DNA of 53,340 nt from Candidatus Gallimonas merdigallinarum (GTDB taxonomy: Bacteria > Bacillota > Clostridia > Christensenellales > Borkfalkiaceae). The stretch is from contig CAJFFP010000021.1 in assembly GCA_904373325.1 (NCBI GenBank), positions 1 to 53,340 of the forward strand, given 5' to 3'. Shown here one piece after another: positions 1 to 53,340 of the stretch. The first letter of the stretch is position 1; every line of letters begins with the position of its first letter. Both the position numbers and the translations under genes were made by a program. The notes beneath the pieces are model-generated. The model did no database searches, was not told the DNA's origin, and saw nothing but the letters and a program-made list of their open reading frames with translations.

Positions 1-98
1 CTTCCCCCGAGGGGGAAGGCAAGGGGCGGGCGCGTACCCGCAACTTCCTGCTCAAATCACGGAATTTTGTCGTCCCTTTGGACGAGAAAATTCGTGAA
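1..98 (-). repeat. PMH structured repeat, copy 1 (cut by window edge)
   Basis: Read on the minus strand it begins one base after the ridA stop codon with GGTTCACGAATTTTC. It forms stem 1: CACGAATTTTCTCGTCC pairs with GGACGACAAAATTCCGTG around the loop AAAG. The family linker CGTGATTTGAG follows. The rest holds the start of a stem-2 arm and a nested hairpin of the CTTCCCCC/GGGGGAAG type at 1-18. It is the only minus-strand copy and follows a minus-strand gene, so it keeps the family rule of sense orientation just after a stop codon. Confidence 0.75.
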
Positions 99-99
99 C

Positions 100-471
100 C
101 TATTCCGTTGCAATCACTTCCACTTCCGCAAGCACGTTTTTGGGGAGCGTTTTTACCGCCACGCAACTGCGCGCGGGTTTTTCGGTGAAATACTGCCCGT
201 ACACCTCGTTGAATGCGGCAAAGTCGTTCATGTCCGCAAGGAAACACGTCGTTTTGACCGCCTTATCGAGCGAACTTCCCGCCGCCGCAAGCACGGCTTT
301 GAGGTTTTCGCAGATGCGCTTCGTCTGCTCGGCAATGCCGCCCTGCACGACGGCTCCCGTCGCGGGGTCGAGGGCGATCTGCCCCGAGGTAAATATAAAT
401 CCGTTCGCTTTCACCGCCTGCGAGTAAGGACCGATCGCCGCAGGGGCGTTTTCCGTGTGAATTTTCTGCAT
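100..471 (-). CDS. ridA: RidA family enamine/imine deaminase
   Basis: A 123-residue protein, the usual RidA/YjgF length. It shows the N-terminal IGPYSQAV motif, TSGQIALDP in the middle, and the C-terminal block VAVKTLPKNVLAEVEVIA. RidA trimers hydrolyse reactive 2-aminoacrylate and 2-aminocrotonate released by PLP dehydratases, sparing other PLP enzymes. The gene lies 26 bp downstream of the threonine ammonia-lyase gene on the same strand, so the enzyme that makes the enamine and the one that destroys it are probably co-transcribed. The start has a clear GGAGGAG ribosome site. The stop codon is followed at once by PMH copy 1. Confidence 0.95.
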   Translation of the reverse strand: MQKIHTENAPAAIGPYSQAVKANGFIFTSGQIALDPATGAVVQGGIAEQTKRICENLKAVLAAAGSSLDKAVKTTCFLADMNDFAAFNEVYGQYFTEKPARSCVAVKTLPKNVLAEVEVIATE

Positions 472-497
472 AGTCGTTTCTCCTCCAAAAATGTCGG

Positions 498-1697
498 TCA
501 GTCGCAGATCTTGAATCCCGCTTCCGAGAGGGCGCGCCTGATCTCCTGAATGTGTTCAAAGTTGCGCGTTTCCATGTCGATGCGCAGGTAGCACCCGATG
601 ACTTCGCTGCCCGCGTTCGCGTGTTCGTGGTGCACGCCCACGACGTTCGCACCGCATTTTGCAATGATCTGCGAAACGGCGACGAGCTGCCCGGGCTTGT
701 CCAGAAGTTCGATGTTGAGGGTGCATTGTCTGCCGCTCATCACAAGTCCGCGGGTAATCACGCGGCTTAAAATGGTAACGTCGATATTGCCGCCCGAGAC
801 GACGCAGCACACCTTTTTGCCTTTGAGCTGCGGGAGCTTGCCCGCCATGATCGCCGCAACGGGCGTCGCGCCCGCGCCCTCCGCGATCATCTTGCGCTTT
901 TCGATGAGCGCGAGAATGGCGGCGGAGATCTCCTCGTCCGTCACGGTCACGATGCCGTCCACGAAGCGGTTACAGTAGTCGAAGGTATGCTCGCCCGGCT
1001 GCTTGACGGCGATGCCGTCCGCGATCGTCGAAACGGAGGGGAGACACTCGATCTTCCCGTCGTGAAGGGAAGTCGCCATGCTCGCCGCGCCCGACGCCTG
1101 AACGCCGTAGACCTGCACTTTCGGGTTCATCTGCTTGACGGCGAACGCCACGCCCGAAATGAGCCCGCCGCCGCCGACGGGAACGACGATTGCGTCGATA
1201 TCTTTGACCTGCGCGAGGATTTCAAGCCCGATCGTACCCTGTCCCGCAATGACGTCCTCGTCGTCGAAGGGGTGGATGAAGGTGAGGGAGCGCTCTTTTT
1301 GCAGTTGGAGCGCGCGGTTGTACGCGTCGTCGTACACGCCCGGCACAAGGCACAGTTCCGCGCCGTAGCTGCGCGTCGCTTCCACTTTGGAGATGGGCGC
1401 GCCTTCGGGCAGGCAGATGAGGGCGGGAATGCCGTTTTTCTGCGCCGCGAGCGCAACGCCCTGTGCGTGGTTGCCTGCGGAACAGGCGATGACGCCGCGC
1501 TTTTTTTCCTCGGCGGAGAGCTGGCTGATCTTGTAATACGCGCCGCGGATCTTGAACGAACCCGTCTTTTGCAGGTTCTCCGCTTTCAGGAAAAGTTCGC
1601 ACTCGTCCGAAAGTCCGCTCGTGCGGATGACGTCCGTCTTATAGATCGCCTCTTCCAGCACGCGCTGCGCATGAATGATTTTTTCGATTGTCAACAT
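498..1697 (-). CDS. ilvA: Threonine ammonia-lyase with C-terminal ACT domain
   Basis: A 399-residue fold-type II PLP enzyme that converts threonine to 2-oxobutyrate and ammonia. The PLP lysine lies in the motif SFKIRGAYYK near residue 48, the phosphate-binding glycine loop GGGGLISG is near 175, and SGGN follows near 300. The last 75 residues (CTLNIELLDKPGQLVAV onward) form a single ACT domain, as in the shorter biosynthetic or catabolic threonine deaminases of Firmicutes. A serine/threonine dehydratase of the TdcB type cannot be excluded. A strong promoter lies just upstream, and the gene leads into ridA. Confidence 0.93.
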   Translation of the reverse strand: MLTIEKIIHAQRVLEEAIYKTDVIRTSGLSDECELFLKAENLQKTGSFKIRGAYYKISQLSAEEKKRGVIACSAGNHAQGVALAAQKNGIPALICLPEGAPISKVEATRSYGAELCLVPGVYDDAYNRALQLQKERSLTFIHPFDDEDVIAGQGTIGLEILAQVKDIDAIVVPVGGGGLISGVAFAVKQMNPKVQVYGVQASGAASMATSLHDGKIECLPSVSTIADGIAVKQPGEHTFDYCNRFVDGIVTVTDEEISAAILALIEKRKMIAEGAGATPVAAIMAGKLPQLKGKKVCCVVSGGNIDVTILSRVITRGLVMSGRQCTLNIELLDKPGQLVAVSQIIAKCGANVVGVHHEHANAGSEVIGCYLRIDMETRNFEHIQEIRRALSEAGFKICD

Positions 1698-1727
1698 AGA
1701 GCACGCCTCTGTATAATTTCAGCTTTC

Positions 1728-1756
1728 AGTATATGCTCTTTTCGCGGAAATGTCAA
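1728..1756 (-). promoter_or_regulatory. Promoter of ilvA-ridA
   Basis: On the minus strand TTGACA (1756-1751), a 17-base spacer and TATACT (1733-1728) match the sigma-A consensus. The -35 box overlaps the stop codon of the upstream glycerophosphodiesterase gene, so ilvA has its own start site. Confidence 0.85.
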
Positions 1757-2514
1757 ACGATTGCGGGACAAAAGCCCTCGAAGATGATATTGTCCGCATA
1801 CGCCTTCACGCGTTCCGCCTCCTCGGGGGAGCGCACCGTCCACGCAAGTTTTGCGCCCTTGAACGCGCTCACTTTCCTGTTCGGGAGGTCCTCCGTGCGA
1901 TAGCTCACGAAATCGGGCTTTACGGAAAAATTCAGGCTCATGTTGTTGAGAACGTGCGCCTTGATGCGCCAGAGGGGAGAGCCGCCGAAGTCCGCTTTCG
2001 TGAACTTCTGCCCCGTGGCGAGAATGCCGCAGGCGGTCTGCGGGCAGAGTTTTTTATACGCCTTCACATAGGCGGGCTGAAAGGACTGCACCGCATAGAC
2101 GAGGCGAGGGTATTTTGCGATCTCTTCCGCGACCGCGCGGGCGATCTCCGCGCCGCCGACGTTCTCCATATCCTTAATTTCGAGGAGCACGGGCGTTTTT
2201 CCCGCGACCTCTTCCAGAAATTCGGAAAAGAGCGGAATGCGCTCGGATGTGCCGCCGAGGCGGAGCGTCGTTAAATCGTCTGCGGTAAACGCCGAAACGC
2301 TGCCCGAGGCGTCCGTCATGCGGTCCACGCTGTCGTCGTGAAAGACGACGAGCTTTTTATCCTTGGAAAAGCGCACGTCCGTCTCGATGGCGTAGCCGTG
2401 CGCGATCGCCGCGCGGAAGGCGGCAAGGCTGTTTTCGGGGAGATCATGGTCGTGCAGACCGCGGTGCGCTATGGGAAGCGCCGTCAAAAAAGAGGGAATA
2501 TCCATATAATTCAT
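1753..2514 (-). CDS. Glycerophosphodiester phosphodiesterase
   Basis: About 253 residues from the chosen start (MNYMDIPSF). The GDPD TIM-barrel signature is complete: AHRGLH near residue 18, PENSLAAF, the metal-binding pair ETDVRFSKD, and [10 protein letters not shown] with the catalytic histidine. Later strands carry LLEIKD and, near the end, [13 protein letters not shown]. The enzyme splits glycerophosphodiesters such as glycerophosphoglycerol into sn-glycerol 3-phosphate and an alcohol. No signal peptide is seen, so it is probably cytoplasmic. An upstream ATG at 2541 gives a nine-residue extension, but neither start has a good ribosome site, so the start is uncertain. A second, truncated family member lies at 24 kb. 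Confidence 0.9.
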
Positions 2515-2546
2515 TATAGCAACTTCGCGGGGGAAATGCAATAGGC

Positions 2547-2575
2547 TTGCAAATTTTCATAAAACCGTATATAAT
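2547..2575 (+). promoter_or_regulatory. Promoter of lepA
   Basis: TTGCAA (2547-2552), a 17-base spacer and TATAAT (2570-2575), about 40 bases ahead of the lepA start codon at 2615. Confidence 0.85.
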
Positions 2576-2614
2576 AAGGGGAAATCAACGCCCCCTGCGG
2601 GCGACGGAGCAGAT

Positions 2615-4429
2615 ATGGCAAAGGCTAGCAAATATTTACGCAATTTCTGCATCATCGCGCACATCGACCACGGGAAGAGCACGATTGCCGACCGCATCAT
2701 GGAGCTTACCGGACAGGTGAGCAAGCGCGATATGGAGGAACAGCTCCTCGATTCGATGGATATCGAACGCGAGAGGGGCATCACCATCAAACTCACGCCC
2801 GTGAGAATGTTCTATACCGCGCTCGACGGCAATGAATACGAGTTCAACCTCATCGACACGCCCGGGCACGTCGATTTCACATACGAAGTCAGCCGCTCGC
2901 TCGCCGCGTGCGAGGGCGCGCTCGTCGTGGTGGACGCGACGCAGGGCGTGGAGGCGCAGACGCTCGCAAACGTCTACCTTGCGCTTGAAAACAACCTCGA
3001 ACTCGTTCCCGTCATCAACAAGATCGACCTGCAATCCGCCCGCGTGGAAGAGACGAAGCAGGAGATCGAGGAGGTCATCGGGCTGGACGCCTCCGAGGCG
3101 CCCTGCGTCTCCGCCAAAGAGGGGACGAATATCCGCGATATTCTCGAAGCGGTGGTTAAGTTCGTTCCTCCGCCCGAAGGGGATACCGAGGCTCCGCTCC
3201 GCGCGCTCATCTTCGACAGCTATTACGATAACTATAAGGGCGTTATCCTCTTCGTGCGCATCAAGGACGGCAGCGTGAAGGTGGGGGATACGATCAGGAC
3301 GTTCCTCTCCGAACGCAGGTACGACGTGACGGAAGTCGGCGCGTTTGCGCCCCGCTTGCAGCCCAAGAGCGAACTTCTGGCGGGCGAAGTCGGGTACATT
3401 GCCGCAAGCATCAAGTCCATCGAGGACGTGGAGGTGGGCGACACCGTCATCAATGCGGAATCTCCCGCTGCCGAGCCGCTCCCCGGGTACAAGAAGGTGC
3501 AGCCCGTCGTGTTCTGCGGCATTTATCCGCTGGACGGCAGCAAATTCCTCGACCTGAAAGAGGCGATCTTAAAACTCAAACTCAACGACGCGGCGCTCAC
3601 CTTCGAGCCGGATAACTCCGTGGCGCTCGGGTTCGGATTCCGCTGCGGCTTTCTGGGGCTGCTGCACATGGAGATCGTGCAGGAGCGCATCGAGCGGGAG
3701 TTCAACCTCGACATCATCACCACCGCGCCGTCGGTGAGCTATCTCGTCCACAAGACGAACGGCGAGAGCTTTTATGTGGACAATCCTTCCCATCTCCCGC
3801 CGCCCACCGATATCGAGTACATGGAAGAGCCCATCGTCAAGGCGGAGGTGTATTCCCCGCCCGAATACCTCGGCGCGATCATGGAACTGTGTCAGGACAA
3901 GCGCGGCGTGTTCAAGGATATGACCTATCTCGACGCCCGCCGCGTCCGTCTCGAATACCGCCTGCCGCTCAACGAGATCGTGTACGACTTCTTCGACGAA
4001 CTGAAAAGCCGAACCAAGGGGTACGCGAGTTTCGACTATGAGATCGCGGGCTACGAGCGGAGCAAGCTCGTAAAACTCGATATTCTTCTCAACGGCGAGG
4101 TGTGCGACGCGCTCTCGACCATCGTTCACGAGGACCACGCCTACAAGCGGGGCAGAATGCTCGCGGAGAACTTAAAAGACGCCATCCCGCGCCAGCTCTT
4201 CGAGATCCCCATTCAGGCGGCAGTCGGCGGGAAGATCATCGCCCGCGAAACGGTCAAGGCGGTCCGCAAAGACGTGCTCGCCAAGTGCTACGGCGGCGAC
4301 ATCACCCGCAAGAAAAAGCTCCTCGAAAAGCAGAAAGAGGGCAAAAAGCGGATGCGTCAGGTGGGCACGGTGGAGGTTCCTTCCGAAGTGTTCATGGAGA
4401 TCCTCAAAACAAATAAAGACAGAAAATAG
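2615..4429 (+). CDS. lepA: Elongation factor 4 (LepA), ribosome back-translocating GTPase
   Basis: A 604-residue translational GTPase, normal for LepA. G1 is AHIDHGKST (residues 15-23), G3 is DTPGH near 82, and G4 is NKID near 136. Domain 2 follows, then the EF-G-like domains and the LepA-specific C-terminal domain ending [20 protein letters not shown] and [10 protein letters not shown]. It acts on stalled or mistranslocated ribosomes. A strong promoter and a GGAG ribosome site precede it. hemW lies a few genes downstream, an association also seen in other Firmicutes, here with two small genes in between. Confidence 0.97.
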
Positions 4430-4436
4430 GTATACC

Positions 4437-5015
4437 ATGTACGAAGTCAGGCTTGCAAAGACGGCGGACGTCCCCGCCATGCTCGCGATCTACCGTCCCT
4501 ACGTGGAGGAGACGACGATCTCCTTCGAGTACGACGCGCCGACGGCGGAACAGTTCATGGCGCGCATGATGAAACTCATGGCAAAGTACCCCGTGTTCGT
4601 GTACGAGCGCGGCGGCGAGGTGTGCGGATACGCCTACGCCGCGCCCGCCTTCGAGCGCGTTGCATACGCGTGGAGCGTCGACCTCTCCGTCTATGTGCGG
4701 AAGGACCTGCGCGGGCAGGGCATGGGCAGGGCGCTGGAACGCGCGGTCTCCGTGTTTTTGAGGGCGCTCGGCTACCGCAAGGTGTACGCGCTCGTTTCGG
4801 AGGGGAACGACGCGAGCCTCGCCTTTCACGAGGCGGTCGGCTACCGCAGGGTCGCGTTTTTCCCCGAACAGGGGTATAAACGCGGGCGCTGGCTGGGCGT
4901 GCTCTGGCTGGAAAAGGAACTCAACGGCGCGGCGTGCGCGGAGAATTTCCCGCGGACGATGGGAGAACTCCTTCCCGACGAGCTGTATACGCTCCTTTGC
5001 GAGGCGAACGCATGA
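4437..5015 (+). CDS. GNAT N-acetyltransferase (phosphinothricin acetyltransferase-like)
   Basis: 192 residues with the GNAT fold. The acetyl-CoA loop is RGQGMGRA near residue 97, following the strand SVDLSVYVRKDL. The C-terminal strand FHEAVGYRRVAFF and GYKRGRWLGVLWLEK resemble the PAT/YwnH subgroup, which acetylates small amines such as phosphinothricin or methionine sulfone. The true substrate cannot be read from sequence. A 30-residue tail (CAENFPRTMGELLPDELYTLL) goes beyond the usual family end. It lies 7 bp after lepA and its stop overlaps the next start (ATGA), so the three genes are translationally linked. Confidence 0.88.
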   Translation: MYEVRLAKTADVPAMLAIYRPYVEETTISFEYDAPTAEQFMARMMKLMAKYPVFVYERGGEVCGYAYAAPAFERVAYAWSVDLSVYVRKDLRGQGMGRALERAVSVFLRALGYRKVYALVSEGNDASLAFHEAVGYRRVAFFPEQGYKRGRWLGVLWLEKELNGAACAENFPRTMGELLPDELYTLLCEANA

Positions 5016-5314
5016 GTCTGTTCGAGCGCGTCTACGAATACGTGAAAACCGTGCCGCGCGGGAAGGTCGTCACCTACGGACAGGTGGCGGCGGCGATCGG
5101 CGCGCCGCGCTGCGCAAGGCAGGTGGGCTGGGCGCTGCACGTCAACCCCGAGCCGGGCGTCATCCCCTGTCACCGCGTCGTCAACCGCGAGGGGCGGCTC
5201 GCGCCCGCGTTCGCGTTCGGCGGCGAAGCGGTGCAGGCAAGCCTTTTGGAGGCGGAGGGCGTGGAAGTCGTCGGCGGCTACGTCGATCTGAACAAATACC
5301 GCTGGGAGGAGTAA
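5012..5314 (+). CDS. MGMT-fold DNA-binding domain protein (small alkyltransferase-like)
   Basis: 100 residues, consisting only of the C-terminal DNA-binding domain of O6-alkylguanine-DNA alkyltransferases: a winged helix (GKVVTYGQVAAAIG) and the active-site loop IPCHRVV with Cys53. The N-terminal domain of full MGMT/Ogt is missing. Alkyltransferase-like (ATL) proteins of this size often have Trp in place of the Cys. Here the Cys is kept, so methyl transfer is possible. The start is the ATG overlapping the previous stop; a longer in-frame start at 4934 would run 80 bp into the acetyltransferase gene and is less likely. hemW follows after one base. Confidence 0.87.
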   Translation: MSLFERVYEYVKTVPRGKVVTYGQVAAAIGAPRCARQVGWALHVNPEPGVIPCHRVVNREGRLAPAFAFGGEAVQASLLEAEGVEVVGGYVDLNKYRWEE

Positions 5315-5315
5315 T

Positions 5316-6425
5316 ATGGCGGGCATCTATCTGCATATTCCGTTCTGCAAACACAAGTGCACATACTGCGATTTCTGTTCGTTTCCCAACCGTATGGACG
5401 TTGCGGAAGCGTACATGGCGTGCCTCATCAAGGAAATCGAGATGCGCGGCAAGGAGCTGAAAGGGCGCACCTTCGATACCGTCTATTTCGGCGGCGGAAC
5501 GCCCTCCGTCGTCGATCCGAAGTATATCTACGCCGCCATGCGCAAGATCAAGGAGTGCTTTACGCTCTCCGCCCGTCCCGAGATCACCATCGAGATGAAC
5601 CCCGGGACGGTGAGCGAGCAGAAGATCGCGCTGTATAAGCGCGCGGGGATCAACCGCTTTTCCATCGGCTTGCAGACGGCGATCGACGAACAGCTTTCCG
5701 ATCTCGGGCGCATTCATACCGTGCGCGACTATCTCTACTGCACGTCGCTGCTGAAAGGGGAGAACTTTTCGGCGGACGTCATGCTCGGCATCAAAAATCA
5801 GACCAAAGAGGACGTGCGTAAGACGATCGAGGTCGCGGCGGGGAGCGGCGCGAAGCATATCTCCATGTACGCGCTCACGCCCGAGGACGGCACGCCCATC
5901 TACACCGACTATCTCAACGGCGAACTGCCCGACGGCGACGAAGTCGCGGAGCTGTACGAATACGGGAGAGGACTGCTCGCCGAAAAGGGATATGCACGCT
6001 ACGAGGTGAGCAACTTCTGCAAAAAGGGGTTCGAGAGCAGGCACAACCTCAACTATTGGAAGCGGGGCGAATACGTCGGGCTGGGTGTTTCGGCGAGTTC
6101 CTTTTTCTCGGGGCGGCGGCTTTTGAACACGCTCGATCTCGACGAATACATGAAGTGCATTCTTTCCGGGTTCTATCCCGTGATCGACAGCGAGGAAGTG
6201 AGCGAAAAGGACGCGCGCTTCGAGTTCGTCATGCTCGGACTGCGCACGGTGTACGGCGTTTCGGCGGCGGAGTATAAAAAGGCGTTCGGAACGGATTGGA
6301 AGGAGGATTTCTCTTCCGCCTATCAAAAGACGAAGAACTATCTTTCGGAGGAAGGCGACGTCACGCGCATCAAAGACGAATACCTCTATGTACAGAACGC
6401 GATTTTAAGCGAATACGCGGAGTAG
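5316..6425 (+). CDS. hemW: HemW-type radical SAM heme chaperone
   Basis: 369 residues. The radical SAM cluster motif CKHKCTYC places ligands at Cys11, Cys15 and Cys18, close to the N terminus as in HemW and unlike HemN. YFGGGTPS (near residue 56), EMNPGT and SIGLQT follow, with a C-terminal HemN_C region (FVMLGLRTVYGVS). The family was long annotated as oxygen-independent coproporphyrinogen oxidase, but HemW binds heme and delivers it to haem proteins. A GGAGGAG site sits before the ATG. PMH copy 2 abuts the stop codon directly. Confidence 0.93.
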   Translation: MAGIYLHIPFCKHKCTYCDFCSFPNRMDVAEAYMACLIKEIEMRGKELKGRTFDTVYFGGGTPSVVDPKYIYAAMRKIKECFTLSARPEITIEMNPGTVSEQKIALYKRAGINRFSIGLQTAIDEQLSDLGRIHTVRDYLYCTSLLKGENFSADVMLGIKNQTKEDVRKTIEVAAGSGAKHISMYALTPEDGTPIYTDYLNGELPDGDEVAELYEYGRGLLAEKGYARYEVSNFCKKGFESRHNLNYWKRGEYVGLGVSASSFFSGRRLLNTLDLDEYMKCILSGFYPVIDSEEVSEKDARFEFVMLGLRTVYGVSAAEYKKAFGTDWKEDFSSAYQKTKNYLSEEGDVTRIKDEYLYVQNAILSEYAE

Positions 6426-6516
6426 TTCACACTTTTTTCCGCGTTCACGAAATTTTGCGAGCAAAGATGCGACAAATTTCCGTGATTTGAGATCAAATGC
6501 AACGAACAACGAACGG
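6426..6516 (+). repeat. PMH structured repeat, copy 2 (partial)
   Basis: Starts at the base after the hemW stop codon with TTCACACTTTTTTCCGCG. A second left end, TTCACGAAATTT, follows at once and pairs with AAATTTCCGTGA about 18 bases later, giving stem 1 and the family linker CGTGATTTGAGA. The distal stems are not recognisable. The remaining bases to 6576 are AT-rich and hold no gene. Confidence 0.65.
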
Positions 6517-6576
6517 CGCGGCGCGCCTTTTTTTTGTATAAAATATCCGCTCCGCAATTTTTTTCTGCCGCAGGGG

Positions 6577-6604
6577 TTGACATTTCGGGGGGGGGTGGTA
6601 TGAT
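6577..6604 (+). promoter_or_regulatory. Upstream promoter of tldD
   Basis: TTGACA (6577-6582), a 16-base spacer containing a run of G, and TATGAT (6599-6604). Confidence 0.7.
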
Positions 6605-6643
6605 AGAAGGCAGAGCGACAGACGGCGCTCAACCAATACTTGA

Positions 6644-6672
6644 TTGCTTTTTGCGGAAAAAAGTGATATGAT
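6644..6672 (+). promoter_or_regulatory. Second promoter of tldD
   Basis: TTGCTT (6644-6649), 17 bases, TATGAT (6667-6672). A 7-bp hairpin (CCGACCG/CGGTCGG, 6681-6699) lies in the leader just before the AAGGAG ribosome site of tldD. Confidence 0.55.
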
Positions 6673-6716
6673 ACGATTATCCGACCGGCAGACGGTCGGA
6701 GAGATAAGGAGCAGGT

Positions 6717-8057
6717 ATGTTGAAGTTCAGACAGGGTTACTATGCCGACGTGCGCGTCGAGGATCGCTTCGATACGCACATCGTGCTGCGGGACGGCAAT
6801 CTGGAAGAGTGCAAAGCCTCCCGCGTGAAGCGCGCTTTTCTGCGCGTGTACGACGGGGAGATGTGGTACTACGCCTCCACGAGCGACACGGAGGACTTGC
6901 AGCGCGAATTGGACGGGTTGTACGCGGCGGCGCAGCCGTCCGCAGGCATTTCCGACGACCCCGTCGTGCGGGCGTTCGAGGTCAATAAGGACGTTTGTCT
7001 GCATTTTGCGGATTGCTCGGTTGCAGACGTTCCGCTCGAAGAAAAGACTGCGCTTGTCCGCGCCGCGGCGGAGAGCGTGCGTGGCGACGAAGTGAAGATG
7101 ACGATGGTGCGCTATATCGACCGCCACAGCGATTACGAGTTCTATTCGAGCAAGGGCGCGGAGCTGAAATACGATTTTCAGACGTGCGGCGTGAGCGTCG
7201 CGTTTGCGCTTGCGGAAGGGGAGAACAACCTGACGAACGCCTATCAGCGCGCAGACGTGCGCTTTGACGCGCTCAGAAGCATTGTCCGCGCGGAGGAGAT
7301 CGACTCGTTCGTAAAGGAAAATATCTTCTTTATGAAGAACGCAAAGCCCGTGGAAGCGGGCGAATATCCCGTCATTCTCGCGCCGATGGTTGCGGGCGTG
7401 TTTGCGCACGAATCGTTCGGACATAAATCGGAAGCCGATTTCATGATCGGCGACGAAACGATGAAAAAAGAGTGGGCGCTGGGCAGCAAAGTCGGTTCGG
7501 ATATTCTCTCCATTTACGACAGCGGTCTGGATTTCGGCAGCGGCTATGTGCCGTACGACGACGAAGGCACGAAGGCGGGCAAGACGTACCTCATCCAAAA
7601 CGGCGTGCTCGCGGGGCGGCTTCACAGCGTGGAGACGGCGGTCGAGCTGGGCGAACAGCCGACGGGCAACGCGCGCGCGGTCTCCTGCGATTTCGAGCCC
7701 ATCGTCCGCATGACGACCACCGTCATCGACGCGGGCGACCTCACCAAAGAGGAACTGTTCGCGGGCGTGAAACACGGATATTTCATCAAGGATCTGAAAC
7801 ACGGCTCGGGCATGAGTACGTTCACCATTGCGCCCACGCTCTGCTATGAGATCGTGGACGGCAAGCTCGGCGACCCCGTCCGTATCGCCGTCATTACGGG
7901 CAACGTGTTCGAGACGCTCTCCCTCGTGGACGGGCTTTCGGATGAAAAGGAGATTTTCTCCTTCGTGACGGGCGGCTGCGGGAAGATGGAACAGGCTCCC
8001 CTGAACGTCGGATTCGGCGGACCGTATGTGCGCATTTCCAAAATGAGAGTGCAGTGA
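6717..8057 (+). CDS. tldD: TldD-type metallopeptidase
   Basis: 446 residues. The zinc-binding HExxxH motif is HESFGH at residues 231-236, inside the typical context VFAHESFGHKSEAD. C-terminal signatures GFGGPYVRISKM and FSFVTGGCGKMEQ are also family-like. TldD forms a heterodimeric protease with TldE that processes unfolded peptides, including some modified-peptide precursors (microcin B17 and CcdA in enterobacteria). No RiPP precursor is visible nearby, so a general peptidase role is the safer reading. The gene has a strong AAGGAG site, and tldE follows 9 bp later. Confidence 0.94.
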   Translation: MLKFRQGYYADVRVEDRFDTHIVLRDGNLEECKASRVKRAFLRVYDGEMWYYASTSDTEDLQRELDGLYAAAQPSAGISDDPVVRAFEVNKDVCLHFADCSVADVPLEEKTALVRAAAESVRGDEVKMTMVRYIDRHSDYEFYSSKGAELKYDFQTCGVSVAFALAEGENNLTNAYQRADVRFDALRSIVRAEEIDSFVKENIFFMKNAKPVEAGEYPVILAPMVAGVFAHESFGHKSEADFMIGDETMKKEWALGSKVGSDILSIYDSGLDFGSGYVPYDDEGTKAGKTYLIQNGVLAGRLHSVETAVELGEQPTGNARAVSCDFEPIVRMTTTVIDAGDLTKEELFAGVKHGYFIKDLKHGSGMSTFTIAPTLCYEIVDGKLGDPVRIAVITGNVFETLSLVDGLSDEKEIFSFVTGGCGKMEQAPLNVGFGGPYVRISKMRVQ

Positions 8058-8066
8058 GGTGGAACG

Positions 8067-9260
8067 ATGGAATACGAGATCATCAGAAGAAAGGAAACGG
8101 GGGACAGCGTATCCGTCGCGGCAAGCAAGGTGACTTCCTTCCGCAAGAACTTCAACGAAACGACGACCGTCCGCGCCTATGAGAACGGCTGCATCGGCAT
8201 TGCGGGCGCGGTCGGCAAAGCAAATCTTTCCGCGCTCAAAAAGGAGGCGGCGGAGAGCCTGAAAAAGGGGATCGCCTATCCCTGCAATCTCTCGGGCGGC
8301 GTGCGGCACGATCCCGCGCCCAAGGAGATCTTGCCCGAAAGCGGGATCGTTCCCGCGTTCAGAGCGCTTTTGGAGGAGCTCTCCCAAAAGGCGGACGGGT
8401 ATCTCTTCGGCAACAAGATCAATCTCTCTTACGAGACGGTTTCCTACGAGAACACGGCGGGCGCGTCCTATACCTCGCACGACGCTTCGCTTGAATACGC
8501 GCTGACCATCAAAGATAAAAAGAGCGCCAATATCATGGACATGGTCTACGGAAAACGCGCCTTTTCTTACAATAAAGACGCAGTTGTTTCCGAAGTGCTG
8601 GAAATGATCGCCGCCTACGAAAATCCTGTGCCGATGCCTGCGGAAAAACTTCCCGTCGTGACGGACGTCGGCGCGGTCGCGCCGCTCTTTTCCCATTTCG
8701 TGGCGGAGATGTACGGCTCGGGCGCGAGCCTGCTTTCGGGAAAAATGGGGCAGAAAGTGTTCGGCGATCGGGTGAGCGTGCTTGTCGACCGCAATCCGCC
8801 GTACACGGGACGCTTTTTCGATGCCGAGGGCGTCGTCAATCCCGAAGGGAAATTCTATCTGGTAAAAGACGGCGTGTTCTGCGGCGCGCTCACGACGAAG
8901 CGGTCGGCGCAGCTCTTCTCGCTTCCCGTTTCGGGGACTGCGGGAAGTACATACGACGGCGTCCCGGGCGCCACGTTCACGGGTCTGCGCTTTGAAAACA
9001 CGGCGGAGGGGTACGCCGCCGCGGGCGACGCGATCTTCGTTGTTTACGCCTCGGGCGGAGACATGACGACGACGGGCGATCTGGGCATTCCCGTGCAGAT
9101 GGCGTTTTTATTGAAGGACGGAAAATTCGTCGGTCGGCTCCCCGAACTCATGCTCTCGGGCAACGTGTTCGATATTCTGGGCAAGGATTTCGTGGACGTG
9201 ATCGCGCTTGCGGACGGCGATCAGCGGCTCGTGGCGAACTTCGGCGTGCAGAAGGCGTAA
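8067..9260 (+). CDS. tldE: TldE/PmbA-type metallopeptidase partner
   Basis: 397 residues, homologous in fold to TldD but without HExxxH, as expected for the TldE/PmbA subunit. Family blocks are visible: VDRNPPYTGRFFDAEGV, the glycine-rich segment GDLGIPVQMAFLLKDGK, and LPELMLSGNVFDILG near the C terminus. It supplies the non-catalytic half of the TldD/E peptidase. It is separated from tldD by 9 bp with its own GAGGTGG site, so the two are one operon. A large symmetric hairpin 30 bp downstream ends the unit. Confidence 0.92.
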   Translation: MEYEIIRRKETGDSVSVAASKVTSFRKNFNETTTVRAYENGCIGIAGAVGKANLSALKKEAAESLKKGIAYPCNLSGGVRHDPAPKEILPESGIVPAFRALLEELSQKADGYLFGNKINLSYETVSYENTAGASYTSHDASLEYALTIKDKKSANIMDMVYGKRAFSYNKDAVVSEVLEMIAAYENPVPMPAEKLPVVTDVGAVAPLFSHFVAEMYGSGASLLSGKMGQKVFGDRVSVLVDRNPPYTGRFFDAEGVVNPEGKFYLVKDGVFCGALTTKRSAQLFSLPVSGTAGSTYDGVPGATFTGLRFENTAEGYAAAGDAIFVVYASGGDMTTTGDLGIPVQMAFLLKDGKFVGRLPELMLSGNVFDILGKDFVDVIALADGDQRLVANFGVQKA

Positions 9261-9289
9261 CGCGCCCTGCGAAAAAAGGAACAGATAAA

Positions 9290-9326
9290 GCCGCGGCGGG
9301 CGCAGAAATTCTGCGCCCGCCGCGGC
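9290..9326. terminator. Hairpin terminator between convergent tldE and the YiiX-like gene
   Basis: An 18-bp perfect stem (GCCGCGGCGGGCGCAGAA and its complement) with almost no loop. It lies between two convergent genes and could serve both. The T tract on the plus side is short (GTTT). Confidence 0.75.
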
Positions 9327-9364
9327 GTTTCATGATGTTGCAGAGCGGAAATTTCCGCGCGGTC

Positions 9365-10228
9365 TTACCAGAGCTCGATAGGGTCGAACCCGAACACCTG
9401 CACGACTTCAAACAGATCGCAGTTCGCAATGTCGCGGGTGGTACATACCGCGCCGCCGTCCGAATCGATATCGTATCCGTAATACCTGAACGCCTGCCAG
9501 ACGAGGTGCGAGCAGTGCGTCTCCTTGGGCGTTTCGCCCTGATCTTTGGGGGAGAGGATCCCGACGGTGATGGAGTAATCGACGCCATGCAGGCGTTCCT
9601 CCGCCGTTGCGGCGATCGCGGCGCGCTCTTCCGCAGTCGCGTCTTTCAGGCGGAGCACCATAAAGTTCGTACCGCTGCGGAACCAATTATATCCGCCGTA
9701 GCTGACGACGCTCGGCGTGCCGAGCGAGACGGATTCGAGCGTATTTCCGCCCTTGCCGTCCACGACGATCGCGGCGTGTCCGTTGCGCCAGCCGAAGGTG
9801 TGGCAGGTCGAGGTGACGAGCACGTCTCCGTCTTGCAGATCGACCATGGGCGCGCGGTAACTGTCCGCAAACACGTCGCGCCGGGTGGTGAAGGCGACCT
9901 GCTGGTGTTCGAGCTCGCCGTCGTAAAAGAGCGCGTCCTGAAAGGTGAGAATGCGCGCGGGGTCGCCTTTCATCTCGTCCAGCGCGCTCCTTCCCAGCCC
10001 CGTCTGCCGATAGAGGAAGTCGTAGTCCTCCTCCGTCCACTCCGCTTTGGCGAGCGTCTCCGAAATGCTCTCCCGCGCATAGGAGGGGAGGGTGCGCGCC
10101 GTCAGATCGACAACGCCGTCCGCAACGGAAAAGAACGCCGCCGCGAACGCAATGAGCAGACTAAGCCCCATTACGACCGCAAGCAGGACGAAACCCGTAA
10201 CTTTGAGTATTTTGCAAAAGATCCGCAC
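9365..10228 (-). CDS. Membrane-anchored permuted NlpC/P60 (YiiX-like) cysteine hydrolase
   Basis: 287 residues from a GTG start. One N-terminal transmembrane helix (about residues 8-33) is followed by an extracytoplasmic domain with GDVLVTS, then NGHAAIVV (His151), and later THCSHLVWQAF (Cys239). His before Cys is the circularly permuted papain order of the YiiX/YebB branch of NlpC/P60 hydrolases. Proteins of this branch act on amide or ester bonds in cell-wall peptides or lipids; the substrate is unknown. The longer ATG start at 10264 lies only two bases from a consensus -10 box and cannot belong to that transcript, whereas the GTG has GGAGGAA six bases upstream, so I chose the GTG. Confidence 0.75.
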   Translation of the reverse strand: MRIFCKILKVTGFVLLAVVMGLSLLIAFAAAFFSVADGVVDLTARTLPSYARESISETLAKAEWTEEDYDFLYRQTGLGRSALDEMKGDPARILTFQDALFYDGELEHQQVAFTTRRDVFADSYRAPMVDLQDGDVLVTSTCHTFGWRNGHAAIVVDGKGGNTLESVSLGTPSVVSYGGYNWFRSGTNFMVLRLKDATAEERAAIAATAEERLHGVDYSITVGILSPKDQGETPKETHCSHLVWQAFRYYGYDIDSDGGAVCTTRDIANCDLFEVVQVFGFDPIELW

Positions 10229-10266
10229 GGCGTTCCTCCGAAAGCGCATTTGTAGAATACCCATTC

Positions 10267-10295
10267 AGTATAACGCATTCGGAGCGGACTGTCAA
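10267..10295 (-). promoter_or_regulatory. Promoter of the YiiX-like gene
   Basis: On the minus strand TTGACA (10295-10290), a 17-base spacer, TATACT (10272-10267). The predicted start site near 10260 places translation at the GTG at 10228 rather than at the upstream ATG. Confidence 0.8.
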
Positions 10296-10370
10296 ATCCG
10301 CGCGCGTGAATTTTGCGTGTGCGCGGCGTTTTTCGGCGGAACTGCCGCAAATCCGCGCCGCAGTTTTGAA

Positions 10371-10449
10371 ATGCCGCGGGTTGCGGAATGCCGCGGGTTG
10401 CGGAATGCCGCGGCTGCAAAATACTGTGGCTGCGGAATGCCGCAGCCAC
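10371..10449. repeat. 17-bp tandem repeats ending in a terminator hairpin
   Basis: Two exact copies of ATGCCGCGGGTTGCGGA (10371-10387, 10388-10404) are followed by degenerate copies. The last forms a perfect 10-bp hairpin, GTGGCTGCGG-AATG-CCGCAGCCAC (10426-10449). It lies just 3' of the minus-strand lipoprotein gene, so the hairpin probably ends that transcript. The rest of the gap to 10295 shows no gene. Confidence 0.7.
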
Positions 10450-10458
10450 GGATACGGT

Positions 10459-11124
10459 TCAGGAGCGGAGCGAATCTTCCCGCCGCGCGAGGACCGCGCC
10501 CGTTTCGCCGTCCAACAGCAGGGAAACGCGCTCCTGCCCGTTCGTGACGGCAAAATAATAGTAGTTTTTGTCCCGGCGGAGCAGGCGGACGCACAGCTCT
10601 CCGCAGAACACGCCGTTTTCCTCCATGCGTTCAAGCGTCTCCCGCTCCGCCTCCACGCCCGCGGCGAGCGCTTCGGAGGGGGTGAGGGTATCTTCGTTCT
10701 TTACCGAAGTCGCGGCGAGCGAATGGGTCGTCTCTCCGTACACGACGCTCACCGTCACGGTGCCTGCGGGGAAGGCGTCCACGCCCTCCGAGAGGGTGTA
10801 GTCGCCGTACGTCGTGCGGAAGGACGCTTCTCCGCCCCAGCGCGCTTCGCCTTCGCCGATATAGATCTCCACGTCGCCCGCGGGCGCGGTCACGGGGGAG
10901 AGCGTCGCCTGCACCGTTTTGGTCATCGGGCAGGGAACGCCGTCGTCGGCGTAGGGGTACTCGCGTTCGACGCACGCGAGCGTGAGGGTGAACTCCTCCG
11001 TCTGCGCAATAAAGAGGTCGCTGCGCACTTCGGAAAGGCGGTCGGAGTAGTCGTAAGGCGCGCACGCCGTGAGGGCGGGCAGCAGGGCGGCGGTTGCAAG
11101 AATGAGAAGCGTACGTTTTTTCAT
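10459..11124 (-). CDS. Putative secreted lipoprotein, unknown function
   Basis: 221 residues. A short type II signal peptide (MKKRTLLILATAALLPALTAC) ends in the lipobox LTAC with Cys21, so the mature protein should be lipid-anchored outside the membrane. The rest is predicted beta-rich and acidic, with Glu/Thr-rich strands (FRTTYGDYTLSEGVD, TVTVSVVYGE) and a C-terminal segment NYYYFAVTNGQERVSLLLDGETG resembling a PepSY or DUF-type beta repeat. I do not recognise the family. No convincing ribosome site precedes the ATG. Confidence 0.7.
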   Translation of the reverse strand: MKKRTLLILATAALLPALTACAPYDYSDRLSEVRSDLFIAQTEEFTLTLACVEREYPYADDGVPCPMTKTVQATLSPVTAPAGDVEIYIGEGEARWGGEASFRTTYGDYTLSEGVDAFPAGTVTVSVVYGETTHSLAATSVKNEDTLTPSEALAAGVEAERETLERMEENGVFCGELCVRLLRRDKNYYYFAVTNGQERVSLLLDGETGAVLARREDSLRS

Positions 11125-11188
11125 GGTATTATGAATATGTTTTTCCGCGCGGCGGCATGACTTTTCACGACTTTTTTCCGCAATACGG

Positions 11189-11217
11189 TTGCATTTTTCC
11201 CGCGCGTATGATAAAAT
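11189..11217 (+). promoter_or_regulatory. Promoter ahead of the small membrane protein and guaB
   Basis: TTGCAT (11189-11194), 17 bases, TAAAAT (11212-11217), 45 bases upstream of the ATG at 11263. Confidence 0.65.
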
Positions 11218-11262
11218 AACTTAAATCGCGCGGCGGGTCGCCTGCCGCCGTATGAACACGCT

Positions 11263-13342
<2,080 letters not shown>

Positions 13343-13357
13343 CAAAGCAAATTCCGG

Positions 13358-13382
13358 AAACGCCCGTTCGGGCGTTTTCGTT
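13358..13382 (+). terminator. Intrinsic terminator after guaB
   Basis: AAACGCCCG-TT-CGGGCGTTTT followed by CGTT, just 16 bases after the guaB stop. guaA is 30 bases further on, so read-through may set the guaB:guaA ratio. Confidence 0.75.
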
Positions 13383-13412
13383 CATATGACTTGTTTTTAA
13401 GGAAATACGTTT

Positions 13413-14948
13413 ATGCAGCATGAAAGAGTGCTCGTCCTCGATTTCGGCGGGCAGTATAACCAGCTCATCGCGCGCCGCGTGCGCGATCTGAACGTCTATT
13501 GCGATTTAAAACCCTGCGATATGACCGTTGAGGAGATCAAAGCGTACAATCCCATCGGCATCATTTTTACGGGCGGACCGAACAGCGTGTACGACCCCGC
13601 GTCTCCGCATATCGACGAGGCGGTCCTGTCGCTCGGCATTCCCGTGCTCGGCATCTGCTACGGCTGTCAGCTCATCGCCTATACGCTGGGCGGCAAGGTG
13701 GAGCACGCCGCGCAGAGCGAATACGGCAAGAGAGAATTTTCCTTCGTCAGGGAAAACCTGCTCTCCGTCGGAATCCCGAGAACGAGCGTCTGCTGGATGA
13801 GCCACACCGACCACGTCACCGAAGTTCCGCAGGGGTTTGAGATCCTTGCGTCCACGGAGAGCTGCCCCGTCACCGTCTACGGCAGCGCGGAAAAACGCGT
13901 CTACGGCGTGCAGTTCCACCCCGAGGTCGTCCATTCGGAGTACGGCAACGAGATCCTCAAAAACTTCCTCTACAACGTGTGCGGCGCGAAGGGCGATTGG
14001 ACGATGTCCAACTTCGTCGCCGAGCAGGTCGCGTCCCTCAAAGCCAAGATCGGCGATAAAAAGGTGCTGTGCGCCATGTCGGGCGGCGTGGATTCCGCCG
14101 TCGCCGCAACGCTCGTCCACCGCGCCGTCGGCGACCGGCTCGTCTGCGTGTTCGTCGATCACGGACTGCTGCGGAAGGGCGAATCGGAAGAGGTCATGGA
14201 CGTTTTCAAGGGAAAACTCGGCATGAACCTCATCCGCGCGGACGCGGGCGAACGTTTCCTCACCAAATTGGAGGGCGTCTCCGAACCCGAGCAGAAGCGC
14301 AAGATCATCGGCGCGGAGTTCATCAAGGTGTTTGAAGCCGAGGCAAAGAAGATCGGCGCGGTCGATTTCCTCGTACAGGGGACGATCTACCCCGACGTCA
14401 TCGAGAGCGGAAAGGATAAGAGCGCCGTCATCAAATCGCACCACAACGTGGGCGGGCTTCCCTCCGTCGTCGATTTTAAGGAGATCGTCGAGCCGCTCCG
14501 CGACCTCTTCAAAGACGAGGTGCGCCGCGTCGGAACGGAGCTGGGGCTTCCCGATTCCGTCGTACAGCGTCAGCCCTTCCCGGGACCCGGGCTTGCCATC
14601 CGCATCATGGGCGAAGTCACGCGCGAAAAGCTGCAAACGCTGCGCGACGCCGACTATATTTTCCGCGAGGAGATCGCAAAAGCGGGATTAAACCGAGAGA
14701 TCTGGCAGTATTTTGCCGTCATCACCAATTCCAAAACGGTGGGCGTGCAGGGCGATTTCCGCACCTACGAGAACGTGATCGCGCTCCGCGCCGTCACGAG
14801 CGTGGACGCCATGACCGCCGATTGGGCGCGCATTCCGTACGACGTGTTGGAGAAGATTTCCAACCGCATCACGAACGAAGTGCCGCACGCCAACCGCATC
14901 GTGTACGACATTACCTCCAAACCGCCGGCAACCATCGAATGGGAGTGA
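13413..14948 (+). CDS. guaA: GMP synthase (glutamine-hydrolysing), full length
   Basis: 511 residues with all three domains. A class I glutamine amidotransferase has its nucleophile in GICYGCQ (Cys near residue 83) and the triad His-x-Glu in FHPEVVHS. The N-type ATP pyrophosphatase has the P-loop SGGVDSAVA near residue 225. The dimerisation domain ends in the conserved KPPATIEWE. It aminates XMP to GMP. It follows guaB directly. PMH copy 3 begins four bases after the stop codon. Confidence 0.97.
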
Positions 14949-14952
14949 AAGG

Positions 14953-15311
14953 TTCACGAATTTCTTTTTGAACTGACAAAAAGAAATTCCGTGATTTTTT
15001 AGAGAAACCCAACGTTCGCCATTGGCTCTGCGTTCGGTTTCTCTCGACAGCGCGCAAGTGGCAACATTTTGGCGCGCGCTGCCTCACTCTTCCGCAAAAG
15101 CCGTGCAAGCGGCAAATTGAGGTGAGCGCGTACGTTATGCTGACAGCCCCTGTGGGGCTTCGGCGTATGCGCGAACTAAGAAATTGCCATTTCAGCGGCA
15201 ATTTCGTGACCGAGACGGCACACTACCTTGGTGCCGTCGAGAGCAAAAGGCATAACGCAGTGACGCCTTTTGCAACAGGTTTTATAGCGGGTTCACGAAT
15301 TTCTTTTTAAA
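14953..15311 (+). repeat. PMH structured repeat, copy 3 (proximal and distal halves)
   Basis: Starts four bases after the guaA stop. Stem 1: GAATTTCTTTTT/AAAAAGAAATTC around loop GAACTGAC. Stem 2: AGAGAAACC..AACG/CGTT..GGTTTCTCT. Stem 3: AGCGCGC/GCGCGCT. Stem 4: GCCG/CGGC followed by AAATTGAGG. Distal half: GCGCGTACG/CGTATGCGC enclosing AGCCCC/GGGGCT, then the linker GAACTAAG, then GAAATTGCC/GGCAATTTC, ACGGCAC/GTGCCGT and GCAAAAGGC/GCCTTTTGC. It closes with a second left end (GGTTCACGAATTTC) at about 15290. This is the whole of the 386-base gap before the second GMP synthase gene; no protein is supported. Confidence 0.85.
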
Positions 15312-15334
15312 CAATATCACATAAGGAGAGAGCT

Positions 15335-16312
15335 ATGAGCAACAAGAGACCGGAAACCATGGAACGTATCGCGACGCCCGCGCTTGCGGAGGCGTTCATC
15401 GACGAGCAGATCAAGGCGATCAGGGCGCAGGTGGGGGAGAAAAAAGTTCTTCTCGCGCTCTCGGGCGGGGTGGATTCCTCCGTCGTCGCCGCGCTGCTCA
15501 TCAAGGCGATCGGCAAAAACCTCGTGTGCGTACACGTCAATCACGGACTTCTGAGAAAGGGCGAGCCCGAGCAGGTCGTGGAGGTGTTCCGCGGACAGAT
15601 GGACGCCAACCTCGTCTACGTGGACGCGGTCGACCGCTTTCTCGATAAACTTGCGGGCGTTTCCGAGCCCGAACAGAAGCGCAAGATCATCGGCGCGGAG
15701 TTTATCCGCGTGTTTGAAGAGGAGGCGCGCAAGCAGGAAGGCATCGAGTTTCTGGCGCAGGGAACGATCTATCCCGACATTTTGGAGAGCGGTCCCGTCA
15801 AGGCGCATCACAACGTGGGCGGACTTCCCGACGATCTCCGATTCGAGCTTGTCGAACCCCTGAAATTCCTGTTCAAAGACGAAGTCCGCGTCGTCGGCAA
15901 GGCGTTGGGTCTGCCCGATAACATGGTGTACCGTCAGCCCTTCCCCGGTCCCGGGCTGGGCGTGCGCTGCCTCGGCGCGATCACGCGCGACAGATTGGAA
16001 GCCGTGCGCGAGTCGGACGCGATCCTGCGCGAAGAGTTTGCAAAGAACGGTCTGGAAGGGAAGGTGTGGCAGTACTTTACCGTCGTGCCCGATTTCAAAT
16101 CGGTCGGCGTGAAGGACGGGAAGCGTTCCTTCGAGTATCCCGTTATTCTGCGCGCCGTCAACACCAAGGACGCCATGACCGCAACGGTCGAGGATGTGCC
16201 GTTCGCGCTGTTGCAGCAAATTACGGAGCGCATCACGCACGAGGTGAAGGGCGTCAACCGCGTTCTCTACGATCTCACCCCCAAGCCCACGGGTACGATC
16301 GAGTGGGAGTAA
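15335..16312 (+). CDS. Stand-alone GMP synthase ATP-pyrophosphatase subunit paralogue
   Basis: 325 residues corresponding to the C-terminal two thirds of GuaA. The P-loop SGGVDSSVV is near residue 44, the signature [15 protein letters not shown] and the FPGPGL motif are intact, and the dimerisation domain ends TPKPTGTIEWE. There is no amidotransferase domain. This is the architecture of the two-subunit GMP synthases of many archaea (GuaAb), which need a separate glutaminase or free ammonia. It lies directly after a complete guaA and differs clearly from it, so it is a diverged paralogue. It has a strong AAGGAG site, so it is probably expressed. Amination of XMP is the likely reaction; another nucleotide is possible. 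Confidence 0.85.
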   Translation: MSNKRPETMERIATPALAEAFIDEQIKAIRAQVGEKKVLLALSGGVDSSVVAALLIKAIGKNLVCVHVNHGLLRKGEPEQVVEVFRGQMDANLVYVDAVDRFLDKLAGVSEPEQKRKIIGAEFIRVFEEEARKQEGIEFLAQGTIYPDILESGPVKAHHNVGGLPDDLRFELVEPLKFLFKDEVRVVGKALGLPDNMVYRQPFPGPGLGVRCLGAITRDRLEAVRESDAILREEFAKNGLEGKVWQYFTVVPDFKSVGVKDGKRSFEYPVILRAVNTKDAMTATVEDVPFALLQQITERITHEVKGVNRVLYDLTPKPTGTIEWE

Positions 16313-16317
16313 AATAA

Positions 16318-16656
16318 TTCACACTTTTTTCCGCGAACTGACGTCGTCGCGGCGGAGCGCACCCTGCGGGCGGTTCGGCTGCGCCGAACGCCGCGCTTAA
16401 AACGCTCGCCGCTCCTCTTCGCAAAAAATCTTTCTGCGCGAAATCTTTTTTGCGAGTGCTGTGGTATGAGAATGTCGTGATTTTGAGAGACAACCCGCGG
16501 ATATGCCTGCGGCTGACCGCGTGTTTTCTCTCTGCGGCGCAATCGCAACAGTATAGCTGCGCCGCATTCACTCTTTCGTCGTAAGCGCAGGTATGCGCAA
16601 ATTGAGTACCGCAGCGCAAAAGCGTGGTTTTGCTCGCGGACATGATTTATAGCAGG
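16318..16656 (+). repeat. PMH structured repeat, copy 4, with nested 99-bp module in stem 1
   Basis: Begins five bases after the preceding stop codon with TTCACACTTTTTTCCGCGAA. The expected closing arm of stem 1 is displaced by a GC-rich insert (16340-16438 and flank). The family linker GTCGTGATTTTGAGAGAC then resumes. Stem 2: AGAGACAACCCGCGG/CCGCGTGTTTTCTCT. Stem 3: TGCGGCGCA/TGCGCCGCA around GCAACAGTATAGC. Stem 4: GCGCA/TGCGC followed by AAATTGAG. It ends with a GCAAAA/TTTTGC hairpin and TTTATAGCAGG, abutting copy 5. Confidence 0.85.
16340..16438 (+). repeat. 99-bp direct repeat, first copy
   Basis: Appears identical to 16679-16777. It contains a strong hairpin around GCGGTTCGGC-TGC-GCCGAACGCCGC inside a longer imperfect stem (GCGGCGGAGCG with CGCTCGCCGC). 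Homology continues with a 13-base indel and a few substitutions up to the CGTGATTTT linker. Confidence 0.9.
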
Positions 16657-16955
16657 TCCACACTTTTTCTTTCAAACAGACGTCGTCGCGGCGGAGCGCA
16701 CCCTGCGGGCGGTTCGGCTGCGCCGAACGCCGCGCTTAAAACGCTCGCCGCTCCTCTTCGCAAAAAATCTTTCTGCGGCGAGTGCTGCGGTACGACAATG
16801 TCGTGATTTTAAGAGACAACCCGCGGGTACATTGTTGTTCCCTGCCTTCCCCCTTGGGGGAAGGTGTCTGCAAAGCAGACGGATGAGGGGCAATCGTTTG
16901 ATGTTATCTGTTGGTTTTGTCTCAACTCTTTTTTCCGTGTACTGACGCAGGAGAT
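16657..16955 (+). repeat. PMH structured repeat, copy 5, with two nested modules
   Basis: Left end TCCACACTTTTTCTTTCA (one base off TTCAC) directly after copy 4. The 99-bp module follows, then the linker GTCGTGATTTTAAGAGAC. Inside the stem-2 loop is a second nested module: hairpins CCTTCCCCC-TT-GGGGGAAGG (16845-16864) and GTCTGC-AAA-GCAGAC (16866-16880). GGTTTTGTCTC near 16917 closes stem 2. A further left-end-like stretch, CAACTCTTTTTTCCG with ACTGAC, follows. No gene is present between 16313 and 17026. Confidence 0.75.
16679..16777 (+). repeat. 99-bp direct repeat, second copy
   Basis: Second copy of the module at 16340-16438, 339 bp downstream in the same orientation and in the same position relative to the PMH left end. 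Confidence 0.9.
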
Positions 16956-16978
16956 ATGAAACGATATTTCGGAACGAT

Positions 16979-17007
16979 GCGCGCCGCGGGAGCCTCCCGC
17001 GGCGCGC
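16979..17007 (+). promoter_or_regulatory. Leader hairpin before the Nim-like gene
   Basis: A 13-bp perfect stem (GCGCGCCGCGGGA/TCCCGCGGCGCGC), then AAAACAAAAGGAGAAC and the start codon at 17027. It may be the terminator of the upstream repeat region or a stabilising leader stem. No clear promoter is seen between it and the gene. Confidence 0.5.
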
Positions 17008-17026
17008 AAAACAAAAGGAGAACATT

Positions 17027-17491
17027 ATGCGCAGACATGACCGCGAGACGAGCTATGAAGAGGCGGTGACTATTTTGCGCGGCTGTCCGTTCGCGACGGT
17101 CGCCTTTCACGGCGGGAAATATCCTTACGCCGTGCCCATGCACTTCGGCGTTGCGGAAGAAAACGGCGCGCTCGTACTCTATTTCCACGGCGCGAAAGAG
17201 GGGAAAAAACTCGGTCTTCTCGCCGAAAACAGCCGCGTTGCCTTTTCGGCAGTCAGGTTCTGCGAGAACGTTCCGCCGAAAAACGGCATCGCCTGCACCG
17301 CCACGGCGCGGTTTGAGAGCGTGTTCGGCGAAGGGGAGCTGTCTCCCGTTTCAGGAGAAGATGCGGAGCGCGGACTTCGCGTCCTGCTCGCGCAGAACGG
17401 CATGGAAGGGGAGATCCCGCCCGCCGCGCTTGCGAAAACCTGCGTTCTCAGGCTTTCCGTCAGCTCGCTTACGGGAAAAAGACACGAATGA
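17027..17491 (+). CDS. Pyridoxamine 5'-phosphate oxidase-like (NimA-type) flavoprotein
   Basis: 154 residues, the split-barrel FMN-binding fold of the nitroimidazole-resistance (NimA/YkzC) group. It shows the N-terminal helix SYEEAVTILRGCPFATVAF, the strand KYPYAVPMHFGVAEENG, YFHGAKEGKKLGLLAENSRVAFSAV, and a C-terminal LRLSVSSLTGKRHE. NimA proteins reduce 5-nitroimidazoles to amines in Bacteroides, but most clostridial members are of unknown substrate, so a resistance role is not implied. It is a single gene with an AAAGGAG site, closed by a hairpin three bases after its stop. Confidence 0.85.
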   Translation: MRRHDRETSYEEAVTILRGCPFATVAFHGGKYPYAVPMHFGVAEENGALVLYFHGAKEGKKLGLLAENSRVAFSAVRFCENVPPKNGIACTATARFESVFGEGELSPVSGEDAERGLRVLLAQNGMEGEIPPAALAKTCVLRLSVSSLTGKRHE

Positions 17492-17493
17492 CC

Positions 17494-17527
17494 AACCGCG
17501 CGCCGCGAATTTTCGCGGCGCGCGGTT
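17494..17527 (+). terminator. Hairpin after the Nim-like gene
   Basis: AACCGCGCGCCGCGAA pairs with TTCGCGGCGCGCGGTT around TT. There is no long T run, so it may be an mRNA 3' end stabiliser rather than a full terminator. Confidence 0.65.
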
Positions 17528-17641
17528 GTGCCTCGGACCAGTCGCGGGCACAAGCAATATAATAAATGAATATATATTCATACTTTTTATAGTTATGGAA
17601 CGAAAAATGAAAAAAATCCATGAAAATATCAAAAATGGGGG

Positions 17642-17669
17642 TTGACGAACGGCGAGGATGTGGTATAAT
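17642..17669 (+). promoter_or_regulatory. Promoter of the iron alcohol dehydrogenase
   Basis: TTGACG (17642-17647), 16 bases, TATAAT (17664-17669), about 58 bases ahead of the ATG, with AAGGAG at 17714. Confidence 0.85.
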
Positions 17670-17727
17670 AGACAGGAGATAAAGTGAACGGGTTGCGTTC
17701 ACAAAAATATGTTAAGGAGTTTTTATT

Positions 17728-18945
17728 ATGGCAAGGTTTACGTTACCCAGAGACCTCTATCACGGCAAGGGCGCGCTCGAAGCGCTCAAAACGCTGAAAG
17801 GTAAGAAGGCGATCATCTGCGTCGGCGGCGGCTCGATGAAGAAATTCGGCTTCCTCGATAAGGCGGTCTCCTACCTCAAAGAGGCAGGCATGGAAGTACA
17901 GCTCTTCGAGGGCATCGAACCCGATCCCTCCGTCGAAACGGTCATGAAGGGCGCGCAGGCGATGCTCGATTTCGGACCCGACTGGATCATCGCGATGGGC
18001 GGCGGTTCTCCCATCGACGCCGCAAAGGCAATGTGGATCAAGTACGAGTATCCCGACATCACCTTTGAAGATATGTGCAAGGTGTTCGGCATCCCCGAAC
18101 TGAGAAAGAAGGCGAAGTTCTGCGCCATCTCCTCCACGAGCGGCACGGCGACGGAAGTCACGGCGTTCTCCATCATCACCGACTACCAGAAGGGTATCAA
18201 ATACCCGATCGCAGACTTCGAGATCACGCCCGACGTCGCGATCGTCGACCCCGACCTCGCCGAGACGATGCCCAAGAAGCTCGTTGCGCACACGGGTATG
18301 GACGCAATGACGCACGCGATCGAGGCGTATGTCTCCACCGCGAACTGCGATTATACCGATCCTCTGGCGATCTTCGCGATCAAGATGATCCAGAACGACC
18401 TTGTCGATTCCTATAACGGCGACATGGCAAAGCGCGACAGCATGCACAACGCGCAGTGCCTTGCGGGTATGGCGTTCTCCAACGCGCTGCTCGGCATCGT
18501 GCACTCCATGGCGCACAAGACGGGCGCGGCGTTTGCGGACTACGGCGCGCACATTATTCACGGCGCGGCAAACGCAATGTATCTGCCCAAGGTCATCGCG
18601 TTCAACGCGAAGGATCCCACTGCGAAGAAGCGTTACGGCGTCATCGCGGACTACATGGGTCTCGGCGGCAAGAACGACGATGAGAAGGTCGCGCTCCTCA
18701 TCAAGTACCTGCGCAAGATGAACGACGACCTGAACATCCCTCACTGCATCAAGAACTACGGTGCGGACAGCTATCCCTGCGAGCAGGGCTTCGTTCCCGA
18801 AGACGTGTTCCTTGCAAGACTGCACGACATCGCGGTCAACGCGATCGGCGACGCCTGCACGGGTTCCAATCCTCGTCAGCCTTCCGTCGAAGAGATGGAG
18901 AAGCTGTTGAAGTGCTGCTACTACGATACGGAAGTCGATTTCTGA
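17728..18945 (+). CDS. Iron-containing alcohol dehydrogenase
   Basis: 405 residues of the group III (Fe-ADH) fold. The dinucleotide-binding part contains ICVGGGSMKKFG and MGGGSPIDAAKAM. The metal ligands lie in KLVAHTGMDAMTHAIEAYVS (Asp and His) and GIVHSMAHKTGAAF with HGAANAMYLP (two His). It most resembles NAD(P)H-dependent butanol or 1,3-propanediol type dehydrogenases that reduce fermentation aldehydes; the substrate is not decidable from sequence. Codon use is strongly biased, and it has its own good promoter and terminator, which fits a highly expressed single gene. Confidence 0.93.
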   Translation: MARFTLPRDLYHGKGALEALKTLKGKKAIICVGGGSMKKFGFLDKAVSYLKEAGMEVQLFEGIEPDPSVETVMKGAQAMLDFGPDWIIAMGGGSPIDAAKAMWIKYEYPDITFEDMCKVFGIPELRKKAKFCAISSTSGTATEVTAFSIITDYQKGIKYPIADFEITPDVAIVDPDLAETMPKKLVAHTGMDAMTHAIEAYVSTANCDYTDPLAIFAIKMIQNDLVDSYNGDMAKRDSMHNAQCLAGMAFSNALLGIVHSMAHKTGAAFADYGAHIIHGAANAMYLPKVIAFNAKDPTAKKRYGVIADYMGLGGKNDDEKVALLIKYLRKMNDDLNIPHCIKNYGADSYPCEQGFVPEDVFLARLHDIAVNAIGDACTGSNPRQPSVEEMEKLLKCCYYDTEVDF

Positions 18946-18958
18946 TAGAAGACTTGAA

Positions 18959-18988
18959 AAATCCCGCGCGTTCGCGCGGGATTTTTTG
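18959..18988 (+). terminator. Intrinsic terminator of the alcohol dehydrogenase
   Basis: AATCCCGCGCG-TT-CGCGCGGGATTTTTT: a 9-bp stem followed by six T. Confidence 0.92.
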
Positions 18989-19002
18989 ATGGCGTACAGA
19001 AA

Positions 19003-19044
19003 GCGCCGCCGTGCGGAAGATTCCGCACGGCGGCGCAGTTTTTA
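19003..19044. terminator. Second hairpin between convergent genes
   Basis: GCGCCGCCGTGCGGAA pairs with TTCCGCACGGCGGCGC around GA, followed by AGTTTTTA on the plus strand. On the minus strand it lies 3' of the zinc-ribbon gene at 19071, so it may be that gene's terminator. Confidence 0.7.
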
Positions 19045-19070
19045 TTGACGGATTCAAATCCACTGACGGG

Positions 19071-19577
19071 TCAGATCTTTTTTCCGCAGTGTCCGCAAAA
19101 CGCCGCGTGCGCGCCGACGGGCTTGCCGCAGTGCGGGCAGGGCTTGGTCAGCTCGCTTCCGCATTGCTCGCAGAAATTGAGTTCCGCGTCGTATTCCGCG
19201 CCGCATTCGGGACAGCGGAGCGTGGCTTTTTTGGGCGTTTGCTCGGGCAGGGGCGCGGGTTCAATGGGCGAATTTTCGCCCTCCCGTACGGTCTGTGCGG
19301 CAACCGTGGGCGAATTTTCGCCCGCTCGCGCGATCTGTATGGCGGTTGCGGACAGTTCTTTGCGGAATCCGAAGGTGAGCAGGCTTGCGCCGATGGTGAG
19401 CATGGGAAGCCCCGCGATGAGCAGCCAGAAGAGAGTGGGCAGTTCGCCGCTGCCGAGCGCGGAGAAAAAGCTCGCCGACCCGATGACCGTGCAGGTAAGT
19501 CCGCCTGCCGTGAATATAAACCCGAGGACTTTCAGCCCCAGCTTTGTACGATTTGTTTTTTTATTGCGTTCCGCCAT
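19071..19577 (-). CDS. Two-helix membrane protein with C-terminal double zinc ribbon
   Basis: 168 residues. Two transmembrane helices (about residues 14-35 and 48-70), a linker with a short internal duplication (ARAGENSP.. and REGENSP..), then two treble-clef zinc ribbons: CPECGAEYDAELNFCEQCG and CPHCGKPVGAHAAFCGHCG. Such zinc-ribbon anchors are common in Firmicutes and are often uncharacterised. No enzyme motif is present. It is a single minus-strand gene, and its start lies close to the downstream end of the glycosyltransferase gene, so the two could be co-transcribed. Confidence 0.8.
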   Translation of the reverse strand: MAERNKKTNRTKLGLKVLGFIFTAGGLTCTVIGSASFFSALGSGELPTLFWLLIAGLPMLTIGASLLTFGFRKELSATAIQIARAGENSPTVAAQTVREGENSPIEPAPLPEQTPKKATLRCPECGAEYDAELNFCEQCGSELTKPCPHCGKPVGAHAAFCGHCGKKI

Positions 19578-19642
19578 AGTTCTCCTCCGCGTTCCGTTGT
19601 TTTATTATGGCACGAACGGCGGAAAAAGTCCAGCGATTATGG

Positions 19643-20701
19643 CTATTTTTCGGGGAGCGTCGTTTCCGTGCGGAAAAACGCCGCGTTGTGCCGTACTGCG
19701 GGGTGTTCGGGCGCAAGCTCTGCGGCACGGCGGTGGCAGTCAAGCGCGCGCGCTTTCTCGCCCAGCGCCCAATGGCTGCATACAAGTCCCAGAAGGGGAT
19801 AGAGGGTGCGCGCGTTCGCGTCGTCGAAGTCTCCTTCGGCGGAATAATCCGGACAGGCGAGCGCGGTCTCGTACCAGAAGACCGCTTCTCTGTGCCGTCC
19901 GCTTTCGCGGAAAATGCGCCCGATCTCGTGGCAGACGCCCCCGCGCGGCATCCCGTACGAAAAGCTCGAAAAGAGGGCGGCGAGCGCGCCGTCGCGGTTG
20001 CCGTTCTGTTCGCGGCAGGCGGCGAGCACTTTACACGCCTCGATTTTATTGACGTACCAACCGTCGCCCGCAAGCATTTCGGAGAGGACGGCCTCCGCCT
20101 CCGTGTAGAGGCGGTTGTAGAAGAGCTCTCTCCCGTAATAGAACAGATCGCGCGGACCGAGCGGCTCTTCGGCGCGCCACTTCTGATAGATATGCAGATT
20201 GCGCGCGCCGCGCTGCTTGTCGCTTCCCAGATGGGTCACGGCGAAATCGTCCTGTAAGACTTTTCCGCGCGGGGTAATACATTCGTGTACCCGTCCTTCC
20301 CAGCGGAATCCGCCCGCGCGTTTTACGATGCGTTCGCGGCAGTAAACGCATCCGCCGTTGACGTATTTGCACACCGCCATGTCCGCGTTCTCCGCTTCGA
20401 TGCGCGCTTTCAGCGCGCGCAGGCGGGGGAGCATCTCGGGGGCGATCGCGTCGTCGGCGTCCAGCCACATGAGGTAGTCGCCCGTCGCCTTCTCGAAGGA
20501 AAAGTTGCGGGCGGCGGAAAAATCGTCCGTCCACGCGAGCGGAAAGACGGCGCGCGTGTATCGCTTCGCAAGCGCAGCGGTATTGTCCGAGCTGCCCGTG
20601 TCCACAATCACAATCTCGTCCACGGCGTCCTTTACGCTGTCCAGACAGCGCGCCAGCACGTTCTCTTCGTCCCGAACGATCATACAAAGAGATAATTTCA
20701 T
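19643..20701 (-). CDS. Family 2 glycosyltransferase with C-terminal TPR-like repeats
   Basis: 352 residues from ATG 20701, preceded by GGAGGT. The GT-A domain begins LSLCMIVRDEENVLARCLDS, with VDTGSSDNT near residue 35 and the metal-binding DADD near 80. The C-terminal half is helical and repeat-like (LAACREQNGNRDGALAALF; HREAVFWYETALACPD). This matches the SunS/SgtA-type glycosyltransferases that modify proteins on Ser, Thr or Cys. It is divergent from the collagen-like GXT protein next door, as SgtA is a neighbour of bclA3 in Clostridioides difficile, so that protein is the likely target. An open frame extends upstream opposite the collagen gene but is not real. Confidence 0.9.
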   Translation of the reverse strand: MKLSLCMIVRDEENVLARCLDSVKDAVDEIVIVDTGSSDNTAALAKRYTRAVFPLAWTDDFSAARNFSFEKATGDYLMWLDADDAIAPEMLPRLRALKARIEAENADMAVCKYVNGGCVYCRERIVKRAGGFRWEGRVHECITPRGKVLQDDFAVTHLGSDKQRGARNLHIYQKWRAEEPLGPRDLFYYGRELFYNRLYTEAEAVLSEMLAGDGWYVNKIEACKVLAACREQNGNRDGALAALFSSFSYGMPRGGVCHEIGRIFRESGRHREAVFWYETALACPDYSAEGDFDDANARTLYPLLGLVCSHWALGEKARALDCHRRAAELAPEHPAVRHNAAFFRTETTLPEK

Positions 20702-20727
20702 GAATATGCACCTCCGCCACTTTTTCA

Positions 20728-22123
<1,396 letters not shown>

Positions 22124-22134
22124 TCATGTACGGC

Positions 22135-22183
22135 AGGAATTTTGCGGACAGATGACTCTGTCTGCAAAATTCCTTGCTTTTTT
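22135..22183 (+). terminator. Intrinsic terminator of the collagen-like gene
   Basis: GGAATTTTGCGGACAGA pairs with TCTGTCTGCAAAATTCC (one mismatch), followed by TTGCTTTTTT. Confidence 0.9.
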
Positions 22184-22291
22184 ATGGCAAATGGTATAAA
22201 ATAGAGGCGTTCATCGGCGGTGTTCATTGCGCAATCGCTTTTCGGACGGCATTTATATAATTTATATAATGTTATCAGAAATACGTCATAC

Positions 22292-22337
22292 GCTTCCGTA
22301 GTTAAATGGATATAACAGCCTCCTCCTAAGGAGTTGG
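22292..22337 (+). pseudogene. Duplicated 5' half of tRNA-Arg(CCT)
   Basis: GCTTCCGTAGTTAAATGG and the following bases through the anticodon arm match the intact tRNA-Arg at 22490 over about 45 bases with few differences. The anticodon stem has lost pairing, and the variable loop, T arm and acceptor 3' strand are absent. The 150 bases between the two copies hold no gene but contain a GGTATAAATTTT direct repeat. This looks like an integration or recombination scar. Confidence 0.75.
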
Positions 22338-22489
22338 TCTATCCACTAGATATTGCCCAAGACGCACGTTTTTCGGGCAAAACCGCTTGATTTATGCTTG
22401 TTTTCACGGGGCGGAAAAAAGTTGGTATAAATTTTGGTATAAAATTTTTTCCGACAATGATTTCTGCCTCGTGCAATAAAATTCAATAC

Positions 22490-22564
22490 GCTTCCGTAGT
22501 TAAATGGATATAACAGCCCCCTCCTAAGGGGCCGTTGTGGGTTCGATTCCCGCCGGGAGTACCA
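22490..22564 (+). tRNA. tRNA-Arg (anticodon CCT)
   Basis: 75 bases including an encoded CCA. Acceptor GCTTCCG/CGGGAGT (one G-T and one T-G pair), D arm with TAGTTAAATGG, anticodon stem GCCCC/GGGGC enclosing CTCCTAA (anticodon CCT), and T loop TTCGATT within GTGGG/CCCGC. It reads AGG codons. The 3' CCA overlaps the left arm of a long hairpin. Confidence 0.95.
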
Positions 22565-22601
22565 AGCCCGCGCCCCTGCTAATGCAGGGGCGCGGGCTTG
22601 G
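22562..22601 (+). terminator. 18-bp hairpin directly after tRNA-Arg
   Basis: CCAAGCCCGCGCCCCTGC-TAAT-GCAGGGGCGCGGGCTTGG, a perfect stem that includes the tRNA CCA. The following TATTAAAAA has few T. Twelve bases of its right arm and edge (GGGCTTGGTATT, 22594-22605) recur at 23393-23404 on the far side of the IS200-type element. Confidence 0.8.
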
Positions 22602-22604
22602 TAT

Positions 22605-23400
22605 TAAAAAAGACAACCACTCGCTGAGCGAGTGGAAAAAGAGTTTATAACTATGGACAAAAATAAACTCCTGTAATAGAATTGAAGCGACTGGCAATCG
22701 CAACAAGGGTAAAACAGGAGGTCTAATGAAAGACATAGATAGTTTAGCACATACGAAGTGGCGGTGTCAATACCATATTGTGTTTGCGCCGAAATATCGC
22801 AGGCAAATCATATACGGAAAGTATAAGGCAGCGATAGGGAAGATATTGCGGCGGATATGCGAACGGTGCGATGGAGTGGAAATCATAGAGGCAAATGCGT
22901 GTGAAGATCATATCCATATGCTGGTAACAATCCCGCCAAAGATGAGTGTAAGTAAATTCATGGGGATACTCAAAGGGAAGAGTAGCCTGATGATATTTGA
23001 CCAATTCGCCAATTTGAAATACAAGTATGGAAACAGGCATTTTTGGTGCAGGGGATACTATGTAGACACGGTAGGACGTAACAAAGAGGCGATAAAGAAA
23101 TATATAGCAAACCAATTGCAAGAGGATCAGCTGTATGAACAACTGAGCATGAAGGAGTATATAGACCCGTTTACGGGTGAGCAGGTAAAAGGAAGCAAAT
23201 AAAAAACAGCCACCAAGAGGTGGCCGCTGAAAAGTTGTTGCGATTGTCAGGAACTTCAAGCACGAGTAGTGCCGCCGGTACCATGCGCTTGAAGCGCCTA
23301 ATCAACTTCAATAGGGGAGAACCAGCCGCACGAAGTGCGGCGGTTCGCCCCGACGCAGTCGGCACAAGGGCGCAGCCCGAAGTATTCCCGCCGGGCTTGG
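22605..23400 (+). mobile_element. IS200-type insertion sequence (tnpA only)
   Basis: A single Y1 transposase gene is flanked by short hairpins instead of inverted repeats, as in the IS200 group. The left subterminal hairpin is CCACTCGC-TGA-GCGAGTGG (22617-22635). Right-side hairpins are GCCACC-AAGA-GGTGGC (23209-23224) and GCCGCAC-GAA-GTGCGGC (23325-23341). Outer limits are approximate. The segment is visibly richer in AT than its surroundings. No tnpB or omega-RNA-like ORF is present. Confidence 0.75.
22726..23202 (+). CDS. tnpA: IS200/IS605 family Y1 transposase TnpA
   Basis: 158 residues. The HUH metal site is DHIHMLVTI (His-Ile-His near residue 63), and the nucleophilic tyrosine lies in the helix NKEAIKKYIANQ near residue 127. 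N-terminal TKWRCQYHIVFAPKYRR is the classic family start. TnpA dimers cut and rejoin single-stranded DNA at hairpin-guided sites during replication. Both key motifs are intact, so it may be active. The AGGAGG site is good. Codon use is AT-rich compared with the flanking genes, in keeping with recent acquisition. Confidence 0.95.
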   Translation: MKDIDSLAHTKWRCQYHIVFAPKYRRQIIYGKYKAAIGKILRRICERCDGVEIIEANACEDHIHMLVTIPPKMSVSKFMGILKGKSSLMIFDQFANLKYKYGNRHFWCRGYYVDTVGRNKEAIKKYIANQLQEDQLYEQLSMKEYIDPFTGEQVKGSK

Positions 23401-23404
23401 TATT

Positions 23405-24003
23405 TCAATAGGCGCAAAGCTGATCCATGTGCTGTTTGACTTTTCTATTAGGGCATTTGTTAAAGGGAGATCGCAGACGGATGTTTTTGTTTTGGGCGTT
23501 TTCCGGGAAATGCGAGGAGGGAAAGGGGGAGAAACGAGGGAGTAATGCGTGACGAAGAAGGGGCTTTCGGGGAGACGGCGGGGAGCCGCGGGGGACAAAA
23601 GAGGCACAAACCATAAACAAACACTCCTTAAACTTTTTCTGCCATACGGCACCGCCAACGCCATCGGAAAAAGCCAAGCTGTCAAGGAGGCAAGGAGAAA
23701 TTTTTGCGTAAAAAGAAAGAGCACTTGCTGTTTGCGGCGGAAATTTCTCCGCCTTGACAGCGCAGGCTCTTTTCTGATACAAAATATATTTTTGAATCGG
23801 GGTTTCATTCTGTTTTTTCATATCGAAATAATTTCCTTCGATAAAAAAGCTGATTATAAATAGAGCATGATACATCAAAAATGATACTTATTTTTCTCTT
23901 GATGCTTGTCATGACTGAACAAGTATGCTATACTGAACAAGTATGCTATATTGCATACAATCAGCGGTCCTTGCGAAAGGCTCGTTTGTGAGGAGAGATC
24001 ATT
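23405..24003. other. AT-rich gene-free spacer with a long imperfect inverted repeat
   Basis: No convincing gene. CTGTCAAGG (23679-23687) and CCTTGACAG (23752-23760), with GGAGAAATTT and AAATTTCTCC inside them, form a long imperfect stem separated by about 40 bases. Composition differs from the genomic average. The last 100 bases carry the promoter for the truncated phosphodiesterase. Confidence 0.55.
23906..23950 (+). promoter_or_regulatory. Promoter with an 18-bp tandem duplication
   Basis: TTGTCA (23906-23911), 17 bases, TATACT (23929-23934). The 18-bp unit ACTGAACAAGTATGCTAT occurs twice in tandem (23914-23931, 23932-23949), which duplicates the -10 region or an operator. Confidence 0.7.
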
Positions 24004-24351
24004 ATGAGAAGATTTTCTGAGAAGGTCATTTTGGCCGGACATCGCGGGGAACGTACCGTCGTCCCCGAAAATACGCTTGCAGCATTTCGTTATGCGCTGT
24101 CTTGCGGCGTTGATGCGATCGAAACGGATTTTCATTTATCGAAGGACGGTGTGCTGATGGTCATTCATGATCATACGCTGGAAAGAACGACTGACGGACA
24201 CGGCAGAGTATGCGATCATACATTTGCTCAGTTGCGTTCTCTTTCGGCAGGGAGCCGTTTTTCTGATGCGTTTGCGGAAGAACGTATTCCGACGGCAGAT
24301 CCTTTTTCTCAAAATTCTTTCAAAAAGAATTTTGAGAAGGAAATAAGGTAA
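24004..24351 (+). pseudogene. Glycerophosphodiester phosphodiesterase, truncated
   Basis: The first 97 or so residues are a good GDPD N-terminus: LAGHRGERTVVPENTLAAF, DAIETDFHLSKDG, IHDHTLERTTDGHG, and the start of the next block EERIPT. The family then continues for about 150 more residues, but here the frame runs straight into a hairpin repeat (from 24305) and stops, so half of the barrel is missing. Promoter and GAGGAG site are intact. It is not a copy of the full GDPD gene at 1753, being different in sequence and more AT-rich. A stable short protein is unlikely. Confidence 0.85.
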
Positions 24352-24616
24352 ACGCCAAAGGTGCGAAGCAATCAAAAGCGGCAAGATGAGCGGTCAGATG
24401 CGGTGAGGGACGCTTTATGCGCATCGGCACAGTGTGCCGTGCGCGCGTCCCGAACTAAGGTTTTTGCTTTTTCAGCGCAAAAACCGTGCCCGTCCGACGC
24501 ATAGCGGCGCACGAGCGTAGCCGAAGTAGGCGGCGCTTTCCCTCGGCGCCGCCGAGAAAAGCCCGCAGCGCGTGCCGTGTGGCACGGGCAAGGGGTTCAA
24601 CAAAGTATGAGCGCAC
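24304..24616 (+). repeat. PMH structured repeat, copy 6 (distal half, inserted at GDPD break)
   Basis: Opens with a hairpin CTCAAAATTCTTT/AAAGAATTTTGAG at the GDPD break point. The distal half then follows: GGGACGC/GCGTCCC enclosing CGGCACA/TGTGCCG, the linker GAACTAAG, GGTTTTTGC/GCAAAAACC, a conserved stretch CGAGCGTAGCCGAAGTA, GGCGGCGC/GCGCCGCC and GCCCG/CGGGC. Each stem differs from copies 3 and 8 yet pairs. It fills the gap to the sugar isomerase gene; no protein is supported. Confidence 0.8.
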
Positions 24617-24686
24617 AGTTTCCGCTTTTGATCGGGTTCGTATTGCTCCCTTACAGTATACTGTCACGGAAACCAAGGAGGTTGTT

Positions 24687-26180
24687 ATGAAAAATATTCC
24701 CAAGATGAAAGTAGGCGTCGTGGCGGTGAGCCGCGATTGTTTCCCCGAGAGTCTGTCCGTCAACAGGCGTAAAGCGCTCATGGCGGCGTACGAGAAGAAG
24801 TACGGCAAGGGCGATTTGTACGAATGCCCCGTGTGCATCGTGGAGAGCGAGATCCATATGAAGCAGGCGCTTGCCGATCTGGAAAAGCAGGGTTGCAACG
24901 CGCTCGTGGTGTATCTGGGGAACTTCGGACCCGAGATCTCCGAGACGATGCTCGCCAAGGAGTTCTCCGAGCGCATGAACGCGCCCGTTATGTTCTGTGC
25001 GGCGGCGGAGGAAAATATCGCAACGCTTGCTTCCTCCCGCGGCGACGCGTACTGCGGCATGCTGAACGCGAGCTATAACTTGAAGCTGCGCGGCGTGAAG
25101 GCGTATATCCCCGAGTATCCCGTGGGGGACGCGGAGGAATGCGCGGACATGATCCGCGAGTTTCTTCCCATCGCCCGCGCGGTGTATGCGTTGAAGCGGC
25201 TGAAAATTATCTCCTTCGGACCGAGACCCACCAACTTCCTCGCGTGCAACGCGCCCATTCAGCAGCTGTATAATCTCGGCGTGGAGATCGAGGAAAACAG
25301 CGAGCTCGATCTCTTCGAGGCGTTCCACAAGCATGCGGGCGACAAGCGCATTCCCGAAGTGGTTGCGGATATGGAAAAGGAGCTGGGAGCGGGGAACAGG
25401 AAGCCCGCGATTCTGCCCAAGCTGGCGCAGTACGAGCTGACCCTTCTCGATTGGATCGAGGCGCACAAGGGCAGCCGCGAATACGTTGCGGTCGCGGGTA
25501 AGTGCTGGCCCGCGTTCCAGACGCAGTTCGGGTTCGTGCCCTGCTATGTGAACAGCCGCCTTACGGGGCGCGGCATTCCCGTGAGCTGCGAGGTGGATAT
25601 CTACGGCGCGCTCTCCGAGTTCATCGGCACGGTGGTTTCGGAGGACGCGGTGACGCTCCTCGACATCAACAACACTGTTCCCAAGGAATTGTACAACGCC
25701 GACATTGCGGGAAAATTCGATTACAAATTTACGGATACTTTTATGGGCTTCCACTGCGGGAATACGTGCGCGGGGAAACTGTGCAATCCCACGATGAAGT
25801 ATCAGCTCATCATGGCGCGGTCTCTGCCCGAAGAAGTGACGCAGGGAACGCTGGAAGGGGACATCGTTCCCGGGAAGATCACGTTCTTCCGCCTGCAATC
25901 GACGTCGGACAACCGCCTTCGCGCCTACGTTGCGCAGGGCGAGGTGCTGCCCGTCGCAACGCGTTCGTTCGGGTCGATCGGCATTTTCGCGATCCCCGAA
26001 ATGAAGCGGTTCTACCGCCATGTGCTCGTTGAGGGCGGATACCCGCACCACGGCGCGGTCGCGTTCGGACACTTCGGCAAAGCGCTCTTCGAGGTATTCA
26101 AATATATTGGGGCAGAGGACATCGGCGTAAATCTTCCCGCCGGTATGAGATATAAAACGGAAAACCCGTTCGAGGGATAA
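24687..26180 (+). CDS. L-fucose/L-arabinose isomerase family protein
   Basis: 497 residues from ATG 24687, which has AAGGAGG; the longer frame upstream lies in the repeat. N-terminal VGVVAVSRDCFPESL, GCNALVVYLGNFGPE, and PVMFCAAAEEN match the FucI/AraA-like fold. The metal and catalytic acids are likely Glu in VSCEVDIYGALSEF and Asp in TLLDINN, with a His in FMGFHCGNT. It should interconvert an aldose and ketose; with a xylulokinase two genes on, a pentose or 6-deoxyhexose is likely. The exact sugar cannot be read from sequence. Confidence 0.85.
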   Translation: MKNIPKMKVGVVAVSRDCFPESLSVNRRKALMAAYEKKYGKGDLYECPVCIVESEIHMKQALADLEKQGCNALVVYLGNFGPEISETMLAKEFSERMNAPVMFCAAAEENIATLASSRGDAYCGMLNASYNLKLRGVKAYIPEYPVGDAEECADMIREFLPIARAVYALKRLKIISFGPRPTNFLACNAPIQQLYNLGVEIEENSELDLFEAFHKHAGDKRIPEVVADMEKELGAGNRKPAILPKLAQYELTLLDWIEAHKGSREYVAVAGKCWPAFQTQFGFVPCYVNSRLTGRGIPVSCEVDIYGALSEFIGTVVSEDAVTLLDINNTVPKELYNADIAGKFDYKFTDTFMGFHCGNTCAGKLCNPTMKYQLIMARSLPEEVTQGTLEGDIVPGKITFFRLQSTSDNRLRAYVAQGEVLPVATRSFGSIGIFAIPEMKRFYRHVLVEGGYPHHGAVAFGHFGKALFEVFKYIGAEDIGVNLPAGMRYKTENPFEG

Positions 26181-26184
26181 ATTT

Positions 26185-26808
26185 ATGAAGTTGCACGACG
26201 GAGACGTAATTGTTTTTGCAGGCGATTCCACGACGGACGCGGACAAGCGGAATACGTCCGACGGATTGGGCAACGGGTACGTGCGGCTTATCCGCAACGC
26301 CCTCTTTGCCTTTCATCCCGAAAATAACTTCCGCGTCGTCAATGCAGGCGTGGGCGGAAACACGTCCGCGCACCTGCTTGCGCGGTGGGATCGGGACGTG
26401 ATTTCCTGTAAGCCCGACGTGCTGTTCTGCATGATCGGCATCAACGACGTGTGGCGGCATTTCGACTATCTCGACCCGCAGGACGCCCGCATTTCCGTTG
26501 AAGAGTACGCCGAGAACCTTGCCGCGATCTGCGAAAAGAGCAAGGGCGTGCGCGAGTTCTATCTCATTCCGCCCTATTATCTGGAACGCAACCGTTCCGA
26601 CGAAATGCGCGTCATGACGGAGCAATACGCCGATCGGACGAGAGCGGTCGCGGCGCGCTACGGCATTACGGTCGTCGAAGTGCAACCGGATTTCGACGCG
26701 TACATGAACTCCCGCCCGGGGCAGTCCATCTCGTGGGACAGAGTGCATCCCTTTGAAGTCGGGTCCATGATCATCGCGCGCAGGATTTTGCAATTTTTAA
26801 ATTGCTGA
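26185..26808 (+). CDS. SGNH/GDSL hydrolase
   Basis: 207 residues. Block I is FAGDSTTD (Ser15), block II NAGVGGNTSAHL, block III IGINDVW, and block V SWDRVHPFEVG with the Asp-x-x-His dyad. There is no signal peptide, so it acts in the cytoplasm, probably as a carbohydrate deacetylase or esterase on an imported glycoside. It starts four bases after the isomerase stop and 16 bases before the kinase, so the three are an operon. Removal of an acyl group from the sugar before isomerisation is a reasonable inference. Confidence 0.9.
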   Translation: MKLHDGDVIVFAGDSTTDADKRNTSDGLGNGYVRLIRNALFAFHPENNFRVVNAGVGGNTSAHLLARWDRDVISCKPDVLFCMIGINDVWRHFDYLDPQDARISVEEYAENLAAICEKSKGVREFYLIPPYYLERNRSDEMRVMTEQYADRTRAVAARYGITVVEVQPDFDAYMNSRPGQSISWDRVHPFEVGSMIIARRILQFLNC

Positions 26809-26824
26809 ACAGGAAGGGCAGAAT

Positions 26825-28285
26825 ATGAATACATATATCGGAATCGATCTCGGCACGAGCGGGGCAAAGTTCCTGCTCGTCGCCGCGGACGGAACAATTC
26901 TTGCGGAGAACACGCAGACCTATCCCGTCTCCTACCCGCAGAGCGGATGGAGCGAGCAGAACCCCGAAGATTGGTACGCGGCGGCGCTGTGCGGGCTGAA
27001 AGAACTGCTCGCGGAGCAGGATAAATCCGCCGTCAAAGGCATCTCCTTCGGGGGACAGATGCACGGGCTTGTCGCGCTCGACGCGCAGGACAACGTCATC
27101 CGCCCCGCCATTTTGTGGAACGACGGCAGGACGGAGGAGGAGACGAAGTACTTAAACGAGGTCGTCGGCAAGGACAAGCTCTCCGCATGGACGGGCAACA
27201 TCGCCTTTGCGGGATTCACCGCGCCCAAGCTCCTTTGGATGAAGGCGCACGAGCCTGAGAACTTCAAAAAAATCGCGAAGATCATGCTTCCGAAGGACTA
27301 CCTTGCCTACCGTCTTTCGGGTGCGTTCTGCACCGATCTTTCGGACGCGGGCGGAATGCTCCTTCTGGACGTGGCGCACCGCCGCTGGTCGCCCGAGATG
27401 TTAAAAGTGACCGCCATGTCCGAGGCGCAGCTTCCGAAACTGCATGAAAGCTACGAAGTTGTCGGCATGCTGAAACCTGAGATCGCGGACATGCTGGGGC
27501 TGAAAGACGTCAGAATCATTGCGGGCGCGGGGGACAACGCCGCAGCCGCGGTCGGAACGGGCGTCGTCGGCGAGGGCGGGTGCAATATCTCCTTGGGTAC
27601 GAGCGGCACGCTGTTCGTGTCGTCCGCCGGATACAACGAGGACAAGGTCAACGCGCTGCATTCCTTCTGCCATGCGGACGGCGGCTGGCATCTGATGGGG
27701 TGTATTCTGTCGGCGGCAAGCTGCAACGCGTGGTGGTCGGACAGAATTTTACAGACGCAGGATTATGCGAACGAGCAGGCGGGGCTGGAAGAGAAACTCG
27801 GCAAAAACGACGTGTATTTTCTGCCCTACCTCATGGGCGAGCGCAGTCCGCACAACGACGTGACGGCGCGCGGCGCGTTCATCGGAATGCGCCCCGATAC
27901 TGCGCGCGGAGAGATGACGCTCGCCGTGCTGGAAGGGGTGGCGTTCGCGCTGCGCGACTGCTTGGAGGCGGCGAAGCGGAACGGGGCTGCGATCGCGCGG
28001 ACGAAGCTGTGCGGCGGCGGGGCGAAGAGCCCGCTGTGGCGCAAAATCGTGGCAAACGTGATGGATCTGCCCGTGGAGATCCCGCAGACGGAGCAGGGAC
28101 CCGCGTTCGGCGCGGCGATGCTCGCAATGGTGGGCTGCGGAGAGTATAAATCGGTGCAGGAGGCGGCTTCCGCCATCGTCCGCGTGAAGGAGACCGTGTA
28201 TCCCGACGCGGAGACCGCCGCGCGGTACGAAGCGCGTTACCGCCATTTCACAAACCTCTATCCCGCGCTCAAAGGGCTGTTTTGA
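26825..28285 (+). CDS. xylB: Xylulokinase-like FGGY sugar kinase
   Basis: 486 residues. The FGGY-family ATPase fold is complete: N-terminal phosphate loop IGIDLGTSGAKFLLV, SFGGQMHGLVALD, AILWNDGRTEEE, the second phosphate loop NISLGTSGTLFV, and the adenosine motif CGGGAKSPLWRKI with GPAFGAAMLAM. The WNDGRT and GQMHG patterns are typical of xylulokinases. It phosphorylates a ketopentose, likely D-xylulose, to feed the pentose phosphate pathway. It is the last gene of the isomerase operon. No sugar transporter is encoded in the window. Confidence 0.9.
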   Translation: MNTYIGIDLGTSGAKFLLVAADGTILAENTQTYPVSYPQSGWSEQNPEDWYAAALCGLKELLAEQDKSAVKGISFGGQMHGLVALDAQDNVIRPAILWNDGRTEEETKYLNEVVGKDKLSAWTGNIAFAGFTAPKLLWMKAHEPENFKKIAKIMLPKDYLAYRLSGAFCTDLSDAGGMLLLDVAHRRWSPEMLKVTAMSEAQLPKLHESYEVVGMLKPEIADMLGLKDVRIIAGAGDNAAAAVGTGVVGEGGCNISLGTSGTLFVSSAGYNEDKVNALHSFCHADGGWHLMGCILSAASCNAWWSDRILQTQDYANEQAGLEEKLGKNDVYFLPYLMGERSPHNDVTARGAFIGMRPDTARGEMTLAVLEGVAFALRDCLEAAKRNGAAIARTKLCGGGAKSPLWRKIVANVMDLPVEIPQTEQGPAFGAAMLAMVGCGEYKSVQEAASAIVRVKETVYPDAETAARYEARYRHFTNLYPALKGLF

Positions 28286-28644
28286 GAGAGGGGCGTGAGC
28301 GGCGGAGAATCCCTGCAAAATCGTCATATGCAAATAAAAAGTGACAGGATATGTTAAGAGAAATTTCCTGCCGCGTTGCAAAAATGTGCTATAATACGGA
28401 GACGGACGGGGCGTCGGTCGGAGTCTCCGCGGCGTCTGCGTCCGAAGAGCGGGCGCGTTCCGCAGGCGGCGGCGCATCCGCGAATCCGATCGCGTGCAAC
28501 GAGGGACGGGGCGAAATGTATTGGCAATCCCGCTCCTTCCGCATGGAAGCCTCAGTTCCTCGGCGCACTTTCGCGGACAAGGCGGTCTCTTTTTAAGACC
28601 GCGCATGACGATACCGGAATTTTTAAAATAAGGAGAGGATACAG
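28286..28644 (+). promoter_or_regulatory. Extended -10 promoter and long leader before the secreted protein
   Basis: TGC-TATAAT at 28387-28395 is an extended -10; a -35 box is weak. The predicted leader is about 245 bases, GC-rich, without a convincing gene, and ends with GCGGTCTC/AAGACCGC near 28582-28601 and an AAGGAGAGG ribosome site. A long leader like this could be regulatory, but no known riboswitch is recognised. Confidence 0.5.
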
Positions 28645-29145
28645 ATGAGCAAAATTGCAAAGAAAGTTGTGTTCGGACTGTTGGCGGCTGTGCTGTTTGT
28701 CGCTCTGCTGATTCCCGGGCTGACCTGCCGCGCGGGTGCGGCGGAGAACGCCGAGGCGGAAGAGAGCGTTTCCGTGCAGGAAGAGAGCGCGTCTCCGAGA
28801 ATCTTCGCGCACCTTACGCTGAGCATTTCGGGCGGCGACGGACGCGGCAACATTTATGCGACGGTCAAAAACGAGTTCACGCTCTTCCCCTCGACGGTGA
28901 ACGTGGTGGTTTCGCTCTACTCTTCGCCGATCGCGAGCACGGACTATGAGAATATGCAGTTGCAGGCGACTGCAAATTCAAACGACCTGAATATGGGCAC
29001 GACGCTGACGGCGATCGCAAACAACGGCGGACGGCAGCTCTATTGGTATGCGGTCGCCGAGTATCAGGAGGGCGGCGGCGCATGGAAGACCATCGAAGCC
29101 GGGCCCGCGCTGTACGACGCGAGAGGGTACTATATCTCCGGCTGA
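28645..29145 (+). CDS. Small secreted protein, unknown function
   Basis: 166 residues. An N-terminal signal peptide (hydrophobic FGLLAAVLFVALLIPGL, then likely cleavage after RAGA) is followed by an acidic stretch EAEESVSVQEESA and a beta-rich domain of about 110 residues (GNIYATVKNEFTLFPSTVNVVVSLYSS; GGRQLYWYAVAEYQEGGGAWKTIEAG). It has no Cys after processing, no lipobox and no LPxTG. Family not recognised. It is single, with a leader upstream and a terminator 20 bases after its stop. Confidence 0.75.
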   Translation: MSKIAKKVVFGLLAAVLFVALLIPGLTCRAGAAENAEAEESVSVQEESASPRIFAHLTLSISGGDGRGNIYATVKNEFTLFPSTVNVVVSLYSSPIASTDYENMQLQATANSNDLNMGTTLTAIANNGGRQLYWYAVAEYQEGGGAWKTIEAGPALYDARGYYISG

Positions 29146-29165
29146 TCTTGGGAATAAGCACGTTC

Positions 29166-29196
29166 AAAGGGGCGCCTCGGCGCCTCTTTTGTTTTG
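29166..29196 (+). terminator. Intrinsic terminator of the secreted protein gene
   Basis: AAAGGGGCGCC-TC-GGCGCCTCTTTTG: an 11-bp stem with one G-T pair, followed by TTTTG. Confidence 0.8.
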
Positions 29197-29292
29197 CCCG
29201 TCGCGCCGCCTGCGCGCCGATCTATTTGTTTTGCTTATACCTCATATAAGAAATTCAAAGCATTTTCGGGCATGGAAAAGCCCGTCAAGCCT

Positions 29293-29321
29293 TTGCCAAC
29301 CCATTTTAAATTTGTTATAAT
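29293..29321 (+). promoter_or_regulatory. Promoter of gdhA
   Basis: TTGCCA (29293-29298), 17 bases, TATAAT (29316-29321), 50 bases ahead of the ATG. Confidence 0.9.
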
Positions 29322-29323
29322 AA

Positions 29324-30706
<1,383 letters not shown>

Positions 30707-30726
30707 GCCGAACTGAAAATGAAGGG

Positions 30727-30759
30727 GATTCCCGCGCAGTCTGCGCGGGAATCTTTTTA
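30727..30759 (+). terminator. Intrinsic terminator of gdhA
   Basis: GATTCCCGCGCA-GTC-TGCGCGGGAATC followed by TTTTTA. Confidence 0.93.
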
Positions 30760-30884
30760 TGTCCGTTCCGCCGTGTCCGGAATACCGCTCCGTCCTCGGT
30801 AAGTCTCCGCGCCGTTCGCGGCACGCCGCCGCTCCGTTCGCGGACGGCGCGGGAGAAATTTTCGGAAAATTTACGGAAAAATTA

Positions 30885-30913
30885 TTTACAATTCTGTGCT
30901 TATCGGTTACAAT
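30885..30913 (+). promoter_or_regulatory. Promoter of the GT-C-like membrane protein gene
   Basis: TTTACA (30885-30890), 17 bases, TACAAT (30908-30913). A further TATAAT lies at 30926-30931. Confidence 0.65.
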
Positions 30914-30950
30914 AGGGAATGGCACTATAATAATAGGGAATACAACGCAC

Positions 30951-32993
30951 ATGAAAAGTAACGGAAAACAGCACAAACACAGCGTATTTTACCGCGTCAC
31001 GCTCATTATCGCGCTGGCGTTCCTCGTCATCGGTCTGGCGTTCCTCGGATCATTCCGCACGACGGGCAGCGCGTTCGAGCTGAAAGCAAAGAGCGAGTCG
31101 GACGCGGATACGCCCTCCGTGATATTCCGTCTTTCCGACCTGACGGAGGAGTCGGACGGACAGACGCAGACGACCAAACTGCGCGTGGTCGCCGTCTACG
31201 CGAACGTGGGCGCGGCGTACCAGAGCGTCGGGCAGAACGCGACGCTCCGCATCGATTGGGCGACGAGCGCGTCCAGCTCCTTCAATGCCTCCTCCCGCCG
31301 CTCCGACATGGTGGTGGAGAACTTCGCCGCGGAAGAGGGTGCGGAGGACGTCGAGACGGAACAGCTCTTTTCGTGGGGCGAGTTCGCATCTGTCGGCGAA
31401 AAATGGACCGTAAGCGACTATTCATACGTCAGGCTCACCGCGCGCACCTGCAACCTGCTCGTCAACGAAGTCGCGTTTGTGGGCGAAAAGCTCGACGCGG
31501 ACGGCGAGGGAACGGGGGAGCTATGTCTCGTGCCTGCGGAAGTGTATTCCGCAACGCCGCTCGTGGGGCAGACCGCCGAGGAAGCCGCGTCCGCCGCGGG
31601 CGCGCTGCTGGACAGGCAGAACTATATCCCTTCCGCCTCCGATTACCGCTTTAATTCCTATTCTGCGGGCGAACGCGCGGCGCTTGCCACCATTGCGGAA
31701 ATGCGCCTCGGTAACGCCTACGGAGAGGGCAATATCTATGAGGGCGAACGCGTCTACGGGTCGCTCGGCGTGGATATTCTCGCGCTCGGTACGGCGATTT
31801 TCGGCATGAGCCCCTTCGGGCTTCGGTTCTTCCCCATGCTTGCCGCGTTCGGTGCGCTGCTCGTCGGCGCGTCCTTCGTGCGGCAGTACGCGGGCAGTGA
31901 CAAAGCGGGCATGATCTTTGCGATCCTGTTCGCGCTTGCAAGCATGACGCTCTCCTTCGGCGGGCTGGGTACGCCGCTCATGATCGGCGTGTTCTTCCTG
32001 CTCGCGTCCGTAAACCTTTGCCACCGCTTCTATGCGCGCGGCATGAAAAAAGCAGGCTTTACTTCCGCGCTTCCGCTCATCCTTTCGGGACTTTCGGCGG
32101 CGTGCGCGGTGTGCGTACACGGCGCGTTCGTCATTCCCGCGATCGGCGTTGCGCTGCTCTTCGCCGCGGGCATGGTGCGCCAATACCGCGCGCGGAGATA
32201 CTATCTCGATAAGGCGATCGCCGCGGCGGAGACGGAGGAATCCGCGCCCGCGCAGGCGACCGAAGAGGAGGAGCTTTCCCCCGCAAAGCGCAAAGTGGCG
32301 GAAGTCGTCTCCGAATACCGCTACAAGAACGCGGCGGCGATCGCGTCGTTCGCGGCGAGCTTCGTCATCGGCGCGCTCGTCATCGCGCTGCTCGCGATCC
32401 TGCCCTCGTACTTTGCATACGTCAAATTATACGATAACCCCGCCGCGCCTGCGCGCAACATTTTCTCGCTGATGTGGAAGGTGTTCGCGGGTGGATTTGT
32501 CGGCGCGAACGCGGGCGTTCCGCAGGGATCGGCATGGAACATCTTCGCCGTCATCTCCCGCACGGGCGGCGAGGCGTACGCCTCCGTATGGGGCGCGTTC
32601 GTCAACCCCGTCTGCCTGCTCGCGCTCGTCTTTGCCGTCGGCTACTGTATCTGGCGCATCGTCTGCCTCATGCGGTCGAAGGAATGGGGCAAGACGGAGC
32701 GTAAAATCACGCGCGAGCTCGCCATTCCGCTCGTCGGCGCGCTCCTTTCGGCGATCGCCGCCATTGCGGCGCAGGAGGCGTACGCGTTCGTGGCTTTGGT
32801 CTACCTCTTCGCCTTTGCGCTCGTCTCGGACGGCGCGGCTGCGCTTTCGGAGAGAGAGGGGCGGTTCGGCAAAGTCGTGCGCGTCTGCCTGTGGGCGGCG
32901 TTCGGACTGCTCGCCGCCATGTTCGTGCTTTACTTCGCGTTTGCAACCGGTCTGCCGCTGCCCGCGTCGCTCATCGCGCGGCTGTTCGGCTGA
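30951..32993 (+). CDS. Polytopic membrane protein, GT-C (PMT/GT39)-like
   Basis: 680 residues from ATG 30951; the upstream extension of the frame overlaps the promoter. Helix 1 is at about residues 15-35. A large extracytoplasmic beta-rich region follows (to about 270), then seven or more helices. The segment ERVYGSLGVDILALGTAIFGMSPFGLRFFPMLAAFGALLVG matches the region after the HPPLGK motif of protein O-mannosyltransferase-like GT-C enzymes, but the HPPL and the acidic catalytic motif are not evident. A lipid-linked glycosyltransferase, or a degenerate relative, is likely. An acidic cytoplasmic loop (TEESAPAQATEEEE) lies mid-protein. Substrate unknown. Confidence 0.6.
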   Translation: MKSNGKQHKHSVFYRVTLIIALAFLVIGLAFLGSFRTTGSAFELKAKSESDADTPSVIFRLSDLTEESDGQTQTTKLRVVAVYANVGAAYQSVGQNATLRIDWATSASSSFNASSRRSDMVVENFAAEEGAEDVETEQLFSWGEFASVGEKWTVSDYSYVRLTARTCNLLVNEVAFVGEKLDADGEGTGELCLVPAEVYSATPLVGQTAEEAASAAGALLDRQNYIPSASDYRFNSYSAGERAALATIAEMRLGNAYGEGNIYEGERVYGSLGVDILALGTAIFGMSPFGLRFFPMLAAFGALLVGASFVRQYAGSDKAGMIFAILFALASMTLSFGGLGTPLMIGVFFLLASVNLCHRFYARGMKKAGFTSALPLILSGLSAACAVCVHGAFVIPAIGVALLFAAGMVRQYRARRYYLDKAIAAAETEESAPAQATEEEELSPAKRKVAEVVSEYRYKNAAAIASFAASFVIGALVIALLAILPSYFAYVKLYDNPAAPARNIFSLMWKVFAGGFVGANAGVPQGSAWNIFAVISRTGGEAYASVWGAFVNPVCLLALVFAVGYCIWRIVCLMRSKEWGKTERKITRELAIPLVGALLSAIAAIAAQEAYAFVALVYLFAFALVSDGAAALSEREGRFGKVVRVCLWAAFGLLAAMFVLYFAFATGLPLPASLIARLFG

Positions 32994-33010
32994 TCGTCGG
33001 GGAGAAAGGC

Positions 33011-34537
33011 ATGGTCGCGAAAATCGTCTGTTACGCCCTCAACGGGCTGGAAGGCGTTCCCGTCGAAGTGGAGACGGACGTCAACCGCGGCATTCCCGCC
33101 TACGAAATGGTCGGGCTGCCCGATACGGCGGTCAAGGAATCCAAGGAACGCGTGCGTTCCGCGCTCAAAAACAGCGGGCTTTCCTTCCCGATGAATAAAA
33201 TTACCATCAACTTTGCGCCCGCGGACCTTCGGAAAGAGGGCGCGTCTTTCGACCTCGCCGTCGCGATCAGCCTGTTGAAGGCGAGCGAACAGCTCGTCGG
33301 CGCGGAGACGGACGGCGTCGTCTTTTTAGGCGAACTCGCGCTCAACGGCGACCTGCGCCCCATTGCGGGACTGCTGCCCATTCTTATCTCGGCGAAGGGT
33401 CACGGCTTTTCCCGCTTCGTCGTTCCCGCAGCGAACGCGCGGGAGGCGAGCTTTCTGGGCGGGGCGGAGATCTATCCCGCCGCAACGCTTGCGGAAGTCG
33501 TGCGCCATCTCACGAACGCCGCGCGCATATCGCCCTTAAAAACGCAGACCTTCGTGCCGCACGGCGCGGAACGAGAGGGCGGCGCGGATTTGAAATACGT
33601 CAAAGGACAGCCCGTTGCGCGGCGCGCGCTCGAAATCGCCGTTGCGGGCGGGCATAATCTGCTCCTCGTGGGACCGCCCGGGACGGGCAAGACGATGCTT
33701 GCGCGCTGTCTGCCCACCGTCATGCCCGATCTCTCCTTTGAGGAGGCGCTCGAAATCACCAAGATCCACTCCGTGGCGGGAACGCTGGGGGAGGAGGGGA
33801 TCGTCACCGAACGCCCCTTCCGTACGCCGCACCACACCGCGACGGTCGTCGCCATGTGCGGCGGCGGCAACCGCGTGCTGCGCCCGGGGGAGATCTCGCT
33901 GGCGCACGGCGGCGTGCTCTTTCTGGACGAGCTTCCGGAGTATCAGCGTTCCGCGCTCGAAGCGCTGCGCCAGCCCTTGGAGGACGGCAAAATCACCGTC
34001 TCCCGCGCGAACGGAAGCGTGACGTTCCCCGCGCGGTTCATGCTCTGCGCGAGCATGAATCCCTGCCCCTGCGGCAATTACGGCTCTGCCGACCGCGTCT
34101 GTACCTGTACGCCCGCGGAGATCAGACGGTACCGCCGCAAGATCTCCGGTCCGCTGCTCGACCGCATCGATTTGCAGGTGGAAGTGGACAGCGTCGCCTA
34201 CGACGAGCTGGCTTCCTCCGAACGGCGGGAAAGCTCGGCGGAAGTCAAAGAGCGCGTGAACGTGGCGCGCCGCATTCAGCGCACCCGATTCGAGGGACAG
34301 GGCGTGAAGGTCAACGCCGAAATGGGGGAACGCGAACTCGACGCGTTCTGCACGCTCACCCGCGAGAGCGAGGAAATTCTGCGCGCGGCGTTCGAGAGAA
34401 TGAAGCTCTCCGCCCGTGCAAGGAGCCGTATCATCAAAGTCGCGCGGACGATCGCCGACCTTGCGGCGAGCGAAGAAATTCTGCCCGCGCACGTCTTTGA
34501 GGCGGTTTCCTACCGCATTTACGATCGGTTGGGATAA
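33011..34537 (+). CDS. comM: YifB/ComM-type magnesium-chelatase-like AAA+ ATPase
   Basis: 508 residues from ATG 33011. The N-terminal ComM domain is VCYALNGLEGVPVEVETDVNRG and LPDTAVKESKERVRSAL. The central AAA+ domain has Walker A VGPPGTGKTMLAR near residue 217, and HGGVLFLDELPEY as Walker B. A Cys cluster CPCGNYGS with CTCTP lies before sensor 2. In Haemophilus and Vibrio, ComM is a hexameric helicase that promotes branch migration during transformation. It is next to dprA, a competence partner. The earlier frame start overlaps the previous gene by 100 bp and is rejected. Confidence 0.93.
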   Translation: MVAKIVCYALNGLEGVPVEVETDVNRGIPAYEMVGLPDTAVKESKERVRSALKNSGLSFPMNKITINFAPADLRKEGASFDLAVAISLLKASEQLVGAETDGVVFLGELALNGDLRPIAGLLPILISAKGHGFSRFVVPAANAREASFLGGAEIYPAATLAEVVRHLTNAARISPLKTQTFVPHGAEREGGADLKYVKGQPVARRALEIAVAGGHNLLLVGPPGTGKTMLARCLPTVMPDLSFEEALEITKIHSVAGTLGEEGIVTERPFRTPHHTATVVAMCGGGNRVLRPGEISLAHGGVLFLDELPEYQRSALEALRQPLEDGKITVSRANGSVTFPARFMLCASMNPCPCGNYGSADRVCTCTPAEIRRYRRKISGPLLDRIDLQVEVDSVAYDELASSERRESSAEVKERVNVARRIQRTRFEGQGVKVNAEMGERELDAFCTLTRESEEILRAAFERMKLSARARSRIIKVARTIADLAASEEILPAHVFEAVSYRIYDRLG

Positions 34538-34570
34538 CCTGCGAGGATACAAAAGAGGGAGGAAAGCGGC

Positions 34571-35653
34571 TTGGACATGGAATATTCCCGCGCGGAACGG
34601 GCAATTCTCTGGCTGTGCGCCAAATCGGGATACGACGAACGCACGCGCGCCGCGCTGCTCCGTGCGGCGGGCGATCCCGCGCGGCTTCTCTCCGATTTTG
34701 AAAAAATTTCCGCGTCGGTGATACAAGACGGGCAAAAGCGTGTATATAAAGGTGACCGTGCGACCCGCGAACGGGAGGCGGACGCGCTCTGCGCGGAGCT
34801 TTCCGAAAAGGGGTACTTCGCCGTCACGGCGGCAAGCGAGGACTATCCCGCCGCGCTCCGCTATGCGTACGACCCGCCGCTCGTCCTGTACGGCGCGGGA
34901 AACAGATCGCTTTTAAGCGAACGCAAATTTTGTATCGTCGGATCGCGCATTCTTCCGCCGTGGGCGGAAAAGACGGGCAGGAAAATATCCGAGGAGCTTT
35001 CGCGGAAGTTTACCGTCGTAACGGGATTCGCCGAGGGCGGAGACAGCGCCGCCATTGCGGGCGCGCTGCCGTCGGGAAAGCTCGTCTGCGTCCTGCCCAA
35101 CGGGCTTGACATATGCTATCCCGCGTCGCACGCGCAGCTCAAACGCGAAGTCGCGCAAAAGGGACTGCTTCTGACGGAATATCCGCCTGCGGCGGGCGTG
35201 CAGAAATATTCCTTTCATGCGCGCAACCGTCTGCTTGCGGGGCTTTCCGAGGGCGTGCTGGTGCTTGCCGCAGGCAGGAAGAGCGGCGCGCTCATCACGG
35301 CGAACTGCGCGCTCGACTGCGGAAGGGAAGTCTTTGCGCTTCCGCACAACGTGGGCGCGGCGCAGGGCGTCGGGTGCAACGAACTCATCAAAAAGGGCGC
35401 GTATCTGTGTACGGGCGCGGAAGATATTTTCGCCGCGTTCGGCATGGAGATCGAGGAGAAACAGGCAGTCAGCCTGACCGCGGGCGAGGCGCGCGTGCTC
35501 GCCGCCTTAAAAGCGGAGGGCGAACTGCACGCGGCAGTCGTCGCCGAGCGGACGGGAATGCCCGTATTCGAGGCGCAGGCGCATCTTTCCTCGCTCGAAC
35601 TCAAAGGACTTGCCGTCAGATCGGGCGGCAACCGTTTCGCCCCGCTGGATTGA
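34571..35653 (+). CDS. dprA: DNA-processing protein DprA
   Basis: 360 residues. An N-terminal SAM-like helical region is followed by the Rossmann-type DprA domain: CIVGSRILPPWAEKTG, VVTGFAEGGDSAAIAGAL, RNRLLAGLSEGVLVLAAGRKSGALITANCALDCGREVFALPHN and GVGCNELIKKGA. A C-terminal winged helix (about residues 295-355) completes it. DprA loads RecA on incoming single-stranded DNA in transformation. It lies between comM and topA, the usual Firmicutes order. The start may be the second Met, two residues on. No late competence genes (comE, comG) are in the window. Confidence 0.94.
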   Translation: MDMEYSRAERAILWLCAKSGYDERTRAALLRAAGDPARLLSDFEKISASVIQDGQKRVYKGDRATREREADALCAELSEKGYFAVTAASEDYPAALRYAYDPPLVLYGAGNRSLLSERKFCIVGSRILPPWAEKTGRKISEELSRKFTVVTGFAEGGDSAAIAGALPSGKLVCVLPNGLDICYPASHAQLKREVAQKGLLLTEYPPAAGVQKYSFHARNRLLAGLSEGVLVLAAGRKSGALITANCALDCGREVFALPHNVGAAQGVGCNELIKKGAYLCTGAEDIFAAFGMEIEEKQAVSLTAGEARVLAALKAEGELHAAVVAERTGMPVFEAQAHLSSLELKGLAVRSGGNRFAPLD

Positions 35654-35696
35654 TTTTTAGAGACATTCGGACGGATCCGTCCGCAAAAGGAGTGCT

Positions 35697-37937
35697 ATGG
35701 ATCTCATCATCGTAGAGTCGCCGAGCAAGGCAAAAACCATCTCGCGCTATCTGAAAGGGAAATATCAGGTAGACGCTTCGGGCGGGCATATCCGCGATCT
35801 TCCGCCCAAACAGCTCGGCGTCGCCGTAGACAACAACTACGAGCCGCGCTACGTCAATTCCCCCGGGAAGGAGGCGATCATCAAACGCCTCTCGGAGGAA
35901 TCCAAAAAGGCGGATAAAGTATATCTCGCAACCGACCCCGACCGCGAGGGCGAAGCCATTTCGTGGCATTTGCAGACGGTGCTCGGGCTGGATACGCAGG
36001 GCAAAAACCGCATCGAGTTCAACGAGATCTCGCCCAAGGCGGTGGAGGCTGCCCTCGAACACCCGCGCACGATCGACTATAATCTCGTGGACGCGCAGCA
36101 GGCGCGCCGCGTGCTCGACCGCCTCGTGGGTTACAAGCTCTCGCCCCTTTTGAACGATAAGATCGGCAACGGTCTTTCGGCGGGGCGCGTGCAGTCCGTC
36201 GCGCTCAGGCTCGTCGTCGAGCGCGAACGGGAGATTCAGGCGTTCAGACCGGAAGAATATTGGACGATAAACGTCGAATTGCAGGACGAGGCGAAAAAGT
36301 TCTCGCCCTTCAAGGCGGCGCTGGAAAAATACAAGGGCAAAAAGTGCAAGATCGGCAACAAGGAGCAGGCGGACGCCGCGCTCTCCGCGCTGGCGGCGGG
36401 CAGATACGCCGTCGCAGCCGTCAAAAAGTCGGTCGCAAAATCCCACGCGCCCGCGCCGTTCACCACGAGCACGCTGCAACAGGACGCTTCCAACAAACTC
36501 GGCATGACCGCGCCCGAGACCATGCTCATGGCGCAGCACCTCTATGAGGGTATCGACGTGGAGGGGCTTGGTCACGTCGCGTTCGTCACCTATATCCGTA
36601 CCGACTCCACGCGCGTCTCTTCGGACGCACAGGCGGCGGCAAGACAGTATATCGAGGCGAATTACGGCAAGGAATATCTCCCCGCAAAGCCCAATTTCTA
36701 CGCCTCCAAAAAGGGCGCGCAGGACGCGCACGAGGCGATCCGTCCCATCGACCTGACGCGCACGCCCGAATCGGTCAAAAAACTGCTCGACAGAAAGCAT
36801 TACAGCGTCTATAAACTCATTTACGAGCGCTTTATCGCCTCCCAGATGACGGAAGCGCTGTACGACGCAATGCAGATCGAGATCGCGAACGGCGACTATA
36901 CGCTCAAAGCGAGCGGCAGGGTGCTCCGCTTCGCGGGCTATACCGCCGTATGGCAGGAATCCAAACCCGCGGGCGCGGGCGAGGAAGAGGAGACGAAGGG
37001 TCTGCTCCCGCCCCTTGCGGAGGGCGATCCGCTTGCCTGCCTCTCCGTCAAGCCCGAGCAGAAGTTCACAAAGCCCCCCGTGCGCTATACCGACGCTTCC
37101 CTCGTCAAGACAATGGAGGACAAGGGTATCGGGCGTCCCTCGACGTACGCGACGATCATCTCCGTGCTCAACAAGCGCAAGTACGTCGAAAAAGAGGGCA
37201 AGTACATGAAGCCTACGGAGGTCGCCTACCGCATCACCGATCTCCTCGTCAAATATTTCCCCGACGTCATGGACGTCGGCTTTACGGCGGACATGGAGTC
37301 CAAGCTGGACGAGATCGAGGACGGCGGCAAGGATTGGCACTCCGTCATCGCGGCGTTCTATCCGCCCTTTGCGGAAAAGCTCCGCTTTGCCAAGACGGAC
37401 GGCGACGAACTGACGGACGTCAAGTGCCCCAAGTGCGGGCATCCCATGGTGCGCAAGAACGGCAAATACGGTACCTATCTCGCCTGTTCCAACTATCCCG
37501 CCTGCTCCAACATCGTGAGCGAGGGGGGGATCGAGACCACAGACACGCCCTGCCCCAAGTGCGGCGCGATGATGGTCGTCAAGAGCGGGCGGTTCGGCAA
37601 ATTCCTCGCCTGCCCCAATTATCCCGCATGCAAATCCACGCTCCCGTTCGGGGAGACCGCCCAGCCCGCCGTGTTTGAGGGGAAATGCCCCGTCTGCGGC
37701 AAGCCGACCAAGAAGCTCCGCACCAAGACGGGCAAGTTCTATTACGGTTGCAGCGGCTATCCCGCCTGCGATTTCCGCAGTTGGGACGAGCCGACGGGCG
37801 AAAAATGCCCCGAGTGCGGCGGCGCGCTCGTGAAAACCGCGCGCGGCGGGATCCGCTGTTCCAACAAGGAATGCCGTTACCGCGTTCCCGCTCCCAAGCA
37901 GGAACAGAAGGAGAAGCGGGAAAAGAAAGATGATTAA
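35697..37937 (+). CDS. topA: DNA topoisomerase I (type IA)
   Basis: 746 residues. N-terminal TOPRIM domain (IIVESPSKAKTISRYL; ATDPDREGEAISWHL). The catalytic tyrosine is in VTYIRTDSTR near residue 298. The core is followed by four C-terminal zinc ribbons, three of the tetracysteine CPxCG type (from about 575, 618 and 660) and a last shorter one, CPECGGALVKTARGGIRC. A Lys/Glu-rich tail closes it. It relaxes negative supercoils. AAGGAG precedes the ATG, and its end overlaps trmFO by 8 bp. Confidence 0.97.
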   Translation: MDLIIVESPSKAKTISRYLKGKYQVDASGGHIRDLPPKQLGVAVDNNYEPRYVNSPGKEAIIKRLSEESKKADKVYLATDPDREGEAISWHLQTVLGLDTQGKNRIEFNEISPKAVEAALEHPRTIDYNLVDAQQARRVLDRLVGYKLSPLLNDKIGNGLSAGRVQSVALRLVVEREREIQAFRPEEYWTINVELQDEAKKFSPFKAALEKYKGKKCKIGNKEQADAALSALAAGRYAVAAVKKSVAKSHAPAPFTTSTLQQDASNKLGMTAPETMLMAQHLYEGIDVEGLGHVAFVTYIRTDSTRVSSDAQAAARQYIEANYGKEYLPAKPNFYASKKGAQDAHEAIRPIDLTRTPESVKKLLDRKHYSVYKLIYERFIASQMTEALYDAMQIEIANGDYTLKASGRVLRFAGYTAVWQESKPAGAGEEEETKGLLPPLAEGDPLACLSVKPEQKFTKPPVRYTDASLVKTMEDKGIGRPSTYATIISVLNKRKYVEKEGKYMKPTEVAYRITDLLVKYFPDVMDVGFTADMESKLDEIEDGGKDWHSVIAAFYPPFAEKLRFAKTDGDELTDVKCPKCGHPMVRKNGKYGTYLACSNYPACSNIVSEGGIETTDTPCPKCGAMMVVKSGRFGKFLACPNYPACKSTLPFGETAQPAVFEGKCPVCGKPTKKLRTKTGKFYYGCSGYPACDFRSWDEPTGEKCPECGGALVKTARGGIRCSNKECRYRVPAPKQEQKEKREKKDD

Positions 37938-39216
37938 AATCATCGGCGCGGGACTTGCGGGGTGCGAAGCGGCGTGGTATCTCGCCGGACGCGGGGAGCA
38001 AGTGGAGCTTGTCGAGCAGAAACCGCTGCGCCGTTCGCCCGCGCACACAAGCGACGCGTTCTGCGAGCTCGTCTGTTCCAATTCCCTCAAAAGCGACGAC
38101 GTGTTCGGGAACGCCTGCGGGCTTTTAAAAGAGGAACTGCGCCGTCTGGGATCGGTCACGATGGCGGCGGCGGAGGAGACGCGCGTTCCCGCGGGCGGTG
38201 CGCTCGCGGTGGACAGAGACCGTTTTTCCGCATACGTCACGCAAAAAATCAGCGCGCACCCGAACATTCGCGTCGTCTGCCGCGAGGAGACCCAACTCCC
38301 CGCGGAGGGCATCGTCGCCACGGGTCCGCTGACGGACGGCGCGCTGTACGAGGCGATCGCCGCGCGGTTCGGCGGCGCGCTGCACTTCTACGACGCGACC
38401 GCGCCCGTCGTCACCGCCGAGAGCGTGGACCGCGCGCATACCTTTACGGGCGACCGCTACGGCAGGGGGACGGGCGACTATATCAACTGCCCTATGAATA
38501 AGGCGGAGTACGAGCTGTTCGTTCGGGAACTTCTCGCCGCCGAAAAGGTGACGCTCCGCGACTTTGAAAAGCGGGAGATCTTCGAGGGCTGTATGCCCGT
38601 CGAGGTCATGGCGTCCCGCGGGAAAGACGCGCTGCGCTTCGGCACGTTCAAGCCTGTGGGACTGGCGGATGAGGAGGGCAAACGTCCTTACGCCGTATTG
38701 CAGCTCCGCCGCGAGAACGAAGAGGGAACGCTTTTGGGGCTGGTCGGCTGCCAGACCAATCTCAAATTCGGCGAGCAGAAGCGGGTGTTTTCCATCATTC
38801 CCGCGCTGAAAAACGCCGAATACGAGCGGTACGGCGTCATGCACCGCAACACGTTTTTAGACGCGCCCAACGTTCTCAACGCCGATTTTTCCGCCAAGGA
38901 TTCGCCCATGCTCTTCTTTGCGGGGCAGATCACGGGCGTGGAGGGGTATGTGGAGAGCGCGATGAGCGGACTGCTCGCGGCGATCCATTATCTTACGAAA
39001 CTGCGCGGAAAAACGCCCGTCGTGCCGTCTGCGGCGTGCGTGTGCGGCGCGCTCTCGCGCTATATCGCAGCCCCGAACAAACATTTCCAGCCCATGAACG
39101 CCAATTACGGCATTTTAAGCGGGTTGGAGATCAGGGATAAAAAAGAGAAAAAACGTCTGATGGCGGAGCGCGCGCTTGAAGAGATCGAGCTCTTCCGCGC
39201 TTCGCTCGATGAATAA
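37930..39216 (+). CDS. trmFO: Methylenetetrahydrofolate-tRNA-(uracil-5-)-methyltransferase TrmFO
   Basis: 428 residues. An N-terminal FAD-binding GAGLAGCEAAW, the catalytic region ELVCSNSLKSDD (Cys near 49), YINCPMNKAEY, and EGCMPVEVMA (the second Cys near 218). C-terminal block FFAGQITGVEGYVESAMSG is diagnostic. It makes ribothymidine at U54 of tRNA using methylene-THF and FADH2 in Gram-positive bacteria. The 8-bp overlap with topA shows translational coupling. glyA at 43 kb makes the same folate donor. Confidence 0.97.
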   Translation: MIKIIGAGLAGCEAAWYLAGRGEQVELVEQKPLRRSPAHTSDAFCELVCSNSLKSDDVFGNACGLLKEELRRLGSVTMAAAEETRVPAGGALAVDRDRFSAYVTQKISAHPNIRVVCREETQLPAEGIVATGPLTDGALYEAIAARFGGALHFYDATAPVVTAESVDRAHTFTGDRYGRGTGDYINCPMNKAEYELFVRELLAAEKVTLRDFEKREIFEGCMPVEVMASRGKDALRFGTFKPVGLADEEGKRPYAVLQLRRENEEGTLLGLVGCQTNLKFGEQKRVFSIIPALKNAEYERYGVMHRNTFLDAPNVLNADFSAKDSPMLFFAGQITGVEGYVESAMSGLLAAIHYLTKLRGKTPVVPSAACVCGALSRYIAAPNKHFQPMNANYGILSGLEIRDKKEKKRLMAERALEEIELFRASLDE

Positions 39217-39228
39217 AGGAGGAACAAT

Positions 39229-39762
39229 ATGGAATTTCGCGGTACGACCATCTGCGCCGTCAAGAAGGACGGCGTTACGGCGATCGCAGGCGACGGGCAG
39301 GTCACGATGGGCGAGTCGGTCGTCTTTAAGAACACGGCGATCAAGGTGCGCCGCATCTACGGCGGCAAGGTCATTCTGGGCTTTGCAGGCTCGGTGACGG
39401 ACGCGTTCGCGCTCTCCGAACGCTTCGAGGGAATGCTCAACAAGTTTGCGGGCAACCTCATGCGCTCCGCGGTGGAGCTTGCCGATATGTGGCGGAGCGA
39501 TAAGATCGGCAGGAAGCTTGACGCAATGATGATCACGGCGGACAAGGATACGCTTCTCATTCTCTCGGGAACGGGCGAGGTCATCGAACCGGACGAGGGC
39601 ATCTGCGCCATCGGGAGCGGCGGCAACTACGCGCTCGCCGCGGCGCGCGCGCTTGCGCAGAATACCGATTTTTCCGCAGAGGAGATCGCGCGCAAGTCGC
39701 TGAAAATCGCAAGCGAGATCTGCGTCTACACGAACGATCATATCATCTGCGAGACGGTGTAA
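39229..39762 (+). CDS. hslV: ATP-dependent protease peptidase subunit HslV (ClpQ)
   Basis: 177 residues. The catalytic N-terminal threonine is in [11 protein letters not shown]; a five-residue leader must be removed to expose it, as in other clostridial Hsl[10 protein letters not shown] and [19 protein letters not shown] follow. It forms the double hexameric proteolytic core, gated by HslU. In Bacillus this locus is codV-clpQ-clpY-codY; here the xerC/codV recombinase and codY are both absent. A PMH stem lies between it and hslU. Confidence 0.96.
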
Positions 39763-39767
39763 CAGGG

Positions 39768-39809
39768 TTCACACTTTTTCTTTCATCAGTTTGAAAGAAA
39801 AAGTGTGAA
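39768..39809 (+). repeat. PMH repeat, copy 7 (stem only)
   Basis: A perfect 18-bp inverted repeat: TTCACACTTTTTCTTTCA (39768-39785), loop TCAGTT, and its complement (39792-39809). It begins five bases after the hslV stop and is inside the hslVU operon. It is the PMH left end joined directly to its right end with nothing between, like a collapsed or minimal element. Confidence 0.9.
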
Positions 39810-39830
39810 TAAAGATAAGGAGAAATAACT

Positions 39831-41141
39831 ATGGATTTATCCCCCAGACAGATCGTAAACGAGCTCAATAAACATATTATCGGGCAGGACGAGGCGAAAA
39901 AAGCCGTCGCCATCGCGCTGCGCAACCGTTACCGCCGTTCGCAGCTCTCCAAGGAACTGCGCGACGAGATCACGCCCAAAAATATCATCATGAAAGGTCC
40001 TACGGGCGTGGGTAAAACGGAGATCGCACGTCGGCTCGCCAAGCTCGTCAAAGCCCCGTTCATCAAGGTCGAGGCAACCAAATACACCGAAGTCGGTTAC
40101 GTCGGCAAGGACGTCGAAGGCATGGTGCGCGACCTCGTGGAGTGCGCCGTCCGCCTTGTAAAGGACGAAAAGACGGCGGAAGTCTCCGTAAAAGCGACGG
40201 AAACGGCGGAACAGAAAATGGTCAAGATCCTTGCCGAGGTCAAGAAGAACGACCGCGGCGAGACGGCGCGCGAAGTGTTCGAGGCAAACCTCCTCGATTC
40301 CCTCCGCAAAGGCACGTTCGATAAACTCGTCATCGAGACGGAAGTGCAGGACGAGCCGAAGAACATGGAGCTTGTCCCCGGGGGCGCAGCCATCAATCTC
40401 GGCTCGATCTTCGGCGATATGCTCCCCAAAAAGAAGAAAAAGCGCAAGATCACCGTGGGCGAGGCGATGAAGATTTTTATCGCCGAGGAAGCGGAAAAAC
40501 TCATCGACGACGACGCGGTCAAGGACGAAGCGCTCCGCCGCGCCGAGAACGACGGCATCATCTTCATCGACGAGATCGATAAGATTGCCGCAAAGGGCAA
40601 CACGGGCGGGGCGGACGTCTCGCGCGAGGGCGTCCAGCGCGATATTCTGCCCATCGTCGAGGGCAGCACCGTCATGACGAAGTACGGTCCCGTCAAAACG
40701 GACTATATGCTCTTCATTGCGGCGGGCGCGTTCCACGTGGCGCGCGTCGAGGACCTCATTCCCGAGCTGCAAGGGCGTTTCCCCGTCTCCGTCGAGCTTT
40801 CCTCGCTGACCAAAGAGGACTTCGTGAATATCCTCACCAATACCGAGCACTCCATCACGCAGCAGTACGCGCTGCTCCTTGCGGTCGATCATATCGACCT
40901 GAAATTCACGCCCGACGCGATCGAGGCGATCGCCGAGATCTCCGAAGAGATCAACCTCACGAGCGAGGATATCGGCGCGCGCCGTCTGCACACCGTTATG
41001 GAATTTCTGCTGGAAGATATTTCGTTCAACGCGGGCGGCGGCGACTATCCCGTCGTCACGGTGGAGATCGACAGAAAGTACGTGGAAGAGCACCTCGCCA
41101 AAATCACGAAAGACCGCGATTTGAAGAAATATGTTTTGTAA
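39831..41141 (+). CDS. hslU: ATP-dependent protease ATPase subunit HslU (ClpY)
   Basis: 436 residues. Walker A GPTGVGKTEIARRLAK near residue 57, the pore motif KYTEVGYVGKDVEGMVRDL, the I domain (about 110-230, Lys/Glu-rich, with PKKKKKRKITVGEA), Walker B GIIFIDEIDKIA, and sensor 1 FIAAGAFHVAR. The C-terminus DRDLKKYVL is the tail that inserts into HslV. It unfolds substrates for HslV. AAGGAG precedes the ATG. PMH copy 8 starts four bases after its stop. Confidence 0.97.
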   Translation: MDLSPRQIVNELNKHIIGQDEAKKAVAIALRNRYRRSQLSKELRDEITPKNIIMKGPTGVGKTEIARRLAKLVKAPFIKVEATKYTEVGYVGKDVEGMVRDLVECAVRLVKDEKTAEVSVKATETAEQKMVKILAEVKKNDRGETAREVFEANLLDSLRKGTFDKLVIETEVQDEPKNMELVPGGAAINLGSIFGDMLPKKKKKRKITVGEAMKIFIAEEAEKLIDDDAVKDEALRRAENDGIIFIDEIDKIAAKGNTGGADVSREGVQRDILPIVEGSTVMTKYGPVKTDYMLFIAAGAFHVARVEDLIPELQGRFPVSVELSSLTKEDFVNILTNTEHSITQQYALLLAVDHIDLKFTPDAIEAIAEISEEINLTSEDIGARRLHTVMEFLLEDISFNAGGGDYPVVTVEIDRKYVEEHLAKITKDRDLKKYVL

Positions 41142-41145
41142 GGGG

Positions 41146-41622
41146 TTCACACTTTTTTCCGCGAGCTGACACGGAAAAAAGTCGTGATTTTGAGAGACAA
41201 CCCGCGGGTGCGCCTGCGGCTGACCGCGTGTTTTCTCTCGGCGGCGATAAATGGCAACAGTATAGCATCGCCGCCTTCACTCTTTCCGCAAAAGCCGCGT
41301 GAGCGGCAAATTGAGGCGCAAAAGGCATAACGCAGTGACGCCTTTTGCAACGAATTATTAAGCAGGGCAACCCTGCTTGCGCAAGTGATTGGAAAGCCGC
41401 GTGAGCGGCAAATTGGGGTGAGCGGCGCGTTATGTGCACCACCGCAGTGCGGTGTGCGCGCGTCGCGAACTAAGAAATTGCCATTTCAGCGGCAATTTCG
41501 TGACCGTCCGACGCGAAGCGGCGCACGAGCGCAGCCGAAGTATGCGGCACACTACCTTGGTGCCGCCGAGATAAAAAGGCATAACGCAGTGACGCCTTTT
41601 GCAACGAATTTTTTAAGAAAAT
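41146..41622 (+). repeat. PMH structured repeat, copy 8 (longest)
   Basis: Stem 1: ACTTTTTTCCG/CGGAAAAAAGT. Stem 2: AGAGACAACCCGCGG/CCGCGTGTTTTCTCT. Stem 3: GGCGGCGAT/ATCGCCGCC around GCAACAGTATAGC. Stem 4: GCCGC-GTGA-GCGGC followed by AAATTGAGG. A GCAAAAGGC/GCCTTTTGC stem follows at 41318. Stem 4 then repeats at 41395, and the distal half begins: GCGGCGCG/CGCGTCGC enclosing CACCGCA/TGCGGTG, the linker GAACTAAG, GAAATTGCC/GGCAATTTC, GCGGCAC/GTGCCGC, and the last stem again. It fills the 499-base gap to hisS; no protein is supported. Confidence 0.85.
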
Positions 41623-41640
41623 AGACGTAAGGAATTTACC

Positions 41641-42897
41641 ATGATTCAGATTCCCAAAGGCTGTAAAGACGTACTGCCGTCGCAGGTATATGCGTGGCAC
41701 AAGCTGGAAGACACGGCGCGTTCCGTCGCGCAGGCGTACGCGTTCAAAGAGATCCGTACGCCCGTCTTTGAGCATACCGAGCTGTTCGCCCGCGGCGTGG
41801 GCGATACGACGGACATCGTCAACAAAGAGATGTACACCTTCCTCGATAAGGGCGGTCGCTCCGTTACGCTCCGTCCAGAGGGGACGGCGGGCGTTGCGCG
41901 CGCCTTCCTCGAACATGGGCTTGCGGGCGGCGTTCTGCCCTTCAAGGCGTACTACCTCATTTCGGCGTTCCGCTACGAGCGTCCGCAGGCGGGGCGACTG
42001 CGCGAGTTCCATCAGTTCGGCTGCGAACTGTACGGCGCGGCGGGCGCGGCGGCGGACGCAGAGATCATCTCCCTTGCCGATACGTTCTTAAAAAAGCTGG
42101 GGCTGAAAGAAGTCGCTTTGCAGATCAATTCCATCGGCTGCAAGCACTGCCGCGCGCGCTACCACGAGGCGCTGAAAGCGTATTTTGCGCCCCATATCGG
42201 CGAAATGTGCGGTGATTGCCGTTCGCGCTTTGAAAAGAACCCCATGCGCATTCTCGACTGCAAGGAAGAGGGGTGCAAGGCGATTGCGGCGGGCGCGCCG
42301 CGTATGCTCGAATATCTCTGCGACGACTGCCGCGCGCACTTTGAATCGGTGAAAAATCTGCTCTCAAAAGCGGGCGTCGGATTCACGGTCAACCCGTCCA
42401 TCGTGCGCGGGCTGGACTATTACAGCCGTACCGTGTTCGAGTTCGTCTCCGCGGCGGCGGGCGCGCAGGGAACGGTGCTCGGGGGCGGGCGGTACGATAC
42501 GCTCCTCGAACAGATGGACGGCAAGAGCGTGCCTGCGGTGGGATTCGCGGCGGGCATGGAGCGGCTTCTGATGGTCATGGAGGCGGAAAACTGTATGCCG
42601 CCCGCGGACATGGGCGCCGCGTGTTATCTTGCGGGCATGGACGCGCCGTCGCGCGAAAAGGCGTTCCTGCTTGCCGAGGAACTGCGCAGAGAGGGGATCT
42701 CCTGCGAGGTCGATCTGATGGAGCGTTCCGTCAAATCGCAGTTCAAGTATGCGGATAAGACGGGCGCGCGCTTTGTGGCGGTGCTGGGCGAACGCGAACT
42801 TGCCGAGGGCGCGGCGCAGGTCAAGGATATGCGTGCTTCCTCCTCGGAATGCGTAAAATTTGAAGAATTGGCAAACTATATACAAAGGAGATTATAA
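41641..42897 (+). CDS. hisS: Histidyl-tRNA synthetase
   Basis: 418 residues, class II. N-terminal IPKGCKDVLPSQVYAW with motif 1, TLRPEGTAGVARA, motif 2 FRYERPQAGRLREFHQFGCE, the HisA motif GLDYYSRTVFEF, motif 3 AAGMERLLM, and a C-terminal anticodon-binding domain (DLMERSVKSQFKYADKTGARF). It charges tRNA-His. Its start has only a weak GTAAGGA site. trxA follows after 2 bases. No T-box is seen; upstream is PMH copy 8. Confidence 0.97.
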   Translation: MIQIPKGCKDVLPSQVYAWHKLEDTARSVAQAYAFKEIRTPVFEHTELFARGVGDTTDIVNKEMYTFLDKGGRSVTLRPEGTAGVARAFLEHGLAGGVLPFKAYYLISAFRYERPQAGRLREFHQFGCELYGAAGAAADAEIISLADTFLKKLGLKEVALQINSIGCKHCRARYHEALKAYFAPHIGEMCGDCRSRFEKNPMRILDCKEEGCKAIAAGAPRMLEYLCDDCRAHFESVKNLLSKAGVGFTVNPSIVRGLDYYSRTVFEFVSAAAGAQGTVLGGGRYDTLLEQMDGKSVPAVGFAAGMERLLMVMEAENCMPPADMGAACYLAGMDAPSREKAFLLAEELRREGISCEVDLMERSVKSQFKYADKTGARFVAVLGERELAEGAAQVKDMRASSSECVKFEELANYIQRRL

Positions 42898-42899
42898 TC

Positions 42900-43220
42900 A
42901 TGGCAAAGAACGTAAAAGAAGTTTCGGGCGCAGAGCTTGAAGAACTCATCAAAACGAATACCGTCGTGTGCGACTTCTGGGCGAGCTGGTGCGGTCCCTG
43001 CCGCATGCTTGCTCCCGTCCTCGACGAGGTTGCGGGCGAATTCGCCGAAAAGGCGGTTTTCGTGAAAGTGGACGTGGACGCCAACGGCGACGTCGCGCAG
43101 AAGTACGGCATCATGTCCATTCCCAACGTCATCGTGTTCAAGAACGGAGAACCTGCGGCGAACAGCCTTGGCTATGTTCCCGCCGCTGCGCTGAAATCCT
43201 TCCTCGAACAAAATCTGTAA
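42900..43220 (+). CDS. trxA: Thioredoxin
   Basis: 106 residues with the canonical active site [11 protein letters not shown] (Cys near residues 31 and 34), cis-Pro loop [16 protein letters not shown], and a C-terminal helix. It reduces protein disulfides with electrons from thioredoxin reductase, which is not in the window. It starts two bases after the hisS stop, with an AAGGAG site inside the hisS end, so the two are one transcript, ended by a good terminator. Confidence 0.97.
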
Positions 43221-43230
43221 GACGTTTCGT

Positions 43231-43268
43231 GCGCGCCGCCCGAATCTTCGGGCGGCACGCATATTTTT
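43231..43268 (+). terminator. Intrinsic terminator of hisS-trxA
   Basis: GCGCGCCGCCCGAA-TC-TTCGGGCGGCACGC (one mismatch), then ATATTTTTG. Confidence 0.88.
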
Positions 43269-43300
43269 GCCGTTTGTTGAGGAAAAAACCGAACATTTTC

Positions 43301-43329
43301 TTGCAATCTCGTGCCGATTCTGTTATAAT
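43301..43329 (+). promoter_or_regulatory. Promoter of glyA
   Basis: TTGCAA (43301-43306), 17 bases, TATAAT (43324-43329), 34 bases ahead of the ATG. Confidence 0.88.
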
Positions 43330-43362
43330 ACTGAAAAACACATTCAAAAACGGGAGAAGCGC

Positions 43363-44613
<1,251 letters not shown>

Positions 44614-44621
44614 TCCATGGG

Positions 44622-45701
44622 TGAATTATACTATTAAGTGCAACAGTTGAGAGAAAAAAAAGGAGTTCATACAAATCTGTGGTAAAATAGAGTTACGAAA
44701 CCAAATTTACACCAGAGGAGACTTGTATGAACTATCACCATTTTACCATAGAAGAGCGCTGTTGTCTACGAGAATACTACGTCAAAGGAAAAAGTTACCG
44801 TGAAATTGCAAGACTTTTGGGCAGGAATGTCAGCAGTATTTCCCGGGAGATCATGCGGAACAAGACATTCATGAACGCGAAGCCGGCTTATTACCCGTAT
44901 ACGGCGCAAAAGAAAAGCAACCTTCGGAACAGTTACCGCCACCGCGGGATGTTCTGGAAGCAAGAGGTATTGGATTACATAGACGAGAAATTGTCGCAAA
45001 CGTGGTCTCCCGAACAGATCTCCAAAACGCCGTGCGGGATAAAGATGCCGTCGTTCAAGACCATTTATCGTTGGATAGACGAAAGGTATCTTCGTTCCAC
45101 CCTTAAAAACCTGCGCAGGAAAGGGAAAACACGGAAGCGGTTGGGAAACGGTGGAAGGTTCACGACAGGGAAAAGCATACGCAAACGGGATAAGAGCGTA
45201 TACAATCGCAAAGAGTTCGGGCATTGGGAAGCGGACACGGTGGTGTCCGGACAAGGGAAAAGCAAGGCGTGTTTTGCCACGCTCGCGGAGAGAAAGACGA
45301 GATACTATATCGCGGTGAAGATCCCGGACAGGAAAGGAGAAACGATGGCGAAAGCGGTCATAGACGCGCTTTCCAAGTTCCCGAAAGAAGCGGTAAAGAC
45401 GATCACCTGCGACCGAGGGAGCGAGTTCGCCTGTTGGAGAGAGATAGAGAAAGCGCTGCAATGCGATATGTATTTCGCCGATCCGTACTGCGCATGGCAA
45501 AAAGGGACGAACGAAAACCTGAACGGACTGCTGCGGGAGTTTTACCCGAAAGGCAGGAATCTGTCAAGGGTCAGTCCCGCGACCCTGAAAAAGAACCTGG
45601 CGCTCTTAAACGCCAGGCCCAAGAAAGTTTTGCATTTCCGAACACCGCAAGATTTGTTCCAAGAAAATCTCACAAGGTGTTGCACTTAGTTTGACAATTC
45701 A
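44622..45701 (+). mobile_element. IS30-family insertion sequence
   Basis: Imperfect inverted ends. Left: TGAATT then seven bases then TAAGTGCAACA (44635-44645). Right end, read on the minus strand: TGAATT, seven bases, TAAGTGCAACA (45688-45678). One intact transposase gene of 320 codons lies between. It is placed between the glyA stop and the glyA terminator. A clear target duplication is not obvious. Confidence 0.85.
44727..45689 (+). CDS. IS30-family transposase
   Basis: 320 residues. N-terminal helix-turn-helix (FTIEERCCLREYYVKGKSYREIARLLGRNVSSISREI), a second HTH-like region around SPEQIS, and a DDE catalytic core: EADTV (first Asp), TCDRGSEF (second Asp) and GTNENLNGLLREFYPKG (Glu). All three acids are present, so it may be active. 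Codon use is less GC-rich than its neighbours. AGAGGAG precedes the ATG, and the stop lies in the right inverted repeat. Confidence 0.95.
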   Translation: MNYHHFTIEERCCLREYYVKGKSYREIARLLGRNVSSISREIMRNKTFMNAKPAYYPYTAQKKSNLRNSYRHRGMFWKQEVLDYIDEKLSQTWSPEQISKTPCGIKMPSFKTIYRWIDERYLRSTLKNLRRKGKTRKRLGNGGRFTTGKSIRKRDKSVYNRKEFGHWEADTVVSGQGKSKACFATLAERKTRYYIAVKIPDRKGETMAKAVIDALSKFPKEAVKTITCDRGSEFACWREIEKALQCDMYFADPYCAWQKGTNENLNGLLREFYPKGRNLSRVSPATLKKNLALLNARPKKVLHFRTPQDLFQENLTRCCT

Positions 45702-45753
45702 TCGGGTTTTGATTTCTCATTGTAAGCGAGCGCTACTTTATGAGATTGAATGA

Positions 45754-45775
45754 CGCATCCCGTATGCGGATTTTT
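45754..45775 (+). terminator. Hairpin, probably the original glyA terminator
   Basis: CGCAT-CCCGT-ATGCG followed by GATTTTT, just before the ribU promoter. It is separated from glyA by the IS30-family element. Confidence 0.6.
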
Positions 45776-45784
45776 AAAAAATGC

Positions 45785-45814
45785 TTGACAGCGGCGCGGG
45801 AAGGGGCGTATAAT
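45785..45814 (+). promoter_or_regulatory. Promoter of the FMN riboswitch-ribU unit
   Basis: TTGACA (45785-45790), 18 bases, TATAAT (45809-45814). Confidence 0.92.
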
Positions 45815-45825
45815 ATACGCAATCG

Positions 45826-45941
45826 GATATTCTTTGGGGCGGAGTGAAAGTCTCCACCGGCAGTATAGTCTGCGAAGGGCGCAAGTCCCCGAACGGGTGT
45901 GATTCCCGTACCGACGGTTATAGTCCGGATGAGAAAGGAAA
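45826..45941 (+). ncRNA. FMN riboswitch (RFN element)
   Basis: Conserved RFN landmarks are in order: GGGGCGGAGTGAAAGTCTCC, ACCGGCAGTATAGTCTGCGA, CGGGTGTGATTCCCGTACCGA, CGGTTATAGTCCGGATGAGA. It binds FMN in the mRNA leader and, through the terminator at 45956, should switch off ribU when flavin is plentiful. Confidence 0.96.
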
Positions 45942-45955
45942 CAACGGCATTTCTG

Positions 45956-45983
45956 CGCGCCCCTGAAAAAGGGGCGCGTTTTT
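45956..45983 (+). terminator. Riboswitch expression-platform terminator
   Basis: CGCGCCCC-TGAAAAA-GGGGCGCG followed by TTTTT, 15 bases after the RFN element and about 50 bases ahead of ribU. Confidence 0.9.
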
Positions 45984-46035
45984 GCTTGCGGAAACGGCAA
46001 AGAATACTCGAAATATTTTTTAAGAGGTTCTTTGT

Positions 46036-46794
46036 ATGGCAACAGCGGCAAAACGGTACTTTTCTTCCACGCGCATTGCGGTGCTCGCGCTCTTTTCCGC
46101 GCTGGCGGCAGTGCTGTATATCTTCAATTTCGCGATCCCGTTCGCATTCCCCGGCTTTCTCGAATTTAAATTTTCCGACGTTCCCGTGCTCATCGGCACG
46201 TTCGCGCTCGGACCGCTGTCGGGGTGCATTATCGTCGTGATGATGGTGCTTATCAAACTCGTGTGCGTCTCCACAAGAACCATGTTCGTCGGCGATTTTG
46301 CCGACATCATCATCGGGATCGCGTTCTGTCTGCCCGCGGGTCTGATCTATAAAAAACACCGCACCTTCAAGGGCGCGGCGGCGGGGCTGGCGGTCGGATC
46401 GGCGGTCTCCATTGCAGTCGCCGTTCTCTTTAACTGGCTGGTGCTTGTGCCGTTCTATGTGGAATGGATGTTCGGCGGGAGCTGGGATCCGCTTCTGGGC
46501 ATGATGACGCCGCTCTTTCCCTCCTGCACGCGCGAGAATTTCTATCAGTTCTATCTCTGGGTTTCGGTGCTGCCCTTCAACGCGCTGCGCTGTCTGGCGG
46601 CGTCGCTCATCACGATCCTGGTATATAAACACGTTTCGCGGGCGATCAACCGTCTGAACGCGCGCATCACGCCGAAAGGGGAGATCTCTCCGCGCATGAG
46701 CAGGCTGAAAACGGGTATGATCGTCGTGGGAATCCTGCTTGCGATTCTCGTGCTCGTCTTTTTTGCGGTGCTGCGGTATCTTCTCGCGGCATAA
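46036..46794 (+). CDS. ribU: Riboflavin ECF transporter substrate-binding subunit RibU
   Basis: 252 residues, about six core transmembrane helices plus a seventh at the C terminus (MIVVGILLAILVLVFFAVL). N-terminal RIAVLALFSALAAVLYI and FKFSDVPVLIGTFALGPLSG are typical of RibU S-components. Control by an FMN riboswitch fixes the substrate as riboflavin or FMN. It works with the shared EcfA/A'/T module, encoded elsewhere. The positively charged segment between helices 6 and 7 is longer than usual. An AAGAGG site precedes the ATG. Confidence 0.93.
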   Translation: MATAAKRYFSSTRIAVLALFSALAAVLYIFNFAIPFAFPGFLEFKFSDVPVLIGTFALGPLSGCIIVVMMVLIKLVCVSTRTMFVGDFADIIIGIAFCLPAGLIYKKHRTFKGAAAGLAVGSAVSIAVAVLFNWLVLVPFYVEWMFGGSWDPLLGMMTPLFPSCTRENFYQFYLWVSVLPFNALRCLAASLITILVYKHVSRAINRLNARITPKGEISPRMSRLKTGMIVVGILLAILVLVFFAVLRYLLAA

Positions 46795-46808
46795 CTTTGT
46801 AAAAATCC

Positions 46809-46837
46809 TTGCGAAAATCCGCCATATGCTGTATAAT
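46809..46837 (+). promoter_or_regulatory. Promoter of tsaE, placed for a leaderless transcript
   Basis: TTGCGA (46809-46814), 17 bases, TATAAT (46832-46837). The ATG of tsaE at 46847 is only nine bases after the -10 box, with no ribosome site between. Confidence 0.75.
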
Positions 46838-46846
46838 ATCAGGTAT

Positions 46847-47245
46847 ATGGCGGTTTTTATTTCTCATTCGCCCGAAGAAACGCACGCTTGGGCGGAAGCA
46901 TTTGCAAAGACGCTCTCCGCGGGCGACGTGGTGCTCCTCGAAGGGGAGATGGGCGCGGGCAAGACGGTGCTCGCGCAGGGCATTGCGCGCGGGCTGGGCG
47001 TCACGGAGGACGTTTTAAGCCCCACATACGCCTATGTGAACAGCTACGGTCCGCTCTTCCACTTCGATTGTTACCGCATCGGGAGCGAGCGGCAGGCGGA
47101 GGAGCTGGGCTTTGCCGACTACTTCGAGGCGGGAAAAGTCTGCCTCGTGGAGTGGAGCGAAAATATCAGAGGGCTTCTGCCCGAACATTGCAAAACGATT
47201 TTTATCAGAAAGATCGGAGAACGGGAACGGGAGATCGTAACGTGA
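46847..47245 (+). CDS. tsaE: tRNA t6A modification ATPase TsaE
   Basis: 132 residues from ATG 46847. The P-loop is LLEGEMGAGKTV (Lys near residue 39); LSPTYAYVN, FHFDCYRI and LVEWSENI are family hallmarks. It hydrolyses ATP to reset the TsaB-TsaD complex that makes t6A37 in ANN-reading tRNAs. tsaB overlaps its stop (GTGA), then rimI (ATGA): one tight operon. tsaD is not in the window. The start shows no Shine-Dalgarno sequence and seems leaderless; a longer start at 46739 would overlap ribU by 56 bases. Confidence 0.93.
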   Translation: MAVFISHSPEETHAWAEAFAKTLSAGDVVLLEGEMGAGKTVLAQGIARGLGVTEDVLSPTYAYVNSYGPLFHFDCYRIGSERQAEELGFADYFEAGKVCLVEWSENIRGLLPEHCKTIFIRKIGEREREIVT

Positions 47246-47847
47246 AGTTTCTTGCCGTCGATACGAGCGGAAAACAACTGAATACCGCCGTTTTTGACGG
47301 CTCTTCCGAGACGGTGTTCCGCCGCGAGGACTGCGCGATGAAGCATTCCGTTCTCCTGATGGGGGAGATCGGGGCGGCGTTTTCCCAAGCCAAAATCGCG
47401 CCGAAGGACTGCGATTATTTTGCCTGCGTGGTCGGACCCGGTTCGTTTACGGGGATCCGCATCGGGATCGCAACGGTCAAGGGACTGTGCCTTGCGCTGG
47501 AAAAACCCGCGCTTGCGCTCACCTCTTTCGACTGTCTCGCATACGCTGATAAGAGCGCGAAAAAACTCTGTCTTGTGGATGCGGGTCACGGAAATTATTA
47601 CGCCTGCGCGTATTGCGGGACGGAAATCTCCGTGCCGCCCGCCTTTGTGAGCCGTGCGGACGCGGACGCGCTGATCGCGGAGGGCTATACGCCCGTCGCC
47701 GGCGAACCGCTCTTCGAGGGCGTGCGCACTGCCGACGTTGCCGCAGGACTTTCCGCCGCCGCGCTGGCGAAGGCGGGGGAAGCGCGCGGCGCGCATATGC
47801 TGGAAGCGCTGTACCTGCGCAAATCTTCCGCGGAGGAACGGTCATGA
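47242..47847 (+). CDS. tsaB: tRNA t6A modification protein TsaB (YeaZ)
   Basis: 201 residues from a GTG that overlaps the tsaE stop. FLAVDTSGKQLNTAVFDG at the N terminus, KHSVLLMGEI, and VVGPGSFTGIRIGIATVKGLCLAL are diagnostic of the inactive ASKHA-fold partner of TsaD. It dimerises with TsaD as a scaffold for t6A synthesis. The longer frame starting at 46888 is a different reading of the tsaE region and is rejected. Confidence 0.94.
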   Translation: MKFLAVDTSGKQLNTAVFDGSSETVFRREDCAMKHSVLLMGEIGAAFSQAKIAPKDCDYFACVVGPGSFTGIRIGIATVKGLCLALEKPALALTSFDCLAYADKSAKKLCLVDAGHGNYYACAYCGTEISVPPAFVSRADADALIAEGYTPVAGEPLFEGVRTADVAAGLSAAALAKAGEARGAHMLEALYLRKSSAEERS

Positions 47848-48278
47848 ACGGAAGGGCGTGGGAATATGCCGACCTGAGCGCGATCGCCGAGCTGGAACGG
47901 GAGTGCTTTTCCGACCCGTGGAATCTGCGGATGCTTGCCGAGTCCTTTCTTTCGGGGCATTTTTACGGTTCGCTGCTCGAAGAGGGGGGCGCGATCACCG
48001 CATACGGCGGCATCGGCATCGTCGAGGACGAGGCGGAAATTCAGTTGATCGCGACGGCGGAGATGTACCGCCGCTGCGGACGGGGCAGGAAGATCATGGA
48101 AGATCTTCTGGAAGAGGCGAAAAAACGGGGCGTGAAGCGCGTGTTTTTAGAAGTGCGCGTTTCCAATTCCTCCGCGATCATGCTCTATTTAACGTCGGGC
48201 TTCCGCGGGCTGTACGCCCGTTCGCGCTACTACCCCGACGGCGAGGACGCCGTCGTCATGGTGAAGGAGCTTGGTTGA
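47844..48278 (+). CDS. rimI: Ribosomal-protein-alanine N-acetyltransferase RimI
   Basis: 144 residues of GNAT type, with RECFSDPWNLRML at the start, acetyl-CoA loop RRCGRGRKIMEDLL near residue 75, and FLEVRVSNSSAIMLYLTSGFRGLYARSRYYPDGEDAVVMVK at the end. RimI acetylates the N terminus of S18 in Escherichia coli. The tsaE-tsaB-rimI order is standard. ATGA overlap with tsaB. Confidence 0.94.
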   Translation: MNGRAWEYADLSAIAELERECFSDPWNLRMLAESFLSGHFYGSLLEEGGAITAYGGIGIVEDEAEIQLIATAEMYRRCGRGRKIMEDLLEEAKKRGVKRVFLEVRVSNSSAIMLYLTSGFRGLYARSRYYPDGEDAVVMVKELG

Positions 48279-48973
48279 ACATCTCTTATATTCGCATGGG
48301 CGAGGGGAAAGACCTCGTGTTCTTACACGGCTACCTTGCCTCCAAGGAGAGTTTCTACCCGCAGATAAGTTATTTTTCCCGATTTTTTCGGGTCACGGCG
48401 CTCGATTTCCCCGGGTTCGGGGAGGCGGAGCCTATTTCCGCAGCGTGGTCGGTTTCCGATTATGCCGATTGGACGCAGGAGGCGCTCGGCGCGCTCGGGA
48501 TCGGTTTCCCGCACGTCGTTGCGCATTCGTTCGGCGGGCGGGTGGCGGTCAAGTGCCTCTCCCGTGCGGATATATTCGACCGCGCCGTTCTGACGGGCTG
48601 CGCGGGGATCGTCCCCAAACGGACGCTCGGCTACCGTCTGCGCGTGAAGGCGTACCGCGCCGTGCGCACGGTCGCGCCCCGCTATGCGGAACGGCACTTC
48701 GGCAGCGCGGAATACAGACAGCTTCCGCCCCTCATGCGGGAGAGCTATAAAAAGATCGTCAACGAGGACCTGCGCGGCGACGCGGCGAACATCGCCCGCC
48801 CCGTGCTCTTCGTGTGCGGGTCGGCGGATACCGAAACGCCGCTTGCGTCCGCGCGGATATACCATGCCTGCGTGAAGGGGAGCCGTCTCTTCGTCATGGA
48901 GGGGTGCGGGCATTTCGCGCATCTGGAAAATCCGCTCGCGTTCAACGCGGCGGCGGAGGAGTTTTTACGATGA
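48275..48973 (+). CDS. Alpha/beta-hydrolase fold protein
   Basis: 232 residues from a TTG overlapping the rimI stop (TTGA), with AAGGAGC five bases upstream. HGYLASKESF forms the oxyanion loop, the nucleophile is VAHSFGGRVAV (Ser near 90), the acid is GSADTETPL and the histidine GCGHFAHLENP. It has a lid insertion of about 60 residues (RTLGYRLRVKAYRAVRTVAPRY). Substrate unknown; an esterase or lipid hydrolase is plausible. Its stop overlaps the murF-like start, so it belongs to the same operon. Confidence 0.88.
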   Translation: MNISYIRMGEGKDLVFLHGYLASKESFYPQISYFSRFFRVTALDFPGFGEAEPISAAWSVSDYADWTQEALGALGIGFPHVVAHSFGGRVAVKCLSRADIFDRAVLTGCAGIVPKRTLGYRLRVKAYRAVRTVAPRYAERHFGSAEYRQLPPLMRESYKKIVNEDLRGDAANIARPVLFVCGSADTETPLASARIYHACVKGSRLFVMEGCGHFAHLENPLAFNAAAEEFLR

Positions 48974-50553
48974 GTTTATCGACGGTACTTGCAGTCATAT
49001 TCGGCGGGATCCTTGCGGGATACGCCTTTGCGATGTGCTCGATGCGCCTCGTCGCGATTTTACAGCAGGAGGGGTATGCGGGCGGCGCGTTCCTCCGCTG
49101 GTATTACAGAAACCGCAATATCGAACGCAAAAAGGCGTCGCTTCTCGCGCTTGCGCTCGCGCTTCTGACGGCGCTCTTTTCCGTCTGCTTTTCCTTCCTC
49201 GGATACGAGGCGGCGAACCTCATCTCCGTCGTACCCTTTGCGGGGATCTGCATTCTCTACTGCGTTGCGGAGCACAAGCGCGCGCTCAGAGTGCCGTTGA
49301 AACCGACGATGCGCGCCATGCGCCTTGCGATCGCCTATCTGATCGTCATGTTCGCGCTGTGCGTCGGGCTTGGGTTTGCGCTCGTCGCCGTCTCCATGGC
49401 GGCGGATACCGATTGGGTGTACCTTCTGCGCTTTGTGCCCTTCGCGCTCGTGCCGCTCCTGTGCCCGCCCGTTCTGGCGTTCGTGAACGTCTGCATGAAG
49501 GCGTACGAAGCGCCGCACGCGAACAAATTCGTGAAGCGCGCGCAGGCGGCTCTGGCGGAGAGCGGCGCGGTCAAGGTGGGCATTACGGGAAGTTTCGGAA
49601 AGACTTCCGTCAAAAATTTTGCCGCCGTCATTCTGTCGGAAAAGTATAAAGTCATCGCGACGCCCGCGTCCTACAACACGCCTGCGGGCATCGCCCGCAC
49701 CGTCAACGAAGGCGGGCTGGACTGCGAAATTTTCCTTGCGGAGATGGGCGCGCGGCGCACGGGCGACATCTCCGAACTGTGCGATATCGTCCGTCCCACG
49801 GTGGGCGTGGTGACGGGGGTATGCGCGCAGCACGCCGAGACGTTCGGTTCGCTGGACGCGATCAGGGCGGAGAAGGGCGTGCTCGCGCGGCGCACGGAGC
49901 AATGCGTTCTCGGACGCTCCGCCTCGGACATGGATGGGGGAAATGCGCTCGTCATGGGTCGCGATTTCGACGCGGAGGACATCGTCCTCTCGACGGAAAA
50001 CACGCGATTCACGCTCCGTCTGCCGCAGGGGAGCATTCCCGTGACCGTTCCCGTTTTAGGCAGGCACGCGGCGGAGGACGTCGCGCTCGCCGCCGCGCTC
50101 TGTTCGCTTCTGGGCATGACGGTGGAGGAGATCGCGGCGGGGATCGCCGAGATCGCGCCCGTGCCGCACCGTTTGGAGCGCAGAGAGGGGAACGGCGTCG
50201 TGATTCTGGACGACGCGTATAACTGTAACGCCGAGGGCGCGAAGAACGCCGTAGAGGTGTTGCGGCTCGCGGCGGGCAGGAAATTTGTCGTCACGCCCGG
50301 GATCGTGGAACTCGGGCAGCTCGAAGAGGAGGTCAACGGCGCGCTCGGCGCGGCGCTCGTCGGGCTGGACCGCGTCATTCTCGTGGGCGAAACGCTGGTG
50401 CTGGACGTGCGCAGCGGTTACCTTGCCGCGGGGGGCGACGAGAGCAGGCTCACCATCGTTCCCACCCTGCAAAAGGCGCAGGAACTTCTCGCCAAAGAGC
50501 TTGCGGCGGGCGACTGCGTGCTCTTTCTGAACGATTTGCCGGATAAATACTAG
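48970..50553 (+). CDS. MurF-like Mur ligase with N-terminal membrane domain
   Basis: 527 residues. The first 190 or so carry about five transmembrane helices (STVLAVIFGGILAGYAFAM; ASLLALALALLTALFSVCF; LVPLL and others), which standard MurF lacks. The Mur ligase core follows: VGITGSFGKTSVKNF (P-loop), TPASYNTPAGIARTV, FLAEMGARRTGDISELC, CAQHAETFGSLDAI, and a C-terminal domain with LDDAYNCNAEGAKNAVEVL. This most resembles MurF, which adds D-Ala-D-Ala to the UDP-MurNAc tripeptide; ddl, just downstream, makes that dipeptide. A lipid-linked substrate is possible given the membrane anchor. Confidence 0.85.
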   Translation: MSLSTVLAVIFGGILAGYAFAMCSMRLVAILQQEGYAGGAFLRWYYRNRNIERKKASLLALALALLTALFSVCFSFLGYEAANLISVVPFAGICILYCVAEHKRALRVPLKPTMRAMRLAIAYLIVMFALCVGLGFALVAVSMAADTDWVYLLRFVPFALVPLLCPPVLAFVNVCMKAYEAPHANKFVKRAQAALAESGAVKVGITGSFGKTSVKNFAAVILSEKYKVIATPASYNTPAGIARTVNEGGLDCEIFLAEMGARRTGDISELCDIVRPTVGVVTGVCAQHAETFGSLDAIRAEKGVLARRTEQCVLGRSASDMDGGNALVMGRDFDAEDIVLSTENTRFTLRLPQGSIPVTVPVLGRHAAEDVALAAALCSLLGMTVEEIAAGIAEIAPVPHRLERREGNGVVILDDAYNCNAEGAKNAVEVLRLAAGRKFVVTPGIVELGQLEEEVNGALGAALVGLDRVILVGETLVLDVRSGYLAAGGDESRLTIVPTLQKAQELLAKELAAGDCVLFLNDLPDKY

Positions 50554-50557
50554 AAGG

Positions 50558-50881
50558 TTCACACTTTTTTCCGCGAGCTGACGCGGAAAAAAGTCGTGAT
50601 TTGAGGAAAAACCAACGGGCACGCTGTACGCTAACCGTTCGTTTTTCCTCTTCGCGCGAATTTTAGGGGCACAACCACAATACTTCGCGCGAATTCACCT
50701 TTTCGGGAAAGCCGCGTGAGCGGCAAATTGAGGCATACTGCGCAAAATGCGATTTTGCTTGTATCTGTAATTTATAACAAATTTACTGAGTTTGGTAAAG
50801 AAAAGGTTATGAATTACGTCCGCAAGGAAAGTTGCCTTCCGCTGCGGTACTCAATTTCAGTTTGAAAGAAAAAAGTGTGAA
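50558..50881 (+). repeat. PMH structured repeat, copy 9 (with both termini)
   Basis: Four bases after the murF-like stop. Left end TTCACACTTTTTTCC, right end AAAGAAAAAAGTGTGAA (50865-50881), giving imperfect terminal inverted repeats. Stem 1: ACTTTTTTCCGCG/CGCGGAAAAAAGT. Stem 2: GAGGAAAAAC..AACGG/CCGTT..GTTTTTCCTC. Stem 3: TTCGCGCGAA in both arms. Stem 4: GCCGC-GTGA-GCGGC then AAATTGAGG. GCAAAA/TTTTGC follows. The right part is AT-rich. It fills the gap before ddl; no gene. Confidence 0.85.
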
Positions 50882-50914
50882 CAAAAAAACAGTGTGAATA
50901 AAAATTACGCATGA

Positions 50915-50954
50915 AACACCTTCGGAAGAAAAATCTTCTTCGGGGGTGTTTTTT
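50915..50954 (+). promoter_or_regulatory. Terminator-like hairpin that holds the ddl ribosome site
   Basis: AACACC (50915-50920) pairs with GGTGTT (50945-50950), with GAAGA/TCTTC inside, and TTTTTT runs to the start codon at 50955. The only Shine-Dalgarno-like sequence of ddl, GGGGGTG, lies in the right arm. The hairpin could therefore end upstream transcripts, hide the ribosome site, or both. Confidence 0.6.
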
Positions 50955-52067
50955 ATGCCGTCTGTCGCCGTCTTTTTCGGGGGAGCGTCGAACGAGAGCG
51001 AAGTCTCCGTGATCACGGGCATGCTCGCCGTAAACTTGCTGCGCGGTTCAAAATATACCGTCGTTCCCGTCTATCTTCCGCCCTCGGGCGGCATGGCGAC
51101 GGGGGATTTCAAGGGCGTGGAGGACTTCGCAAAAACAGAGCTGCGCGCAACGCCCGTCCGTCTGGAAGGGAAACGCCTCGTGCGTGCGGGCAGGCACGCA
51201 AAGACCGTCGCGGAGATCGACGTCGCGCTCAACTGCTGCCACGGCGGCATGGGGGAGGACGGCACGCTCGCCGCGCTGCTCGCGTGGAACGGGGTTCCGT
51301 CCGCGTCGCCCGACGCGCCCTCCTGCGGCGTGTTTATGGATAAATCGCTCTCCAAACTTGCTGCCGCGGGGCTGGGGATTCCCGTCGCGCCATCCTTCAC
51401 GGTGCGCGAACAGGCGTGGCGCGCGGGGGAGACGGACGCCGAAAGCCTTGCCCAATCGCTCGGCTATCCCGTCGTCGTCAAGCCAGCCAAACTCGGGTCG
51501 AGCATCGGCGTGCGGGTGGCGCGCGGGAGCGCGGCGCTCAGATCCGCGCTCTCCTTCGCCTTCGGGCTGGACGACAGCGCGGTCGTCGAACGCTACTTCG
51601 AGCGCAAACGCGACATCAACTGCGCCGCATACCGCCGCCGCGGAAAGGTGCTGCTCTCTCCCTGCGAGGAGGTCTTTTCGGGCGGAGACGTGCTCTCGTT
51701 CTCGGAAAAATACGAACAGGGGAAGGGGAGCAAACTCCCCGCGGACCTGCCCGAATCGCTCGCGGAGCGTATCCGCGGCTATACCAAAACCCTTTACGAG
51801 GCGTTCGGTATGCAGGGCGTCGTGCGGGCGGATTTCCTCGTTTCGGGCGACGACGCGTACTTCAACGAACTCAACATGGTGCCCGGGTCGCTTGCGGGAT
51901 ATCTCTTCGGGTCGTCGCTTGCCGAAGTCAAAGCGTTTTACCTCTCGCTGATCGACGAAGCGCTCTCCCGCCCCGTCGTCAGAAAGCGCATCATTCATAC
52001 CGGAATTCTCGAAGGACCGCTTTTTTCAGGCTCAAAAAGTTGCAAACGGCGCGGAAATTTTGTATAA
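50955..52067 (+). CDS. ddl: D-alanine-D-alanine ligase
   Basis: 370 residues from ATG 50955 (an in-frame GTG lies three codons upstream). ATP-grasp enzyme: N-terminal [51 protein letters not shown], and C-terminal [17 protein letters not shown]. It joins two D-Ala for peptidoglycan precursor synthesis and pairs in function with the MurF-like ligase upstream. The icd promoter overlaps its stop codon. Start and ribosome site lie in a terminator-like hairpin. Confidence 0.94.
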
Positions 52068-52068
52068 T
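52040..52068 (+). promoter_or_regulatory. Promoter of icd
   Basis: TTGCAA (52040-52045), 17 bases, TATAAT (52063-52068), overlapping the ddl stop codon and 25 bases ahead of the icd ATG. Confidence 0.9.
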
Positions 52069-52093
52069 AAAAACAAAAACCGCGAGGCAGATT

Positions 52094-53299
52094 ATGGCAA
52101 AGATTCAGATGAAGACGCCCATTGTCGAAATGGACGGCGACGAAATGACCCGCATTCTCTGGAAGGACATTAAGGATATTCTCATCCTTCCCTATGTCGA
52201 TTTGAAATCGGAATATTACGACCTCGGGCTGAAACACCGCGACGAAACGGGGGACACCGTCACCGTCGAGAGCGCGCTCGCAACCAAAAAATACGGCGTT
52301 GCCGTCAAGTGCGCCACCATCACGCCCAACGTGCAGCGCATGAGCGAATATCAGCTTCACGAAATGTGGAAGAGCCCCAACGGGACCATCCGCCGCATTC
52401 TCGACGGCACCGTGTTCCGCGCGCCCATCGTCGTGGAGGGGATCCGCTCCTATGTGCCTACGTGGACGAAGCCCATCGTGCTTGCCCGTCACGCCTACGG
52501 CGACGTGTATTCCGCGGTGGACGAGAAGGTCGAGGCTGGGAGCAAGGCGTTCCTCGTCGTCGAGGATAAGGACGGGAAGGAGATCTCCCGCCGTCTCGTG
52601 CACGACTTCAACGGCACGACGGGCGTGGTGCAGGGCATGCACAACTGCGATGCGTCCATCCGTTCCTTTGCGCATACCTGTTTCAGATACGCGCTCGAAC
52701 AGAAGATCCCCATGATCTTCGCCACCAAAGATACCATTTCCAAGGTGTACGACGGGCGGTTCAAGCAGATCTTCGCGGAAGTTTACGCCGAGTATGAGGC
52801 GCAGTTCGAGCAGGCGGGCATCTGGTATCTCTATACGCTCATCGACGACGCGGTCGCGCGCGTCGTGCGCTCGGAGGGCGGACTGCTGTGGGCGTGCAAG
52901 AACTACGACGGCGACGTCATGAGCGACATGGTCGCCACGGCGTACGGCTCGCTCGGCATGATGACGTCCGTACTCGTCTCGCCCGACGGGAAGTACGAAT
53001 ACGAGGCGGCGCACGGCACGGTCACGCGCCACTACTATAAGTATCTCAAAGGCGAGGAGACGTCCACCAACTCCGTGGCGACCATCTTCGCGTGGACGGG
53101 CGCGCTCAGAAAGCGCGGCGAGCTGGACGAAATCCCCGCGCTCGTTTCCTTTGCGGACAGGCTGGAAAAAGCGACGGTCACGACCATTGAGGAGGGGGAG
53201 ATGACGGGCGACCTTGTTCCGCTCTTCCACCGCGAAGGCGTTACGCCCAAAAAGCTCAATTCCAGAGATTTCCTGCTCGCCATTGCAAGCAGACTGTAA
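52094..53299 (+). CDS. icd: NADP-dependent isocitrate dehydrogenase, eukaryotic-like type
   Basis: 401 residues from ATG 52094. [20 protein letters not shown] at the start, [28 protein letters not shown], and C-terminal [23 protein letters not shown] identify the homodimeric type II IDH shared by eukaryotes and some bacteria, rather than the E. coli type. It makes 2-oxoglutarate and NADPH, the two co-substrates of the glutamate dehydrogenase at 29 kb. The longer upstream frame overlaps ddl and is rejected. Confidence 0.95.
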
Positions 53300-53310
53300 T
53301 CTGATTGAAA

Positions 53311-53340
53311 ACAGGGCGGCGCGCCCTCCGATTTTCGGAG
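53311..53340 (+). terminator. Hairpins after icd, cut by window end
   Basis: AGGGCGGCGCGCCCT and CTCCGA-TTT-TCGGAG follow the icd stop. The window ends before any T tract, so the terminator call is partial. Confidence 0.5.

Follow-up and report, generated by a model that had tools for sequence, protein, structure and literature searches.

A REP-like multi-hairpin intergenic repeat of Candidatus Gallimonas and its close relatives, probably kept as folded DNA

A multi-hairpin repeat of the gut bacterium Candidatus Gallimonas merdigallinarum is probably a family-restricted, non-autonomous and mosaic intergenic repeat resembling REP/BIME elements, maintained as folded DNA and diversified by the swapping of hairpins, as judged from sequence comparison. 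The preliminary description of the window (the whole stretch of DNA that was analysed, 53,340 nucleotides) had proposed selection for a folded RNA or single-stranded DNA. The sequences support selection on a folded single strand, because the two arms of the stems change together while the loops, a bulge and, mostly, an internal mismatch persist. The RNA part of that proposal fared differently, as can be seen below.

Architecture of the repeat

The unit measures about 215 nt, having a four-hairpin core of about 170 nt and, usually, a tail hairpin of about 43 nt. Its parts follow one order: the gene-proximal hairpin 1 (hp1), hp2, hp3, a TTCAC linker, hp4, the sequence AAATTGAGG and the tail hairpin. 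Hp1 opens with TTCAC and closes with a bulged C followed by GTGA, and between them two complementary arms of 9-14 bases enclose a loop of six bases; the 5' end TTCAC is thus paired within hp1, and the base at position -1 is a G in 74% of 105 aligned 5' flanks. When perfect-armed hp1s were sought with no bulge required, 124 of 141 carried a C, 14 carried TC and three had no bulge, one of these three being a lone palindrome with the inverted loop TCAGTT, which is found in this single hp1 among the 141. This recount was made since a previous figure of 196 of 200 came from a script that itself required the bulge and is therefore no evidence for it. That wider set of 200 hp1s, which allowed up to two mismatches and demanded the bulge, has 131 AACTGA loops, 24 CAAAGG loops and nine AGCTGA loops, and 38 different perfect arms are present.

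Regarding the other hairpins, the outer and inner stems of hp2 are separated by a mismatch, which is kept in 71 of the 99 rows with both letters (C-C in 37 and C-T in 34) and is paired in 28. The hp3 loop lies around GCAACA..TAGC, hp4 is short, and the tail hairpin has at least two forms and ends near ATTTATARC, a 3' end identified in 30 of 112 cores. These 112 cores were chosen by eye from two match tables of 152 rows each, leaving out repeats of one place, antisense matches and weak fragments. Units are found single, head-to-tail or tail-to-tail; among 103 copies, the first partner within 750 nt was inverted in 23 and head-to-tail in seven, and the scan gave none for 73. Terminal inverted repeats are absent from single units and present in tail-to-tail pairs.

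Further subfamilies, recognised by eye, have the identical order of parts with other sequences. One of them, starting with TTCGCGCAAACC, was observed in three loci (L103, L107 and L115) of a genome from another genus of the family (G352), where it sits head-to-tail ahead of the core type and has a similar hairpin order by eye and a different sequence.

Copies in the window

The copies and copy fragments of the window are as follows, with the bit scores of the covariance model R2 where it gave a match.

41146..41316, plus strand: full core, the best-scoring copy (R2 185 bits, fold), starting 4 nt past a stop codon
41147-41187, hp1; 41192-41239, hp2; 41240-41275, hp3; then the linker; 41294-41307, hp4; AAATTGAGG up to 41316: parts of the 41146 core
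41318..41348, plus strand: tail hairpin 5 of the same copy, of the GCAAAAGGC / GCCTTTTGC type (sequence)
14953..15122, plus strand: full core, 4 nt past the guaA stop codon (R2 153.7 bits, fold z -4.5)
50558..50733, plus strand: full core, 4 nt past the stop codon of a MurF-like gene (R2 155.2 bits, fold z -6.3)
50734..50777, plus strand: tail hairpin 5 of the ATAC...GTAT type, with the 3' end GTAATTTATAAC (sequence)
50778..50881, minus strand: deleted inverted partner with a GTGTGAA end, making a tail-to-tail pair (sequence, by eye)
16318..16607, plus strand: core with hp1 interrupted by another repeat (R2 121.7 bits, BLAST); the 5' side of hp1 is 16318-16342 and the remainder 16471-16607
16657..16828, plus strand: second interrupted copy, truncated in hp2 (sequence; BLAST piece 16797-16828), with no R2 match of its own
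39768..39809, no strand assigned: a palindrome standing alone between hslV and hslU, perfect and hp1-like, with its loop inverted and the bulge missing (sequence); over it R2 gives a minus-strand match at 39664-39809 (41.9 bits)
1..98, minus strand: subfamily B element truncated by the window edge, with CAAAGG as its hp1 loop (R2 34.2 bits, sequence)
6426..6492, plus strand: hp1 remnants directly past a stop codon (sequence); the R2 match here covers 6444-6590 (19.6 bits, E 0.0038)

The names hslV, hslU, hisS and murF (for the MurF-like gene) are those presumed from the proteins. The three full cores fold 3.7 to 6.3 standard deviations better than shuffles. As seen by eye, the GCAAAAGGC / GCCTTTTGC tail type recurs behind many cores, and the 3' end GTAATTTATAAC is common to other copies.

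The preliminary description, which had counted at least nine copies, is confirmed in part. Three full cores (14953, 41146 and 50558) and one interrupted core (16318) stand, and the places at 1-98, 6426, 16657 and 39768 hold fragments only, whereas the hairpin at 24304 has neither an R2 match nor the TTCAC/GTGA base and is not counted as a copy. The stem pairs that had been cited are present in the sequence. The span 14953-15311 given for one copy overshoots, as its core stops at 15122 and the remainder consists of tail repeats. In addition, GCAACAGTATAGC, which had been presented as a shared loop, is exact at 16545 and 41254 only; with up to three mismatches it has 10 matches in the window against 6.6 expected, and 10 or more were reached in eight of 100 shuffles, a frequency not significantly above chance, so that the motif on its own proves nothing.

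Two other repeats were noticed beside these copies. The repeat found inside hp1 of two copies, beginning TCGTCGCGGCGGAGCGCACC, occupies 16343-16470 and 16683-16796, and parts of it recur by eye in four loci (L017, L020, L022 and L046). A second abundant repeat, GTGAGCGGCGCGTTATG...GCGGCAATTTCGTGACC, lies at 41415-41506 and, by eye, near 15125-15230 and 24405-24520, and accounts for 15 of the matches listed for G011. Moreover, the complete guaA (13413-14948) is followed by a shorter GuaA-like gene (15335-16312) that matches the C-terminal synthase part only and is flanked on both sides by copies of the multi-hairpin repeat.

Copy number and distribution

In the source genome, a 1.56-Mb draft that is 92.6% complete, BLASTN with one core gave 50 matches, some being pieces of one copy, and R2 gave at least 46 (46 of the 46 candidates scored). 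Within the genus, R2 matches were present in 28 of 61 genomes, eight of them with 23 to 46 as lower bounds, and the other 33 had no match at the threshold used (E up to 0.01). The order-wide draw gave matches in eight of 297 genomes, all from the same family and from three genera (its own and two sister genera), and the class-wide draw gave one of 391, which is the source genome; no match outside the family was found among these 297 order-level and 391 class-level genomes at coarse settings. Both draws overlap, include family members and had few candidates scored in each genome, so they bound the spread only roughly. As at most 46 candidates per genome were scored at the genus level, and, with stricter filters, nine order-wide and seven class-wide, the copy numbers from these scans are minimum values and weak occurrences may have escaped them; one genome (G049) had two matches in the genus-level scan and none in the order- or class-wide scans.

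A DNA-pattern scan of named genomes found the element in Candidatus Gallimonas and in Clostridia metagenome-assembled genomes, beside chance matches elsewhere. The match of G044, a genome of the genus, at C19:1816-1982 equals in place and score that of L174, a G. caecicola contig, which points to Gallimonas as the genus. The model confirmed none of 21 loci tested from unrelated organisms, which were treated as chance, and none of three viral matches, so a phage source was set aside. A comparison with Rfam, which had been advised in the preliminary description, gave no family at gathering score at any copy in the window, nor in eight loci. A lax scan of four loci (E up to 5) returned SurA (E 4.3, 14 of 100 bits), overlapping the L036 copy, and mir-1275 (E 0.22, 24 of 71 bits), downstream of the L012 core, both taken as chance. 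No description of the multi-hairpin repeat was found in the literature searched, the closest being papers on REP/BIME elements, and of the publications naming Gallimonas together with "repeat" none is about repeats, judged by title and abstract start.

Covariation of the stems

Covariation was measured in two alignments: A1, a MAFFT alignment of 39 cores from 53 extracted copies, and A3, 100 distinct cores aligned to the covariance model. In A1, 89.8% of 1732 cells pair and two-sided changes amount to 342, compared to 118 in shuffles, and pairing falls to 54.3% or less when the partner is slid. In A3, 95.4% of 4431 cells pair, with 1147 two-sided changes compared to 381 in shuffles, and 41 of 45 pairs have such a change. 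Both sets of figures lean towards the structure, since it was derived from A1 and A3 was then fitted to it. The covariation of stems between copies, as first reported from the window, is thus far above shuffled and slid controls over many copies. Two measures in A1 do not favour the structure, as 55 of 500 shuffles equal its count of pairs with a two-sided change and all 500 equal its count of pair types; in A3 these counts are reached by none and by four of 500 shuffles, respectively.

The pattern is clearest in hp1, where one-sided changes affect one of 653 cells in A1, against 134 two-sided ones. The mean majority fraction in the same alignment is 1.00 for the hp1 base, 0.97 for the hp1 loop and 0.85 for the linker, and 0.65-0.78 for the stems. 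The first RNAalifold structure lacked hp3, we think because MAFFT shifts the hp3 stem between alleles; this hairpin is paired at 67% in A1 and at 98% in A3, the latter having been fitted to the structure.

Exchange of hairpins and origin of new arms

Modules assort nearly freely among copies, and some linkage remains. The 75 parseable copies out of 112 show 71 distinct combinations, which says little alone given so many alleles, and mutual information between modules is 0.06 to 0.35 bit above shuffles (z 0.8 to 5.4). Whole hairpins are seen to be exchanged in G352, whose copies are 88-97% alike over much of their length: the entire hp3 of L091 and L107 differs from that of L097, L103 and L115, and in L115 the entire hp1 differs as well. 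Among distinct hp1s differing at one place, 30 pairs differ in both arms and 18 in one, so intermediates exist but are a minority. The preliminary description had reasoned that simple decay of a DNA repeat gives random mismatches in the stems, the reverse of what is seen. That argument is incomplete, as paired changes can also arise by two routes at the DNA level, namely the wholesale hairpin swapping observed here and template switching in replication, as described in PMC8794818. A clean inversion of a composite, comparing G000 with a relative, was considered from their opposite order and rejected; the A elements are only 85% alike and carry another hp1 allele, making independent replacement as likely as inversion.

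If the repeat is indeed kept as folded DNA, the unit would be preserved because it must fold as a single strand (or as a cruciform) for copying to new sites, similar to the thinking on REP and IS200-type elements; copies that do not fold would not be propagated. Recombination through the conserved linkers would then exchange whole hairpins, and inserts would survive mainly from a stop codon to the next ribosome-binding site. Opposed to this explanation are the lack of a linked enzyme, of a target-site duplication and of a clean recent insertion, the linkage between modules, the three of 141 hp1s with no bulge, the 28 of 99 hp2 mismatch positions that are paired and the 25 of 104 copies that belong to neither gene-edge class.

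A further-reaching reading, which we regard as rather unlikely, is that of a previously undescribed class of mobile element, which would travel as a string of single-stranded DNA hairpins whose shape (bulge, loops and linkers) is recognised by an enzyme, with the hairpins as exchangeable cassettes. Were it true, compensatory evolution would proceed by the swapping of whole stems and not base by base, and the repeat would offer a natural system in which single-stranded DNA folds drive the spread of repeats.

Complementary arms could also be produced by template-switch (quasipalindrome) repair in replication, where one arm is copied from the other and no selection acts on the fold, an explanation that we consider unlikely. 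It accounts for pairing restricted to Watson-Crick pairs and for the scarce one-sided changes, and the lone palindrome at 39768, with its inverted loop and no bulge, is the trace expected from it. However, arm copying should erase the bulge, which is kept in 138 of 141 hp1s, and the hp2 mismatch, which persists with varying letters in 71 of 99 rows, and the fixed loops and linkers would still require selection or recent common descent. The inverted loop TCAGTT is limited to the lone palindrome among 141 hp1s, but PMC8794818, which describes the process for RNA hairpins, found loop inversions to be rare even where template switching is seen. The palindrome itself can be explained by a template switch or, alternatively, by a deletion that joined the similar arms of two units placed tail-to-tail.

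Genomic sites and orthologous spacers

Placement was counted for the 104 of 112 cores with long enough, distinct flanks, and 79 of them adjoin a gene end or start. As many as 54 begin 0-10 nt past the stop codon of an open reading frame that has 120 codons or more. A further 25 precede, by 10-23 nt, an opposite-strand start codon accompanied by a Shine-Dalgarno-like motif (from a broad motif list), and 25 belong to neither class. Among 20,000 random positions, 2.2% fall past a stop and 4.0% before a start (about 6% in total), and among 8,000 positions outside long reading frames the values are 2.8% and 1.5% (4.3% in total).

The hslU-hisS spacer was examined in 30 of the 56 genus genomes having hslU. 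The element is located 4 nt past hslU in G000 and 3 nt past it in G074, with different hairpins, and is reversed in G013; other element-like sequences were seen by eye in G006, G007, G023, G060, G062, G065, G072 and G076, and short spacers lacking the element also occur, such as those of G055 (12 nt) and G015 (81 nt). Behind the MurF-like gene there is a subfamily A element in G000 and a subfamily B element in G074, and none was found by eye in G011, G015 and G044. Between hslV and hslU, G000 has the lone palindrome only, G011 a tail-to-tail pair whose right flank is beyond the contig, G074 another composite and G015 no element. Filled and empty orthologous spacers thus indicate gain or loss, and near-copies at several places of one genome indicate spread.

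Folded DNA or folded RNA

If one strand acted as RNA, G-U would be expected above A-C at paired positions. In A3, G-T is found in 43 and A-C in 40 of 4431 cells; without the two pairs at mismatches and the innermost pair of hp2, the counts are 22 and 39, and for hp1 alone they are six and seven of 1675 cells. A fold computed with no G-U pairs gives 1x1 mismatches of 14 G-T and 25 A-C beside 5949 pairs. As a control, 30 FMN riboswitches of the genus gave six G-T and no A-C in 899 cells of RNAalifold pairs, the expected direction but a small sample, and the multi-hairpin repeat treated by the same method gave 20 and 16. A tRNA control was dropped, as just 12 tRNAs were too few. Over 39 cores, the antisense strand has a mean advantage in stability of 3.2 kcal/mol, and only six of them fold better as the sense strand.

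The folded RNA of the preliminary description is therefore not borne out: neither strand has a G-U preference, both fold about equally (the antisense slightly better), copies face genes in both orientations, and a scan of one copy revealed no promoter-like site. A sense small RNA was rejected as first choice after the strand tests (G-U symmetry and antisense stability), and the overall pattern is closer to that of a mobile DNA repeat than to that of an RNA gene. A structured RNA selected locus by locus and folding in either orientation, as a small RNA or a leader or trailer of mRNAs, is in our view improbable. It agrees with the strong covariation and stability, gene-edge sites would place the element in mRNAs, and selection on transcripts of both orientations could mask a G-U excess; nevertheless, the absence of this excess relative to the FMN control, the lack of an Rfam family above threshold at a copy, the occurrence of copies beside the 3' ends of genes and, in reverse, beside their 5' ends, and the empty spacers at the same genes in related species count against it. 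A site kept at gene ends because it benefits the host, either by terminating transcription in both directions or by structuring the chromosome (through gyrase-, HU- or SMC-type binding), is very improbable, as it fits the 54 of 104 copies starting just past a stop codon but not the 25 of 104 just ahead of a start codon, the single terminator-like site in the scanned stretch against a shuffle mean of 1.7, the empty spacers of some relatives or the 33 of 61 genus genomes with no match at the threshold used.

Very strong covariation is present here with no sign of RNA, and covariation-based pipelines for RNA discovery could accept such a repeat. A simple check for these cases is G-T versus A-C symmetry together with retained mismatches. 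An FMN riboswitch, of the family used as the control, lies in the window at 45826-45944, upstream of a gene for the substrate component of an ECF transporter.

Relation to known repeats and mobile elements

According to PMC3733652, most REPs between convergent reading frames lie within 20 bp of the 3' ends, and others are close to the 3' end of the upstream reading frame; REPs form dimers, have subsets with different stems and loops and, in the case of CGTC REPs, lack a dedicated transposase. The multi-hairpin repeat resembles the REP/BIME elements of that source in its high copy number, its intergenic sites near gene 3' ends, its heterogeneous stems and loops, its dimers in both orientations and its mosaic composites, and it is one of them in the wide sense of a high-copy, intergenic and palindromic mosaic with dimers in alternate orientation. 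However, a REP is a palindrome of 20-40 bp with an unpaired GTAG or CGTC at one end, and the present unit has five hairpins over about 215 nt and starts with TTCAC, lacking such a tag. GTAG REPs also have an associated RAYT, and none was found here, where the sole Y1 gene found is of the IS200 type. The repeat is therefore REP-like in behaviour and falls outside the defining size and tag of REPs.

Other systems share part of these features. BOX, RUP and SPRITE of the pneumococcus are modular, structured and interspersed repeats of a Gram-positive chromosome, and the likeness is one of description; for BOX, we know of no whole-hairpin replacement with retained bulge and mismatch. Integron attC sites likewise conserve structure over sequence, act as one folded strand, have extrahelical bases and lie directly past stop codons, but attC is one hairpin and not five, and the repeat lies among housekeeping genes that stand in an unchanged order in relatives lacking it. 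MITEs are marked by terminal inverted repeats, a target-site duplication and a parent transposase; here such inverted repeats belong to tail-to-tail pairs and not to single units, and no duplication was visible by eye at the sites compared. The ends of IS200/IS605 elements have subterminal bulged hairpins processed as single-stranded DNA, whereas the hairpins flanking the IS200-type copy of the window (22726-23202) differ from the repeat by eye.

Regarding mobility, a target-site duplication was not seen by eye at the compared sites, and no insertion could be recognised as clean and recent among genomes of which even the nearest differ by about 5% or more. A Y1 search in 25 genomes linked no transposase or recombinase to the repeat. 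Y1_Tnp is present in seven of these 25 and, among 16 genus genomes, in two of nine with the repeat and two of seven lacking it (repeat status at E up to 0.01), so the IS200-type transposase was rejected as the mobiliser because the presence of its family does not follow the repeat. Its gene scores 153 bits with NF033573 (cut-off 55) and 30.9 bits with REP_Tyr_transpos (cut-off 80), and an IS element at 44618-45702, which we take to be IS30-like, was likewise put aside, its ends being unlike the repeat by eye.

The IS element at 44618-45702 has HTH_38 and rve domains, and its ends recur at contig ends in G015. The IS200-type gene, the sole Y1_Tnp match in the draft genome (92.6% complete), lies downstream of a tRNA gene and has hairpins on both sides as seen by eye, and a partial second copy of the tRNA at 22490-22561 was also seen by eye upstream, at 22290-22339.
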